A DNA stretch of 54,784 nt from NCBI GenBank assembly GCA_014654705.1, contig JACVZY010000111.1:1-54784 (forward strand). The letters are read 5' to 3'. The number at the start of each line of letters is the position of its first letter. Position 1 is the first letter of the stretch. Shown here piece by piece: positions 1 through 54,784 of this stretch. The stretch is from Ignavibacteria bacterium. Lineage in GTDB: Bacteria; Bacteroidota; Ignavibacteria; Kapaibacteriales; UBA4661. A model generated the notes under the pieces. It was not told where the DNA came from, did not search any database, and was given only the letters and a program-made list of their open reading frames with translations. The position numbers and the translations under genes were made by a program.

Positions 1-154
1 CATGGTAAAATTAACTCTAATCTACTCACTTTTCCGGCTTTTGCGAAAGTCCTAAAAATGTAGATTTGCAGGATGAGTACAAAGCGAACGCCGTACAGCA
101 GCGCTCCTCACACGCAACTGTATCTTTTACTATTTTTTTTGAAAGAATGCCGTA

Positions 155-628
155 ATGAAACTTCACCGCAGCGCTACACTTGTGAGCATTTTGGGTACCG
201 CACTGATTCTCCTTTGGATTGGTATATTCAAATTTACTCCTACTGAGGCAAAAGCAATTCAGTCCCTCATTACTAATAGCCCACTTACATCGTGGATGAC
301 TCCCACGCTTGGCGTACAGGGTGCATCAAATCTCATTGGCGGCATTGAAATTCTTACCGCGCTACTGCTTATCTGCATTACCATCAGCACTCCCCTCTTC
401 CAACGTTTTGCATTTATCGGCGGGATACTTGGGACCGCAACATTTCTTTGCACCCTGAGCTTTCTAGCGACCACTCCGGGAGCATTTTCCGTTCATGATG
501 GTCTGCTGGTACCGGATGCATTTTTGTTGAAAGACCTTGTACTTTTGGGTGCGAGTATGTTATGCTCTGCTGAGGCGCTTGCAGCCTTGCGCATAGTCTC
601 TTCCAAAGAAAAAGCTGTTTCAAAATAG
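155..628 (+). CDS. DUF417 (YkgB/RclC-like) inner-membrane protein
   Basis: This 157-residue protein appears to have four hydrophobic segments, near residues 8-25, 58-82, 85-107 and 120-142, so it is very likely an integral inner-membrane protein. The IGIFKFTPTEA segment after the first helix and the later GGIEILTALLL segment are typical of the DUF417/YkgB family, which includes E. coli RclC of the reactive-chlorine response. The length matches that family. The start is the ATG at 155. A peroxiredoxin-like gene follows on the same strand 67 bp downstream, which fits a role in oxidative or electrophile stress, but that role is inferred from context. A DoxX-family assignment is a possible alternative because the two folds look alike. 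Confidence 0.75.
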   Translation: MKLHRSATLVSILGTALILLWIGIFKFTPTEAKAIQSLITNSPLTSWMTPTLGVQGASNLIGGIEILTALLLICITISTPLFQRFAFIGGILGTATFLCTLSFLATTPGAFSVHDGLLVPDAFLLKDLVLLGASMLCSAEALAALRIVSSKEKAVSK

Positions 629-695
629 GAAACGTCTCTCAACAGTAAAAGTCTCGAAAAACTCTTTCACACCTCCAATTTTCAACAAAACATTG

Positions 696-1451
696 ATGAA
701 TACAAAAATGAAACTTGCGTTTGCGCTCTCCTGCTTCGTTGTACTGCAAGGTATAGTCATTGCTCAAACTCAGTCGATAGAACCGAAAGCCCAATCGCAA
801 CTGCATGATGATTCAACACTTGCAAAACAATTACTGGAAGTTCAGCAGCGCTCACTTCAATCCATGTCGCCCGAACGGGCAGCAAAATACGAAGAGTCTC
901 TTCGGGCAATTGGTGAGACAGGAGTTACGCACAAGGCTTTGCAAGTAGGAAGTAAAGCACCGATGTTTGAACTGCCGAATGCCCGTGGAGGAAAAACTGC
1001 GCTCTCAGAAAAACTCGCTAAAGGACCGGTTGTACTGACATTCTATCGGGGTAATTGGTGTCCCTTTTGTAATCTTCAGCTTCGTGCATTACAACAACGC
1101 TTAAAAGACTTCGATGCGATGGGAGCAAGTGTTATCGCTATTAGTCCACAACTGCCTGACAGTTCCCTGAAAGCTGTGGATCGTAATTCATTGCAATTTG
1201 AGGTTCTCAGTGATGTAGGGAGCAATGTTGCACGAAAGTTCAATGTACTCTTTACCGTTCCGAGCCAACAAAAACAATACTTAGAACGCTATAACGGTAG
1301 CACCGGAGGCTCAGAGTTGCCAATTGCAGCTACCTACATTATTCGCCAAGACGGCACCATCACTTATTCATTTCTTGAAAGCGATTATCGCAAACGCTCT
1401 GAGCCTGAAGTTCTGATACGGCATTTGCGAGAGTTAAAAAACAAACGCTGA
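696..1451 (+). CDS. Exported peroxiredoxin-like (AhpC/TSA) protein
   Basis: The 251-residue product starts with a hydrophobic signal peptide (about residues 4-24, ending near VIAQTQS) and is probably periplasmic. A thioredoxin-fold AhpC/TSA domain fills residues 90-245. Its active-site segment is FYRGNWCPFCNLQL, a CxxC motif after an Arg-Gly. This is the arrangement of the peroxiredoxin-like group often annotated as AhpC/TSA family rather than classical 2-Cys AhpC. The longest frame begins at TTG 693; the ATG at 696 is preferred, and 708 is also possible. It follows a DUF417 gene and may share its transcript. Likely role: reduction of peroxides or of thiol/disulfide substrates in the envelope. 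Confidence 0.8.
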   Translation: MNTKMKLAFALSCFVVLQGIVIAQTQSIEPKAQSQLHDDSTLAKQLLEVQQRSLQSMSPERAAKYEESLRAIGETGVTHKALQVGSKAPMFELPNARGGKTALSEKLAKGPVVLTFYRGNWCPFCNLQLRALQQRLKDFDAMGASVIAISPQLPDSSLKAVDRNSLQFEVLSDVGSNVARKFNVLFTVPSQQKQYLERYNGSTGGSELPIAATYIIRQDGTITYSFLESDYRKRSEPEVLIRHLRELKNKR

Positions 1452-1561
1452 TACATCCAGAGGGCAAATTTATACTCTTGTGTAAGAAAATATGCGTACA
1501 TTACGACCAAGATAAAAGGTTGGCAATACTGTACAATTATTGCTTTGAGAGGACATTTGCT

Positions 1562-1903
1562 ATGAATTTACCAGGCTTCGCCAAAGTGTATATGGCGCGT
1601 ATTTCGCCCCCATGTAGCGAAATAACACTTCTCGTATCAAAAGGGATGGACACGCGGTTAACCTTGAGGGAGCGTTTTAGGCTGCAATTCCATTTTATGA
1701 TCTGTTCGGGATGTAAACGATTTAACATACAGATTCAGTTGCTCCAAAAAATTATCCATCAATCGTTTGGCAGCACATCCGAAATAATCGGCAATTCCAC
1801 TGCCCCAACAGACGAATTGGCTAGTGCATTTCCGGAGGCAATGCCCAAAGAAGCACGTGTACGCATACAAACGGCGATTTCCACAGCGATTGGAGAGCAA
1901 TGA
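1562..1903 (+). CDS. Small ZAS/zf-HC2-type zinc-finger protein (anti-sigma-like)
   Basis: The product has 113 residues from the ATG at 1562, which has a purine-rich gagagga ribosome site 8-14 bases upstream; the frame could open earlier at 1478 without support. Near residues 18-55 there is a Cys followed by TLRERFRLQFHFMICSGC. The H-x3-C-x2-C arrangement with an upstream Cys is the zinc-associated anti-sigma (ZAS/zf-HC2) pattern, and TLRER...LHL-type sequence before it is common in small putative zinc-finger proteins that bind ECF sigma factors. No sigma-factor gene is adjacent. The gene overlaps the next one by 4 bases (ATGA), so the two are translationally coupled. Function is inferred from the motif only. 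Confidence 0.65.
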   Translation: MNLPGFAKVYMARISPPCSEITLLVSKGMDTRLTLRERFRLQFHFMICSGCKRFNIQIQLLQKIIHQSFGSTSEIIGNSTAPTDELASAFPEAMPKEARVRIQTAISTAIGEQ

Positions 1904-2883
1904 TAGCCCAGCCAATTCAGTCCATACTGCTCCGTGCGCTATCGGTACTCGTCTGCGCGACGATTACTTTTTCACAAGCACAATGCCACGATAGACCGAT
2001 AACCACAACACTGCTTGTGCTCAAGAATGGAACACGCATACTGTATGAAACCCCGCCCGACGAGCTTTCTCATCTGACGAATAGTTTTATTCAACAGTGG
2101 TTAGAACTCAATGTTTGCGCTATCGAAGCATACTACGGACGCTTCCCCCTCAAAGAGTTGACCCTAACGCTCAAAGCCGTCAGCAACAGCAGCGAAATAG
2201 GCTACGGGCAGGCAATGCCAGGTGAAATGCCGCGCTTAACGATTTACGTCGGAACAAAAACCCCGCCGGAAGGTTTTCGGTCTTCATGGGTAATGTGCCA
2301 CGAGATGACACATATCACATTCCCATCTCTAGACCGTGAGCATCGTTGGCTGGAAGAAGGCATTGCGACGTATGTTGAGCCTATTGCAAGAGCAATGACC
2401 GGAATTATTCCCGTCGAAAGTGTGTGGTTTGATTTGGTCAGTAAAACCCCGGAGGCTTTTGCCAATGCCGCTTCAGGTCTTGATGGAGTGCGCGATTTTC
2501 GGCGTGTGTATTGGGGTGGAGCGCTGTTTTGTCTAAGAGCAGATATTGAAATTCGCATCAAAACCGCAAACAAGCATAGTCTCCAAGAAGTGCTGCAAAT
2601 TATTATGAAACGTGAAGGCACAATGAACGAAGACAGGGATATTCTCACCGTCTTACGCACGGGCGATAAATATATTGGCGCATCAATTCTTGAAAAACTA
2701 TATCTTCAAATGGGCAAGACTGCTTACAAGCCCGATTTGGAAAAACTTTGGCTTGATTTGGGCATTGAGCGAACGGGTGGAACGGTGATATTTCACGATA
2801 AAGCACCGCTTGCAGCCATTCGTAAGAGCATCTGCTCTCGGTCGGCGGCATCATGCAATGATTTGTTTTTTCAGAAAAAGTAA
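1900..2883 (+). CDS. Exported gluzincin-like metallopeptidase
   Basis: A 327-residue protein starting with a hydrophobic segment (residues 8-25) that looks like a signal peptide ending near SQAQC. Residues 130-165 hold CHEMTHITF, an HExxH zinc motif, followed by WLEEGIATYVEP, in which the Glu of LEEGIATY is the likely third zinc ligand. This HExxH...E-G-x-A-x-Y pattern is that of gluzincin (clan MA(E)) peptidases. The rest of the protein is not recognised. It starts inside the stop codon of the zinc-finger gene (ATGA overlap), so the pair is co-translated. Substrate is unknown. A catalytically inactive relative cannot be excluded, although the key residues are present. Confidence 0.7.
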   Translation: MIAQPIQSILLRALSVLVCATITFSQAQCHDRPITTTLLVLKNGTRILYETPPDELSHLTNSFIQQWLELNVCAIEAYYGRFPLKELTLTLKAVSNSSEIGYGQAMPGEMPRLTIYVGTKTPPEGFRSSWVMCHEMTHITFPSLDREHRWLEEGIATYVEPIARAMTGIIPVESVWFDLVSKTPEAFANAASGLDGVRDFRRVYWGGALFCLRADIEIRIKTANKHSLQEVLQIIMKREGTMNEDRDILTVLRTGDKYIGASILEKLYLQMGKTAYKPDLEKLWLDLGIERTGGTVIFHDKAPLAAIRKSICSRSAASCNDLFFQKK

Positions 2884-2918
2884 ATGGCGTGAGCAGCTTT
2901 TCTGAAAATATTTTTTTT
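2868..2918 (+). terminator. AU-rich hairpin with T8 tract after the peptidase gene
   Basis: TTTTCAGAAAAAG at 2868-2880 pairs with CTTTTCTGAAAA at 2897-2908, and eight T residues follow at 2911-2918. The hairpin overlaps the peptidase stop codon. It is low in GC, so it is a plausible but not strong intrinsic terminator separating this gene from the RiPP operon. Confidence 0.45.
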
Positions 2919-3017
2919 GTAAGGTCGAGAATAAATCCCCGACTACTTAAAAAACGTACTAGAACAAAGTGGGCACTTCCCGCTTCATTTTTTTTTACAT
3001 ATTTATCAGGAGATTTT

Positions 3018-3266
3018 ATGAATCGCCAAGATTTTTCCAAGCTGATGGTCGGCGCTGCTGTTGCTGGCATGATTTCGGGTACTGCTCTTATGGCTCAGGA
3101 CAAACCTGCTGACAAACCTGCAGAAACCAAAAAAGCGAAGACCGAAAAAGCTACCAAAAAAGATAGCTGCAAAGGCAAAGACGGCTGCAAAGGCAAAGAC
3201 TCCAAAATGGAGAAGAAAAAAGATAGCTGCAAAGGCAAAGACGGTTGCAAAGGAAACGCAGCATAA
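3018..3266 (+). CDS. Bufferin/HvfA-like RiPP precursor peptide with Cys-Lys-Gly repeats
   Basis: This 82-residue peptide starts at ATG 3018 behind a clear AGGAGA ribosome site at 3008-3013, unusually strong for this window. The frame is open from 2889 but that start has no support. Residues 1-26 form a signal peptide (MVGAAVAGMISGTALMA, cleavage near AQ-DK), followed by a Lys/Pro/Ala-rich linker. The sequence KKDSCKGKDGCKG occurs twice, at residues 47-59 and 67-79, giving four cysteines (51, 57, 71, 77). An MNIO (DUF692) enzyme, a DUF2063 protein and a DoxX protein follow, the order seen in bufferin operons. There, Cys residues of exported precursors are modified by the MNIO enzyme to heterocycles that bind copper. 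Modification and metal binding are inferred. Confidence 0.85.
   Translation: MNRQDFSKLMVGAAVAGMISGTALMAQDKPADKPAETKKAKTEKATKKDSCKGKDGCKGKDSKMEKKKDSCKGKDGCKGNAA
3156..3254 (+). repeat. Duplicated core-peptide unit in the RiPP precursor
   Basis: Two 39-base units, 3156-3194 and 3216-3254, encode the same 13 residues (KKDSCKGKDGCKG) with almost identical codons; they differ at one visible synonymous position (ggc/ggt). A short KDSKMEK spacer separates them. This looks like a recent duplication that doubled the number of modifiable cysteines. Confidence 0.85.
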
Positions 3267-3430
3267 TTTTTTGTAGAAGCGAGCGGAGAACCGGGCAAAA
3301 GACACTCCAAATACCTTGAGGGGAAAAAGACCAAACTTTACGCATACTTAAAGTAACGTCAATTTGTCTGCGTTCTCCGTATCGCTATTTTTATCGCTTA
3401 CGCCATTTTTCACATTATTCGTTTTTTTCT

Positions 3431-4351
3431 ATGCTTCCGAATCGTTGGAATCTGCCAGATTTAGGCTTCGGTGTTGGATTGCGCTCAGTGCATTACGATT
3501 ACATCTTGGAAAATTTCCCGCCTGTGGATTGGTTTGAAGTAATCTCTGAAAACTACCTCTCACAAGGTGGTTACTCGTTTTACGCTCTGGAAAAAATTCG
3601 GGAACGCTACCCGATTGTTACACACGGCGTGTCGCTTTCGATTGGCAGCACTGACCCACTTAATTTTACCTATCTGGAACGCCTGAAGCGCCTTGCCGAC
3701 CTCATGGATACACCCTGGGTAAGCGACCACATCTGCTGGACTGGCGTGAACGGACGTAATACGCACGACCTCTTGCCCATTCTCTACACTGAAGAAACGC
3801 TGGGGCACATCGTAAAGCGGATTCGCACGATTCAAGACTTTTTGGGGCGACGTGTGGTCTTAGAAAATGTTTCGACGTATGTAGAATTTGCCGCCTCGAC
3901 GATGCCTGAGTGGGAGTTCATTGCTCGTATGGCTGAGGATGCTGATTGTGGCTTGCTTTTGGATGTGAACAATGTTTTTGTAAGTGCATTCAATCACAAC
4001 TTTGATGCAAAAGAATTTATTGACGCCATTCCCGCTGACCGAATTTGCCAATACCATCTCGCGGGGCATACCCACAAAGGTACACACATCATTGACACCC
4101 ACAGCGACCACGTAGTGGAGGGTGTTTGGGAACTGTATCGTTACGCCTATTCGCGTTCCGGCGGACGTGCTACGCTTCTCGAATGGGACGAAGACATTCC
4201 ATCATTTGAAGTTGTTCATGCAGAAGCACTCAAAGCACGTGCATACCGTGACAATGCTCATGCGGAAGGTGCGGGCAGCGGCTCTGCCATAGTGTCCACA
4301 CAAAAATCCGAACAACAGCTTCTTCACGCTTTTGCTAATGAATATGATTAA
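3431..4351 (+). CDS. MNIO-family (DUF692, BufB-like) RiPP-modifying enzyme
   Basis: The 306-residue protein covers the whole DUF692 TIM-barrel. Recognisable family segments are LGFGVGLRSVHYDYIL at the N-terminus, WFEVISENYL (residues 37-46), THGVSLSIGS, WVSDHICW, RRVVLENVSTYV, LLLDVNNVFVSA and CQYHLAGHTHKG, ending with LLEWDEDIP. These carry the His, Asp, Glu and Asn residues that bind the di- or tri-iron cluster in this family. MNIO enzymes oxidise Cys of ribosomal peptides to oxazolone/thioamide or thiooxazole groups. It lies 164 bp after the Cys-rich precursor and overlaps the DUF2063 gene, so precursor, enzyme and partner form one cassette. The enzyme class is clear; the exact product is not. 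Confidence 0.92.
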   Translation: MLPNRWNLPDLGFGVGLRSVHYDYILENFPPVDWFEVISENYLSQGGYSFYALEKIRERYPIVTHGVSLSIGSTDPLNFTYLERLKRLADLMDTPWVSDHICWTGVNGRNTHDLLPILYTEETLGHIVKRIRTIQDFLGRRVVLENVSTYVEFAASTMPEWEFIARMAEDADCGLLLDVNNVFVSAFNHNFDAKEFIDAIPADRICQYHLAGHTHKGTHIIDTHSDHVVEGVWELYRYAYSRSGGRATLLEWDEDIPSFEVVHAEALKARAYRDNAHAEGAGSGSAIVSTQKSEQQLLHAFANEYD

Positions 4352-5204
4352 CAAAGCGCATGAACCATTACCTTTAGCAGATTTTCAACGCTGGATGGTG
4401 TCGGTGGTAACACATTTTGGCACTGACGACCAAGCGTGGAACTCCGATGTTGCCACTGCCGAACTCAGCCATGATCGCGCCCTTCATAATGTTTTGCCCT
4501 CGAAAACGCTTACCGAATACGACCGCATTGGCATTTATCGTCGAATGTACTTTCTCCGTATGCGCGACTCACTTGCGGTAGATTTCCCATCGGTGCTGCA
4601 TTTGCTAGGGAAACCCCAATTTGAAGAGCTTACCGAGCAGTATTTCACAGCACATCCATCGAATTCCTACACCCTGAATGACACAGGGCTGAAATTTCCT
4701 AGCTTCGTGCGGTCAACGACTCTGCCCGATAAAGAATTTATAGCGCAGTTGGCGGAATTAGAACTTGCCATTAGTGCTGTCATGGAAGCTCCGGAAGTTC
4801 CACCAATCAGTGCCGTGGACATCGCTGGCATACCGCCCGATGCGTGGGATACTGCAATATTCACGGCGGTTGAGGCGTTCAGTTTACACGAATTTGCCTA
4901 CCCTGTCCACGATTATTTCTGCGCCGTTGAGGATAAGCATAATGAATTTCCGAACATACAACCGCACCCTAATTTCGTCTATATTCATCGCTCAAACTTC
5001 CACACGCAGCACTACGCCTTACGTGCAGAAGAGTATAGACTCCTCGAATTGCTCATCCAGGGTACAACGCTAGGCGAGGCGTTTGAAGCAGTACAGCAAG
5101 TTTTTACCAATAAACAAACTAATCTCGAGGAACTCCAAGCCCGCATCTCATCTCGCTTTCAGGAATGGATAATGAATGGTGTATTTGCTGCCATTCGTAC
5201 ATAA
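4338..5204 (+). CDS. DUF2063 (BufC/HvfC-like) partner of the MNIO enzyme
   Basis: The protein has 288 residues from ATG 4338; a TTG at 4332 and ATG at 4344 are also in frame. It overlaps the end of the MNIO gene by 14 bases. The N-terminal part (LADFQRWMVSVV ... YRRMYFLRMRDSLAVDFPSVLHLLG) is the DUF2063 domain, often misnamed a DNA-binding domain. In MNIO pathways it acts as a partner that recognises or delivers the precursor peptide. The C-terminal part (residues 150-288), with YIHRSNFHTQHYALRAEEYRLL, matches the second half of HvfC/BufC-type proteins. Length is normal. The gene order precursor-B-C-DoxX is the main support for the assignment. Confidence 0.85.
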   Translation: MNMINKAHEPLPLADFQRWMVSVVTHFGTDDQAWNSDVATAELSHDRALHNVLPSKTLTEYDRIGIYRRMYFLRMRDSLAVDFPSVLHLLGKPQFEELTEQYFTAHPSNSYTLNDTGLKFPSFVRSTTLPDKEFIAQLAELELAISAVMEAPEVPPISAVDIAGIPPDAWDTAIFTAVEAFSLHEFAYPVHDYFCAVEDKHNEFPNIQPHPNFVYIHRSNFHTQHYALRAEEYRLLELLIQGTTLGEAFEAVQQVFTNKQTNLEELQARISSRFQEWIMNGVFAAIRT

Positions 5205-5322
5205 ACACAAGCATCCCCCCAAACACTCGCCAATTCTCACGTTACCGAAAGCATCATGCTTTGGGCTGGAGCGGCATTACTATTTCGTACAATACTTTTT
5301 TCTATACTTTATTGAACATAAT

Positions 5323-5814
5323 ATGTTTACCTCCGCACTCTTTCGCACCGCACAGAACCTGTACTCACGGCTCGTCCATCTCCTGAATTTCGGGCAGGAT
5401 TTTTTGCTATTGGCTATGCGTCTCTACTGGGGCTGGCAGTTCTTCCAAACGGGTAAAGGAAAGCTCATGAATTTTGACCGCACGGTTGATTTTTTCACGA
5501 GTCTGAATATTCCTTTTCCTGCGTTCAATGTCACAATGGCGGGCACAACAGAATGTTTGGGCGGTTTACTGCTCCTTGTTGGCTTATTTTCTCGCGTTGT
5601 CAGCCTTCAACTTATTGTGGTATTGATGGTGGCTTATCTCACGGCTGACGCAGACACTGTGAAAAATATTCTTGAAAAGCCCGATGATTTCACCGCAGCA
5701 ACGCCATTTCTCTTTTTGCTGGCAACTCTTACGGTCGCTTTTTTTGGTGCGGGAAAATGGTCTTTGGATGAGTTTCTACGGCGTTTTATTGCAAAGAAGC
5801 AGTCTTCATACTGA
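5323..5814 (+). CDS. DoxX-family inner-membrane protein (BufD-like)
   Basis: From ATG 5323 the product is 163 residues; the frame is open upstream to 5176, but that stretch is not hydrophobic in the family pattern. Four membrane segments are visible. The LLLAMRLYWGWQFFQTGKGKL motif and the GTTECLGGLLLLVGLFSRVV segment are characteristic of DoxX. DoxX proteins commonly close bufferin-type operons, where they are thought to help in the redox or membrane side of metal handling. The gene lies 118 bp after DUF2063 on the same strand. Family is confident; function is inferred from the operon. Confidence 0.85.
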   Translation: MFTSALFRTAQNLYSRLVHLLNFGQDFLLLAMRLYWGWQFFQTGKGKLMNFDRTVDFFTSLNIPFPAFNVTMAGTTECLGGLLLLVGLFSRVVSLQLIVVLMVAYLTADADTVKNILEKPDDFTAATPFLFLLATLTVAFFGAGKWSLDEFLRRFIAKKQSSY

Positions 5815-6284
5815 ACCAATCAGCACTAAAGTTGTAGAAGTTTGAAGAGGATGGAGAGTCTTGTTTTGTGGTTATTCGAGAATAATTGGAGCGTGAATTC
5901 AAGTTACAAGTTCGGTATGACTTTTTGTTGCTGCTTTTCAAGACAAGGTTACCGTTTACAGAACACATTCGGCACAAGAGTTTTAGCGAAATTCCTACCG
6001 CAAATTTTATCCACCGTGATATTTCGCGTTTGTACCGTAAGTTCAATGTGTGAAATATATAAATCTTTCCTAAAATTGTGTAAGACTTTCCAACTCAAAA
6101 AAACTTAAAATTGTGGCGTATGCTGGGCGTATCGTTATTTTTTGGTGATACTAAGGGTAAAAACGAGAAGACTCTTGATAAAATGCCCGTGAAATCTTGT
6201 GTTACCTCACCGATACGTTGTTTCAAACCTAACATTTGAATTCACAACATACGATTTTTTCTATCCACAATTACTGGAGTTTTT
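5815..6284. other. Intergenic gap without a supported gene
   Basis: The 470 bases between the DoxX gene and the outer-membrane protein gene are AT-rich. Open frames here (up to 88 codons) have unstructured composition, no ribosome site and no recognisable motif. No strong hairpin or repeat was found. The 3' part probably holds the promoter of the downstream gene. Confidence 0.6.
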
Positions 6285-6785
6285 ATGAAGAGTATTAAGA
6301 AACTATTGTTGGTCTTGGCAATTTTAACTTGCTCAACTCAAGGAGCTTATTCACAAGGCTTCAGCAGAGGTAGTAGCATTGTCGATTTAGGTTTGAGTCT
6401 TGGCTGGGGCTTTTCGCCACAGGTACGGTATGAGTATGGTCTGACGGACAAAATTGGTCCCGGGCGCATTGGTGTTGGTGCTGTTGTCGGAATGTCATTT
6501 TTTTCTGCGCAGTCCTACAGATACGGAGTGCTCCTTTTCGGACCACAAGCAAACTATCATCTTGACCTAGCTGGGATAACCAGAGACCTTGATTTATATT
6601 TTGGCTTAGGGGTGTATTTTGGTACGCTGGCAACGGGCGAATATATTTCAGGCTATTCATTCGGACCATATGTGGGATGGCATCTGGGTTTTCGATACTG
6701 GTTTAGTCCCAAAGTTGGTGGCTTCGTGCAGGTCGGAGCGACAGGTGGCACAGGCGTAGCATTTGGCTTGAGTTTTAATCTTTAG
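6285..6785 (+). CDS. Small outer-membrane beta-barrel protein
   Basis: The 166-residue product begins with a signal peptide (KKLLLVLAILTCSTQGAYSQG). The rest is rich in Gly, Tyr and Phe with alternating hydrophobic residues (VRYEYGLTD, LFGPQANYHLDL, LDLYFGLGVYFG, YVGWHLGFRYWF) and ends in FGLSFNL, an aromatic/hydrophobic C-terminal strand of the type recognised by the BAM machinery. This is typical of small OmpX/OmpW-like or outer-membrane beta-barrel domain proteins. The ATG at 6285 follows a tactGGAG ribosome site. It stands alone between two gaps. Function cannot be deduced beyond outer-membrane location. Confidence 0.75.
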   Translation: MKSIKKLLLVLAILTCSTQGAYSQGFSRGSSIVDLGLSLGWGFSPQVRYEYGLTDKIGPGRIGVGAVVGMSFFSAQSYRYGVLLFGPQANYHLDLAGITRDLDLYFGLGVYFGTLATGEYISGYSFGPYVGWHLGFRYWFSPKVGGFVQVGATGGTGVAFGLSFNL

Positions 6786-7361
6786 TCCCCAAAAGGTGTG
6801 GCAGAAAACTCTGAATACCATGCTTGACTTGCCTTTACACCAGGCTTCTTGTAATAAAAGCTCCCCCCCTCATTACTTCTCCTTGGGCTTTGCGCTGAAT
6901 GAAGCAAGGTCATAGAGTAGAGCCTGCACAAAGCCTAAAGCGTTGCCGTTCTCGATTCGGCAACGCTATTTTTTTGTTGCGCATCCTCCTCCAATTTGGA
7001 GTAGCACATTTCGTCAATAGCTTGCTTTGTTTTTGGGAATGTGTATTATATTCTGCCGAGAACTTCAGAAATTATCAAGATTATAGTTTGTATGACGCTT
7101 CCAATCTATATTCCTGGCTTTAGGTCTGTTTTCCAAAAGCAAGTTTGTAAGCCATTTGTAATTTTTTTTTCGAGGTTCTCAGAATAATATCTTTACGTCG
7201 GAAATGGTGGTATATTGCAAATTCATCCTTGCGTTGCCGAAGAAATCGCGTATTATTGGCATGATATCCATTGAATACAACAAAATAACGGTACGATGAC
7301 TGTTTGGAGCGCGAACGAAAGTTCGCAGGCAAGTATTCATTTTACACTCTCCCCAACTCAA
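6786..7361. other. Long intergenic region containing a terminator
   Basis: No convincing gene is present in these 576 bases. The 74-codon frame at 6899 runs through the hairpin at 6939-6967 and has no ribosome site. The frame of the cytochrome gene is open from 7296, but the family-like sequence starts at 7362. Apart from the hairpin, no structure was recognised. Confidence 0.6.
6939..6975 (+). terminator. Intrinsic terminator
   Basis: AGCGTTGCCG (6939-6948) and CGGCAACGCT (6958-6967) form a perfect 10-bp stem with a 9-base loop, followed by A and seven T residues (6969-6975). This is a textbook rho-independent terminator on the forward strand. It lies about 155 bases after the outer-membrane protein stop codon. 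Confidence 0.85.
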
Positions 7362-8108
7362 ATGAAACAACAAACCAAAATCAATATTGTCGAGAAACAT
7401 CCGCTTGCAGTGCGTTGGTTTCATTGGATAAATTTCCCTGTTCTGCTAGTAATGATTTGGAGCGGGCTACTCATCTACTGGGCAAATGATATTTATGAAA
7501 TCAAGATTGGCTCCACAACGCTCATAAAATTCTTTCCAAAGCAGTTCTATGATGCGCTAAATCTACGCGCTCGGCTGGCGGACGGTATGGCATACCATTT
7601 CACGTTTGCCTGGTTTTTCGCCATCAATGGTCTGCTCTACGTTTTGTATTTGGTTGTGTCAGGCGAGTGGTGTTTCATAGCACCCGATAAATCTTCATTA
7701 GGCGAGGCGTGGAAAGTTTTGCTGAACGACCTTTTCATCAAGAAATATACGCATGAAAAAGTAAAATTTAATGGCGCACAGCGTATCGCCTATACAAGCG
7801 TCATCATCATGGGCTTTGGATCATTGCTGACGGGGCTGGCTATCTACAAGCCCATACAACTTTCATGGCTGGCTTACGCACTTGGCGGATACGAAATTGC
7901 ACGTATTGAACATTTTTGTCTCACCCTTGGCTTTTGTGTGTTTTTTCTTGTTCATTTGCTCCAAGTCATTCGTGCGGGTTGGAATAATTTTCGTGCAATG
8001 GTCTCTGGCTTTGAGTTGGAAGAAGTTGCCGATAATCCCCCGGATGCAAGTGAAGACTTGACTTCCACTGTCAATGATACTACTCCCATACACCCAACTA
8101 CTTTGTAA
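7362..8108 (+). CDS. Di-heme cytochrome b membrane subunit for the Mo-oxidoreductase
   Basis: The 248-residue protein (ATG 7362; 7296 also in frame) has four or five membrane helices. Histidines lie where b-type hemes are held in the bacterial cytochrome b561/thiosulfate-reductase group: HPLAVRWFHW near the N-terminus, MAYHFTFAWFF in the second helix, and HFCLTLGFCVFFLVHLLQV in the last. The LNDLFIKKYTHEKVKFNGAQRIAYTSVI segment is typical of this cytochrome group. The next gene, 18 bp downstream, encodes an exported molybdopterin oxidoreductase. The two probably form a membrane-anchored reductase or dehydrogenase exchanging electrons with the quinone pool, analogous to MsrPQ but with a different cytochrome type. 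Confidence 0.82.
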   Translation: MKQQTKINIVEKHPLAVRWFHWINFPVLLVMIWSGLLIYWANDIYEIKIGSTTLIKFFPKQFYDALNLRARLADGMAYHFTFAWFFAINGLLYVLYLVVSGEWCFIAPDKSSLGEAWKVLLNDLFIKKYTHEKVKFNGAQRIAYTSVIIMGFGSLLTGLAIYKPIQLSWLAYALGGYEIARIEHFCLTLGFCVFFLVHLLQVIRAGWNNFRAMVSGFELEEVADNPPDASEDLTSTVNDTTPIHPTTL

Positions 8109-8126
8109 TTTATTATTGTCAAATGT

Positions 8127-8897
8127 ATGTCAACGCCTATAAAACCTTCATCTACGCTCACTCTTGAACAAAAAAAAAACATCACGCGGCGCAATTTCCT
8201 AAGTTTTGCAACGCTTGGTTTTGGTGCCTTGAGTGGCATATTAGGATGGAATTGGGTTCGCAAACAACCTGAAGTGGATGGAACTGTCGCGCCGCTTCGT
8301 TCTATGCTCGAAACAAACGGCTTTCTGAATGAAACCGTACTTTATAGCAATGCCCACTTAGCGCCGGAATACCCACGTTCGGCGGCGGCGGTAGAACCAC
8401 GTACAAATGGCGACGTTGGGCTTGACGAAGACATTGACGCAAGGGATTGGAAACTAACAATTGTTGATACAAAAATTGGCAAGCCACTTGAGTTAGTGCT
8501 CGCAGACATTATGGCGTTACCCAAAACAGAAATTGTTTTCGACTTCAAATGCGTGGAAGGATGGAACGAAATCCAACATTGGGGCGGTGTGCGGCTTAGC
8601 GATGTATTTCGCAACTATGCTCTACCCACTGATTTTCGGTATGTGGGAATGTCAACCCCAGACAAGGCATATTATGTAGGTTTAGACATGGCAAGCGCTC
8701 TTCATCCGCAAACACTGCTGGCGTTTGAGTCCAACGGGCAGGATATTTCGTTTGAACAAGGCTATCCGCTTCGTTTGATTATACCGGTGAAGTATGGCAT
8801 CAAAAATATCAAACGTATTGGCACTATTATCCTGACAAATGAGCGCCCTCCGGATTACTGGGCAGAACAAGGGTACGATTATCATGCCGGGTTGTAA
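8127..8897 (+). CDS. Tat-exported molybdopterin-dependent oxidoreductase (sulfite oxidase/MsrP-like)
   Basis: The 256-residue protein has a twin-arginine signal, TRRNFLSFATLGFG (Arg 21-22), so it should be exported folded with its cofactor. Residues 105-250 match the oxidoreductase molybdopterin-binding domain of the sulfite oxidase superfamily. FDFKCVEGWNEIQHWGGVRL holds the Cys (residue 142) expected to bind molybdenum, and SFEQGYPLRLIIPVKYGIKNIKRIGTIIL is the conserved C-terminal part, ending in YWAEQGYDYHAGL. There is no dimerisation domain, as in YedY/MsrP-type enzymes. Partnered with the preceding cytochrome b. Substrate is unknown; methionine sulfoxide repair or sulfur-compound oxidation are possibilities. 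Confidence 0.88.
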   Translation: MSTPIKPSSTLTLEQKKNITRRNFLSFATLGFGALSGILGWNWVRKQPEVDGTVAPLRSMLETNGFLNETVLYSNAHLAPEYPRSAAAVEPRTNGDVGLDEDIDARDWKLTIVDTKIGKPLELVLADIMALPKTEIVFDFKCVEGWNEIQHWGGVRLSDVFRNYALPTDFRYVGMSTPDKAYYVGLDMASALHPQTLLAFESNGQDISFEQGYPLRLIIPVKYGIKNIKRIGTIILTNERPPDYWAEQGYDYHAGL

Positions 8898-8911
8898 ATT
8901 CTACAATTACC

Positions 8912-9616
8912 TCACCCTACAAATTTATACCCCGAGCCGTGAACCGTTAGAATATATTGCGGTTCGCGGGCATTAGGCTCGATTTTCTGGCGTAATTTCA
9001 GAATATGCATATCCACTGTTCTCGTGCTGGGCATTGCATCATAGCCCCAAACGTGGTTCAAAATCTCATCTCGCTCAAGAACGTCTCCTTTGCGCTCAAT
9101 CAAAAACAGTAGCAGCTCGTATTCCTTTCGCGAAAAATCAAGCGCGATACCGCTTTTGCGGACTTCCTTGCCGCGCGTGTCTATTTCTATGTCCGCAAAA
9201 CGGAGTGTGTTCATGTCCGTTTGTTGTATGACTGTTGTCGTCGTTGATGGCTGCGTGCGTCGAAAAAGCGCTTCCATTCTTGCCAAAAGCTCTATCACCT
9301 CAAAAGGTTTGGTCATATAATCGTCAGCACCCAAATTCAAGCCCACAACCTTATCCGTCGTCTGCCCCCGCGCAGTAAGCATGAGAATCGGCACCCGCAC
9401 CCCTCGCAAGCGAATATCTGCACAGACATCAAAACCATTGGTGTCTGGCAGCATGACATCCAACAAAATGAGGTCGAAATTGCTGTCGGTGGCGTATTTC
9501 AGTCCCAAAGCACCAGTTCCTGCGTGTTGCACCGAGTAACCTTGCGCTTGCAAACGGTGCGTCAGCGTCAGTGCCAATCCTGCATCATCTTCGATGAACA
9601 AAATGCGTCTCTTCAT
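8912..9616 (-). CDS. OmpR/PhoB-family response regulator
   Basis: The 234-residue protein has a receiver domain (residues 3-118) with acidic pair EDD near the N-terminus, phospho-acceptor Asp in LILLDVMLPD, the Thr of MLTARG and the Lys of TKPF. A winged-helix DNA-binding domain follows (residues 135-234) with LDFSRKEYELLLFL and RTVDMHILKLRQKIEP...YILTVHGSGYKF, diagnostic of the OmpR/PhoB family. It starts 11 bp downstream of the kinase stop, so kinase and regulator are one operon, transcribed away from the porin/phosphate-binding/receptor cluster. That divergent arrangement suggests it may control those genes. Confidence 0.93.
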   Translation of the reverse strand: MKRRILFIEDDAGLALTLTHRLQAQGYSVQHAGTGALGLKYATDSNFDLILLDVMLPDTNGFDVCADIRLRGVRVPILMLTARGQTTDKVVGLNLGADDYMTKPFEVIELLARMEALFRRTQPSTTTTVIQQTDMNTLRFADIEIDTRGKEVRKSGIALDFSRKEYELLLFLIERKGDVLERDEILNHVWGYDAMPSTRTVDMHILKLRQKIEPNAREPQYILTVHGSGYKFVG

Positions 9617-9627
9617 AACATGAGTGT

Positions 9628-11607
9628 TTATGCGGTATGGGAAAGCGGAAATTCTAACGTAAAGGTCGAACCATGTACTTGCAAATGCTGATGAGCAGAC
9701 ACACTTTCAACCGCAACACTGCCACCATGTGCCTCCATGATGTATTTTACCAGCGAAAGCCCTAGTCCATTACCGGAAATCTGCTCTTGAACAACGTCAC
9801 TACTGCGGAAAAACGGCTCAAAAATATATGGCGCATCCTCACGGCTAATACCTCTGCCATAATCCTGTACGACAATCACCAGTGCAGAGAATTTCTCCGA
9901 ATCGCGTTTTCCTGTGCTGTTCTCGGTGGTATATGCCCTGAGAAGCACCGTGTTTTCATGCTCTGCATTTCGCTTATCCTTTGGAAGTGAATATTTGAGA
10001 GCATTCGTAAGCAAGTTCACCAACACGGAGCGCACCGCGACGGCATCTGCTTGCACGTGCGGCAAATGCTTCGGTATCTCTACAAGCAAAGTCATTCCTT
10101 GTTCTTTCGCCAATAAATGCACATCGCCAACTGCTGCATGTATGATGTGTGTAAGGTCGAGTGCTTGCATCTCGAAGGTGCGCTTTCCCGCTTGAATGCC
10201 AGCAAATTCAAGAGTTCTCTCCACCAAACCCCAGAGTTTATCGGACTCCTTCAGTATCAAATCACCATACATTTTTGCCATTGCAACGTCATCTATCAAG
10301 CCATCGGAGAGATTTTCACCCGCGAGTCGAATAACAGTGATAGGTGTGCGCAATTCGTGCGAAACCCCAGCCACGAACTGCATTTGCTGCTTGGCAAGTC
10401 TTTCGGTGCGAATGGATAAGACCAAAAGTAGCACAATCACACCCGCCAAGAGCAGCAGCATTCCGAAACTTATCGCCACATTGCGCCAACGCAACGTCTC
10501 TACTTGTGTTTCGAGCTTACCTGCGCCGTGTTCTATCACCAGTTCCGGCACGTTTATCATACGTGTTATCGAAGCCAAGTTGCTATCCGCCATCATCCCC
10601 GCCACTACCGCAGGCGGCAGTGCCTTACTCATTCCACCACCACCGAAAGGATTCGGCATATCCGTAAAAGGGAAATCATCGGTCGTTGTTTGCGGTGCAA
10701 TCGCATCGCTCGGTAAAAAATTCTGCTTTTGTACCTGTTGTAGGCGATTCAGCATTTGTGGTGGCAAACGCCGCTCTAAGAGCATCAGGGTAAACTGTGC
10801 AGGTGGCAATAAACCGACTACTGAATGCGTACTTGCGTCGCGGGCTGCACGAAAAGTGAAGACGGTATCGGACGTAAACATAATGCGAGAACTATCCACA
10901 ATAGCCATTTGGTAAGGCGCTTCGTCCTTATCGGGAAAGTAGGCTGTCGCCTGAGGCAGAAACAGCGCGGTGCGGAAGTACGCCGTATCAAGCCTCAGCA
11001 CAATGAAATTACTCGGAGTCATTTCATTCATTATCGGAATGACCATCGTGGACAAGCCTTCGTGAACATAGTGCGGAAGCGTAGCAAGCTGTTCCATCGG
11101 CTCTGCAAGGATGCGTTCAATGCTTTGGCGAACTGCAGGAGCATGGTGCGGAACTATGCGTTGCTTGTCCGGCAGAAACTCTTGTATCACCAGTGAATCT
11201 GCACTTTTTCGCACATAAAAGATTTGTGCCAGCAGTGGCGCATTGGCGGTGTGCGTCCAGATGTCGTGACGCTCACGAAGCAATTTTTCAAGAGACTTTG
11301 CTGCGACTTCTTCTTCCGTCAGCAGAAACGTGTGTTGTAGCAAAACAAAGTGCTTATTAAGCTCCCTCGCCATAAGGCGCGTGGTATTCTGAAGCTGCGT
11401 CTGACGGCGTTCTTGCTGGCTTTCGCTGAGTTTTCCCAACCAACGGTACTGCAAAACCGCAAATACCGGCAGCAGCACTAACATCAGCAACGCAAGTACA
11501 GATGCAATGTTGAAGTGAAGACGCTTCCGCAAACGACGCAAGCGCAAGGGTATATCTGAAACAAAACTCATACACCAAAATACAGGTTTTATGCGGTTTT
11601 TCGTCAT
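9628..11607 (-). CDS. Membrane sensor histidine kinase
   Basis: The 659-residue kinase (a second ATG at 11571 would give 647) has an N-terminal helix (about residues 33-53), a periplasmic sensor of about 320 residues that is not a recognised domain, and a second helix (VAISFGMLLLLAGVIVLLLVLSI). The catalytic part follows: H-box VSHELRTPITVIRL with the phospho-accepting His, N-box NLLTNALKYS, G1 VQDYGRGIS, F-box EPFFR and G2 GNGLGLSLV. It is the cognate partner of the OmpR-type regulator 11 bp downstream. The signal is unknown; the divergent porin and phosphate-binding-like genes hint at nutrient sensing, which is inference. Confidence 0.92.
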   Translation of the reverse strand: MTKNRIKPVFWCMSFVSDIPLRLRRLRKRLHFNIASVLALLMLVLLPVFAVLQYRWLGKLSESQQERRQTQLQNTTRLMARELNKHFVLLQHTFLLTEEEVAAKSLEKLLRERHDIWTHTANAPLLAQIFYVRKSADSLVIQEFLPDKQRIVPHHAPAVRQSIERILAEPMEQLATLPHYVHEGLSTMVIPIMNEMTPSNFIVLRLDTAYFRTALFLPQATAYFPDKDEAPYQMAIVDSSRIMFTSDTVFTFRAARDASTHSVVGLLPPAQFTLMLLERRLPPQMLNRLQQVQKQNFLPSDAIAPQTTTDDFPFTDMPNPFGGGGMSKALPPAVVAGMMADSNLASITRMINVPELVIEHGAGKLETQVETLRWRNVAISFGMLLLLAGVIVLLLVLSIRTERLAKQQMQFVAGVSHELRTPITVIRLAGENLSDGLIDDVAMAKMYGDLILKESDKLWGLVERTLEFAGIQAGKRTFEMQALDLTHIIHAAVGDVHLLAKEQGMTLLVEIPKHLPHVQADAVAVRSVLVNLLTNALKYSLPKDKRNAEHENTVLLRAYTTENSTGKRDSEKFSALVIVVQDYGRGISREDAPYIFEPFFRSSDVVQEQISGNGLGLSLVKYIMEAHGGSVAVESVSAHQHLQVHGSTFTLEFPLSHTA

Positions 11608-11794
11608 GCTTTGGCTGGTTCGAAAGCGGAATTGACAAAAAATTTACAATTCCCACACAAATCTTTTACAATTCTCACACAAACCTTTTACAAAGCCATG
11701 ACAACTGCAAGCCCCTAAAACACTAGATTTGTACGGTGTTTCATCACATACTGCCATCACACAATTTACACTCACTCTTTACACTCACGGCACT

Positions 11795-11899
11795 ATGAAT
11801 ACATTCGATACCACTCGCCGAGAGGCTTTACTTTTGAAAATCGTCATTGCACTCGTGAGCTTGTCGGCAATTGGCTTCATTGTCGCATTTATCCTATAA
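11795..11899 (+). CDS. 34-residue single-span membrane protein
   Basis: An ATG at 11795 opens a 34-codon frame reading MNTFDTTRREALLLKIVIAL followed by a hydrophobic run to FIVAFIL and a TAA stop at 11897-11899. The N-terminus is polar and charged (TTRREA), and the last about 20 residues form one membrane helix ending at the C-terminus. It lies 55 bp upstream of the porin gene and in the same direction. No ribosome site is obvious, as for most genes here. The clean amphipathic-to-helix layout makes it more credible than a random frame, but it could still be chance. Confidence 0.5.
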   Translation: MNTFDTTRREALLLKIVIALVSLSAIGFIVAFIL

Positions 11900-11954
11900 G
11901 ACCGCATCAAAAAACTCCATTATTATTTTCTTCACCCCGCACCTTCACAATGTT

Positions 11955-13142
11955 ATGAACTACCGTAGCACTCTCCTCGCCTTGCTGCTCCTTGCTTTCA
12001 CGGCAACCGGAGCAAAAGCCCAACTCGAAGATTTGCGCATTTTTGGATACGCTCAAACTCTTGGCTACTACGAGCGCCAGCAAAGTTCTTTTTCGGGAAT
12101 GTTGCCGCCCGGAGTCCCTGCATCGCAAGTAAATGAGCGGACTTCGTTCTCTTTGCAACAACTCAACGTCATGTTCAATAAGCCCTTTGCCGAACGATTC
12201 AACATCTTTTTGAATTTCCAGTACACGCTTGGCTTCTCTACACAGCGTGGATGGGGAGATTTTAGCGTGGAAGAGGCGTGGGCAAGTTATGAACATTCCG
12301 ATGCTTTCACCATCAAAGCCGGGATGCTCCTGCCTACTTTTAACAACCTGAACGAAATCAAGAACCGAACAGCGCTCTTGCCTTATTTGTTCCGTCCGTC
12401 GGTGTATGAAACGAATTTGAGCAGTTTTATTTCTTTTGAGGATTATCTGCCTGAACGCTCGTTTTTGCAGGTGAATGGAACGCTTCCCATCAGCACCGAC
12501 CTGCGATTTGAGTATGCTGCAAACATTGGTAATCCTGAAACCTCATACATCGCCTCGAAAAATGGAGCCAGCACTAGTAATGCAGCCCCCCGAACCTCCG
12601 GTGAAAGTACAGTGAATTTCTTTTCGTATGGCGGGCGCGTGGGTATTCGCAATGCTGCTGAAACTTTTAAGCTAGGGCTTTCTGGAACACTGGACAGGGA
12701 TAACCGCCGCGACACGACTCGCCTGTTTTCTATTGGCAGACCAGAAATCATCGCACCTCTAGGCGACGTAGAACGACTGCGGCTTGGCGGCGATGTGTCC
12801 TTCACACTTGGCAATTTCGCATTTGAGGGTGAATACATTGGCGTTTTTTACAATAGTGCCCGCTCCAATCAACTCAATAAGCAGTTTTTTTATGGAAATG
12901 CACTCTACAACATTACGGACCAAATCTATGTCTATGGTGGCTATTCTTACTTCAGTTTAGAGGGAGCGAATGAAAATGCCATCGCCACCAACGGCGTTCA
13001 TGCTGTCTCCGCAGGCGCAGGATGGCGGGTAAATCAATGGTTTGTGCCGAAAATTCAGTATGTGCGCATCATGCCAAACTTTGAAGGCAATGCCAATATC
13101 ACGTTCGATTACCTCTATCTCGGATTAAGCATCATTTTTTAG
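11955..13142 (+). CDS. Outer-membrane porin (phosphate-selective porin O/P-like)
   Basis: The protein has 395 residues from ATG 11955, where a signal peptide begins (STLLALLLLAFTATGAKAQ); the frame is open 28 codons further upstream without family sequence. The mature part is rich in alternating strands: LRIFGYAQTLGYYERQ, FNIFLNFQYTLGF, VEEAWASYEHSDAFTIKAGMLLPTFNNLNE, and a final FDYLYLGLSIIF strand ending in Phe, the usual OMP terminus. The SVEEAWASYEHSDAFTIKAG segment resembles porin O/P barrels in which the strand precedes a conserved pore region. It is followed 66 bp later by a phosphate-binding-like protein, which agrees with an anion porin role. Confidence 0.75.
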   Translation: MNYRSTLLALLLLAFTATGAKAQLEDLRIFGYAQTLGYYERQQSSFSGMLPPGVPASQVNERTSFSLQQLNVMFNKPFAERFNIFLNFQYTLGFSTQRGWGDFSVEEAWASYEHSDAFTIKAGMLLPTFNNLNEIKNRTALLPYLFRPSVYETNLSSFISFEDYLPERSFLQVNGTLPISTDLRFEYAANIGNPETSYIASKNGASTSNAAPRTSGESTVNFFSYGGRVGIRNAAETFKLGLSGTLDRDNRRDTTRLFSIGRPEIIAPLGDVERLRLGGDVSFTLGNFAFEGEYIGVFYNSARSNQLNKQFFYGNALYNITDQIYVYGGYSYFSLEGANENAIATNGVHAVSAGAGWRVNQWFVPKIQYVRIMPNFEGNANITFDYLYLGLSIIF

Positions 13143-13208
13143 CAGCACTGACATCGTACCATTCACAACGTACAATCAACAAAGAACAATCATCAAGGAA
13201 TAATCACC

Positions 13209-13652
13209 ATGAAACCTCGTACCAATTCACCGTTCCCGAAATGGCTCATGCTTGCTGTTCTCATATCTGCTCTTTCGCTGGGAACGGCACAAGCACAAGT
13301 CGCGGTCATAGCGCACAAATCTGTTGCATCCGGTAGCGTTGATAATTCCACGCTTCTTGATATGTTCACGCTCAATACCAAGAACTGGGGCGACGGCGGG
13401 AAAATAACCGTCATTGATTTCAAGAATGACTCGCCCTCCCGCACTCGATTTTATGCAGCTTTGGGCACGAGTTTCGTTGAGATGCAAAGAACATGGCTTC
13501 GCAAACAATTCTCCGGCAAAGCGCAGCCACCTTTGCTGCTGGGTTCGGACGATGAAATTCTCAGTAAAGTTGCTTCTACACCAGGCGCAATAGGATATGT
13601 GAGCGCGGACAAAGTTTCTAAGGACGTGAAAGTTCTAGCGACAATTAAATGA
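13209..13652 (+). CDS. Short PstS-like phosphate-binding domain protein
   Basis: The 147-residue exported protein has a signal peptide (WLMLAVLISALSLGTAQAQ) and one compact domain. VAVIAHKSVASGSVDNSTLLDMFTL, NWGDGGKITVIDF and STPGAIGYVSADKV match the PBP-like domain of small phosphate ABC transporter substrate-binding proteins; the SVDNSTLLDMFTLNTKNW and PGAIGYV pieces are the strongest. At about 150 residues it has only half of a normal PstS. No PstCAB genes are nearby. Instead it stands between a porin and a chemoreceptor, so it may act as a periplasmic ligand-binding component for signalling rather than transport (inference). Confidence 0.72.
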   Translation: MKPRTNSPFPKWLMLAVLISALSLGTAQAQVAVIAHKSVASGSVDNSTLLDMFTLNTKNWGDGGKITVIDFKNDSPSRTRFYAALGTSFVEMQRTWLRKQFSGKAQPPLLLGSDDEILSKVASTPGAIGYVSADKVSKDVKVLATIK

Positions 13653-13685
13653 AAGCCGATTTTTGAATCAATCAAACGCACCTTG

Positions 13686-13824
13686 GTACACGACAAAATT
13701 TTATAGATGGATTGAGAACTGGCTTTGGTGGCACAGGCATTCCTGCCTGTGTAGTCCTTGAACACCGCTTCAAACCTCACAGACAAGAATGTCTGTGCCA
13801 CCGAGGAAGATTTCTGTCGTGTAC
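13686..13824. repeat. Paired palindromic REP/MITE-like element
   Basis: Two inverted copies of a 25-bp palindromic unit lie at 13727-13751 and 13778-13802. The head GGTGG is followed by an 8-bp hairpin with a 4-base loop. The left unit hairpin is CACAGGCA-TTCC-TGCCTGTG; the right unit, read on the other strand, is CACAGACA-TTCT-TGTCTGTG. Two of the three differences are compensatory, so both hairpins stay perfectly paired. A flanking pair of 10-bp inverted repeats, GTACACGACA at 13686-13695 and TGTCGTGTAC at 13815-13824, encloses the structure. This resembles a BIME (paired REP) or small MITE. It fills the gap between the phosphate-binding-like and receptor genes. Confidence 0.75.
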
Positions 13825-13878
13825 TATGCAAGCGCACAGTATTTTTCCCCGTTCATCACCACTCAATTTCACAACAAT

Positions 13879-15672
13879 ATGCGTATCAACCTTCGTAACA
13901 AAATCCAATTCACGGTCGGAGCGACGGTACTTGCTATCCTACTGTTCGAGTTTTTTTACTTTCCTTTTCAGCAATCACTCGCTTTGCAGAACAGTTTCGC
14001 CAGCGAAGTCCACAGCCTTTCTGAAGCCTTGACGCTTGGCGTAACGGTGGGGTTGCAAAATAACGATATGCAGGGCGTTCAAAAGGCAATTGAATTTGTC
14101 AAGCGCGACCCCAGAGTGCGCTTTGTAGCGATAGTCAGCGACGGACAGACTCTTGCCGCCTATCCCGAAACCTTTACGTTCTCCGAAGCGCTGATGAAAA
14201 CGGACTCACTGGCAATAGATCGCGTGAAACTTAGCACCGACAACATCAAAGGCGAAGTGATTGTTGCCTGCTCAAAAAGCAGCATAGAGACTCATGTTCG
14301 GAACACCGTCGTCGTGGGAATTGTGGTGTCATTGTTGATTTTTGTCATTGGGCTTTTGGCGGCGTTTTGGTTGGCACGGAGCGTGGCACGTCCTGTCATT
14401 GCCTTGCGCGATGCGGCTCGGCGGGTCAGCGCAGGCGACTTACAAACCAGTCTGAATGCGGTCTCCAGAACACGCGACGAAATTGGCGACTTGACCGAAG
14501 CATTTGAAATCATGGTCAGTAGCCTCCTTGTTGCTCGTATGGATATTGAAGGTAAAAGAGAGGCACTCATGGTGGCACTCAGCGAAGCAGAGGCATCAAA
14601 ATCACGCGCCGAAGACCAACAACAATACCTCCAACGTAGCGTCCAATCTATTCTGAACGATATTCAATTTTTTGCCGAAGGCGATTTGACCGTACGCCTT
14701 GCCAGCGAGCGCGACGACGAAATTGCGGAACTTTGCAAAGGTTTCAATACTGCGTTAGAACAGGTCAATACGATGGTTCTGAGCGTTATCACAGCCGTAG
14801 ATGAGACCGTGAGCGCATCGGAACAAATCATGCACTCCGCAGAAAGCGTTGCCAGTGGCGCGGAACTGCAAGCACGTGAATTTAGACAAATGCAACATTC
14901 TATATCTGGCATGAACACTACCATTTCAGGCAATGCCGATAACACCGCCAAAGCTGCCCGCGTCGCCCGCGAAAACCGCGATATTGCCGAAACGGGCGGC
15001 ACGACCGTAACGCAGATGGTGGAGAAAATTCGAGAGATAGCGCGGCTTGTGGCGCAGTCCGCAAGCGTCATGCAGCGTTTGGGCGAATCCAGCGCACAGA
15101 TTGGTGAAATTATTTCGGTTATCAACGAAATCGCCGACCAAACGAATTTGCTTGCGCTCAATGCTGCCATCGAAGCCGCCCGTGCAGGTGATGCCGGACG
15201 CGGCTTTGCCGTTGTTGCCGATGAAGTGCGTAAGCTCGCCGAGCGCACACAAAAGGCAACAAAGGAGATTTCCACGATGGTAACGGGCATTCAAAACGAG
15301 ACCAAACAAGCGGTGAGAGTGATGAACATCGGCAATGAACAGGTGCAAGCGGGTATTGCGCTGGCGGAAAAAGCCGGAACACAGCTTCACAACGTCGTTC
15401 GCAGTTCGGAGATTGTGCTTTCCACGATGAACGACATCGCAACGGCGACCGACGCACAATCGGCAACCAGCACCCACATTTACACCTCTATCCAATCCGT
15501 TGCTGGTATTGCCGAGACTGCTGTTGCCGGGATTATGCAAATTGGAAAAGCATCTGAAAACTTGCAAGGACTGATGCAGCGTTTGAGCGGCTTACTGGAT
15601 GAGTTTGAAACCAGCGCAGTTCGGCAGATACCACAGGGGCAAATGCCGCCCAAGCGATTATTACCACAATGA
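13879..15672 (+). CDS. Methyl-accepting chemotaxis protein
   Basis: Translation most likely begins at ATG 13879 (597 residues); the longer frame from 13789 would run through the REP-like repeat. A first membrane helix (about residues 11-33) and a second (residues 143-168) enclose a periplasmic sensor of about 110 residues. A HAMP domain follows ([19 protein letters not shown] ... RDEIGDL), a second HAMP-like segment ([10 protein letters not shown]), and the MCP signalling domain. The receptor tip is intact: [20 protein letters not shown], then [18 protein letters not shown]. Its place after the phosphate-binding-like protein suggests that the two may form a binding-protein/receptor pair. No CheW or CheR pentapeptide-tether was noticed. 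Confidence 0.93.
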
Positions 15673-15679
15673 AAGATAC

Positions 15680-18220
15680 TTACTCACTTTTAAGCGCCTC
15701 CACCGGATTTGCCTTTGCTGCCCTGAATGCTTGAAAAGCAATCGTTAGGAATGCAATAGCTACTGCCGACAGTCCCGCTGCAATAAAAATCACCGCTCCA
15801 AGAGCTGATCGAAGGTCGATTTTGTACGCAAAGTCCTGAAGCCAAGCATTCATGCCATACCATGCAAGCGGTAACGCAACGAGAATAGCAATGCCGACGA
15901 GCTTCAAAAAGTCTTTCGTCAGAAGTCCGATAATGCCTGATACGGACGCACCTAAGACTTTACGAATACCAATTTCTTTGGTGCGTTGTGTGATAATAAT
16001 TGCTGCCAATGCGAAAAGCCCCATGCAAGAAAGAGCAATCGCAATGCTCGCGGCGGACATTGCTATTTTTGTCATTCGCCATTGGTTTCTGTACATTCGC
16101 TCAATATTTTCATCAATGAACGAGCCAATCCAAGGGGTGTCGGGAGCTGCTGTTTTCCATGCCGTTTCCAACATAGCCACCGTTGCCGGAACATTCTCCG
16201 AGCGAATTCGCACAAAAATATAACTTGCCGGATAATTCAACCATGCAACATGTAGAGCCGGTTTTATCTCCCGCCTGAGTGATTCGTAGTGATAATTCGC
16301 CGTAACACCAATGACAGTGAGTGGTTCATGGTAATCGGCATCGCCGGGCTTTACATTTGGTTCGTTGACGGGAATCTGCACCCCAAGCACCGCCGACGGC
16401 GAAAATTCACCATTCTGCGCACGGCGTTTGCGTTCTGTTTCCGGCAGAAGATTCCAGATTTGCCGTGCCGACATTTCATTGACCACAATAGATTCTGACG
16501 TGTCCGCAGAATGAAATTTATCGAAGGTGCGTCCCGCGAGCATCGGTATTTGCATCGTTTCGATATAACCGACATTAACACCTAACACTTCGCCCCCCAC
16601 TTCCCCACCATTAAAATTCCACATTGATACACTGCTTGTATTTGAACCATCCAATCCTCGCCCAACGGGCTTTGTGGCACAACTCATGGAAAGAACATTG
16701 GGATTTGCCCCCACCAACGACCTAAATTTTTCCAAAATCTCACGACCATGCGCTCCGTCGCCTGTCGGAATCATCAAGACATAATCACGATTATAGCCAA
16801 GGGGCTTCTGCTGCATAAAATCCGTTTGCTGCCGCATCACAAGAGTACTGGTGATCAGACCTACTGCCAACGTAAACTGCACGACAACCAAGATATTTCT
16901 TAACCGAGACGGACTCACCTTCTGCACATTGCTTTTGAGCGTGGATGCTGCTTGCAGCCCGGAGACGTAGAAAGCTGGGTACGCACCGGCTCCAACACCA
17001 ATAACCAAAAACATGACCAGAACTGCACCCCAGAAAAAGAGATTTTCGGCAAGAGCAATCTCGCTACCGTGTTTGATAAGTAATGTATGTTTTGCATTTA
17101 CGGCGGAATTATATGCCGGCAATAATATCTCTGCTATAACAACGCTGAGACACAATGCAAACAAGACGACGAGCAGTGCTTCACCCAAGAATTGTACAAC
17201 CAATTGCTGACGACTAGCACCAATCGTTTTACGAATACCGACCTCGCGAGAACGAAGGAATGATCGGGCAAGCGATAAGTTGATAAAGTTAATCGAAGCA
17301 ATGAGCATAATGAAAATTGCAATAGCAGCAATCATATACACGTTACCTTTCCCATTCCGTGACGGATTGAGGACGGTACCAAAGTGCACGTCCGAAAGCG
17401 GCTGCAAACGCTTTGTGATATAGCTTCCGTCAGCAGAAGGTTTGACCCCAAGTTCTTTTTTGTCCTTGATGATTGCAGCATAATGCGAGGCAACCAGCGG
17501 CACCATTGCTCGCTCGGCTATACCTTGCGTGATTCCATTTTTTAAGCAAACATAGACTTCTGTGGAAACATTGTCCCAATGCCGCATCTGCTCTTGATAC
17601 CCGGGGATATTTTCGTATCGCACTACAACGGCAAGTTCAATTGATGAGGCATTTGGAGGATTTTCAATCACTCCGGTAATGGTAAACGGCTTTGTTTCCC
17701 CTCCAATGAGCACGGTGATTTGCTTGCCAAGAGCATTTGCATTTTCACCAAACATTTTGTCCGCAATACTTTTGGTGACGACAACGGCGCTGATATCATT
17801 CAAAGCCGCATCGGGACTGCCTTGCAGAAACTGGAATGAAAACATCCGAAAGAAATCTGCATCCACAAACGATGGCGACTCACGAAAGAGTGTACCGTTA
17901 TATTTCACCGCCGTAGGGTTTGCTGAATTAAGTCGGCTTGAATATTGGACTTCAGAAACTTCAGACTTGAGTGTGGGAGAGAAAGCAAGTGGCTGCGAGG
18001 TATATTTTCCGTCGCCATTGATAGTCTGCTCTTGATGATAGACCCGAAAAATGCGATCTTTGTTCGCATGAAAATTATCATAACTGAGTTCTTCGCGTAT
18101 GGCAGGCAGGAGCAGCATACAACACGCCATTCCAAGCGCCAGTCCAAAGATATTGACAAACGCCATTGCCTTGCGGCGCATGAGATTCCGAAAAGCAATT
18201 TTGAAATAATTGTACAGCAT
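15680..18220 (-). CDS. FtsX/MacB-type ABC exporter permease (permease 1)
   Basis: The 846-residue protein starts at the ATG at 18220 (MLYNYFKIAFRNLMRRK, the family start); the frame is open upstream without family sequence. Layout: helix 1 (residues 20-42), a MacB-type periplasmic domain to about residue 280, three helices around 325-470, a second periplasmic domain (510-720), then three helices. RSREVGIRKTIGASRQQL and RTKEIGIRKVLGASVSG mark the two FtsX domains, and it ends in ANPVEALKSE. This is the double FtsX form common in Bacteroidota. It has no ATPase partner nearby. A paired palindrome (18348-18384) and a TTTGGCAC element (18286-18279) precede it, as at three other loci here. Confidence 0.9.
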   Translation of the reverse strand: MLYNYFKIAFRNLMRRKAMAFVNIFGLALGMACCMLLLPAIREELSYDNFHANKDRIFRVYHQEQTINGDGKYTSQPLAFSPTLKSEVSEVQYSSRLNSANPTAVKYNGTLFRESPSFVDADFFRMFSFQFLQGSPDAALNDISAVVVTKSIADKMFGENANALGKQITVLIGGETKPFTITGVIENPPNASSIELAVVVRYENIPGYQEQMRHWDNVSTEVYVCLKNGITQGIAERAMVPLVASHYAAIIKDKKELGVKPSADGSYITKRLQPLSDVHFGTVLNPSRNGKGNVYMIAAIAIFIMLIASINFINLSLARSFLRSREVGIRKTIGASRQQLVVQFLGEALLVVLFALCLSVVIAEILLPAYNSAVNAKHTLLIKHGSEIALAENLFFWGAVLVMFLVIGVGAGAYPAFYVSGLQAASTLKSNVQKVSPSRLRNILVVVQFTLAVGLITSTLVMRQQTDFMQQKPLGYNRDYVLMIPTGDGAHGREILEKFRSLVGANPNVLSMSCATKPVGRGLDGSNTSSVSMWNFNGGEVGGEVLGVNVGYIETMQIPMLAGRTFDKFHSADTSESIVVNEMSARQIWNLLPETERKRRAQNGEFSPSAVLGVQIPVNEPNVKPGDADYHEPLTVIGVTANYHYESLRREIKPALHVAWLNYPASYIFVRIRSENVPATVAMLETAWKTAAPDTPWIGSFIDENIERMYRNQWRMTKIAMSAASIAIALSCMGLFALAAIIITQRTKEIGIRKVLGASVSGIIGLLTKDFLKLVGIAILVALPLAWYGMNAWLQDFAYKIDLRSALGAVIFIAAGLSAVAIAFLTIAFQAFRAAKANPVEALKSE

Positions 18221-18266
18221 GGTGTTACAAAGTTTGATGGCTGAAACGTAGTTTTTTTGAAAAGCC

Positions 18267-18286
18267 CTTAAAGATACGTGCCAAAA
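18267..18286 (-). promoter_or_regulatory. Candidate sigma-54-type promoter A
   Basis: Read on the reverse strand, TTTGGCACGTATCTTTAAGG contains a perfect -24 element (TGGCACG). The -12 element is degenerate (TTTA where TTGC is expected). It lies 61 bp downstream of the paired palindrome at 18348-18384 and about 45 bp before the permease start codon. Confidence 0.55.
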
Positions 18287-18347
18287 TATGGAGACAAGTT
18301 TTAATGCGGCTTGCAACGGATTTTACCATACCCCATAAAACAAAAAC

Positions 18348-18384
18348 TGTTCACAAGTGAACACTAATTGTTCATCTGCGAACA
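18348..18384 (-). promoter_or_regulatory. Paired activator site A (two 16-bp palindromes, 5-bp spacer)
   Basis: TGTTCACAAGTGAACA (18348-18363) and TGTTCATCTGCGAACA (18369-18384) are both imperfect palindromes fitting TGTTCAYNNNYGRACA. Their centres are 21 bp apart, two helical turns. Together they form a larger inverted repeat flanked by A-tract and T-tract. The same arrangement occurs at 27286, 41917 and 50437. Likely an upstream activator sequence for the NtrC-family regulator at 25783-27192. Confidence 0.75.
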
Positions 18385-18408
18385 GTTTTTCGGTGAATTT
18401 CAGCGTAT

Positions 18409-18843
18409 CTATGGAAATAAACGAAGGCTTCTGACACTATCAGGGTTATACAAACTATCACGTACCAATGCTCCGAGATGCCACCACGAAAGCTGCACCG
18501 TATCGCGGTCTTGAATGAAAAACCGACTTCGATTGAAATTTACAACGGCTTTTGCTGCAACTTTTGTACCTATGCTTGGATTAGTAACGGGAGTCCACAA
18601 AACAACTGGCAAAATTCTTTCCGGAAACACTGCAAGAAAAACATCTTTTTCTGTGTTGTTTGTGACAATTAGATTTTCGCCGCTCAATTTGGCACAGACT
18701 TCTGGCTTTGTGGGGTTAAGCGGAGAAAATGAACAGGATTCAACTGCCGATGCCGTTTCTACAACGGGAGGAATTGGCTCGGCTGGAGAACACGCCACAA
18801 GCAATACCAAACCAAGCACAGGAAGCAAACGAAAGAATACCAT
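18409..18843 (-). CDS. Unrecognised small lipoprotein
   Basis: The 144-residue product starts with a lipoprotein signal: hydrophobic residues 3-17 then VLLVACSPAEP, a lipobox with Cys at residue 18. The mature part contains a run suggesting beta strands (NLIVTNNTEKDVFLAVFPERILPVVLW) and ends in VRSLRLFP. No domain was recognised. The NTEKDVFLAVFP segment resembles proteins that describe non-structured beta-sandwich folds, but this is not enough for a family. It sits just upstream of regulatory site A on the same strand; there is no sign that it belongs to that operon because site A separates them. Confidence 0.65.
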   Translation of the reverse strand: MVFFRLLPVLGLVLLVACSPAEPIPPVVETASAVESCSFSPLNPTKPEVCAKLSGENLIVTNNTEKDVFLAVFPERILPVVLWTPVTNPSIGTKVAAKAVVNFNRSRFFIQDRDTVQLSWWHLGALVRDSLYNPDSVRSLRLFP

Positions 18844-18970
18844 GACAACACCTTACAGAGAAATGGGAAAAACTGTGCGAGAGGAAGCCTCGCGCTGTTG
18901 ATTTATCCTGTAGGAGTCATTAAAGAACAAAAAGTCACATTTGCTTCAACGGAGCAACATAGTGCAGCCA

Positions 18971-19516
18971 TTACAAATTCCCAATTTTCCAATTGAGCGC
19001 TCGCTCTTTTAAGTCCGCAAGCATCGCTTCTTTGACTGCGGCGTAGAGTTTTGCTTCATCTCGCTCGCTCAATTGCTCGCCTGTTCCCGTTCTGCGCCTC
19101 TTTTCAAGAAATGCTTCAGTGATGGACGCAAGATTTCTGAAGTATCTCGGCTCGTAGTCGGTCTTAAGATCGCCGATACTTTTGGAATTAATTTGCCCAA
19201 TAAGCGTATCAATATCTGGTTTCAAAATGATAAATGCTTCTTCCACATACTGCTTCATTGCTTCTTCTGTGAGTATTACAGAATTTTTCTCATCCGTGTT
19301 TTCCATCAGCAAAAGGGTCTTGTGTTTTTCAATGGTAGAATCATAATGCTCGTCCAGTAGTTGAACAATGCCTATTGGCTTTGCTCGTAAACTTTTTCCG
19401 AGTGTATTGCTGAAATAAATGACAATACCGCCCAATGCAATAACAGCGACAATAACTTCAATAACAATCATAAAAGCGCTCTTTATTCTATATGTTGTGT
19501 GTAGGCTTGAAAACAT
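18971..19516 (-). CDS. Single-span membrane protein of unknown function
   Basis: From ATG 19516 the protein has 181 residues; the frame can be extended to a TTG at 19555. One membrane helix (SAFMIVIEVIVAVIALGGIVIYFS, about residues 14-37) is followed by a charged, mainly helical domain with many Glu, Lys and Asp residues (EAMKQYVEEAFIILKPDIDTLIGQI, LSERDEAKLYAAVKEAMLADLKERALNW). No family was recognised. It is monocistronic as far as can be seen, with 127 bp to the lipoprotein gene downstream. Confidence 0.6.
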   Translation of the reverse strand: MFSSLHTTYRIKSAFMIVIEVIVAVIALGGIVIYFSNTLGKSLRAKPIGIVQLLDEHYDSTIEKHKTLLLMENTDEKNSVILTEEAMKQYVEEAFIILKPDIDTLIGQINSKSIGDLKTDYEPRYFRNLASITEAFLEKRRRTGTGEQLSERDEAKLYAAVKEAMLADLKERALNWKIGNL

Positions 19517-19730
19517 CTGAGTTACTAATTTGCGTATTTGCTTGATTTTTCGCAAACAAAAGGCTTTGCACGTTTGTCAACCTTTTTCCCCTGCTTCTCG
19601 TCCAACGCTCCAGACAAGAGGTCGCCCCTCAATAGCGCTACTGTGAAGTAACGATACGAGAAACCACAAAGCGCTGTCTCATCCCCGGCTCAACGTTGTG
19701 CTTTTTGTTGCACATTTATTTTTTCTTCCC

Positions 19731-20648
19731 ATGAACACGTTCCGTACACTCGTATTGCTGATTATCAGCAATGCAGTCTTTGCCATTGCCCAAACGATTC
19801 TTGCCCATGCTCAAGCACAGCCGCAAAAGCCAATAGAAACACATCTTTTGGGGAAAGTAACGCTGGGCGCACTCCGACAAGCCCCCTTTGCTGAATGGTT
19901 TGAAAAAGGGTACAATGACTATTCACCCACACCATCAGTCTTAGAGCGACTTACAACAGTGCCTATACAGAAAGAACTTTCCAGCATAAAAATCCAGATT
20001 TTTCTTGGAACATGGTGCGGAGATAGCAAGCGTGAAGTTCCGCACATGGTCAAAGTTCTACATAAAGCCGGAGTGCCGGATGCCAATATTGAGTTCATTT
20101 GCCTCAGCAGCGCGGATTCACTCTACAAACAAAGCCCTACCCACGAAGAGCGTGGACGCGAGATTTACCGCGTACCGACCGTGGTTTTCATGCAAAATGG
20201 AAAAGAAGCAGGGCGAATAGTGGAGTTTCCCGCAGAATCCTTGGAGCGTGATGTGCTGGCAATACTAAACAAGAGCGGCTACGCGCCCAATTATCGCAGT
20301 TATCCTCTGGTACAATCATGGCTTCAAAGCGGTCTTCTCCGCGACACCAATACAAGCGTGTATGGCATCGCTGCTAAATTACGCTTCACTGTCAGCAGCG
20401 AAAGCGAGTTGAACAGCGTAGGCTACGTGCTGCTTGCACGGGGACAAACGCAAGAAGCAATTTTCATTTTTGGCGTGAATGCTCGTCTCTTTCCCCAATC
20501 CTCTAACTGTTTTGATTCTTTAGCCGAAAGCTACGAAAAAGCAGGAAATATGCTACTCGCTGCCAAATATTATGAACGGGCTTTTGAATTGGATTCCAAA
20601 AATGCTCACGCTTTGGCGCGATTAGTCAAATTAAAATCGCTCTTGTAA
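19731..20648 (+). CDS. Exported thioredoxin-like protein with C-terminal TPR
   Basis: The protein has 305 residues from ATG 19731 (MNTFRTLVLLIISNAVFAIA is a signal peptide); an upstream in-frame start at 19698 is less likely. Residues 75-185 form a thioredoxin-like domain with IQIFLGTWCGDSKREVPHM. The active site is WCGDS, with a single Cys instead of CxxC, as in the group that includes bacillithiol or BrxA-like and other single-Cys thioredoxin folds. VPTVVFMQNGKEAGRIVE supplies the cis-Pro loop. Residues 225-300 have tetratricopeptide features (SVGYVLLARGQTQEAIFIFGVNARLFP, YEKAGNMLLAAKYYERAFELDSKN). Disulfide-independent or glutathionylation chemistry is possible, but the substrate is unknown. 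Confidence 0.75.
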   Translation: MNTFRTLVLLIISNAVFAIAQTILAHAQAQPQKPIETHLLGKVTLGALRQAPFAEWFEKGYNDYSPTPSVLERLTTVPIQKELSSIKIQIFLGTWCGDSKREVPHMVKVLHKAGVPDANIEFICLSSADSLYKQSPTHEERGREIYRVPTVVFMQNGKEAGRIVEFPAESLERDVLAILNKSGYAPNYRSYPLVQSWLQSGLLRDTNTSVYGIAAKLRFTVSSESELNSVGYVLLARGQTQEAIFIFGVNARLFPQSSNCFDSLAESYEKAGNMLLAAKYYERAFELDSKNAHALARLVKLKSLL

Positions 20649-20664
20649 TTTCCCACACCAAATC

Positions 20665-20707
20665 AAGCCTGATGCAGAGAATTGACGTATAAAACTGTAT
20701 CAGGCTT
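20665..20707. terminator. Bidirectional hairpin between convergent genes
   Basis: AAGCCTGATGCAG (20665-20677) pairs with CTGTATCAGGCTT (20695-20707), 13 bp with one G-T wobble, between the convergent thioredoxin-like and MutS-like genes. The T-tract is short (3-4 T). It overlaps the last codons of the reverse-strand gene. Probably a shared terminator. Confidence 0.55.
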
Positions 20708-22622
20708 TTCGGCTGGAAAAATTAGCAGATAACTCTTCACGAACAATACCCATTTGTTGCATGAGGAACGTTGCGTTCTTGTTATGTGCCACTCCTCGGC
20801 GGAGTGTATAATCAAACGAAAGTTCGCCTTGCTGAATCTCGCCCTCAAAGCAGTAGTTTCGCACAAGAGCGGGGTATTCAGTTTCCAAAGCACCAATCTC
20901 TGTATCATGCGTGGCAATCACTGCCAGTGTCGGAAGCGAAATGAGTTGTTGCAGCAGCCCGACCGTTCCCGATTTTTTATCAGCAGAATTCGTCCCGCGC
21001 AAAATTTCATCCAAAATCACGAGTGCACGATGCCCATTCCGAAGCCGTTCAACGATAAATTGTAAACGCTTCAGTTCTGCATAAAAGTACGATTCCTGCT
21101 TTTCCAAAGAGTCCGAAGCCCGCATACTTGTAAGCACCTCGCATACAGAGACTTCGAATGATGACGCACAAACAGGTAAACCAACGAGCGCAAGCACAGC
21201 ATTGATGCCGATTGCGCGCAAAAACGTGCTTTTGCCAGCCATATTCGCACCTGTTATCACCACGAGCGCTCCCATTGTTTTATCAAGCGTAATAGTATTA
21301 CGAACAGCCTCACCGCCATCTAAAAAAGGGTGTGCCAGCCCCGAGGCGCGAAACACAAAATCATCGGACTCATGGACGAGGGGTTGAATATACGTGGGAT
21401 TGTTAAACACAAAGCCCGCCATACTACAAAGCGCATCCATCCTCGCAAGCACATCAAACCATTCTTCGACCTCTTGTCCGTGACGATTTCGCCATTGCTC
21501 CAATATCCGAACGCAATGCAGGTGCCAAAAAACTGTTCCGTTCAGCAGCACAGCACCGACCATACTCTGCCCCATTTCAAAATAATTCATTGCGCTAGCA
21601 AGTTCACGAATACTTTTCCACGCACGGTCTGAAACTGCAACCATCGAAGCCAGCTCAGGCTCATGAAATGGCACAGCACCCGAAGAGGAAGCAGAGACAC
21701 CGTGCTCGCGCAGAATACGAAACAGGCGCACATAGACACCTAGCAGCCCTGCAACTCGCTTTAGAAGCGCCGCCTCCGTAGTAATGCGCCGAAGGAAAAG
21801 TGCAAAAAATAGAAACTGGACAATCATACAGCCCCACACAAGTTTTGTCCATGGAGAATTTTCCACGTCATTGAAAACATTCCAAAAGGCAACCCCTGCA
21901 CAGATAAGCGTTATCACCGGAAGAATCCAGATTACAGCACTGAGCGCCAAATGTGTTGAAAATAAATTCTCCTTTTGCAACCACACTCGCAATCCCTCGT
22001 GTTCACCAAGGCTCATGTTCCGTTCACGCTTTGCTGATTGCCATTCCTCACGAAAGCTCGTGGCAGCACTGAGTTCTTGAATCATTCTCTGACGAGCGTC
22101 AATCTCTTCTTTACGTGTAAGTGGCGTTGTAAGCCATTCTGCAAGACGCTTATAGCCAAGCGCCGTACCAGTGCGGTTCATACGCTGAAAAAGTGAAGCA
22201 TGACCAAAAATGTCAAGGTCAAGTGAATATGCCTGCGAAGTCGGCAAAGACGTATCACTCAAAAATTCGCCACCATGCGGTATGTGCGCTCTATCGCCCT
22301 GCAAGGCACGAAGTTCTTCATCATTGACCCGGTGAAGACTTTCGATACGTTCCTTTGCTCCGAACAAACGGGCGTGAATTGTTACGAGTAGAATAAACGC
22401 AGCAGAGGAAATCAGCAAACCAATATTCAACCCGATATGGGGAACACCATTTGCAGCGTAATAATCACCATAGAGCGAATAAATACCAAATCCTGCCATG
22501 GCAATAAAACTTACGAGCCGCGCAAGCGAAATGCGAGCAATTTGTTTGGTCAAGCGTTTCAAGTCAGCGTGATAACGCAATATTTTTGCAGTATAAAAAT
22601 CGTTAGGCGAAGGAAATTGCAT
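20700..22622 (-). CDS. MutS-related ATPase lacking the mismatch-recognition domain
   Basis: The 640-residue protein has two hydrophobic stretches near residues 32-75 and another pair near 225-270, so it is probably membrane-attached. A MutS core region lies at about residues 130-400, and a MutS domain V ATPase in the last 200 residues. The ATPase carries GANMAGKSTFLRAIG (Walker A), the conserved QESYFYAEL segment, LVILDEILRGTNSADK (Walker B and following loop) and IATHDTEIGALE. The N-terminal mismatch-binding domain is absent. Such membrane-linked MutS-like proteins are common in Bacteroidota, and their function is not established. A role in standard mismatch repair is unlikely. Confidence 0.85.
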   Translation of the reverse strand: MQFPSPNDFYTAKILRYHADLKRLTKQIARISLARLVSFIAMAGFGIYSLYGDYYAANGVPHIGLNIGLLISSAAFILLVTIHARLFGAKERIESLHRVNDEELRALQGDRAHIPHGGEFLSDTSLPTSQAYSLDLDIFGHASLFQRMNRTGTALGYKRLAEWLTTPLTRKEEIDARQRMIQELSAATSFREEWQSAKRERNMSLGEHEGLRVWLQKENLFSTHLALSAVIWILPVITLICAGVAFWNVFNDVENSPWTKLVWGCMIVQFLFFALFLRRITTEAALLKRVAGLLGVYVRLFRILREHGVSASSSGAVPFHEPELASMVAVSDRAWKSIRELASAMNYFEMGQSMVGAVLLNGTVFWHLHCVRILEQWRNRHGQEVEEWFDVLARMDALCSMAGFVFNNPTYIQPLVHESDDFVFRASGLAHPFLDGGEAVRNTITLDKTMGALVVITGANMAGKSTFLRAIGINAVLALVGLPVCASSFEVSVCEVLTSMRASDSLEKQESYFYAELKRLQFIVERLRNGHRALVILDEILRGTNSADKKSGTVGLLQQLISLPTLAVIATHDTEIGALETEYPALVRNYCFEGEIQQGELSFDYTLRRGVAHNKNATFLMQQMGIVREELSANFSSRKA

Positions 22623-22942
22623 GAACGTTTTGCGTTTTTGAAATGGAAATGTGATTGGGGTTTCCCTAATGGACGTACAATCCTCTGAAGAATTACCTCA
22701 CATCCGTTACTTTCAGATGAGGATAAACGCATGAAATTTTTTGTCCCTCATAAATACTCGTTTTACAGAACAAGCGAGTATGCTCTCTTGTTCAACAATG
22801 CGCGTATTTACGCCATTTATTTTTTTATGCAATAGCCCTACATCGTTAGTGCAGTACTTTGAAATCAAGATTTTTGAATTACCATAAAATTATTAACTTT
22901 GCGATTCAAACCCATTTTCTTGCACACTATCAAGGTTTTGCC
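22623..22942. other. Intergenic region between divergent genes
   Basis: These 320 bases separate the MutS-like gene (reverse) from the Tyr/Pro-rich protein gene (forward) and must hold both promoters. The sequence is AT-rich. No repeat, hairpin or small gene was recognised. Confidence 0.5.
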
Positions 22943-23773
22943 ATGCGCTGTGAATTTACACTTCGCCAAATTTTTGTTGTACGTCTCGCACTTGCTTGCT
23001 TGCTTTTGATTGGTGCAAGTACGCTCTCCGCACAGCAATACTACCGACCTTCTACATACCCGTACTCGTACCCGCCGTCAAGTTATCGGCAGTACGCGCC
23101 TTCGTACTATACGCCTTCATATACGCCACCTTCATACAATGCTCCTCTGTATTCGACACCACCGTCGTCTTATACTCAACCATATTCCATGTACTCTCAG
23201 CCCTACTCTGCTCAGTACAACGACGAGGGAACATACTACGACGCACCTCAGACAGGAACAAGTGAGCTTGGTCTGCGCTACCTCAAACTTGCCAATTCCT
23301 ACCGCGAAGCCCGCAATGTGGATATGGCGCAATACTATGCACGGCGCGGCTTTGACCTTGTTCGCGGTCGTGGTAGTCGTTATTGGGAGGCAGTTGCGAA
23401 CGAGTATTTGGGTTTGATTTATCGTGACATGGGCGATTACGCGACGGCATTAGAATATTTGCGCCGTGCCGAAAGTACCTATCGGACGGTGATTAGCCCG
23501 CTTCGCACAGAAAGCAGTGTGAATGCGGTACAGAGAATTATGAGTGATGTAGAATTTGGTTCGCGCTATTTTTACTCGCCAAAGGCATTGCAAAATTATC
23601 GTTGGAATACGGACTCTCCCTATTATTCTCGGTATGTTGCGCCCCAGTTCCCCAACGCTTCCGCTATTGAGCGAGAGCGGCTTTCGAGAACAAATATGAT
23701 TTTGCAAGCACGATTGACTGAATTAGAAGAACGACTCCGAAATATAGAGCAGCCGGTCTATTACGGACGATAA
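22943..23773 (+). CDS. Exported Tyr/Pro/Ser-rich protein with helical repeat domain
   Basis: The protein has 276 residues from ATG 22943, where a signal peptide begins (RQIFVVRLALACLLLIGASTLSAQ); the frame is open upstream to 22859. Residues 34-105 are low-complexity, built of YxPSxYxPPSY-like units (for example SYYTPSYTPPSY). Residues 115-205 look like a TPR region (GLRYLKLANSYREARNVDMAQYYARRGFDLV, ANEYLGLIYRDMGDYATALEYLRRAEST). The C-terminus has a coiled coil (ERERLSRTNMILQARLTELEERLRNIE). The combination suggests an envelope scaffold protein. No family name can be given. Confidence 0.7.
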   Translation: MRCEFTLRQIFVVRLALACLLLIGASTLSAQQYYRPSTYPYSYPPSSYRQYAPSYYTPSYTPPSYNAPLYSTPPSSYTQPYSMYSQPYSAQYNDEGTYYDAPQTGTSELGLRYLKLANSYREARNVDMAQYYARRGFDLVRGRGSRYWEAVANEYLGLIYRDMGDYATALEYLRRAESTYRTVISPLRTESSVNAVQRIMSDVEFGSRYFYSPKALQNYRWNTDSPYYSRYVAPQFPNASAIERERLSRTNMILQARLTELEERLRNIEQPVYYGR

Positions 23774-23838
23774 CTGCCTTTCTGCTTGAAGTGTTATTTC
23801 GTATTTGTTGCTGATAAAATACAAAAGACCAATCCCGA

Positions 23839-24210
23839 ATGACTATACCCTTTGCCAAGTATCTGGACATTGAAATTTTACCCGCATCACAAGGCATGGC
23901 GCATCTTCAAGCTGTCGTTCGAGAAAATCATACCAACAGCTTTGGAACTGCTCATGGCGGCTATTTGAATGCACTCGCCGATACGGCTTTGGAAATTGCA
24001 TCGAATAGTTACGATGTGCCTGCTGTGGCGCTCACGACTAGTATGCAGTACCACAAAGCTGCACCGATTGGAATGGCTTTGGAAATACGTGCACACGAGA
24101 CGCATCGTGGGCGAAGTACGGCAACGTACCACATCGCGATAACCTCAGAAGGAAGTGTAATTGCGACCTTCACGGGAACTGTTTTTCGCAAGCAACCAAC
24201 GATAAAGTAG
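23839..24210 (+). CDS. PaaI-type hotdog thioesterase
   Basis: The 123-residue protein fits a single hotdog domain. The motif NSFGTAHGGYLNALADTALEIA is the PaaI/YbgC-like HGGxxxxLAD catalytic segment, with His-Gly-Gly and Asp at the positions used for acyl-CoA thioester hydrolysis. LTTSMQYHKAAPIGMALEIRAHETHRGRSTATYHIAI supplies the central strands. Length is normal. It lies 65 bp after the Tyr/Pro-rich gene and converges on the histidine kinase gene. Likely substrate: an acyl- or aryl-CoA, not determinable here. Confidence 0.88.
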   Translation: MTIPFAKYLDIEILPASQGMAHLQAVVRENHTNSFGTAHGGYLNALADTALEIASNSYDVPAVALTTSMQYHKAAPIGMALEIRAHETHRGRSTATYHIAITSEGSVIATFTGTVFRKQPTIK

Positions 24211-24246
24211 TTTTACAACACACGTCTTCAAAAAATTCTTGCATTT

Positions 24247-25623
24247 TCAGAAGCGAATATGAAAAGTTGTTCCGATGCCAAGTTCTGATGTAACGGTCAT
24301 TGTAGCACCATGCTTCCGTAAAACTTGCCGTGCAAAACTAAGCCCGATGCCTGAACCATCGGGCTTTGTCGTAAAAAAGGGTACAAATATTTTATCAATC
24401 GCCTCGGGTAAAATTCCCGTCCCTGTGTCTTGAACATCAATCGTGATACGCCCTGTCGGGCTTTGTGCTGCAGAGAGCCTTATTTGTGAGGATAATGAAG
24501 GGTGCGCTGCGATTGCGTGAATAGCATTTTGTACAAGATTGATGAATACTTGTTCCAATAGCGCACCGTCGCCAATAATCTCAAGATTTATCGGCTCGAC
24601 TGCTCGTGCAAAATTGATGTGTCGGTCTGAAAGTTGAACGGCAAAAAGGCGCTCTACTCGTGCAAATAAGTCATCCACGCGGACAACAGCAAAATCAGGT
24701 TCGGGTATGCGCGACAGTTTACGATAATTCTCCACAAACGCCAGCAAGCCTTCACTGCGCCTCGCAATCGTGCTTATGGCGTGACGAATATCGCTCACCA
24801 ATTCAGTTTGTTCACCCTGTTCGGTTGGGAAGTCATTTTCTAACATCCCGCTCATGGTCTGCGCTAACGAAGTAATTGGCGCAACAGAATTCATAATCTC
24901 GTGCGTCAGAACGCGGATGAGCTTTTGCCAGGCAGCAATTTCCTGTTCTTCTAATTCGCTCACAATGTTCTGCAAGGAAACCAGTGTCAATTCTCGTCCT
25001 CGCTGACGGAAGCGAGTGCTAACAAGAGTTAGCTGCAAAATCTCGTCATTCAAGACCAACTTCACAAGTGCTTTCCCCTCGTTTGCCAGCGCATCGAAAG
25101 CAAGAAGCAAGGGCTTGTAGGAAGCCCCAAGTTGTTGTAACGAACGAATGTGGGTGATACCCAGCAATCGCCGCGCTGCGGGATTGATGAAATCAATAAT
25201 ACCGTCATCGTCAAAAGAAAGAAGCCCAATCGAAACGTGATGAAGTATTGTTTGCAGTGCTAAATACTGCTCTTCTTTTTCACGACGAATCCGCTCAAAG
25301 TCTTCTACAACTGCTCCAAACGCTGAGGTCAATTCCCGAAATGATCCCCCCAAACGCCCACTTGTACTAATATTGACGGTATCACCATATTTCACTGATT
25401 CCAAAAATCGCACCAGATGACGATTTGTCTGCTCTACAAAATGCACCAGCGCCCAGATTTGTCCGGTGCAAAAAAGAAAAAGTATGACCATGGTTGCATA
25501 TAGCGTTGTTGCTACAACAAGCCATGCAAGTACTGAAATTGTGAGCGCCAAAAGCAAAATTCGCAAAAAACATTGCACACGAAAACTGCTCAAGAGCGAT
25601 TTCTTTTCATCAAACTGATTCAT
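24247..25623 (-). CDS. NtrB/NtrY-like histidine kinase with minimal sensor region
   Basis: The 458-residue kinase has two adjacent membrane helices (about residues 14-37 and 40-60) with almost no periplasmic loop, the pattern of intramembrane-sensing kinases. A HAMP-like segment follows, then a PAS-type domain (QTILHHVSIGLLSFDDDGIIDFINPAARRLLGI). The H-box is RVLTHEIMNSVAPITSL with the phospho-accepting His, and the ATPase has LVQNAIHAI (N-box), VQDTGTGI (G1) and PDGSGIGLSFARQVLRKHGA (G2). It is downstream of the sigma-54 regulator gene on the same strand (159 bp gap). The pair is adjacent to an exporter operon, as in many Bacteroidota, where it probably senses envelope disturbance. Confidence 0.92.
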   Translation of the reverse strand: MNQFDEKKSLLSSFRVQCFLRILLLALTISVLAWLVVATTLYATMVILFLFCTGQIWALVHFVEQTNRHLVRFLESVKYGDTVNISTSGRLGGSFRELTSAFGAVVEDFERIRREKEEQYLALQTILHHVSIGLLSFDDDGIIDFINPAARRLLGITHIRSLQQLGASYKPLLLAFDALANEGKALVKLVLNDEILQLTLVSTRFRQRGRELTLVSLQNIVSELEEQEIAAWQKLIRVLTHEIMNSVAPITSLAQTMSGMLENDFPTEQGEQTELVSDIRHAISTIARRSEGLLAFVENYRKLSRIPEPDFAVVRVDDLFARVERLFAVQLSDRHINFARAVEPINLEIIGDGALLEQVFINLVQNAIHAIAAHPSLSSQIRLSAAQSPTGRITIDVQDTGTGILPEAIDKIFVPFFTTKPDGSGIGLSFARQVLRKHGATMTVTSELGIGTTFHIRF

Positions 25624-25782
25624 GGTTTTCCTTTGTTCTGTCGCTTTTCCAAAGCCATATTGTAGGGAGTACTGAATATTGGGGTCTGTGTGGAATACAT
25701 TCAGCTGAACGGCGTTTGTTTGCTAACGTTGTGAGCTACTGAACTGCAAGCTCCACATTCAAAACTCAACACTGCGTGTATT

Positions 25783-27192
25783 TTACAAACCGTATTTTTC
25801 CATTCGTCTGTACAGCGCTGCTCTTGTTAATCCTAATTCATCGGCTGCGTGGCTGACATTGCCGTTATGTATGAGCAGAGCTTTGCGAATAACGGTTTTT
25901 TCAACATCGTCAAGATTCAAGTTTTCCATCACCAAACCGTTTGACGGTGGCTGAGCGAGGGTAGTCGCTGTACCGGAAAGCGCAATATCACTTGCTTCTA
26001 TCACACTGCCGTCCGTCATTATCACGAGACGTTCCAGCGTGTGTTGGAGTTCACGTATATTTCCACGCCAGGGGTATTGCTCCAATTTTTTGAGAGCCGC
26101 CGGAGCAAGACGTAATAATGGCTTGCGGTACTTCGCGCAATAGCTTCGCAGAAAATACTCTGCTAGAATCGGGATGTCTTCTTTTCGGTCTCGAAGGGGC
26201 GGAAGGTGAATTTCGACGGTGTTGATACGATAGAGCAAATCTTGCCGGAATTGCTTTTGTTCGACCATTTCATACAGCGGCATATTTGTCGCGCATATAA
26301 GCCGAATATCCACGGGAATTTGCTTACTCGAACCCAAGCGAGTAATCATGCGATTTTGCAGCGCTGCAAGTAATTTCGATTGTGCAGGTAGGCTTATATT
26401 ACCAAGCTCATCCAGAAAAAGCGTGCCGCCGGATGCAATCTCAAAGCGCCCGGCGCGGTCTTCTTTTGCATCGGTAAAAGCACCTTTCATCGTGCCAAAA
26501 AGTTCACTTTCAAAAAGTGTTTCCGGTAAAGCGCCCATATCAACACCAATAAATGCCTCATTTGCACGAAGCGAGCGCCTGTGTAGTTCACGGGCGATGA
26601 CCTCTTTACCCGTGCCATTTTCACCCAAAACTAAAACATTGGCATCGGTGGCTGCTACTTTGTCAATTAGGGAATTTATGTGCTGCATTGCCGGAGAAAC
26701 AACGATAAAATCTTGATTCTGCGAACTACGACCGCCTACGCTCAATGCCGATTTTAACGCACGTTCGCTTGTGCGCAACGTCTCCACTTCTCGCCGCGAA
26801 CTGGAAAGCGACATTGCAGAATTGATAGTAGCAACAAGTTTTTCGTTTTGCCACGGCTTGAGGACAAAATCGGTAGCACCTTCTTTGATGGCACGAATGG
26901 CTGTGCTCACATCGCCATATGCTGTAAGCATAATAACCGCGACATTCGGGTCAATGGCGTGAATTCGCGAAAGCCATTCAAAGCCCTCTGCCCCACTCGA
27001 AACATCTTTTGTGAAATTCATATCCAGCAAAATCACATCGTAGCGTGTTTGCTTGAGCATCACCGGAATGGCTTCGGGATTCGCTTCGGTGTGAATTGTT
27101 GCGAAGTGCTGCTTGAGAAGAAGGCGGAGTGAAGTCAAAACGTCGGCGTTGTCGTCCACGGCAAGAATTGTTCCAAATTTTGTGCTTTTCAT
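25783..27192 (-). CDS. NtrC-family sigma-54-dependent response regulator
   Basis: From ATG 27192 (longer frame from 27228) the protein has 469 residues. The receiver domain (residues 5-125) contains ILAVDDNADV, phospho-acceptor Asp in DVILLDMNF, MLTAYG and LKPW. The AAA+ domain carries VLGENGTGKEV (Walker A), GTMKGAFTDAKEDRAGRFE (the sigma-54-contacting loop, here GAFTDA rather than GAFTGA), GGTLFLDELG (Walker B) and the sensor/Arg-finger regions IRLICATN and FRQDLLYRIN. The Fis-type helix-turn-helix at the end is AADELGLTRAALYRRMEKYGL. It is transcribed divergently from the exporter operon, and paired site B lies in between. It is the best candidate to bind all four paired sites in the window. 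Confidence 0.95.
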   Translation of the reverse strand: MKSTKFGTILAVDDNADVLTSLRLLLKQHFATIHTEANPEAIPVMLKQTRYDVILLDMNFTKDVSSGAEGFEWLSRIHAIDPNVAVIMLTAYGDVSTAIRAIKEGATDFVLKPWQNEKLVATINSAMSLSSSRREVETLRTSERALKSALSVGGRSSQNQDFIVVSPAMQHINSLIDKVAATDANVLVLGENGTGKEVIARELHRRSLRANEAFIGVDMGALPETLFESELFGTMKGAFTDAKEDRAGRFEIASGGTLFLDELGNISLPAQSKLLAALQNRMITRLGSSKQIPVDIRLICATNMPLYEMVEQKQFRQDLLYRINTVEIHLPPLRDRKEDIPILAEYFLRSYCAKYRKPLLRLAPAALKKLEQYPWRGNIRELQHTLERLVIMTDGSVIEASDIALSGTATTLAQPPSNGLVMENLNLDDVEKTVIRKALLIHNGNVSHAADELGLTRAALYRRMEKYGL

Positions 27193-27285
27193 ACGAGAAT
27201 GACTTGTAGTTGTTGAGTTGTGAATCATGAGGCGTACTGCAAAATACGTTCCAATCGGCTTTTAGGTGCTATTATACGCAAGAAG

Positions 27286-27322
27286 TGTCCGAAAATGAAC
27301 ACTTTCTGTTCACAGATGAACA
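27286..27322 (+). promoter_or_regulatory. Paired activator site B (two 16-bp palindromes, 5-bp spacer)
   Basis: TGTCCGAAAATGAACA (27286-27301) and TGTTCACAGATGAACA (27307-27322), 5 bp apart, fit the same consensus as site A. The site lies between the divergent regulator and adaptor genes, 51 bp upstream of the TTTGGCAT element. Its position, 94 bp upstream of the regulator start, would also allow autoregulation. Confidence 0.75.
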
Positions 27323-27373
27323 CCCTTTCTTGAAAAGAACCTTGGGAAGTAGCATAAAAACTTGTCTGAGGAG

Positions 27374-27393
27374 TTTGGCATAATTCTTGGCTC
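27374..27393 (+). promoter_or_regulatory. Candidate sigma-54-type promoter B
   Basis: TTTGGCATAATTCTTGGCTC has GG-N10-GG spacing; the -24 element is TGGCAT and the -12 element TTGG in place of TTGC. It lies 51 bp after site B and about 60 bp before the adaptor start codon at 27455. Confidence 0.55.
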
Positions 27394-27454
27394 TTCTTCT
27401 ATCAGAACTCAAAATTCAATATTTACGACGAAAAATCATCTACGAAGAATCATC

Positions 27455-28705
27455 ATGGATAGAGCAATTCAAAAAAAACGCTGGACGCCGCGTAATATCA
27501 CATTGTTAGCAGCAGGAGTCCTTTTTATCGGCTTTGTTGTGTATGCAGTAGTGCTCGGTGATACCCGCACAACATTAAACGTAGAACACGACAAAATCAC
27601 CGTTTCAAGCGTCGAAAAAGGTGTATTTCAAGAATTTATACCTGTTACTGGCACAGTACAACCTATTCGCACTATTTACCTTGATGCCGTCGAGGGTGGG
27701 CGCGTGGAAAAAGTGTTCGCAGAAGCAGGAGCAATGCTGCGAGAAGGCGACCCGATTGTACTTCTTAAAAACTCAACAATGGTGCTGGATGCTGTCAACC
27801 GCGAGGCACAAATGCTTGACCAGATGAACAATCTTCAGAACAGCCGCGTTGCGATGGAGCAAACACGATTGACGCTCAAGAATCAACTTATTGACCTTGA
27901 AAATCAGGTTGCGAACGCAAAGCGCGTGTACGACCAAAATAAAATCTTGATTGAAAAACAACTCGTCTCCAAAGAAGAATATGAACGCGCCCGCGACAAC
28001 TACGATTTTTTGCGCAAACGCTTGAGTATTACGATAGAAACCTCTCATAATGATTCAATCGTCCGTCTGGCACAAGTCAAACAGCTAGAACGCTCCACAG
28101 AGCGCTTGCAATCAAACTTTGGTGTGGTAAAAGATAACCTTGACAATATGCTTATTCGCTCCCCCATTGCCGGACAGCTGACCTCGCTCAACTGCGAAAT
28201 CGGTGAAGCAAAAACGGGTGGGCAGCGTTTGGGACAAATTGATGTCGTAGATGCTTTCAAAGTGCGCGTCCCTGTGGATGAATTTTACCTTGCGCGAATT
28301 AACGTTGGACAGGTGGGACAGTGTGAGATTTCGGGCAAAAATTACCGTCTTACCATTCGCAAAATATATTCTGAAGTCAAAAACGGTCGATTTGAAGTAG
28401 ATATGTATTTTGAAGGTGCAGTGCCGGATGGCGTAAAACGCGGGCAGTCGCTCCAAATTCGTTTGGAACTAGGCAGTGAAGAACAAGCAATTTTGCTCGC
28501 ACGAGGCGGCTTTTATCAAAAAACGGGCGGGCAATGGGTCTATGTAGTGGATGCTAATGGCAAGCAAGCAATTAAGCGAACGGTACGATTTGGCAGACAG
28601 AATCCTAATATCTTTGAGGTCATTGACGGTCTGCAAGTAGGTGAAAAAGTGATTACCTCAAGCTATGATAACTTTGGCGAGGCTGAAAAACTCGTTATCA
28701 AGTAG
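27455..28705 (+). CDS. HlyD/MacA-type periplasmic adaptor (membrane fusion protein)
   Basis: The product has 416 residues from ATG 27455. An N-terminal helix (TPRNITLLAAGVLFIGFVVYAVVLG) anchors it in the inner membrane. The lipoyl-like half-motifs flank a helical hairpin: VSSVEKGVFQEFIPVTGTVQP and VEKVFAEAGAMLREGDPIVLL before, LIRSPIAGQLTSLNCEIGEAKTGGQRLGQI after. The coiled-coil hairpin lies at about residues 110-215. The C-terminal beta-barrel and membrane-proximal domains follow. It heads an operon with a lipoprotein, one FtsX-like permease and two ATPases. No TolC-like outer-membrane channel gene is in the window. Confidence 0.93.
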   Translation: MDRAIQKKRWTPRNITLLAAGVLFIGFVVYAVVLGDTRTTLNVEHDKITVSSVEKGVFQEFIPVTGTVQPIRTIYLDAVEGGRVEKVFAEAGAMLREGDPIVLLKNSTMVLDAVNREAQMLDQMNNLQNSRVAMEQTRLTLKNQLIDLENQVANAKRVYDQNKILIEKQLVSKEEYERARDNYDFLRKRLSITIETSHNDSIVRLAQVKQLERSTERLQSNFGVVKDNLDNMLIRSPIAGQLTSLNCEIGEAKTGGQRLGQIDVVDAFKVRVPVDEFYLARINVGQVGQCEISGKNYRLTIRKIYSEVKNGRFEVDMYFEGAVPDGVKRGQSLQIRLELGSEEQAILLARGGFYQKTGGQWVYVVDANGKQAIKRTVRFGRQNPNIFEVIDGLQVGEKVITSSYDNFGEAEKLVIK

Positions 28706-28814
28706 CAGGCAAGCATTTTTGGTCGAGAAATGTATCCTATATTTTGTGCATCATCTATACGTATTAGATAGGTTTTGTTAAGATTACCACCATATCATTT
28801 CTTCAGATTTTATT

Positions 28815-29174
28815 ATGAAAAAGATTATCATTGCCTTGGCTTCGTCAGCACTGGTTTGCATTCAATCATGTGCATCTCTTTTCTCCACAACTACGATTGA
28901 GCCTAATAAATCATTTGTGCTGGGAGAGGGACTACATGCGGCATACGACGCTCAAATTCAGAATGTGAGCACATCCGATATTGATGTTATAATAGTTGAC
29001 AACGAAGGGAAGCAGAACTCTCTTGGCTTGCTCAAAGTCGGTGAGCAAAAAAACTATTCAGTGCCGGCAAATATGGCAGTTCGATTCAAGAATACGAGCG
29101 AAATTAGTGCTTCCATCAAAATCGCACTTTTTGGCGACAGCAATTTGAGCATGGGCTATAAAAACAACAAGTAA
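28815..29174 (+). CDS. Small lipoprotein in the exporter operon
   Basis: The 119-residue protein starts with KKIIIALASSALVCIQSCAS, a lipoprotein signal with a lipobox Cys at residue 19 (IQSC). The mature part is short, with strand-like segments (DAQIQNVSTSDIDVIIVDNEGKQNSLGLLKVGEQKNYSVPANMAVRFKNTS), a likely small beta-sandwich. It lies between the adaptor and permease genes, 109 and 59 bp from them, so it is probably co-transcribed. No family was recognised. It may stabilise the exporter or act in the outer membrane. Confidence 0.75.
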   Translation: MKKIIIALASSALVCIQSCASLFSTTTIEPNKSFVLGEGLHAAYDAQIQNVSTSDIDVIIVDNEGKQNSLGLLKVGEQKNYSVPANMAVRFKNTSEISASIKIALFGDSNLSMGYKNNK

Positions 29175-29233
29175 CCACCTATTGAGTTATTATCTTTCCA
29201 ATTCACTCTTGATTACCACTTATTAAGGCTGCC

Positions 29234-31711
29234 ATGCTCACCAATCATCTTAAAATAGCCTTCCGCGCTCTTTGGAGGCGCAAGTTTACAACAGGTCTAA
29301 ATGTTATTGGGCTTGCCCTCGGTATGACAGCATTTTTTTTCCTCATGGAGTTTGCCAGTTTTCATGCGGGGTTTGATAGCTTTCAAGCTAACGCAGACAG
29401 ACTTTTTCGTATCGTCGGCACAACCCCAGAAGGCTCCCAGGATAATGTTTCGCCCATGATGCTCGCAATGCGCTCCCAAGTTCACGGTATTGAAGCCATT
29501 CCAACATTTATGACAAGCGCGAGCGGAATTGTCACTTACAAACCCGATAATGCGTCCGGTGCATCCCAAGCAGTAACTTTCAAGGAAGAGGACGTCGCTT
29601 ATAGTAATAATGATGTATTCAAAGCGTTCACATTTCAGTTTTTAGCAGGCAACGCCGACCTCGACAAACCGAATACGATGGTAATTACTGCCTCAGCAGC
29701 GCAAAAATACTTTGCATGCGGAGAAAACTATCAACGAGTTATCGGAAAACGTCTGCTCGTAGCGAATCAATTCGCGCCTACGGAGTATGCCGTTACAGGT
29801 GTGGTGCGAAATCTCCCTGAAAATTCTCATCTACGGGGCACAATGTTTTTTTCGCTTCAAACGTTGGCGAACCCTACGAACCTTGGCGATAATTCATGGG
29901 CACGTTTAGTGCCCGACAATGGTTCTGCATTCCTAACCGGATATCTCCTGCTCCGCGACGGTACGCAAGCAAGTTCTTTGGCTAAGCAAATAAGTGAATT
30001 AAGTAAAAAAGTAGATCCTTCGGCAAACATCACATGGCATTTGCAACCCATTCGTACTATACACACTGGCAATGGATTCAGTGACCCGCTTCCCAACGCT
30101 GCTGCCTTGAAGTATGTCGTCATTGCTGTTTCGATTGCCCTCTTCGTGTTGTCCTTAGCGTGGATAAATTATATCAATCTTTCGACAGCATTCGGGCTTT
30201 CGAGAGCACGTGAAATCGGAGTTCGCAAGACGATTGGTGCGACGCGCGGTCATCTTGTTGTGCCGCATTTGCTAGAGTGTGCGATGTTGTCTGTCGCGGC
30301 TCTCCTGTTGGCGCTCACATCGGTTGAACTTCTACAATCATACTTCAATAGCTTGCTTGGTGCTGAATTACATCTTGGCTATGTCTTCCAATACGGCATT
30401 GGTGCATATGGAATCGGTGCTATGCTTCTTGGTGCTATTCTCTCCGGTAGCTATGTTGCGCTCGTGCTCACGGGTGTAAAGCCTATCATTGTTCTTCGCG
30501 GCAATTTTACGCGCTCTGCAAACGGGCGATTCGTTCGCAAAACGCTGGTTATTGTTCAGTTTGCTGTTTCAATTGCCTTTATTGCTGGAACGCTCATTAT
30601 TCTTCGGCAGCTTGATTTTATGAGCCATCGCGATCTTGGTATGAATTTAGAGCAACTTCTAGTTATTGACGGACCTCAGATAGTAGAGAATAATTCTCTT
30701 AGCGGCAATCCGGCGTTGGTCTTTAAGCAAGAAGTAGAGCGTTTACCATTTGTAAAGCAAGTATCGGGCAGTCAAAACATCCCCGGACAAGGCTATAATT
30801 TTTCAGCACAAGGTATTATGCGCCCTTCGGGACATAGCGACGACGCCAAACAATCGTACAAAATCCTCCAAGCGGACGAGAATTATTTTAATACTTACCA
30901 AATGACCTTCGATCAAGGCAAAGGGTTCCAAAAATCGGATAATCTGGGTGGCTTCAAGTTTCGCAGTGTTGTTCTGAATGAAGCATCTGTTACCCAATTA
31001 GGCTTCAAATCGTCATCGGACGCAGTTGGACAATTTATTCAATGGGGAAATCCAAGCGAAAAAGGTCAGCGCTGGCAAATATGCGGCGTAGTAAAAAACT
31101 ACCATCATAAATCACTTCACGATGCCATTGAACCAATAATTTTCTTGCCAAGCGCCGCCGCAACAGGGTATTTTTCTCTTCGCGTTACCATCGAAAATGT
31201 GCAGGCAAATATGGCAGTCCTTGAGGCGCTGTACAAAAAAATTCTTCCCGGCAATCCATTCACTGCGCGTTTTGCCGATGATATTTTTCAAAAACAATAC
31301 GAAAACGATGTGCGCATTGGCAACCTTTTTGCTGTTTTTAGCATCATGGCGATTGTCATTGCTTGCTTGGGCTTATTTGGATTGACAGCATTTGCGGCGG
31401 AGTCCCGGCGCAAAGAGATTGGTGTTCGTAAGGTTCTGGGGGCAACAGATGCAAGCATTATAGCGCTTTTGAGTACTGAATTTTTGAAATTGGTTGCAAT
31501 TGCTTTTGTGATTGCCTGTCCTACTGCTTTTTGGCTGATGAGCGTATGGCTGGAAGATTTTGCGTATCACGTAGAACTACGCTCCGGCTTTGGTGTACTT
31601 GTCTTTATTTCTTCAGGTATAATTGCAGCGTTAATTGCGTTCATCACTATTGCTGCTCAAGCACGAAAGACTGCTCAAGCAAATGCAATTGAATCGCTCA
31701 GATATGAATGA
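29234..31711 (+). CDS. FtsX/MacB-type ABC exporter permease (permease 2)
   Basis: The 825-residue protein begins MLTNHLKIAFRALWRRK, the family start. It has a first helix (about 21-41), a periplasmic MacB domain to about residue 280, three helices (290-430) including the NYINLSTAFGLSRAREIGVRKTIGATRGHL segment, a second periplasmic domain (470-690), and three C-terminal helices with RRKEIGVRKVLGATDASI. It ends QANAIESLRYE, slightly different from the other permeases. It is the only permease in the window directly followed by ABC ATPase genes (31803 and 32532), so this operon is a complete inner-membrane exporter. Confidence 0.92.
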   Translation: MLTNHLKIAFRALWRRKFTTGLNVIGLALGMTAFFFLMEFASFHAGFDSFQANADRLFRIVGTTPEGSQDNVSPMMLAMRSQVHGIEAIPTFMTSASGIVTYKPDNASGASQAVTFKEEDVAYSNNDVFKAFTFQFLAGNADLDKPNTMVITASAAQKYFACGENYQRVIGKRLLVANQFAPTEYAVTGVVRNLPENSHLRGTMFFSLQTLANPTNLGDNSWARLVPDNGSAFLTGYLLLRDGTQASSLAKQISELSKKVDPSANITWHLQPIRTIHTGNGFSDPLPNAAALKYVVIAVSIALFVLSLAWINYINLSTAFGLSRAREIGVRKTIGATRGHLVVPHLLECAMLSVAALLLALTSVELLQSYFNSLLGAELHLGYVFQYGIGAYGIGAMLLGAILSGSYVALVLTGVKPIIVLRGNFTRSANGRFVRKTLVIVQFAVSIAFIAGTLIILRQLDFMSHRDLGMNLEQLLVIDGPQIVENNSLSGNPALVFKQEVERLPFVKQVSGSQNIPGQGYNFSAQGIMRPSGHSDDAKQSYKILQADENYFNTYQMTFDQGKGFQKSDNLGGFKFRSVVLNEASVTQLGFKSSSDAVGQFIQWGNPSEKGQRWQICGVVKNYHHKSLHDAIEPIIFLPSAAATGYFSLRVTIENVQANMAVLEALYKKILPGNPFTARFADDIFQKQYENDVRIGNLFAVFSIMAIVIACLGLFGLTAFAAESRRKEIGVRKVLGATDASIIALLSTEFLKLVAIAFVIACPTAFWLMSVWLEDFAYHVELRSGFGVLVFISSGIIAALIAFITIAAQARKTAQANAIESLRYE

Positions 31712-31802
31712 ACTCCACTAAAACGAATTGTGACATCATTTTCAGATATAATCTTACAACAAACTGCATACATTTTTTCTATAATTTCACTGGAGTATTA
31801 AC

Positions 31803-32495
31803 ATGATTAAACTACGTGGCATCCAAAAATTCTACCGCACGGACGAGGTAGAAACGACCGCTCTAAATGGCGTTTCGTTCGACATTCAAAACGGCGAGTT
31901 TGTAGCAATAATGGGTCCATCGGGCTGCGGCAAATCCACCCTTCTGAACATACTCGGTATGCTGGACAACCCTGATAGTGGCGAATATCACTTCTACGAA
32001 CACGAAGTGGCAAGTTATACCGAGCGCCAACGTGCCGAACTGCGGAAGAAAAGCATCGGATTTGTCTTTCAAAGTTTTAATTTGATTGATGAATTGACGG
32101 TATATGAGAACGTTGAGTTGCCGCTTTTGTATTTGGGCTTTGATGCTGCATATCGCAAGCAGCGCGTTCACGAGGTGCTGGAGCAGATGCAGATGATGCA
32201 CCGCCGCAACCACTTCCCACAGCAGCTCTCGGGTGGTCAGCAGCAGCGTGTGGCTGTTTCAAGGGCAATCGTGGGCAAGCCACTTGTTATTTTCGCCGAT
32301 GAGCCGACGGGAAACCTTGATTCCAAGAATGGTTCGGAGGTTATTAACTTGCTTACGGAGCTGAATAAATCCGGTTCAACAGTCGTGATGGTGACTCACA
32401 CGCCTGAATTTGCTGAATATGCAAGCCGTACAATTCACCTTTTTGATGGGCAAGTAGTAACAGAGAACTTCAAGAGCACAGCAAAAGCTGCATAA
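31803..32495 (+). CDS. ABC transporter ATPase, MacB/LolD type
   Basis: This 230-residue protein is a single ATPase domain with GPSGCGKSTLLNILG (Walker A), FVFQSFNLIDELTVYENVELPLLY (Q-loop and the LolD-type segment), QLSGGQQQRVAVSRAI (signature), LVIFADEPTGNLDS (Walker B and D-loop) and VVMVTHTPEFAEYA (H-loop). All catalytic residues are present. The family (LolD/MacB ATPases) partners with FtsX-type permeases. It follows the permease by 91 bp and precedes a second ATPase by 36 bp. Confidence 0.95.
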   Translation: MIKLRGIQKFYRTDEVETTALNGVSFDIQNGEFVAIMGPSGCGKSTLLNILGMLDNPDSGEYHFYEHEVASYTERQRAELRKKSIGFVFQSFNLIDELTVYENVELPLLYLGFDAAYRKQRVHEVLEQMQMMHRRNHFPQQLSGGQQQRVAVSRAIVGKPLVIFADEPTGNLDSKNGSEVINLLTELNKSGSTVVMVTHTPEFAEYASRTIHLFDGQVVTENFKSTAKAA

Positions 32496-32531
32496 TTTTT
32501 ACATTTACAGCCCGAACGCTTAGGATTAACC

Positions 32532-33194
32532 ATGATTTCACTTCGTAATCTTTCAAAATACTACTCAGCCGGAGCGCTTAAAACCTATGTGCTACGCAAT
32601 ATCACCCTTGAGATAAACGAAGGTGAATTTGTGTCCATTATGGGTCCTTCAGGCTCTGGCAAATCCACCTTGCTTCATATTATGGGAATGCTCGATGAAG
32701 CAAGTGAAGGAGAGTACCTTTTTCTCGACAAACCGGTTCACAAATTTTCCGAGAAGCAGCGCAGCGAGCTGCACAAAGACCATATTGGGTTTGTGTTTCA
32801 GAGCTACCACCTTATTGATGAGTTGACGGTCTATGAGAATATCGAAACTCCCTTGCTTTACCAAAGTGTAAAGAAAGACGAGCGAAAAAGTATGGTTGCT
32901 GATATACTCGACCGTTTCAATATTGTGGCAAAAAAAGACCTCTTCCCACACCAGCTTTCGGGAGGTCAGCAGCAGCTTGTTGGCATTGCGCGGGCTGTCA
33001 TTTCACGACCTAAAGTTATTTTTGCCGATGAGCCGACGGGCAATCTTAATTCTGCACAAGGCAAGGAAATTATGGAACTTTTCACTCTACTCAATAAGCA
33101 AGGCACCACGATAGTACAAGTCACACACTCCGAGTCAAATGCAGAATATGGTGGTCGTATTATTTCTTTGCTCGATGGATGGCTACAATCCTGA
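32532..33194 (+). CDS. Second ABC ATPase, with altered signature and D-loop
   Basis: The 220-residue protein is a paralogue of the preceding ATPase. Walker A is GPSGSGKSTLLHIMG, Walker B VIFADEPTGN and the H-loop IVQVTHSESN. The signature reads LSGGQQQLVGIARAV, with Leu where the usual Arg stands, and the D-loop is GNLNS, with Asn instead of Asp. The changes suggest that it could be the less active half of a heterodimer with the first ATPase. It closes the exporter operon; a strong terminator follows at 33226. Confidence 0.93.
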   Translation: MISLRNLSKYYSAGALKTYVLRNITLEINEGEFVSIMGPSGSGKSTLLHIMGMLDEASEGEYLFLDKPVHKFSEKQRSELHKDHIGFVFQSYHLIDELTVYENIETPLLYQSVKKDERKSMVADILDRFNIVAKKDLFPHQLSGGQQQLVGIARAVISRPKVIFADEPTGNLNSAQGKEIMELFTLLNKQGTTIVQVTHSESNAEYGGRIISLLDGWLQS

Positions 33195-33225
33195 ACTACA
33201 TACTAAATTTGTAAAATAACAGCTT

Positions 33226-33266
33226 GCCGTTTGAAGAATCCCGTTTTATCTTCAAGCGGCTTTTTT
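33226..33266 (+). terminator. Intrinsic terminator of the exporter operon
   Basis: GCCGTTTGAAGA (33226-33237) pairs with TCTTCAAGCGGC (33249-33260), 12 bp with one G-T wobble, followed by six T residues (33261-33266). It lies 31 bp after the second ATPase stop codon. Confidence 0.9.
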
Positions 33267-33281
33267 ATGATGATATTTTCT

Positions 33282-33297
33282 TTTAGTCTTGACTAAA
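33282..33297 (+). promoter_or_regulatory. Candidate metal-regulator operator upstream of the Nramp gene
   Basis: TTTAGTCTTGACTAAA is a palindrome with 7-bp arms and 2-bp centre, 85 bp upstream of the Nramp start codon. A weaker related sequence follows near 33303-33322. Its form resembles DtxR/MntR-family boxes, which fits the metal transporter downstream. No such regulator is in the window, so the assignment is inference. Confidence 0.5.
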
Positions 33298-33381
33298 TTT
33301 ATTTTTAGTTATATTGATAAATACTATTTTGCAATATTGACTCCATAAAGATAATTAATGTCGCACTAAACAGGCACAATC

Positions 33382-35274
33382 ATGGAAAACTTTACTATAA
33401 ATCATGACAAAAAATCGCTTTCAGATATTCATAGCACCGTCCAGATTCCAGCCAAAATGAGTCGATGGAAACGAATGTTTGCATTTTTTGGACCGGCATA
33501 TCTAGTGAGTGTAGGCTATATGGATCCGGGAAATTGGGCAACGGATATAGAAGGTGGTGCACGATTTGGTTATACGTTGGTGTGGGTACTGCTTATGTCG
33601 AACCTTATGGCTGTACTACTTCAAACGCTATCAGCTCGCCTAGGTATTGTAACTGGGCGTGATTTGGCACAGGCTTGCCGAGATAACTATCCTGCTCCGG
33701 TGGCGTATGCCCTATGGTTCTTGGCAGAAGTAGCTATTGCAGCTTGCGATTTAGCGGAAGTACTTGGAACAGCTATTGGCATCAATTTACTGTTCCATAT
33801 CCCTATTCTCTGGGGTGTTGCTATTGCTGGTTTCGATACATTTCTATTGCTTCTGATACAAAATCTTGGAGTCCGTAAGTTTGAAGCATTTATCGTCACA
33901 CTTGTGGCAACAATTGGGGGCTGCTTTCTGGTAGAGTTATTTTTATCAAAGCCAGATTTGGGACAAGTGGCACGGGGTCTTGCACCTGCTTTGCCCGATG
34001 GAGCACTGTTCGTAGCCATCGGAATTATTGGGGCGACTGTGATGCCACACAATCTTTATCTGCATTCTGCACTCGTCCAAACCCGAGCTTTTGAGCCAAC
34101 ACCTGAAGGCAAGCGAACTGCGGCAAAGTATAATTTCATAGATTCTGCCATCGCTCTGAATGCGGCATTTTTTGTAAACGCAGCAATTCTAGTCCTTGCT
34201 GCGGCTACATTCTACAAAAATGGTATTGTGGTTACCGAACTTCAGCAAGCACACGAATTGATTTCACCGCTTCTTGGTACTGCACTTGCCGGAACACTCT
34301 TTGCTGTTGCCCTTTTGGCAGCCGGACAATCATCCACACTGACCGGAACTCTTGCCGGACAAATTATTATGGAAGGATTCCTGCATTTCAAAATGCGCCC
34401 ATTTCTTCGTCGGCTCATAACTCGTATGGTTGCCATTGTCCCGGCTGTATGGGTTCTTACCACAACCGGAGAGTCGGGTACATACCAGTTGCTCATTTTG
34501 AGCCAGGTAGTGTTGAGTTTGCAATTGCCTTTCGCAATTCTGCCACTCATCCATTTTACGAATAATCGTCGCCTAATGGGCGAATTCACAAATGCCCCGT
34601 GGGTTCGCGTTTTATCGTGGATTGTGGCTAGTATTATTGTCTCACTGAATATTAAATTGGTTTATGATAAAATCAGTGAATTGCTTGCAACATCGCCTTC
34701 CCTGCTCTTTCGAGTGTGTGTTTTTTTTGGCGCAAGTTTGCTTGGTGCCTTATTGCTTTATGTTGCTTTGAAACCCTTTCTTGATAGGACTATTCGAGCT
34801 AAAACTCGCAAATCAACCTATACAATCCTCGAAGAAGGTGAAAATATAGAGTTGGATAAGCCGCAATACAAGCGTATTGGTGTAACGGTCGCGTTTTCTG
34901 ACAGCGATAAAAAAGTCTTGAGCGAGGCAACATCATTAGCACGTCAGCATGGTGCAACGTTGTATCTATTTCATGTAGTGGAAGGCGCAGGAGGTTTTGT
35001 CTATGGAGGTGAGGCGTTCGATACCGAAGCGAGAGAAGATGAATTGTATTTGCAACGAGTCGCGGACGCACTCTGCTTGCAGGGTATTGAATCAAAAGGC
35101 TTCCTAGGCTTTGGAGACGTACCAAAAGCAATTGTGCGGCTTGCTAAAGAGCATCAGGTGGAAATGTTGGTTATGGGTGGACATGGGCACAGAGGAGTAT
35201 GGGATTTTATCTTTGGGGCAACAATCTCTCCTGTCCGGCATGAACTTACAATCCCAATGGTGATTATTCGATAA
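33382..35274 (+). CDS. Nramp-family divalent-metal transporter fused to a UspA domain
   Basis: The protein has 630 residues. Residues 28-450 are an Nramp (MntH-like) transporter with the diagnostic first-helix motif MDPGNWATDIEGG (Asp-Pro-Gly-Asn, metal ligands) and the sixth-helix motif MPHNLYLHSALVQTR (Met-Pro-His). About eleven helices are visible. Residues 490-630 form a universal stress protein domain (KRIGVTVAFSDSDKKVLSEA ... VEMLVMGGHGHRGVWDFIFGATISPVRH), with the G-x2-G-x9-G ATP-binding pattern. Nramp proteins import Mn(II) or Fe(II) with protons. The Usp domain may report nucleotide state to the transporter. It is monocistronic, behind a terminator and a metal-box-like palindrome. 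Confidence 0.93.
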   Translation: MENFTINHDKKSLSDIHSTVQIPAKMSRWKRMFAFFGPAYLVSVGYMDPGNWATDIEGGARFGYTLVWVLLMSNLMAVLLQTLSARLGIVTGRDLAQACRDNYPAPVAYALWFLAEVAIAACDLAEVLGTAIGINLLFHIPILWGVAIAGFDTFLLLLIQNLGVRKFEAFIVTLVATIGGCFLVELFLSKPDLGQVARGLAPALPDGALFVAIGIIGATVMPHNLYLHSALVQTRAFEPTPEGKRTAAKYNFIDSAIALNAAFFVNAAILVLAAATFYKNGIVVTELQQAHELISPLLGTALAGTLFAVALLAAGQSSTLTGTLAGQIIMEGFLHFKMRPFLRRLITRMVAIVPAVWVLTTTGESGTYQLLILSQVVLSLQLPFAILPLIHFTNNRRLMGEFTNAPWVRVLSWIVASIIVSLNIKLVYDKISELLATSPSLLFRVCVFFGASLLGALLLYVALKPFLDRTIRAKTRKSTYTILEEGENIELDKPQYKRIGVTVAFSDSDKKVLSEATSLARQHGATLYLFHVVEGAGGFVYGGEAFDTEAREDELYLQRVADALCLQGIESKGFLGFGDVPKAIVRLAKEHQVEMLVMGGHGHRGVWDFIFGATISPVRHELTIPMVIIR

Positions 35275-35308
35275 GTACCAACTCATACCTCATTCAAAAT
35301 ACACCTCC

Positions 35309-35346
35309 ACAAGGAATAAAACGGAACGTTCCGTTTTATTCCTTGT
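35309..35346. promoter_or_regulatory. 38-bp perfect palindrome, candidate parS-like centromere site (or bidirectional terminator)
   Basis: The left arm ACAAGGAATAAAACGGAAC is followed directly by its exact reverse complement. It lies between the convergent Nramp and aminotransferase genes. There is no T-tract after either arm, so a terminator is not the best explanation. The core at 35317-35338 matches, with one base different, the 22-bp palindrome at 38084-38105 inside the ParB-like gene. It is therefore a candidate ParB-binding site. Confidence 0.6.
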
Positions 35347-35366
35347 CGATGTAATATAGACCAAGT

Positions 35367-36593
35367 TCAAACGCTTTTTGCATCATTGAGGGCATCAATA
35401 AGTGCTTTTATATCCTCTTCAGTATTATAGACATTAGGAGAAACGCGGATGGAATCACCACGCAAAGAAACAAAAACATTCCGCCGTGCAAGGGCTTCTT
35501 GGAGTTTATCAAGAGCAAGATGATCGGGGATACGGATGCCAAATAAATGGTCTGTTCGCCAATGCGCTTCTTCAACCCAGAAGTTTGCATCGGCACAATA
35601 CCTAATAAGAGGCTGTGTAAGTTTCTTGCAGTATTCTTGTACTTGTTCTGGTCCCCATTCTAACAGTTGAGTAATTGCTGCGTGGAGCATGGGGACAAGA
35701 ACAAAATTGCTTTGTTCACCCATATTGTATCTATCCATTTCTCCTTGATACTCATCTTGATAATTGACTAAGTTGCGGAAATCACTACTTCCTACTCGCC
35801 CTATCCATGTTTCTTCTAATGGTTTTCCTTCCAAAAAACGGTCACCCCAATATGCGCATCCTATCGAATACGCACCCATCATGCACTTGTAGGACGCAGC
35901 AATAAGCGCATCGGGCTTGATACGTTGTACATCAATAGGCATTGCACCAATAGCTTGTGTTCCGTCAATGACAAACATTGCACCGACAGCTCGCGCAGCG
36001 TCGCCAATAGTTTCAAGGTCGAAAAGAGTTCCATCTGCCCAGTGAAGAGGACAAAGTACAACGAGTGCGGTGTTATCGTCAATGGCATCCAGAATCATCT
36101 CGTTCCATACTTCCCCTCGTGTTGGGGGATGCTTTTCAAGATAGTCTGCGCTCTCACTATTGGTGGCATCATTTATAAAATCAGAATTGTGCCATTCAAT
36201 CGGAGGTTTCACGAGGCGCAGATCTACGGAGGAATTATTTATGAGATTTTTCCAAGCATACACATTACTAGGAAACTCACCCGCTACCGAGACAATATTT
36301 TGCCCGTCGGCGATACTTAAATTTTTAGCAACAGTTGCCATTCCATATGAGACGGAGGGAAGAAGTGATATGCTCCCAGCCCCGGGAGCGTTGACAAGTT
36401 CTGCAAACAAAGAACGAGTTTCTAGTGGTAATGAAAAAAAATCTTCACTGCTCATCATGTAAGGTAAACGCTTTCTCTGTACTCCAAAAACTCCTGCCTC
36501 TTCCACGCTTTTCAAGAGCGGAGACATATAGGCGCAATTGAGATAATAAACGTTATCGGGAAGAGAAAAAAGATGGCGCTGACAAGGTAACAT
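35367..36593 (-). CDS. Class V aminotransferase (cysteine desulfurase/isopenicillin-N epimerase-like)
   Basis: From ATG 36593 the protein has 408 residues; the upstream frame to 36662 lacks family sequence. The N-terminus VYYLNCAYMSPLLKSVEEAG is the class V start. FVIDGTQAIGAMPIDV holds the Asp that binds the PLP pyridine nitrogen, and ALIAASYKCMMGAYSIGCAYWG holds the PLP Schiff-base Lys. LGIRIPDHLALDKLQEALARRNVFVSLRGDSIRVSPNVYNTEEDI is the typical C-terminal domain. The substrate could be an amino acid, kynurenine or a selenium/sulfur compound; the sequence does not decide. It converges on the Nramp gene. Confidence 0.88.
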   Translation of the reverse strand: MLPCQRHLFSLPDNVYYLNCAYMSPLLKSVEEAGVFGVQRKRLPYMMSSEDFFSLPLETRSLFAELVNAPGAGSISLLPSVSYGMATVAKNLSIADGQNIVSVAGEFPSNVYAWKNLINNSSVDLRLVKPPIEWHNSDFINDATNSESADYLEKHPPTRGEVWNEMILDAIDDNTALVVLCPLHWADGTLFDLETIGDAARAVGAMFVIDGTQAIGAMPIDVQRIKPDALIAASYKCMMGAYSIGCAYWGDRFLEGKPLEETWIGRVGSSDFRNLVNYQDEYQGEMDRYNMGEQSNFVLVPMLHAAITQLLEWGPEQVQEYCKKLTQPLIRYCADANFWVEEAHWRTDHLFGIRIPDHLALDKLQEALARRNVFVSLRGDSIRVSPNVYNTEEDIKALIDALNDAKSV

Positions 36594-36768
36594 ATTCAAA
36601 ATAATAGATAACAAACAGTGTAATTTCAACCGAAAGATAGTAAGGATACGGACATCACGCAAGATTTTCTAACGATGCATGTAAGAAAATATACCATGAT
36701 TGGCGATTATTTTTGTAATTTTCCATTCAAATAAGCAACAACAAATGTTACACTGTTCTAATAAGTGC

Positions 36769-37527
36769 ATGAAAATCATTACTTTTGCGAATCATAAAGG
36801 TGGAGTCGGTAAAACAACAACCGTTGCAAATATCGGGTACGCGTTAGCTCACCATCAAAAAAAACGTATTTTGATGATTGATATGGATCCGCAAACGAAC
36901 CTCACCTCACATTTTGGCATTTATGAGCGCCCCCAAGATACAATGTATGAGGTACTCAAGGGTAATTCCACCATTAGTAACGCTATCGTCGAACTTTCAC
37001 CTTCACTTCATCTTCTGCCGTCCTCACTGGATGTAACTAACATAGAAGCAGAGTTACAGGGAATCACGGGACGAGAATTCATCCTCCGTGAAGCGCTTGA
37101 TAAGGTGCAAGGGTATGAAGCAATCCTCATAGATACACCGCCCAGCTTAGGTGTGCTAACAGTAAACGCATTTACAGCCTCAACCGATGTTTGCATCGTC
37201 GTTCAGACCGAATTCTTTGCCTTACAGGGGTTGGCAAAGCTCTATGAAATTATTGGGATTGTGCAAAAGAGAACAAACCCGAAATTGGCTATTTCAGGGG
37301 TTATCGCTACGATGTTTGACCGCCGTAAAGGAATGCACTGCGAAGCATTACAAGCACTAGAAGCCCGATTTGCAAATGAACTTTTCGATGTTCAGGTAAC
37401 AGAGGCAATTGCACTTGTGGAAGCAGCCTCAGCAGGCAAAAGCATCTTTGAATATAAGCCATCCAGTAAAGTTGCCGAGCAGTATGACGAAATTGCAAAA
37501 GCTATTGCCATTAAAATTTTGAACTAA
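36769..37527 (+). CDS. parA: ParA-family partition ATPase
   Basis: The protein has 252 residues from ATG 36769; the frame is open to 36700 without family sequence. It starts with KIITFANHKGGVGKTTTVANIG, the deviant Walker A (KGGVGKTT) of ParA/Soj ATPases. RILMIDMDPQTNLT is Walker A-prime, and EAILIDTPPSLGVLTVNAFTASTDVCIVVQTEFFALQGL supplies Walker B and switch regions. GVIATMFDRRKGMHCEALQAL is also typical of Soj. There is no N-terminal helix-turn-helix, so this is the chromosomal Soj type. A ParB-like gene follows 68 bp later. With no replication genes adjacent it may be an accessory partition pair. Confidence 0.92.
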   Translation: MKIITFANHKGGVGKTTTVANIGYALAHHQKKRILMIDMDPQTNLTSHFGIYERPQDTMYEVLKGNSTISNAIVELSPSLHLLPSSLDVTNIEAELQGITGREFILREALDKVQGYEAILIDTPPSLGVLTVNAFTASTDVCIVVQTEFFALQGLAKLYEIIGIVQKRTNPKLAISGVIATMFDRRKGMHCEALQALEARFANELFDVQVTEAIALVEAASAGKSIFEYKPSSKVAEQYDEIAKAIAIKILN

Positions 37528-37595
37528 CAATACACGTTGTATCGATCTGATATTTTGTATTGCTCAGATATTTCCACAATTCACGTTACTAAACC

Positions 37596-38432
37596 ATGAG
37601 TGTAAAAAAGCCTCGATTACAGAATAATCCCCTGTCGTGGATGGAGACAAAAAAAGTTGAGATTCAAGGAACTCGCCTTTCCGACGTACAGCATATTTCG
37701 CCAACCAAGCTCAAGCAAAACCCGCTTAATAGTGATTTCTTCCGAGAGGAAAGTGATGATTATTTTGACAGACTCCAAACAGATATTCGGGAGCGTGGAA
37801 TTATTGTCCCGCTCTTGGCAAAAAAAGATGACACACTTCTTGCCGGGCATAACCGTTTACGGGTAGCTATCAAATTGGGTCTGGAGACAGTGCCGGTACA
37901 GTACGTGCTCGACGGTCTCGCAGAAAGCGTAGAACGAGAGTTCATCATCAAAGACAACCTGTACCGTCGGCAGTTTTCAACTGCAGAGTGGATTCATCTC
38001 TACAAAAAGCTTTATCCGGAATTTGACAAGCAAATTCAACAAGAAACGCGCGGTGGTGGGCAAAAATGGTCCAAGACAGTAAATAAAACGGAACATTCCG
38101 TTTTACTTGGCGAAGCATCAACAGAGCCGCCGGGAACTCGCTTAACCGCTCAGAAAATAGCAGATGACACAGGGCAAAAGTTATCGGCTGTACAAAAACA
38201 GCTTACGAAATATCGTCGTGAAATTGAAACACCGAGCAAACCTCGCACTGAGGCAAAGAATAAGTCACTGATTAAAAATAAATCTTCATTGGCTTCTTCA
38301 ATCATTGTAGAAGAAGCTGGTACTTTTTTTCTTAAAATTGAACAAACGGCAAAAAATGAAAATACAGCAACTGTTCGGCAACTTATCAAAAAAATTGATG
38401 CGCTCAAGCAAAAATTAGAGCGTTTGCTTTGA
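37596..38432 (+). CDS. parB: ParB-like partition protein with internal palindrome
   Basis: The 278-residue protein has an N-terminal ParB/sulfiredoxin fold (residues 25-125), with VPLLAKKDDTLLAGHNRLRVAIKLG. The AGHNRLRVA segment stands where chromosomal ParB has the GERRxRA CTP-binding box. A helix-turn-helix lies near residues 180-207 (RLTAQKIADDTGQKLSAVQKQLTKYRREI). The C-terminal part is charged and ends in a coiled segment (ATVRQLIKKIDALKQKLERLL). The sequence between the two domains encodes NKTEHSVL over a 22-bp palindrome at 38084-38105. It follows ParA by 68 bp, so the pair is an operon. The divergence from standard ParB implies its own site specificity. Confidence 0.85.
   Translation: MSVKKPRLQNNPLSWMETKKVEIQGTRLSDVQHISPTKLKQNPLNSDFFREESDDYFDRLQTDIRERGIIVPLLAKKDDTLLAGHNRLRVAIKLGLETVPVQYVLDGLAESVEREFIIKDNLYRRQFSTAEWIHLYKKLYPEFDKQIQQETRGGGQKWSKTVNKTEHSVLLGEASTEPPGTRLTAQKIADDTGQKLSAVQKQLTKYRREIETPSKPRTEAKNKSLIKNKSSLASSIIVEEAGTFFLKIEQTAKNENTATVRQLIKKIDALKQKLERLL
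38084..38105. promoter_or_regulatory. Internal parS-like palindrome in the ParB-like gene
   Basis: The 22 bases consist of arm TAAAACGGAAC and its reverse complement, with one mismatch at the centre. The same 22 bp, with a single base difference (A for G), form the core of the 38-bp palindrome at 35309-35346. Bacillus subtilis also carries a parS site inside its parB (spo0J) gene. Candidate ParB-binding site. Confidence 0.6.
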
Positions 38433-38543
38433 ATGATGCTGTCCTGATACTTGCTTACAACAATGCTTGTGAGTTTACATCAGGGATGAATTGCTCGTTA
38501 AGCAAAATTGTATTTTATCCGACACCACAATAAGGAATTTCAA

Positions 38544-39539
38544 ATGACATTTTATCGTCTAGCTTTAGCAACACTATTATTGGTGTTTTGTGTCGTACTC
38601 GCTGGCGGAATAGTCCGAACAACCGGTTCTGGTATGGGCTGCCCTGACTGGCCCAAATGTTTTGGTCGTTATATACCTCCGACCGACATAAGCCAGCTCC
38701 CTCCGGATTATAAAACAGCGTTTGCCGTACAAGGAAAGCAAATAGCAGACTTTGATGCCTTCAAAACATGGGTTGAGTATATCAATCGCTTGCTCGGTGC
38801 ATTGCTGGGGATAGTGATTTTGATACTGGTGGTAGAATCAAGAAAAATATGGAAGCATGACAAATGGTTGCCAGTACTATCGGTTCTGCTGCTCATCGTT
38901 ACAGGATTTGTCGGCTGGCTTGGTTCTGTTGTGGTCGCTACTGATTTAGAGCCGGTGAAAATAACAATTCATATGATGACCTCTGTTGTTATCATTTTTC
39001 TTGCAACGGTCGTAGTTTTTCGAGCAAGTCGTATAAATGATCAGCAAAGGATAGAACAAAATAACTCACCTCAGCTTGTATTGGGGCAAAAAAGGCTACA
39101 ATTGCTTATTGTTGCAGCTCTACTCCTGACACTCTCGCAAATTATAATGGGAACACAAGTGCGTGAACAGGTTGATATGATTGCAAAAATGCTGGAAGGG
39201 CGCTGGCGTGAACAGTGGATTGAACAGTTATCCATGGTTTTTGTAGTACATCGTTCTGCTTCGTGGCTTTTTGTTTTGCTAAATGGAGCAATTATTTGGT
39301 ACATTGCAAGAATGGTAAACGTTTCTGAAGACTCCCTCTCTCTTAGGCTTCGCCGTTTATCTATGGGGCTCATGACGTTGATTGTCGGCGAAATTGTGCT
39401 TGGTATCTTGATGGCTTATTTTGCGATACCAAAATTTGCCCAACCGCTTCATCTTCTCTTTGCCATGGGTATTTTTTGCCTTCAATCATTTTTGCTGCTT
39501 ACTACGATGCACGGAAAACAAAAAAAGCAGTCTGTCTAA
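38544..39539 (+). CDS. ctaA: Heme A synthase (COX15/CtaA family)
   Basis: The protein has 331 residues from ATG 38544 with an AAGGA ribosome site 8 bases upstream. About eight helices are visible. GGIVRTTGSGMGCPDWPKCFGRYIPP is the COX15/CtaA signature, with a Cys pair in the first extracellular loop. VEYINRLLGALLG, TIHMMTSVVII, VVHRSASWLF and PLHLLFAMGIF carry the four heme-binding His region motifs. It oxidises the C8 methyl group of heme O to give heme A for aa3-type cytochrome c oxidase, indicating aerobic respiration. It stands alone; no cox genes are in the window. Confidence 0.93.
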   Translation: MTFYRLALATLLLVFCVVLAGGIVRTTGSGMGCPDWPKCFGRYIPPTDISQLPPDYKTAFAVQGKQIADFDAFKTWVEYINRLLGALLGIVILILVVESRKIWKHDKWLPVLSVLLLIVTGFVGWLGSVVVATDLEPVKITIHMMTSVVIIFLATVVVFRASRINDQQRIEQNNSPQLVLGQKRLQLLIVAALLLTLSQIIMGTQVREQVDMIAKMLEGRWREQWIEQLSMVFVVHRSASWLFVLLNGAIIWYIARMVNVSEDSLSLRLRRLSMGLMTLIVGEIVLGILMAYFAIPKFAQPLHLLFAMGIFCLQSFLLLTTMHGKQKKQSV

Positions 39540-39698
39540 ATATTCCTATTTTACTATTAAAAACAACTTTTTTGATTCAATCAAGACGGTTAAATGGAGC
39601 AGAAGCCTCTCAGTCTGTCACTCATTTTCTTTGATCATATCTTAAACTTTTGTCGAATGTGAGATAAAATAATTGTGTACTCTCATTGAAAGTGTAAT

Positions 39699-41837
39699 AT
39701 GAAAAAAAATACTCCTTTGGATGACAAGGCTGTACTGGATCAGCAAAATTTTATTGCCTCAGCGTTTTCCTCTACGCTTGGTTCAAATAAGTATGTAAAG
39801 AACGTCACTTCGGGCGTTACGACGACAGCTTCGACGGTTTCGTCTCTGGCGGCAAAACTCACCTTTATTGACCGTCTGAAAAATTTTCAAATCAGAACGC
39901 AAATCCTACTTGGCGCGGGCATTGCGTTGCTGTTTTTGATGTTTGTTACCACCATTACATTCTTTAGTGTTGGTGATCTCGTCAGTACATCCGAACAGAT
40001 TGAGAAAAATAGTGCACTTATAGCAGAATCGCAAAATATGCGCAAAATTTTGAGCGATATGGAACGTTCGCTTACGCAATATGCCCTTTTAGGTATTAAG
40101 CCAATGCTGCAAGAGTATGCGCAGATGGGAGGCAAATTTGATTCAACAATAACCAAACTGCTGATAGTCGTTGCTTCAAAGCCTGAACAGGTTGAGCGCC
40201 TCAAAACTCTGCAGACATACAAGCAAGAATGGGTGCGAACCCATGCAGAACCTATCGTCTCGATGCGACAACTTGTGCTGATGAATGCGAAGTCAATGGA
40301 TGAATTTACGGGCTTTGTACGGCAACTTGATAGTAAAGCCATGGAGCAAATGAATCAGATTGCAGGAGAATTTATTGCACTGGAAGAACAGGCAAACCGC
40401 GATCGTATTCGTTCTGCAAAAATAGTAGCAGTTGCCACCAAAAGTTCAACTGTTACCTTTACAATTCTCGCTCTGGGAGCGGCGCTTTTTGTTTTGCTCG
40501 TAGTCTCGAAAAATATTGCGGAGCCTGTACGTGCCCTTGCTAAAGGTGCAGTTGATGTTGTGCGAGGCAATTTAGATGTTAGTGTTGACATTCGCACCAA
40601 AAATGAATTAGGTGTGCTGGCGAGAAATTTCAACATGATGGTTGCCAGCATTCATACCGGGCTGGAGGCACTTCAACAAGAAAAAGAAAGCGTTGAGAAC
40701 AAAGTGCGTACCGCAGTTCGAGATGCTGAAGAGCAGCGAGAATATCTTTCCAACAGTGTGGATACCATGCTTGCTGTTATGCAAGAATTCGCTGCCGGCG
40801 ATTTAACTGTTCGACTCGTGCCAGAGCGCAAAGATGCTATCGGAGAATTGTACGAAGGATTCAATCAGGCGGTTGATAATATTCGGCAAATGATGTTACA
40901 AGTAACCGAAGCTGTTCAAACGACAGCCTCAGCTGCCTCTGAAATTAGTGCTGCCACAGAAGAACTTTCCGCAAGCGCAAACGAGCAGAAGCTACAAACC
41001 CGCGAAGTTGCGATGGAAGTCGCGCAAGTCGCAAGTGCGACGGGGCAAAGTGCCACATCCGCACAAACCGCACGAACTATCGCAGAAGCAAGTGGACAGG
41101 CGGCAGAAGAAGGCGGGGAAATTGTGACGCAGACCGTTACGAAAATTGAGCGGATTGCTGTTGTGGTGCAGACTTCTGCACAGACAGTTGAACAGCTTGG
41201 GCACTCCAGCCAAGAAATTGGCGAGATTCTGGGCGTAATCAATAAAATTGCCGACCAAACAAATCTTCTCGCGCTCAACGCGGCTATTGAAGCTGCACGC
41301 GCAGGTGAGCATGGGCGAGGCTTTGCCGTGGTTGCTGATGAAGTACGCTTGCTTGCTGAGGGCACGGGTAAGGCTACAAAGCAGATAGCAGCTATTATCC
41401 ATCGGATTCAAGCCGAGACACAGAATGCAGTGAAGACGATTCAATCGGGTAAAAGTGAGGTTCAAAATGGAATTGATTTGGCTCAGAAAGCAAATACTGC
41501 ATTGCAAGATATTCTTTCATCATCTCGCAAAGTCTCTGATGTAGTGCAAAATATTGTATTGGCATCGCAAGACCAGGCAACAACTAGTGTTCACACCGCT
41601 GAGCGCATTCAGCAAATGCTCTTTTCTACCAATGAAGCCGCAAACGGAATTGCTCAAATCGCCCGCTCGGCAACAAATCTGAATACATTAACACAAGATT
41701 TACGGAATTTAGTTAGCCGATTTCATCTTGAAGCATTGAATGAAACAGCAACCAGAGGAAACAAACCACATTTCCTTCCTCCGCAACAAGGAAAAAGTCA
41801 GACAACATCATCTGGGGGGAATCGGTTATTATCGTGA
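39699..41837 (+). CDS. Methyl-accepting chemotaxis protein with long cytoplasmic N-terminus
   Basis: The protein has 712 residues. It is unusual in having about 65 polar residues (Thr/Ser-rich) before the first membrane helix ([27 protein letters not shown], about residues 67-93). A periplasmic four-helix-bundle sensor (about 95-245) follows, then a second helix ([20 protein letters not shown]), a HAMP domain ([23 protein letters not shown]), a second HAMP-like unit ([15 protein letters not shown]) and the signalling domain. The tip is [21 protein letters not shown], followed by [18 protein letters not shown]. It lies in the same orientation as heme A synthase but 159 bp away. The ligand is unknown. 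Confidence 0.93.
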
Positions 41838-41916
41838 TAGACTGAAAAATAGCTTGACTGGTCGGCTACAATTGTAACGTGTTTCAAGAACACGATATTG
41901 AATTTCAATTTCAAAC

Positions 41917-41953
41917 TGTCCGCAAATGAACATTTATTGTTCATCTGCGGACA
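41917..41953 (+). promoter_or_regulatory. Paired activator site C (two 16-bp palindromes, 5-bp spacer)
   Basis: TGTCCGCAAATGAACA (41917-41932) and TGTTCATCTGCGGACA (41938-41953) are mirrored, so that together they make a 20-bp-arm inverted repeat (with the AAAC/GTTT flanks, one mismatch) followed by a T-rich tail. The promoter-like TTTGGCAC starts 62 bp downstream. Confidence 0.78.
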
Positions 41954-42015
41954 GTTTTTGTTTGGAGGTTAATACTCAAACCCTTTGGAAGTTGCTTGAA
42001 ACCTAATGCTCCAAC

Positions 42016-42035
42016 TTTGGCACAGTTTTACCTCA
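42016..42035 (+). promoter_or_regulatory. Candidate sigma-54-type promoter C
   Basis: TTTGGCACAGTTTTACCTCA has a perfect -24 element. The -12 region TTTTAC shows the expected T-tract but lacks the GC. It lies 62 bp after paired site C. Confidence 0.5.
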
Positions 42036-42445
42036 TAGAAAAGTTGTAAAATCAAGATTGATTGCTTCCCCCAAAACCAAGGTCGGTTGTTGATATCGTC
42101 CCTATTGAGGTGATATTTGCACCACAAGTTGAGTTTGGAATCATGACAAACCCTTCACAAATCCCATAATGATTGGCGTCAATTTCTCCGACAGCTTCAA
42201 AACTAAGCTCACAAACTACTTCACTCTTTGACTCAAAGAGAATGCATCAGCAAATTAGTGCTCGGTGTGCAGATTGCTATCCTAGGATTTGAAGATGGAG
42301 TTGGTCTTACACAAAGCGGAGTGCAAAAAAAGCCTTTAACGACAGCTCTGCGCAGGCTCTCAGCCTCACCCTCTCAAGCGCTGACCAATCCTTGAAATAT
42401 GAATAAGTATATGCACAATTTCTCCATCTCAATACATACTTTTTT

Positions 42446-42703
42446 ATGAATTCCTTCGCAGTCCATTTACCCAACGCATCGGAAAATCAGAATGTTGAGA
42501 TCTCCGTGAAGGTCAACGGTGCAACGCTTGATTTTCAATATCGCGTGGAGTTTTTTAATCTTCGCGATTACAATTTTCCTGAAATTTCGCGGGCAAGTTG
42601 TATCCGCGAAATCCTCGGCGAGTATGATTCCAACTGGGATACCTTTCAGGTTTCTCCTGTTGATGAAGACCGCATTGCTATTACCTTTCGTAAAAAACGG
42701 TAG
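42446..42703 (+). CDS. 85-residue soluble protein of unknown function, copy 1
   Basis: This small protein has no signal peptide or membrane helix. Its sequence includes VEISVKVNGATLDFQYRVEF, a predicted beta hairpin, and SPVDEDRIAITFRKKR at the C-terminus, which is basic. A nearly identical paralogue (71 of 85 residues) is encoded at 47732. Both copies directly precede an FtsX-like permease gene (here 57 bp upstream of permease 3), so a link to the permeases is likely. It is the first gene after promoter C. No family was recognised. Confidence 0.75.
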   Translation: MNSFAVHLPNASENQNVEISVKVNGATLDFQYRVEFFNLRDYNFPEISRASCIREILGEYDSNWDTFQVSPVDEDRIAITFRKKR

Positions 42704-42760
42704 CACGCTACGGTACCGTTTCGAGGCACTAATCATCAATCCCCAATTTATCATAATACT

Positions 42761-45196
42761 ATGCTTGCAAACTACTTCAAAATCGCTTTCCGAAATCTCT
42801 GGCGGCAACGTGGTTATGCCGCTCTTAACATCATTGGGCTTGCCGTCGGCATGGCGTGTTGTTTGCTTATGATTCTCTATGTGCAGCACGAACTCTCCTT
42901 CGACCGCTTCCATGTGAATGCTGACCACATCTATCGCCTCAATCTTTCTGCAAAGATGGGTGAGATGGACGAAGTGGTAGGGGGAACACCACCACCGCTT
43001 GGGGAGCGACTCAGGCAGGATTTCCCCGAAGTGGAACGAGCTACACGAATTTTTCCCTTGCGCTCAACGCTGGTGCAATATGAAAATAATATTTTCAATG
43101 AGCCGAATGTGCTTGCAACGGATGAATATTTTTTGCAGATGTTTAGCTTCAAACTCTTGGAAGGTTCATCGAATCTTGCCTTGAAAGATCCCAAAACCGC
43201 TGTTATTACGAAAAGTACGGCTGAAAAATATTTCGGAACAGCATCCGCAATCGGAAAGACACTGCTTTTAGGTAATGAAAAGCGGGAATTCAAAGTTATT
43301 GGAGTTGTGGAAAACCCGCCTTCCAACGCACATTTTTCGTTTGGTATTCTTACGTCGCTTTCATCGTACTATGTTGTAACAAATGTGTTTGATTGGAGTT
43401 GGGTTTGGTGCCAACTCGTTACCTACGTGCAATTGCGCGAAGGAGCTTCTGCCACTGCGCTGGAGGCGAAATTCCCTCAGATGGTTGAGAAATATGCACC
43501 TGCAGCATTTGAGCGCATAGGACAGTCTTTTGCTGAAGTCAAAAAACAGGGCGGTCACTGGGATTTTTCATTGTTGCCCTTGACCGCGATTCATCTCCAT
43601 TCCGACCGCGTTGAAAACCCGCTAGGCGAGACCGGAAGCATTGTCTATGTCTATATGTTCTCTGCTGTTGCGGTGCTAATAATTGTTTTGGCGTGTATCA
43701 ATTTTATGAATCTCGCCACTGCTCGCGCTGCACGTCGCTCAAAGGAAGTGGGTATTCGCAAGTCGCTGGGTGTTTCCAGAAAATATTTGGTCGCACAGTT
43801 TTTGGCAGAATCACTGTTGGCAAGTGTTTTGGCAGCTGTGTGCGCTTTGTGCCTGATAGAATTATTTTTGCAGCCCTTCAATACGCTTTCCGGTAAAGCA
43901 CTCCGATTAGATTTTATGGGAAATCCTCTGCTTACCGTGAGCATACTTGCGCTGACGGTGCTTGTTGGGTTTGCTGCTGGGCTGTATCCTGCCTTGTATT
44001 TGTCGTCTGTCAAACCGGTAGATGTGCTTGCAGGGAAATTGCGTCTTGGTGTGCGCAGTGCCGGGTTGCGAAATGGTCTTGTAGTCTTTCAATTTGCCAC
44101 TTCGGTCATGCTCATAGCTTCGACGATTCTTGTGTATTCGCAAATGGACTTTGTGCGCACGATGAACGTAGGATTTGACCGCGAAAATGTGATTGTAATT
44201 GGTAACGCAAACAGGCTTGGGCAAAAAGCAGAGAGCTTCAAGCAAAGCCTTCTAGCTCAATCATCCATCGCAAAGGTGAGCTATTCCACAACGATTCCCG
44301 GTCGCGGTTCTTTTGTTGATTTCTACAAACCGGAAGCCGCTCCACTCAAAGACTTGACACTTTCTTCGTACTTAGCGGATGAAGATCTTGTTCCGACGCT
44401 TGGAATGAAAATCATCAAAGGAAGCAATTTCTCGAAAGAAAATCTTGCTGACTGCCAAAGTGGTGTGCTGCTCAACGAGGAAGCCGCCAAAAAAATCGGC
44501 TGGTCGGATCCGATTGGTCAATACATCACCTATCCGGGTGGAAATAATAGCAAGTTTAAGGTGATTGGTATTTTGAAGGATTTTAATTCAGAATCACTGC
44601 GTACTGCTATTGCACCGTTTGCTGTGTTCCACGAGGCATCGAAAACATATAGCATTCGCTCTTCGTGTGTGGTCGTGCGGGTTCGTGCGGGACAAACGCG
44701 GGCTGCGGTCGAAATTCTTGAGCGCCAATGGAAGCAGTTCACAGGAGATTCCGCGCTGGATTATACCTTCTTGGACGAAGATTTTGACCGCCAATACCGC
44801 TCGGAGCAACGCTTAGGGCAGGTATTGGGAGTGTTTACAGCGATTGCGATTGTCATTGCGTGTTTGGGACTTTTTGGTTTGGCAGCATATATCGCCGAGC
44901 AGCGCACGAAGGAAATCGGTATTCGCAAAGTGCTGGGAGCGTCCGTTGGCAGCATTATCGGGCTTTTGAGTAGAGATTTTCTAAAGCTTGTCGCAATTGC
45001 TATCGTAGTAGCAGTACCGCTTGCATGGTACGGGATGAATCGCTGGCTGCAAGATTTTGCTTACCGCGTGAACATTACAGCATGGATGTTTCTCCTTGCC
45101 GGAGGTCTTGCGCTGGTGATAGCATTTGCAACCGTTGCTGGACAGGCATGGCGGGCAGCTCGGGCAAATCCCGTGAATGCACTCAGAAGCGAGTAA
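42761..45196 (+). CDS. FtsX/MacB-type ABC exporter permease (permease 3)
   Basis: The 811-residue protein begins MLANYFKIAFRNLWRQRGYA. It shows the same double-FtsX architecture as its neighbours: helix near 20-42, periplasmic MacB-like domain, three helices with NLATARAARRSKEVGIRKSLGVSRKYL (about 315-345), second periplasmic domain, then three C-terminal helices introduced by RTKEIGIRKVLGASVGSII. It ends ARANPVNALRSE. No ATPase accompanies it, so it may share the ATPases encoded at 31803-33194 or others elsewhere. It probably belongs to the transcript that starts at promoter C. Confidence 0.92.
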   Translation: MLANYFKIAFRNLWRQRGYAALNIIGLAVGMACCLLMILYVQHELSFDRFHVNADHIYRLNLSAKMGEMDEVVGGTPPPLGERLRQDFPEVERATRIFPLRSTLVQYENNIFNEPNVLATDEYFLQMFSFKLLEGSSNLALKDPKTAVITKSTAEKYFGTASAIGKTLLLGNEKREFKVIGVVENPPSNAHFSFGILTSLSSYYVVTNVFDWSWVWCQLVTYVQLREGASATALEAKFPQMVEKYAPAAFERIGQSFAEVKKQGGHWDFSLLPLTAIHLHSDRVENPLGETGSIVYVYMFSAVAVLIIVLACINFMNLATARAARRSKEVGIRKSLGVSRKYLVAQFLAESLLASVLAAVCALCLIELFLQPFNTLSGKALRLDFMGNPLLTVSILALTVLVGFAAGLYPALYLSSVKPVDVLAGKLRLGVRSAGLRNGLVVFQFATSVMLIASTILVYSQMDFVRTMNVGFDRENVIVIGNANRLGQKAESFKQSLLAQSSIAKVSYSTTIPGRGSFVDFYKPEAAPLKDLTLSSYLADEDLVPTLGMKIIKGSNFSKENLADCQSGVLLNEEAAKKIGWSDPIGQYITYPGGNNSKFKVIGILKDFNSESLRTAIAPFAVFHEASKTYSIRSSCVVVRVRAGQTRAAVEILERQWKQFTGDSALDYTFLDEDFDRQYRSEQRLGQVLGVFTAIAIVIACLGLFGLAAYIAEQRTKEIGIRKVLGASVGSIIGLLSRDFLKLVAIAIVVAVPLAWYGMNRWLQDFAYRVNITAWMFLLAGGLALVIAFATVAGQAWRAARANPVNALRSE

Positions 45197-45269
45197 CAAT
45201 TTCAAAGTAATTGTATAGAGATATTGAATTCAAGTAGTCACAATTTCTCAATCTTTTGTGAAAGTATTC

Positions 45270-47663
45270 ATGCTGACCAACTACCTTAAACTCGCCTTCA
45301 GAAGCCTTCTTCGGCAAAAAGGTTATTCTGCTATCACCATTCTTGGACTTGCAGTCGGCATTTCTTCGTGCTTGCTGCTTTGGCTTTTTGTGAGCAACGA
45401 ACTGAGCTATGATACGCAGCACAGCAAAAGCGAAAGGCTCTACCGAGTTACTTCCCAAATGACGCTTTCCGGGGAAACAATGGCATTAGCAAGAAGCTCG
45501 TGGATGATTTCTCCGGTGCTGAAGAAAGATTATCCTGAAATCGAAGAGGCTGTCCACCTTGTGCCGATGCAGAAACAAACGGCATGGTATGGCGATAAGG
45601 TCTTTCAATATGAAAAAACGTGGTTTACTGAAGCAGCTTTCTTCAAAATGTTTGATTACTCGTTCATTGAAGGAAATCCTTTGACCGCGCTTGCCGAGCC
45701 GTATTGTGTAGTTATTACCGATGAGGTAGCCAAGCAGTATTTTGGTACGACGCAAGGAGTTCTTGGAAAAATGCTACAATTCAGCAAGTCGCCGTATAAA
45801 ATTACCGGTGTTGTGAAGAATCAGCCAAATTCCTCGCATCTTGTCTGGGAAATGCTTTTATCCTCAAGCTCAATGCCGAAGCCATTTGTTGAGCAACTTG
45901 AACACGATTGGTTTTATATGGCGCAATTTAACTACATCCTCTTCCGCGATGTGGGCAAGCGCCAAGGCTTTGAGGCAAAGTTAGAACAAATTCACGAAAA
46001 ATATGTTCTGCCATTTTTAAGTGCTGAAAAGGTGCAGGGCAATGTTACATACAGCTTACAACCTGTGCGTGATATTCACTTCAATACAACATTGCAATTC
46101 GATGTGACAGAAATAACAAATAAATCCTTTCTCACTATTTTAAGTTTGATAGGAATTTTCCTGCTTCTTGTTGCGTGCATCAATTACATGAACCTTGCCA
46201 CAGCGCGTTCGATGAAACGTGCAAAAGACGTAGCAGTTCGCAAGACCATCGGTGCAGAACGCTTTCATCTTATTGGGCAATTTATTGGTGAATCGCTGAT
46301 GCTAACAATGATTGCGGTTGTGCTGGCATTTGTACTGGCAGAAATGCTGTTACCGACATTTAATTCGTTGACGGGGAAATCGCTCACTATTGCCCTGACC
46401 CCGCAATTTTTCTTATTGCTTCTTGGTTTGGTTGTTTTTATCGGTGTTCTCTCCGGGAGCTATCCGGCTTTGTATTTATCTGGGTTCAAACCGATTGACG
46501 TAATAAAAAGCTCACGCGCCCCGAAAGGTTCGGCAGCACTGGTGCGTAAGACACTGGTAGTGGTACAGTTCAGCATTTCCATTGCGCTTATTATTGCTAC
46601 GGGTGTTGTTTATATGCAAATGCGGTTTATGAAAAACAAAGATTTGGGCTTTTCCAAGGAGCAGACCCTCGTGCTCAAAGTGCCGTTGCAAGACAGTAGT
46701 GTAACGAGTAGTTTGCAACTCATCAAAAATGAATTTTTGCAGAATAGTTCTATCACCAAAGTAGCGGGATGTAGTAATGTTCCGGGAACACCATTCGGAC
46801 AGATTTTGCAATTTATCCAAACAGAAACAGGCAAAGAAGAACGAGCAATGCACACGATGGTTGTGGATGAAGACTTGCTGCCAATGTTGGAGGTAAAAAT
46901 GCAAATGGGGCGTGGTTTTTCAAAAGAATTTCCGGCAGACAAACAGCGCGGTTTCATTGTCAACGAAGCTGCTGTGCGGGCTTTTGGTTGGAAAAAGCCA
47001 CTTGGCATGAGCATCGAAAATGGTTTGGGATATTCAGGAGAAATTATCGGTGTGGTGAAAGACTTCAATTTTAGTTCGTTGCATAGTCCCATCGAGCCAC
47101 TTGTCATACTACTCACTCAGCAAACACCAGCATTTTTGATGATGAAAGTGCGCCCGGAAAATATTGCCGGAACTGTGGCTTTTGTCGAAGAGCGTTGGCG
47201 GAAGTTTTCGAGGCGCTACCCGATAGAGCATTACTTTTTGGACGACCACTTCAACAAACAATATCGCAATGAAGAACGTTTGCAGACGGTGTTTATTTAT
47301 TTTGCCAGCGTTACAGTGATCATTGCTTGTTTAGGATTATTCGGGCTTGCCGCATACTCGGCAGAGCAGCGTACAAAAGAAATCGGCATCCGAAAAGTAC
47401 TTGGCGCATCCGATGTCGGAATAATTGGTTTGCTTTCAAAAGACTTTTTGAAACTGGTAGTCGTTGCTATTCTCATCGCCACGCCACTTGCATACTGGGC
47501 GGCGGGCAAGTGGCTTCAAGACTTCGCCTATCGGGTAGATTTGAGCGCGGGAGTATTTGTGCTGGCTGGAGCGATGGCAGTGCTGATTGCCTTTGCAACC
47601 GTTGCTTCGCAAGCATGGCGGGCAGCGAGGGCAAATCCCGTGCATGCACTCAGAAGCGAGTAG
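45270..47663 (+). CDS. FtsX/MacB-type ABC exporter permease (permease 4)
   Basis: The protein has 797 residues from ATG 45270 (MLTNYLKLAFRSLLRQKGYS, aligned with its relatives); a GTG at 45258 is also in frame. The architecture is the standard double FtsX form with NLATARSMKRAKDVAVRKTIGAERFHL at the first FtsX domain and RTKEIGIRKVLGASDVGII at the second. Its last 149 bases of coding sequence (47511-47659) are 98-99% identical to the end of permease 5, which implies recent exchange. It lies 73 bp after permease 3. Confidence 0.92.
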   Translation: MLTNYLKLAFRSLLRQKGYSAITILGLAVGISSCLLLWLFVSNELSYDTQHSKSERLYRVTSQMTLSGETMALARSSWMISPVLKKDYPEIEEAVHLVPMQKQTAWYGDKVFQYEKTWFTEAAFFKMFDYSFIEGNPLTALAEPYCVVITDEVAKQYFGTTQGVLGKMLQFSKSPYKITGVVKNQPNSSHLVWEMLLSSSSMPKPFVEQLEHDWFYMAQFNYILFRDVGKRQGFEAKLEQIHEKYVLPFLSAEKVQGNVTYSLQPVRDIHFNTTLQFDVTEITNKSFLTILSLIGIFLLLVACINYMNLATARSMKRAKDVAVRKTIGAERFHLIGQFIGESLMLTMIAVVLAFVLAEMLLPTFNSLTGKSLTIALTPQFFLLLLGLVVFIGVLSGSYPALYLSGFKPIDVIKSSRAPKGSAALVRKTLVVVQFSISIALIIATGVVYMQMRFMKNKDLGFSKEQTLVLKVPLQDSSVTSSLQLIKNEFLQNSSITKVAGCSNVPGTPFGQILQFIQTETGKEERAMHTMVVDEDLLPMLEVKMQMGRGFSKEFPADKQRGFIVNEAAVRAFGWKKPLGMSIENGLGYSGEIIGVVKDFNFSSLHSPIEPLVILLTQQTPAFLMMKVRPENIAGTVAFVEERWRKFSRRYPIEHYFLDDHFNKQYRNEERLQTVFIYFASVTVIIACLGLFGLAAYSAEQRTKEIGIRKVLGASDVGIIGLLSKDFLKLVVVAILIATPLAYWAAGKWLQDFAYRVDLSAGVFVLAGAMAVLIAFATVASQAWRAARANPVHALRSE
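47511..47659 (+). repeat. Near-identical 149-bp tract shared with 50258-50406
   Basis: The 3' end of permease 4 matches the 3' end of permease 5 at 147 of 149 positions by eye (differences lie in the GCG/GGC region at 47541-47550), while the upstream parts of the two genes are clearly diverged. The offset is a constant 2747 bp. This is the mark of recent gene conversion or unequal exchange. Confidence 0.85.
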
Positions 47664-47731
47664 GATAATCCCTTTGTGAAAACATTCTTTCTCAACACAT
47701 TTTTCCAACAAAACCATTCGAAGCTTGTACC

Positions 47732-47989
47732 ATGAATGCTTTTTCTGTACATCTGCCAAGCCCAACCGAAAATCAGAATGTTGAAATTTCGGTGAAGGTC
47801 AACGGCGCTACGCTTGATTTTCAGTACCCTGTGGAATTTTTTAATCTACATGACCACGGTTTTCCCAAAATTTCGCGGGCAAATTGCATTCGCGATATAC
47901 TTGCGGAATACGACGCGAATTGGGATACTTTTCAAGTTTCGCCCGTGGATGAAGACCGCATCGCTATTACGTTTCGTAAGAAGCGGTAG
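47732..47989 (+). CDS. 85-residue soluble protein of unknown function, copy 2
   Basis: A paralogue of the protein at 42446. Of 85 residues, 71 are identical; the central VEISVKVNGATLDFQY and the C-terminal NWDTFQVSPVDEDRIAITFR tracts are unchanged, and the differences cluster in residues 3-12 and 33-62. It lies between permeases 4 and 5, 39 bp upstream of the latter. The conservation of sequence and position argues that it is expressed and functional. No family was recognised; binding to the cytoplasmic side of the permeases is only a guess. Confidence 0.78.
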   Translation: MNAFSVHLPSPTENQNVEISVKVNGATLDFQYPVEFFNLHDHGFPKISRANCIRDILAEYDANWDTFQVSPVDEDRIAITFRKKR

Positions 47990-48028
47990 GCTATTTTGCT
48001 CAGAAATTACAATTCAAAAAGGAATTTT

Positions 48029-50410
48029 ATGCTTCAAAACTATCTTAAAATTGCATTCCGCAATTTGTACCGCAATAAGCTGTATTCCGCAATGAACATC
48101 ATCGGCTTCGCGCTTGGGATTGCGTGCTGTTTGGCGATTATGCTCTGGGTACAGTATGAATGGAGCTTCAACCGTTTTCACTCAAAACTCGACCGCATCC
48201 ACAGTGTGATGCGGGCACAGCCTCTGCTTGGTGAAGTAAAGGTAAGCAGCTCTATTTCGGGCGCATTCGCCGATGCTGCAATGTCCGACATCCCTCAGAT
48301 TGAGAGCGTTGTACAGGTTTCTGAAGAGCAGAACGTATTTGCTGTTAAAAAAAATATATTCCGCGCGCAAGGTGTGTTCTCCTATTCAGCCATTTTTACA
48401 ATGTTTGATTTTCCACTTCTTGCCGGGAATCCTGCGATAGCACTCGACGAACCTAATTCTGTAGCGCTTTCGGAGAGCCTTGCACGAAAATTGTTTGGCT
48501 CGGTAGATGTAGCATCAATTATTGGGAAAACAGTGCGGGCAGATGCAGCCGTAGATTGCAAGGTGTCTGCAGTCTTCCGCGATATTCCAAAAAATTCCAC
48601 CCTTCGCTTTGAGTACGCGATGTCGCTCAAACAGTTCATCCAGAATAATCCAGGAGCGCAACGTTGGGACAATGCTTGGTTTAGGACGTTCATTCTTCTG
48701 CGCGAAGGATCAACTGTGGTAAATGTTAATGCTGACCTAAAGGATATTCTGGCACGAAAAGGAAATATTCGTGACGGTCAAATACTATTTACCCAACCCT
48801 TTGCTGAAGTGCACCTTTACAATGATTTTCAAAGCGGCGTTACCCAGAGTGGTAAGCAAGGAGGCAGAATAGAGACGGTTCAGCTGTTTCTTACCATTGC
48901 CGGAATAGTACTCGTTCTGGCGTGTGTGAACTTTATGAATCTCTCAACGGCGCAATCGGTTGGGCGTTCCAAAGAAATCGGTATTCGCAAATCTGTTGGC
49001 GCAGCACGCTCACAACTTATCGCGCAGAGTCTTGGTGAATCAGTGTTGATGGCGCTGGTAGCGCTTCCGCTCGCATTACTGTTGGTGGAAATTGCACTTC
49101 CCGCCATGAATAATCTTCTGGGTGAAAGTCTTCGGATACCGTTTGCAAATGCGCTGTTTTGGCTTGTGCTGTTTGCTTTCGGTATAGTCGTAGGAGTTCT
49201 TGCTGGCTTGTATCCAGCCTTCATATTGTCGTCCTTTGCTACTGTGAATATTCTTAAAGGGACAATGAAATCTGGCCCGCGAGCGGTGTTGTTTCGACGT
49301 GGTCTGGTTGTTGCAGAGTTTGCCGTTGCGGTAGCATTTATTGCTGGAGCGCTTGTGGTCGTGCAGCAACTTGAGTTTATTAAAACAAAAAATCTGGGAT
49401 TGAACCGAGAAAATGTAATTTCTTTTTCGGTGAATATTCCCGCAGACCGCTTTGCTACTTGGAAGAATGAAATGAAGTCGCAAGGGGTAATTACAAGCAT
49501 TGCCGGAGGTGATGCGGCATCTCCCTTACAGCTTCACAGCAGCACAAGCGCAATGCACTGGAAAGGACAATTGCCAAATGAAAAAATGAACATCTTCCAT
49601 CTGCACGGCGACAATGATTTTATTAGTCTATTGGGGATTCACATTAAGGCCGGACGTGGCTTTTCCTCAACATTTCCGGCGGATACTGCGAATTACATTA
49701 TCAACGAAACCTGCGCACGGGCTATGCACCTCGACAATCCCGTTGGCGAAACCCTGCGGTGGGGAAGTGGTCAACATTCCCAGATTGGTATCATCGTGGG
49801 TGTCGTAGAGGATTTCCATTTCAAATCCATGCACGATGCTATTGAACCTATGATGTTTACTTACGGAAGCACCCCGAGCCGAGTATTTGTGCGTCTTGCT
49901 GATGGTAGAATCGAAGAGGGCTTGAGCGTCCTTAGAAGCAGTTTTGCGCAATATCAACCCGGATTACCCTTTACGTATCAATTTTTAGACGAAGAATTCG
50001 CTGAAATGTACAAATCTGAAACAATGATTAGCCGCCTAGCGCTTGTGTTTGCTGGATTAGCAATAGCAATTTGCTGCTTGGGTCTGTTCGGTTTGTCGGT
50101 GTTCACGGCGGAATCGCGCACGAAAGAAATTGGTGTTCGTAAGGTCTTGGGTGCATCTGCTGCAAGCATTATTCGGCTTTTGAACAAAGACTTTCTTTTA
50201 TTGGTCGGTATTGCTATTGTTATTGCACTGCCGATTGCGTGGTATAGCATGAACGCTTGGCTTCAAGACTTCGCCTATCGGGTAGATTTGGGCGCTGGAG
50301 TATTTGTGCTGGCTGGAGCGATGGCAGTGCTGATTGCCTTTGCAACCGTTGCTTCGCAAGCATGGCGGGCAGCGAGGGCAAATCCCGTGCATGCACTCAG
50401 AAGCGAATAA
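48029..50410 (+). CDS. FtsX/MacB-type ABC exporter permease (permease 5)
   Basis: The protein has 793 residues from ATG 48029 (MLQNYLKIAFRNLYRNKLYS) with an AAAAGGA ribosome site; the frame is open from 47996. It has double FtsX architecture, NLSTAQSVGRSKEIGIRKSVGAARSQL at the first domain and RTKEIGVRKVLGASAASII at the second. The C-terminus is almost identical to permease 4 (149-bp shared tract). It closes the transcript from promoter C: paired site D, which could also act as a terminator, starts 27 bp after its stop. Confidence 0.92.
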   Translation: MLQNYLKIAFRNLYRNKLYSAMNIIGFALGIACCLAIMLWVQYEWSFNRFHSKLDRIHSVMRAQPLLGEVKVSSSISGAFADAAMSDIPQIESVVQVSEEQNVFAVKKNIFRAQGVFSYSAIFTMFDFPLLAGNPAIALDEPNSVALSESLARKLFGSVDVASIIGKTVRADAAVDCKVSAVFRDIPKNSTLRFEYAMSLKQFIQNNPGAQRWDNAWFRTFILLREGSTVVNVNADLKDILARKGNIRDGQILFTQPFAEVHLYNDFQSGVTQSGKQGGRIETVQLFLTIAGIVLVLACVNFMNLSTAQSVGRSKEIGIRKSVGAARSQLIAQSLGESVLMALVALPLALLLVEIALPAMNNLLGESLRIPFANALFWLVLFAFGIVVGVLAGLYPAFILSSFATVNILKGTMKSGPRAVLFRRGLVVAEFAVAVAFIAGALVVVQQLEFIKTKNLGLNRENVISFSVNIPADRFATWKNEMKSQGVITSIAGGDAASPLQLHSSTSAMHWKGQLPNEKMNIFHLHGDNDFISLLGIHIKAGRGFSSTFPADTANYIINETCARAMHLDNPVGETLRWGSGQHSQIGIIVGVVEDFHFKSMHDAIEPMMFTYGSTPSRVFVRLADGRIEEGLSVLRSSFAQYQPGLPFTYQFLDEEFAEMYKSETMISRLALVFAGLAIAICCLGLFGLSVFTAESRTKEIGVRKVLGASAASIIRLLNKDFLLLVGIAIVIALPIAWYSMNAWLQDFAYRVDLGAGVFVLAGAMAVLIAFATVASQAWRAARANPVHALRSE
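50258..50406 (+). repeat. Near-identical 149-bp tract shared with 47511-47659
   Basis: Partner of the tract at 47511-47659 in permease 4, with two visible differences. It codes for the last membrane helix and the C-terminal ARANPVHALRSE of permease 5. Confidence 0.85.
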
Positions 50411-50436
50411 GCCAAATCGTGATACATCAATTTTGC

Positions 50437-50473
50437 TGTCCGCAAATGAACATTCATTGTTCACCTGCGGACA
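50437..50473 (+). promoter_or_regulatory. Paired activator site D (two 16-bp palindromes, 5-bp spacer)
   Basis: TGTCCGCAAATGAACA (50437-50452) and TGTTCACCTGCGGACA (50458-50473) repeat the layout of site C, followed by a run of T (CAGTTTTTT). It lies between permeases 5 and 6, so it may also end the upstream transcript. The TTTGGCAC element is 62 bp downstream, the same distance as for site C. Confidence 0.78.
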
Positions 50474-50535
50474 GTTTTTTGTTTCTACCGAGACAGGGAT
50501 TCTTGGAAAGGCTCATCAATCCTCACCTTGTTCGT

Positions 50536-50555
50536 TTGGCACGCTTTTGCCTAGT
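50536..50555 (+). promoter_or_regulatory. Candidate sigma-54-type promoter D
   Basis: TTTGGCACGCTTTTGCCTAG is the best sigma-54-like match in the window: TGGCACG and TTTTGC are both present, with GG-N9-GC spacing, one base shorter than the usual N10. It lies 62 bp after paired site D and about 200 bp before permease 6. Confidence 0.65.
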
Positions 50556-50765
50556 TTCTGGAAATAAACAATTTTCAAAGCACCGTCGCAAGGTCGAAAT
50601 TCATTGCTTCGCAAAAAGAAAGAAGAGTTTGCGACTGATGCGTTGATGAATGCGCGGGACATTTGTTCATATAATTATTACGTCTTCAACAGTAATCATA
50701 ACGTTCAAAAAATCAGTTAAACAATTCATAAAACTAAACTTTCATCACTAATTATCAAAAGTACC

Positions 50766-53180
50766 ATGCTTACGAACTACATCAAAATCGCCCTTCGCGC
50801 CCTTCGTCGGCAAAAAGGCTATTCTGTTATTAACATTGTCGGTCTTGCGCTCGGCATCAGTGTTTGTACGCTTATTGCCCTCTGGGTGGCGGACGAACTC
50901 AGCTTCGACCGTTACCACGCGAACGTTGAGCGTATCTATCGGGTGGATGGCGACGTGAAATTCCAAGGGCAGGCATTTTCGCTTACCGTCTCGCCACCGC
51001 CACTCGTTCCGACAGTAAAAATGGAATTTCCTGAAATCGAAGATGCAACGCGCTTTCGCACAAACGGCACATGGAATTTTACCGTGGACAATAAAACATT
51101 TCGTGAGGAGCAGGTCGCCTATTCTGACCCCGCCGTGTTCAACGTTTTCTCTGTACCTGTTATCCGTGGAAATGGTACACAAGCTCTCACTCAACCATTT
51201 TCGATGGTACTGACCGAAGAAGTGGCGCAAAAATATTTTGGTAACGAAAACCCAATTGGCAAGAGTCTGAAGGGTGACAATAACAAAATGTACACCGTTG
51301 GTGCAGTAATCAAGCGGTTCCCAAGCAATTCCCATATTCGGTTTAATGTGCTGATTTCAATGGTGAGCTACGAAGACAGCAAATCAAATGAATGGGTCAG
51401 CAACAATTACAACAGCTATTTTCTGCTCAAGCGTGGCGTACAACCTGAGGCGGTGACGAAAAAATTTCCTGATGTTATTCGCAAATATATTGCTCCCGTG
51501 CTTGAGCGCGATATGCACATCCCTTACGATAAATTCCTCAAAGAGGGCAATCTTTTTCGGTATTATTTGTTCCCACTTGCCAATATTCATCTTCATTCCG
51601 GCAACAAACTGGGTGAAATCTCGCCTAATGGCAGTATGCAGTACGTGTGGGTGTTTTCGGGCGTGGCGGCATTTGTGCTGCTCATAGCTTGTGTGAATTT
51701 TATGAACCTTTCGACGGCTCGCGCTGCCAATCGCGCCAAAGAAGTCGGGATTCGCAAAACGCTCGGTAGCCAGCGTGGGCAACTCGTGGCGCAGTTTATG
51801 GCAGAGTCGTCGCTGATGGTAATGTGCGCACTCACACTTGCCTTTTGCATCGTCGAGGCAGTGCTTCCGGCATTCAACGACCTAGCAGGCAAGGAATTAC
51901 TTCGCGCTACGCTTCTCACGCCGCAGTTTATTGGTATGATTAGTGTACTTTTCGTGGTGGTGAGCCTTCTGGCAGGTGCATATCCGGCATTTGTACTCTC
52001 CGCATTTCAGCCGGTGAAGGTACTGAAAGGGGACAAATCAAGCGGCAGCAAAAACAAGACCTTGCGCTCAACACTTGTGGTGGTGCAGTTCACGGCTTCA
52101 GTCGCGCTTGTTATCGGAACGCTTGTCATCTTCAATCAATTACAATTTATTCAAACAAAAAATCTTGGCTTTAACCGCGAACAAATCCTGCTGGTGGATG
52201 ATCCTGTTACCTTGCCGGACGGCTCTGCACTGCGCTTCCGACAAGAAGTGTCACGCATCACGGGCGTGAAAAATGCGACGGTGAGCAATTATCTGCCGAC
52301 GGGCGGATGGCGTAATAACAGTATTCTTTTTACCGGAAAAGATAATGTGAGTGCTGCCGTGCAGCAGTGGAATGTGGATGCTGATTATGTGCCGACGCTC
52401 GGTATGGAAATCGTACAAGGGCGGAACTTTAGCACTGCCTTTGCCAGCGATTCCCTAGGGGTAATTATCAACCAAACAGCAGCGAAAAAGTTCTACGGCG
52501 CAGAAAATCCACTTGGAAAAACCGTCCGAACGCCAAACGAGAGCAAAAAAGAAATTTACACAGTCATCGGCGTTGTCAAGGACTTTCATTTTGAATCTCT
52601 GCGCGAAACAATTCAACCGCTTGTGATGTTCTACGGCACAAAGTTTGGTGGAACGGTCATTCGCTTTAATGCCGCAGAGACCGCATCAGTGCTTGCGCAA
52701 GTGGAAAGCACGTGGAAACGCCTTTCGCCGCAAAAGCCGTTTGAATACAAATTTATGGATGATTCCTTCCGCGAAATTTACAAATCCGAACAGCGTATTG
52801 GTGCTATCTTAGGCGTGTTCACGGCGTTGGCAATAGCGATTGCGTGCTTGGGTTTGTTTGGTTTGGCAGCCTTCACTGCCGAGCAGCGCACAAAGGAAAT
52901 CGGCATACGTAAGGTGCTGGGTGCGTCAGTGGCAAGTATTATCGGGCTTCTTTCTAAAGATTTCCTGAAATTGGTTGGCATTGCAATTGTTGTGGCAGTG
53001 CCGCTCGCTTGGTACGGTATGAGTGCGTGGCTTCGGGACTTTGCATACAGAGTAGAGTTGTCGTGGTGGATGTTCGCGCTTGCTGCTGCTGCGTCGGTGG
53101 TGATAGCATTTCTGACAGTGGCAGGGCAGTCATGGCGAGCTGCTCAATCGAATCCGGTGCAGTCACTCAGAAGCGAGTGA
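50766..53180 (+). CDS. FtsX/MacB-type ABC exporter permease (permease 6)
   Basis: The 804-residue protein begins MLTNYIKIALRALRRQKGYS. It has the double FtsX architecture with NLSTARAANRAKEVGIRKTLGSQRGQL in the first domain and RTKEIGIRKVLGASVASII in the second, ending in QSNPVQSLRSE. It is the first gene after promoter D, with a leader of about 200 bases. It resembles permease 7 more than permeases 3-5 in the first FtsX segment (AANRAKEVGIRK, LGSQR), pointing to a local duplication. Confidence 0.92.
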   Translation: MLTNYIKIALRALRRQKGYSVINIVGLALGISVCTLIALWVADELSFDRYHANVERIYRVDGDVKFQGQAFSLTVSPPPLVPTVKMEFPEIEDATRFRTNGTWNFTVDNKTFREEQVAYSDPAVFNVFSVPVIRGNGTQALTQPFSMVLTEEVAQKYFGNENPIGKSLKGDNNKMYTVGAVIKRFPSNSHIRFNVLISMVSYEDSKSNEWVSNNYNSYFLLKRGVQPEAVTKKFPDVIRKYIAPVLERDMHIPYDKFLKEGNLFRYYLFPLANIHLHSGNKLGEISPNGSMQYVWVFSGVAAFVLLIACVNFMNLSTARAANRAKEVGIRKTLGSQRGQLVAQFMAESSLMVMCALTLAFCIVEAVLPAFNDLAGKELLRATLLTPQFIGMISVLFVVVSLLAGAYPAFVLSAFQPVKVLKGDKSSGSKNKTLRSTLVVVQFTASVALVIGTLVIFNQLQFIQTKNLGFNREQILLVDDPVTLPDGSALRFRQEVSRITGVKNATVSNYLPTGGWRNNSILFTGKDNVSAAVQQWNVDADYVPTLGMEIVQGRNFSTAFASDSLGVIINQTAAKKFYGAENPLGKTVRTPNESKKEIYTVIGVVKDFHFESLRETIQPLVMFYGTKFGGTVIRFNAAETASVLAQVESTWKRLSPQKPFEYKFMDDSFREIYKSEQRIGAILGVFTALAIAIACLGLFGLAAFTAEQRTKEIGIRKVLGASVASIIGLLSKDFLKLVGIAIVVAVPLAWYGMSAWLRDFAYRVELSWWMFALAAAASVVIAFLTVAGQSWRAAQSNPVQSLRSE

Positions 53181-53215
53181 GTTTTTATTTTCAAAAATTA
53201 TTTCACGGAAGTAGT

Positions 53216-54784
53216 ATGTTTGCAAATTATCTCAAAACAGCGCTGCGTAATATTGAGCGAAATAAAGCCTATTCCGCAATCAACATCTTCGGGTTTAGTG
53301 TTGGAATAGCATCCTGCTTGATGCTTACGCTTTTTGTGCAGGATGAACTTATGTTCGACCGTTTTAATGAACATTCCGAACGGATTTATCGTATTCGCAA
53401 TGATGTTCGATTTAGTGGAAGCACGTTTAACTATGCTGTTACCGCCGCACCACTAGCTGCACAACTCAAGAAAGATTTTCCTGAAGTAGAAGCCGCCACG
53501 CGGTTCAAACTTCGAGGTACGCTTGAAGTGAGAAGTAGTAATCGAACTTTTCGGGAGGAGAATATTTATTATACCGACCCTGATTTTTTTCACATTTTCA
53601 GCGTTTCTGTTCTCCACGGCGACGGCTTTCATGCCCTCGGTAAGCCAAATACTGTTGTACTTACGGAAGAAATCGCAACAAAGTATTTCGGAAGCGATAA
53701 TCCGATTGGAAAGACCTTTGAGATTCAGGGCATAAATTATTCCGTCGGGGCTGTAATGAAACAGCTTCCAAGCAATTCGCATTTTCACTGTAATATACTT
53801 ATTTCAATGGTAAGTTTTGTAGAAAGTAAATCTACTGTTTGGGCGAGCAATAACTTCCAGACATATGTTTTACTAAAGAAAGGAGCGGATGCAAGGACGT
53901 TTGAATCAAAACTCACACCATTTGTGGAGCATTATTTTGCGCCTGAACTCAAAAGTGCATTGAATATGGATATCGGTCAGTTCCATTCCGCCGGAAACTA
54001 TTTTGTCTTTTCCTTGCAACCGCTTTTGAATATCCATCTTCATTCTCATTTGATTGGGGAATTTGAACCCAATGGGAATGCACAGTTTGTTTGGATTTTT
54101 GCAGGGGTAGCTGTTTTTGTCTTACTGATAGCCTGCGTTAATTTTATGAACCTTGCCACCGCTCGTGCGGCGAACCGCGCAAAAGAAGTTGGTATTCGCA
54201 AAGCACTTGGATCCCAGCGCTCACAGTTAATAATCCAATTTCTGGCTGAATCCTTCTTGTTGACTTTTTTTGCGATGGTCTTGGCATTAGGCATTGTGGA
54301 GCTTTCACTTCCTTTTTTTAATCAGCTATCGGGCAAAGCACTGTCGGGTACGCATCTGCATATACTTTCTTTCTGGGGAACAGTCGGAGTAATGTTCCTG
54401 TGCGTAGGTTTGCTTGCCGGCACGTATCCAGCACTTGTTTTATCGGCATTCCAGCCAGTGAAAATCTTGAAAGGAATGGTGAAAAATAGCGGAGGTACAT
54501 TTTTAAGAAGTAGTCTCGTTGTATTTCAATTTACCGCTTCCATTATACTCGTTATCGGAACATTGGTTATGTTCAGCCAACTACGATATATCCAAAGTAA
54601 AGATTTAGGCTTCAACCGAGAACAAGTTTTAGTTATAGATGATCCTGGCGCATTGGGCAGCAATGGTAGCGTAAACGCATTCAAGCAAGAAGTTAAAGGA
54701 CTTTCGGGAGTGAAAAGTGTTTCTGTTGCACGGTGCTTGCCCTTTGATGCAGAGCGGCACAGCCAAATACTTTGGCGCAACTCC
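53216..54784 (+). CDS. FtsX/MacB-type ABC exporter permease (permease 7), cut by window end
   Basis: An open frame runs from ATG 53216 to the end of the window (523 codons, no stop), so only the first two thirds of the gene are present. The product starts MFANYLKTALRNIERNKAYS and shows the first helix, the periplasmic MacB-like domain, the first FtsX domain with ARAANRAKEVGIRKALGSQRSQL, and the start of the second periplasmic domain. It is a close relative of permease 6, whose stop is 35 bp upstream, so both probably share the transcript from promoter D. Confidence 0.9.
   Translation, partial: MFANYLKTALRNIERNKAYSAINIFGFSVGIASCLMLTLFVQDELMFDRFNEHSERIYRIRNDVRFSGSTFNYAVTAAPLAAQLKKDFPEVEAATRFKLRGTLEVRSSNRTFREENIYYTDPDFFHIFSVSVLHGDGFHALGKPNTVVLTEEIATKYFGSDNPIGKTFEIQGINYSVGAVMKQLPSNSHFHCNILISMVSFVESKSTVWASNNFQTYVLLKKGADARTFESKLTPFVEHYFAPELKSALNMDIGQFHSAGNYFVFSLQPLLNIHLHSHLIGEFEPNGNAQFVWIFAGVAVFVLLIACVNFMNLATARAANRAKEVGIRKALGSQRSQLIIQFLAESFLLTFFAMVLALGIVELSLPFFNQLSGKALSGTHLHILSFWGTVGVMFLCVGLLAGTYPALVLSAFQPVKILKGMVKNSGGTFLRSSLVVFQFTASIILVIGTLVMFSQLRYIQSKDLGFNREQVLVIDDPGALGSNGSVNAFKQEVKGLSGVKSVSVARCLPFDAERHSQILWRNS

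Follow-up and report, generated by a model that had tools for sequence, protein, structure and literature searches.

A four-cysteine, bufferin-2-like peptide operon beside an anti-sigma gene in a Kapaibacteriales genome

Which kind of modified peptide would the MNIO operon of this Kapaibacteriales bacterium make, and what may switch it on? The window (the whole stretch of 54,784 nucleotides that was analysed) had been described in a first-pass annotation as carrying a bufferin-like RiPP operon with MNIO, DUF2063 and DoxX genes. This description is borne out by Pfam and NCBIfam matches, by the position of the MNIO in a tree and by the fold match of the DUF2063 protein. The relevant features, all on the forward strand, are listed here.

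1562..1903, +, zinc-finger (zf-HC2-type) anti-sigma factor (NF052368 56.5 bits, cut-off 50; start codon chosen by us)
1900..2883, +, peptidase-like protein with a signal-like start; the gene overlaps the anti-sigma gene
2918..2945, +, ECF-type promoter-like site, TGTAAGGT-N14-CGWCTA
2967..2995, +, small terminator-like hairpin with a T-run in the precursor mRNA leader
3018..3266, +, precursor (bufA-like), 82 aa, from ATG at 3018 to the stop at 3266; leader MNRQDFSKLMVGAAVAGMISGTALMAQ, core with four Cys
3156..3194, +, core copy 1, KKDSCKGKDGCKG
3216..3254, +, core copy 2, KKDSCKGKDGCKG, 37 of 39 nucleotides as in copy 1
3284..3379, +, conserved structured element in the precursor/enzyme spacer, with a long closing stem and conserved interior CTT..GGGG and TTTACGCATA
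3431..4351, +, MNIO maturase (bufB-like), 306 aa (PF05114, E 1e-107; NF050167 358.7, cut-off 310)
4338..5204, +, DUF2063 partner protein (bufC-like, PME type 1), 288 aa (PF09836, E 8e-17)
5323..5814, +, DoxX-family membrane protein (HvfX-like; PF07681, E 3e-19)

The operon and its precursor

The three enzyme and partner genes lie downstream of the precursor on the same strand, as the first-pass annotation had it and as the Pfam matches confirm. Conservation of the precursor beside the MNIO gene was also found: among 61 related genomes, six have the precursor, and all six have the MNIO. The precursor gene comes just before the MNIO gene in the window and in L003, L028, L031 and L032, and a peroxiredoxin-like gene stands between the two in L004. 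The first fold match for the model of the DUF2063 protein (pLDDT 88.7) was gonococcal PME1 (3DEE, TMt 0.68); a PDB sequence search with the same protein gave no match up to E 1. No tRNA or tmRNA was found in the window.

The two core copies of the 82-residue precursor are identical at the protein level, as claimed. The 39-base duplication had been called exact, but 37 of 39 bases are identical and the two differences are synonymous and at third positions. The copies lie 20 codons apart. The best 39-nucleotide self-match of the gene has 37 identities and is far beyond chance, as 1000 codon shuffles never exceeded 28. Of the 39 bases, 2 to 5 differ when the two copies of one gene are compared, and 1 to 6 when copies from different species are. 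A recent duplication is not favoured as the origin of the repeat, because six-Cys Buf2-type precursors are already two-halved and because the window and its three close relatives all carry the two copies. Comparison of the window with L003, L004 and L028 indicates purifying selection on the core (pN 0.07-0.10, pS 0.33-0.58).

All four cysteines of the window core are followed by lysine, in CX5C spacing and in a D[SG]CK[GS] context, and not in a Lys-Cys-Gly context. Taking the four 4-Cys precursors together, Cys is followed by Lys and then by Gly or Ser in 16 of 16 cases. The leader, judged by eye, is plausibly a signal peptide. Tat export is not supported, as RQ stands where RR would be expected; the words "Ferritin", "Tat" and "twin-arginine" are absent from the available text of PMC12452194.

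Relationship to known families and proposed product

Profile comparison (hhalign) gave the window precursor a 97% probability against Buf2-type precursors and 3% against HvfA-type precursors. With bufferin-2 (Buf2/BufA2, the Cys-Lys captophorins with enzyme NF050167) it shares the gene order precursor-MNIO-DUF2063-DoxX, a signal-like leader, the CKG motif with CX5C spacing and an MNIO above the BufB cut-off. Nor is it short next to bufferins, as had been thought, with 82 residues against 79 positions in the BufA2 model. Buf2 precursors are described as having 6 or 12 cysteines (PMC12452194), whereas the window precursor has four, the third Cys of each half being missing; the anti-sigma gene and the ECF-type promoter are further differences from Buf2. 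The score against the BufA2 model NF050166 was 16.9 bits (E 0.0054), below the cut-off of 60 (L031 42.9, control L023 100.9). Because this curated cut-off was failed, we regard the precursor as a four-Cys variant and not as a formal BufA2 member. The L031 precursor, from the same order, bridges the window and Buf2, as 18 of 26 leader residues are identical and its core is an ordinary six-Cys Buf2 core.

The CxxxxC precursor family (PMC12452194) likewise combines a signal peptide with paired cysteines beside an MNIO, but its spacing is CX4C and not CX5C, and no Lactamase_B_2 match was found among the window neighbours scanned. Among the literature matches listed, no MNIO paper carried a Kapabacteria or Ignavibacteria term, a second set of listed matches contained no bufferin paper ("bufferin" also matches "buffering"), and in a third neither "MNIO" nor "bufferin" occurred among those listed; this is no proof of absence.

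The metal-site residues N180, N181, D222 and H224 of the window MNIO are kept and are near-invariant in 43 alignment rows. In the 3BWW alignment, N180 or N181, D222 and H224 are the counterparts of HvfB N175, D242 and H244, for which loss of activity on replacement is described in the available part of PMC13419390.

It is likely, in our view, that the window holds a sigma-controlled operon for a Cys-Lys-type (bufferin-2-like) captophorin, a thiooxazole-modified peptide that buffers Cu(I) in the periplasm. We infer the chemistry, number of sites, export and metal of what is most likely a periplasmic copper-binding peptide with up to four 5-thiooxazoles. Envelope or metal stress would cause the anti-sigma factor to free an ECF sigma of the TIGR02943 family, which would then transcribe the precursor gene from the promoter-like site. 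While the peptide is still cytoplasmic, the DUF2063 protein would hold it and the diiron MNIO would oxidise up to four cysteines to 5-thiooxazoles. The signal peptide would then take the modified peptide to the periplasm, where its core would bind Cu(I) and buffer copper; DoxX may have some membrane role. The Cys-Lys group and the 5-thiooxazole are known from related products, as far as the accessible text of PMC13097082 goes. Set against this proposal are the missed BufA2 cut-off, the 6 or 12 Cys described for Buf2, a Glu in place of an Asp in the MNIO (see below) and the result that no copper gene was present among the neighbours scanned.

The gene set of this lake bacterium, a reduced relation of the bufferins already known, probably encodes an exported peptide whose cysteines are rebuilt to grip copper. 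The four-Cys variant leaves the picture of what such peptides do unchanged. It belongs to a natural Cys series, with two CX5C pairs in a Kapaibacteriales genus, three cysteines in one run in a sister genus and a six-Cys form in the same order. This series illustrates how small a part of the Buf2 core may suffice, and it would allow the number of thiooxazoles needed for holding copper to be tested.

A role with another metal or with an oxidant such as hypochlorite, rather than copper, is unlikely. It would fit a DUF417 gene nearby, which matches RclC weakly (52.8, cut-off 275), AhpC/TSA-type genes in the window and in L004, and a neighbouring gene that is probably of AraC type; the latter, however, matches RclR at E 0.07 only, and copper is the metal of the relatives studied, according to the portions of the sources at hand.

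We consider it quite improbable that the MNIO places a modification other than 5-thiooxazole on the cysteines, or modifies one Cys per pair. The core is unlike described substrates in its four cysteines and in the lost third Cys of each Buf2 half, and FonBC left substrates with a charged residue after Cys, such as NACKG, unprocessed; specificity therefore depends on the enzyme. In the window MNIO, the base Asp is followed by E254, whereas published Cys-Lys enzymes carry an Asp next to the catalytic base (PMC13097082, available part). At this site, the six Lys-Cys rows of our alignment all have Phe, and the 27 Cys-Lys rows have D, E, A, S, N or G (Asp in six, Glu in six). The Glu thus excludes an HvfB-type enzyme, without proving a Cys-Lys one, because the Cys-Lys rows vary and the published enzymes have Asp. 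Against another modification stand the BufB score above cut-off and a Cys-Lys spacing, CX5C, that is the same as in Buf2.

The first-pass annotation had leaned towards the HvfA kind. HvfA/oxazolin (Lys-Cys) operons do resemble the window in a small, Lys-rich precursor with tandem Cys motifs, in the MNIO, DUF2063 and DoxX set, and, in the related genomes L045-L048, in a sigma gene and an anti-sigma-like gene just upstream. The neighbours also approach the Hvf families, with 64.6 bits for HvfC (cut-off 142) and, for the DoxX protein, a narrow miss of HvfX (NF050144, 79.5 bits, cut-off 80). An HvfA-type peptide with EGKCG motifs is nevertheless contradicted and very improbable: the core has CKG and CX5C instead of KCG and CX4C, the MNIO passes the MNIO_BufB model but fails the HvfB model (258.1, cut-off 360) and falls outside the Lys-Cys clade with support of 100/100, and the precursor has no match to the HvfA models NF050137 and NF050188 up to E 1, although the EGKCG control precursor L046 matches NF050137 at 57.1 (cut-off 19.5).

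Promoter, sigma and anti-sigma genes

The gene set looks, from its sequence, as if it had its own dedicated stress switch. The anti-sigma protein, above the NF052368 cut-off, scored 20.2 against Pfam zf-HC2, below the cut-off of 22.2. The protein encoded at 1900..2883, presumably of the HExxH peptidase-like type (HEMTH), had no Pfam or NCBIfam match; homologues of it are encoded ahead of the precursor in L003, L004 and L028.

The ECF-type site is the only match to a slightly relaxed motif pattern in its own genome. The motif occurs at the same place in L003, L004, L028 and L032, and is absent in L031. Seven matches were found in 7 of 10 genomes, against two backward-control matches in 2 of 10. 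The presence of the motif matches that of the sigma gene in 10 of 10 genomes (chance 1 in 120), five of which defined the motif; in the five genomes outside the definition, agreement is 5/5, which chance would give 1 time in 10. A sigma-70 promoter scan found 4 sites, with 4.6 expected, and is uninformative. In the proposal, transcription of the precursor would be under sigma control.

Three observations count against this part of the proposal. The likely sigma gene lies on another contig of the genome and not on that of the window (in G007, some 16 kb separate it from the anti-sigma gene). The L031 genome has a 35% identical sigma, yet lacks the promoter motif. Finally, the 2025 survey (PMC12452194) reports sigma genes with Buf1 and not with Buf2; a module of ECF sigma and zinc-finger anti-sigma factor next to a Cys-Lys cluster is a pairing not found with Buf2 there.

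The Buf1 (DUF2282) bufferins of Caulobacter, controlled by sigma-F/NrsF, share the enzyme set and the logic of ECF control, and their sigma-F site, given as GTAACC-N16-CGAA in the part of the source available, resembles the window site. The window differs in an anti-sigma factor of zinc-finger and not NrsF type, and its precursor has no Pfam DUF2282 match up to E 0.1.

Putative RNA elements

A terminator scan of positions 2800-5900 gave 6 sites like the 2967..2995 hairpin, against 3.4 (sd 2.1) by chance; because this count is near chance, the case for the hairpin rests on conservation.

For the spacer element, Rfam gave nothing near a gathering score in window positions 2800-3500 or in L003, L004 and L028. 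Our own model, run at E up to 1 with stricter filters, matched in 23 of 61 genomes; the four training sequences scored 67-83 bits and, beyond G002, all others 24.2 or less. The G002 match (28.3 bits, the best outside training) falls within a long, ATPase-like ORF and is attributed to chance. Three exact-pattern matches (G036, G042, G047) were also rejected, as the backward-pattern control gave seven in 6 of 61 genomes.

We know of no RNA layer of control in MNIO RiPPs. The conserved element is a candidate for one: 3284-3379 might be a regulatory RNA, for example an attenuator responding to a metal or to redox state, through which the precursor:maturase ratio is set. We think this quite improbable; if true, it would add an RNA layer to a sigma-controlled captophorin operon.

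Class of the maturase and its precursor

The window is the start of contig C111. Its genome (118 contigs, 5,724,991 bases) has a single MNIO match and, in a genome search, one DUF2063 protein over the cut-off. The genes of the operon are:

3018-3266, plus strand, precursor of 82 aa: MNRQDFSKLMVGAAVAGMISGTALMAQ, then a Lys-rich linker and KKDSCKGKDGCKGKDSKMEKKKDSCKGKDGCKGNAA
3431-4351, plus strand, MNIO, next after the precursor
4338-5204, plus strand, DUF2063 protein, overlapping the MNIO gene
5323-5814, plus strand, DoxX protein, after the DUF2063 gene

We read the operon as a captophorin operon of the Cys-Lys type with four Cys: the kind of system is ordinary, its form unusual. The MNIO reached the NCBIfam cut-off for BufB (358.7, cut-off 310) and not that for HvfB (258.1, cut-off 360). 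For phylogeny, 44 MNIO sequences were labelled by eye according to the upstream precursor (27 Cys-Lys, 7 Buf1, 6 Lys-Cys, 4 with none identified), leaving out partial enzymes (L028, L034, L035) and second copies on the same contigs (L001, L002, L029, L030). The six Lys-Cys enzymes and L036, a locus with no precursor identified, formed a separate group (support 100/100). The window grouped with L003 and L004 (100/99) and next with L031 and L032 (96/89); the branching order of the other groups was largely unresolved, and the Buf1 sequence L020 is a fragment. The residue after the catalytic-base Asp was Phe in all six Lys-Cys enzymes and L036, Glu in the window, and E (6), D (6), A (9), S (2), N (1) or G (3), never Phe, in the 27 Cys-Lys enzymes. 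Phe in Lys-Cys and Asp in Cys-Lys enzymes are described for this position in PMC13097082. The same paper reports that the FonBC enzyme did not process a NACKG substrate; a dedicated enzyme is thus required for a CKG core.

A profile of the four four-Cys precursors and L032 gave 97% against six Buf2-type precursors and 3% against four HvfA-type precursors, a contrast that is informative even though E-values are not for such low-complexity sequences. Together, profile, family scores and tree position contradict the first-pass annotation, which had placed the precursor nearer to the HvfA kind. The BufA2 cut-off of 60 was missed by the window precursor (16.9) and even by L031 (42.9). Chemistry and metal of the operon are taken from its relatives and would apply by analogy.

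The DUF2063 structure predicted from 12 aligned sequences (pLDDT 88.7, pTM 0.81) retrieved gonococcal PME1 (3DEE, E 9.9e-07) as top Foldseek match, followed by the TglHI complex; the modelled fold agrees with PMC13097082, which describes an RRE-bearing partner. Downstream of the cluster, the window encodes cytochrome b561 and a molybdopterin oxidoreductase (7365-8897); a few EGKCG clusters are described as having oxidored_molybd genes (PMC12452194).

Cysteine number, conservation and export of the precursor

An exact 39-base duplication had been claimed for the precursor. The 13-residue repeat is indeed identical in the protein, but the 39 bases carry two synonymous differences; the DNA repeat match was 37, versus a maximum of 28 in 1000 codon shuffles. 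Homologous precursors, proposed earlier as a check on repeat number, differed in Cys number between genera and not within the four members of the window's genus, as the counts were four in the window, L003, L004 and L028 (steps 6, 14, 6 in all), three in L032 from a sister genus (steps 6, 6) and six in L031 from another family of the order (steps 6, 6, 7, 6, 6). By our own count, the L031 leader MNGKDFGKLMIGAAVAGLISGGAAFA matches the window leader at 18 of 26 residues. The L031 halves CKGMNECKGKGGC and CKGKNACKGKGGC contain three Cys each, versus two in each window half, where the place of the third is Lys (first half) or lies past the C-terminus (second half). In three comparisons with few sites, pN was 0.07-0.10 and pS 0.33-0.58 in the core, pointing to purifying selection; the linker was looser (pN 0.24-0.36).

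At E up to 0.01, a search of 61 related genomes found the precursor in six, all with MNIO; MNIO itself was present in nine of the 61 (E up to 1e-20). In a wider sample of the phylum, 395 genomes, 19 had MNIO. Within the genus, four of eight genomes had both and four neither. For one of the latter, G002, absence of the cluster may be a gap, because its contig stops just past the anti-sigma gene, at the expected place of the cluster. In L004, an AhpC/TSA-type gene (4341-4949) sits between precursor and MNIO.

RRxF leaders of Tat type were recognized by eye on Buf2-like precursors from Planctomycetaceae and Verrucomicrobia (L005 4346-4906, L006 4492-4926, L007 1045-1476, L008 4362-4871), one of which (L005) also has a lipobox-like LAGC. 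Tat export of these precursors is possible, and one of them may be a lipoprotein. As the window leader has NRQDF at the same place, the Kapaibacterium leader may have descended from a Tat signal, and most likely works by Sec now. TatC is present in the window's genome, and RR is missing in the leaders of L011, L014, L022 and L023.

Other Cys-Lys cores form the end of a long protein or are encoded behind a separate one (L012, L033, L042, L043, L016, L017, L037, L044). Two of these lie at:

L012, 3106-4980
L033, 2-1480

Pfam Ferritin-like PF12902 matched L012 and, in L037 and L044, the separate protein encoded upstream; a Pfam scan of the L033 and L043 proteins gave no match. It is possible that MNIO enzymes modify ferritin-like proteins.

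Promoter motif and sigma factor

The motif TGTAAGGT-N14-CGWCTA lies upstream of the precursor in the window, L003, L004, L028 and L032 and is absent upstream of the L031 precursor. It closely resembles the site of Caulobacter sigma-F, GTAACC-N16-CGAA (PMC3511200). Relaxed by one base, it occurred once in each of seven of 10 genomes, versus two matches in two of 10 for a backward control; two of the sites are not at precursors, lying upstream of an anti-sigma homologue (G002) and a lipoprotein-like gene (G009).

In L028, the precursor stands behind a row of groEL (recognized by eye), an ECF sigma gene of the TIGR02943 family (190.1, cut-off 162.2), an anti-sigma gene (60.2, cut-off 50) and a peptidase-like gene. 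A peptidase-like gene and an anti-sigma gene (56.5, cut-off 50) are also present in the window, whose contig has no TIGR02943-family sigma. The sigma ortholog (77-78% identical) lies on contig C30 of the same genome between groEL and an AraC-type gene, after which the contig ends. We infer that C30 and C111 are probably neighbours, because sigma, DUF417, kinase and anti-sigma genes stand in one row in G002 and the L003 genome. In G007, sigma lies about 16 kb from anti-sigma, and G008 carries its sigma and its precursor on separate contigs.

Sigma homologues of at least 38% identity were found in the same seven genomes as the motif, five of which had defined it. The best matches in G004 and G006 were only 26% identical, and none was found in G003. 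G032, the L031 genome, lay outside the motif search and has a 35% identical sigma with an internal stop. The TIGR02943-family sigma may read this promoter.

The Lys-Cys, EGKCG-type clusters L045-L048, from the same class, also have an anti-sigma-like gene and an ECF sigma gene directly upstream; L048, the one family-tested, scored 163.1 for TIGR02943 (cut-off 162.2) and 44.9 for anti-sigma, below the cut-off of 50. DUF417 and AhpC/TSA genes precede the cluster (window 155-628 and 702-1451), and the AraC-type gene is beside sigma (L113 200-1099); the DUF417 and AraC pair recalls the reactive-chlorine rcl set, with weak model matches. As background, PMC12153292 deals with a copper-responsive sigma factor and PMC5413113 with an MNIO operon induced by gold and copper.

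A structured element in the spacer

The precursor-MNIO spacer (in L004, the stretch between precursor and inserted gene) holds an element common to the four close relatives, in single copy each:

Window, 3284-3379
L003, 4847-4950
L004, 4214-4325
L028, 4832-4931

A long closing stem encloses CTT..GGGG and YTTACGCATA. Fold z-scores were -4.99, -3.27, -4.59 and -2.71; the opposite window strand gave -2.00. Of 24 cells in the inner stem, 23 are paired, and three of its six pairs show double changes, all due to L003 alone; 5 of 500 shuffles did equally well. The outer pairs AGCGA/TCGCT, TACAA/TTGTA and AACAA/TTGTT, placed by hand, are paired in three of four sequences. A model of the four sequences found one strong copy in each source genome, all of them training sequences, and no further believable copies in the 61 genomes or in 38 sources, L031 and L032 among them; no Rfam family came near threshold. 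We tentatively regard the element as a structured RNA that might tune precursor versus enzyme, with an mRNA-stabilising stem as the plain alternative. A T-run follows the stem in the window and L003 only. A separate short hairpin with T-run, in the precursor leader (window 2967-2995), is present in all four close relatives.
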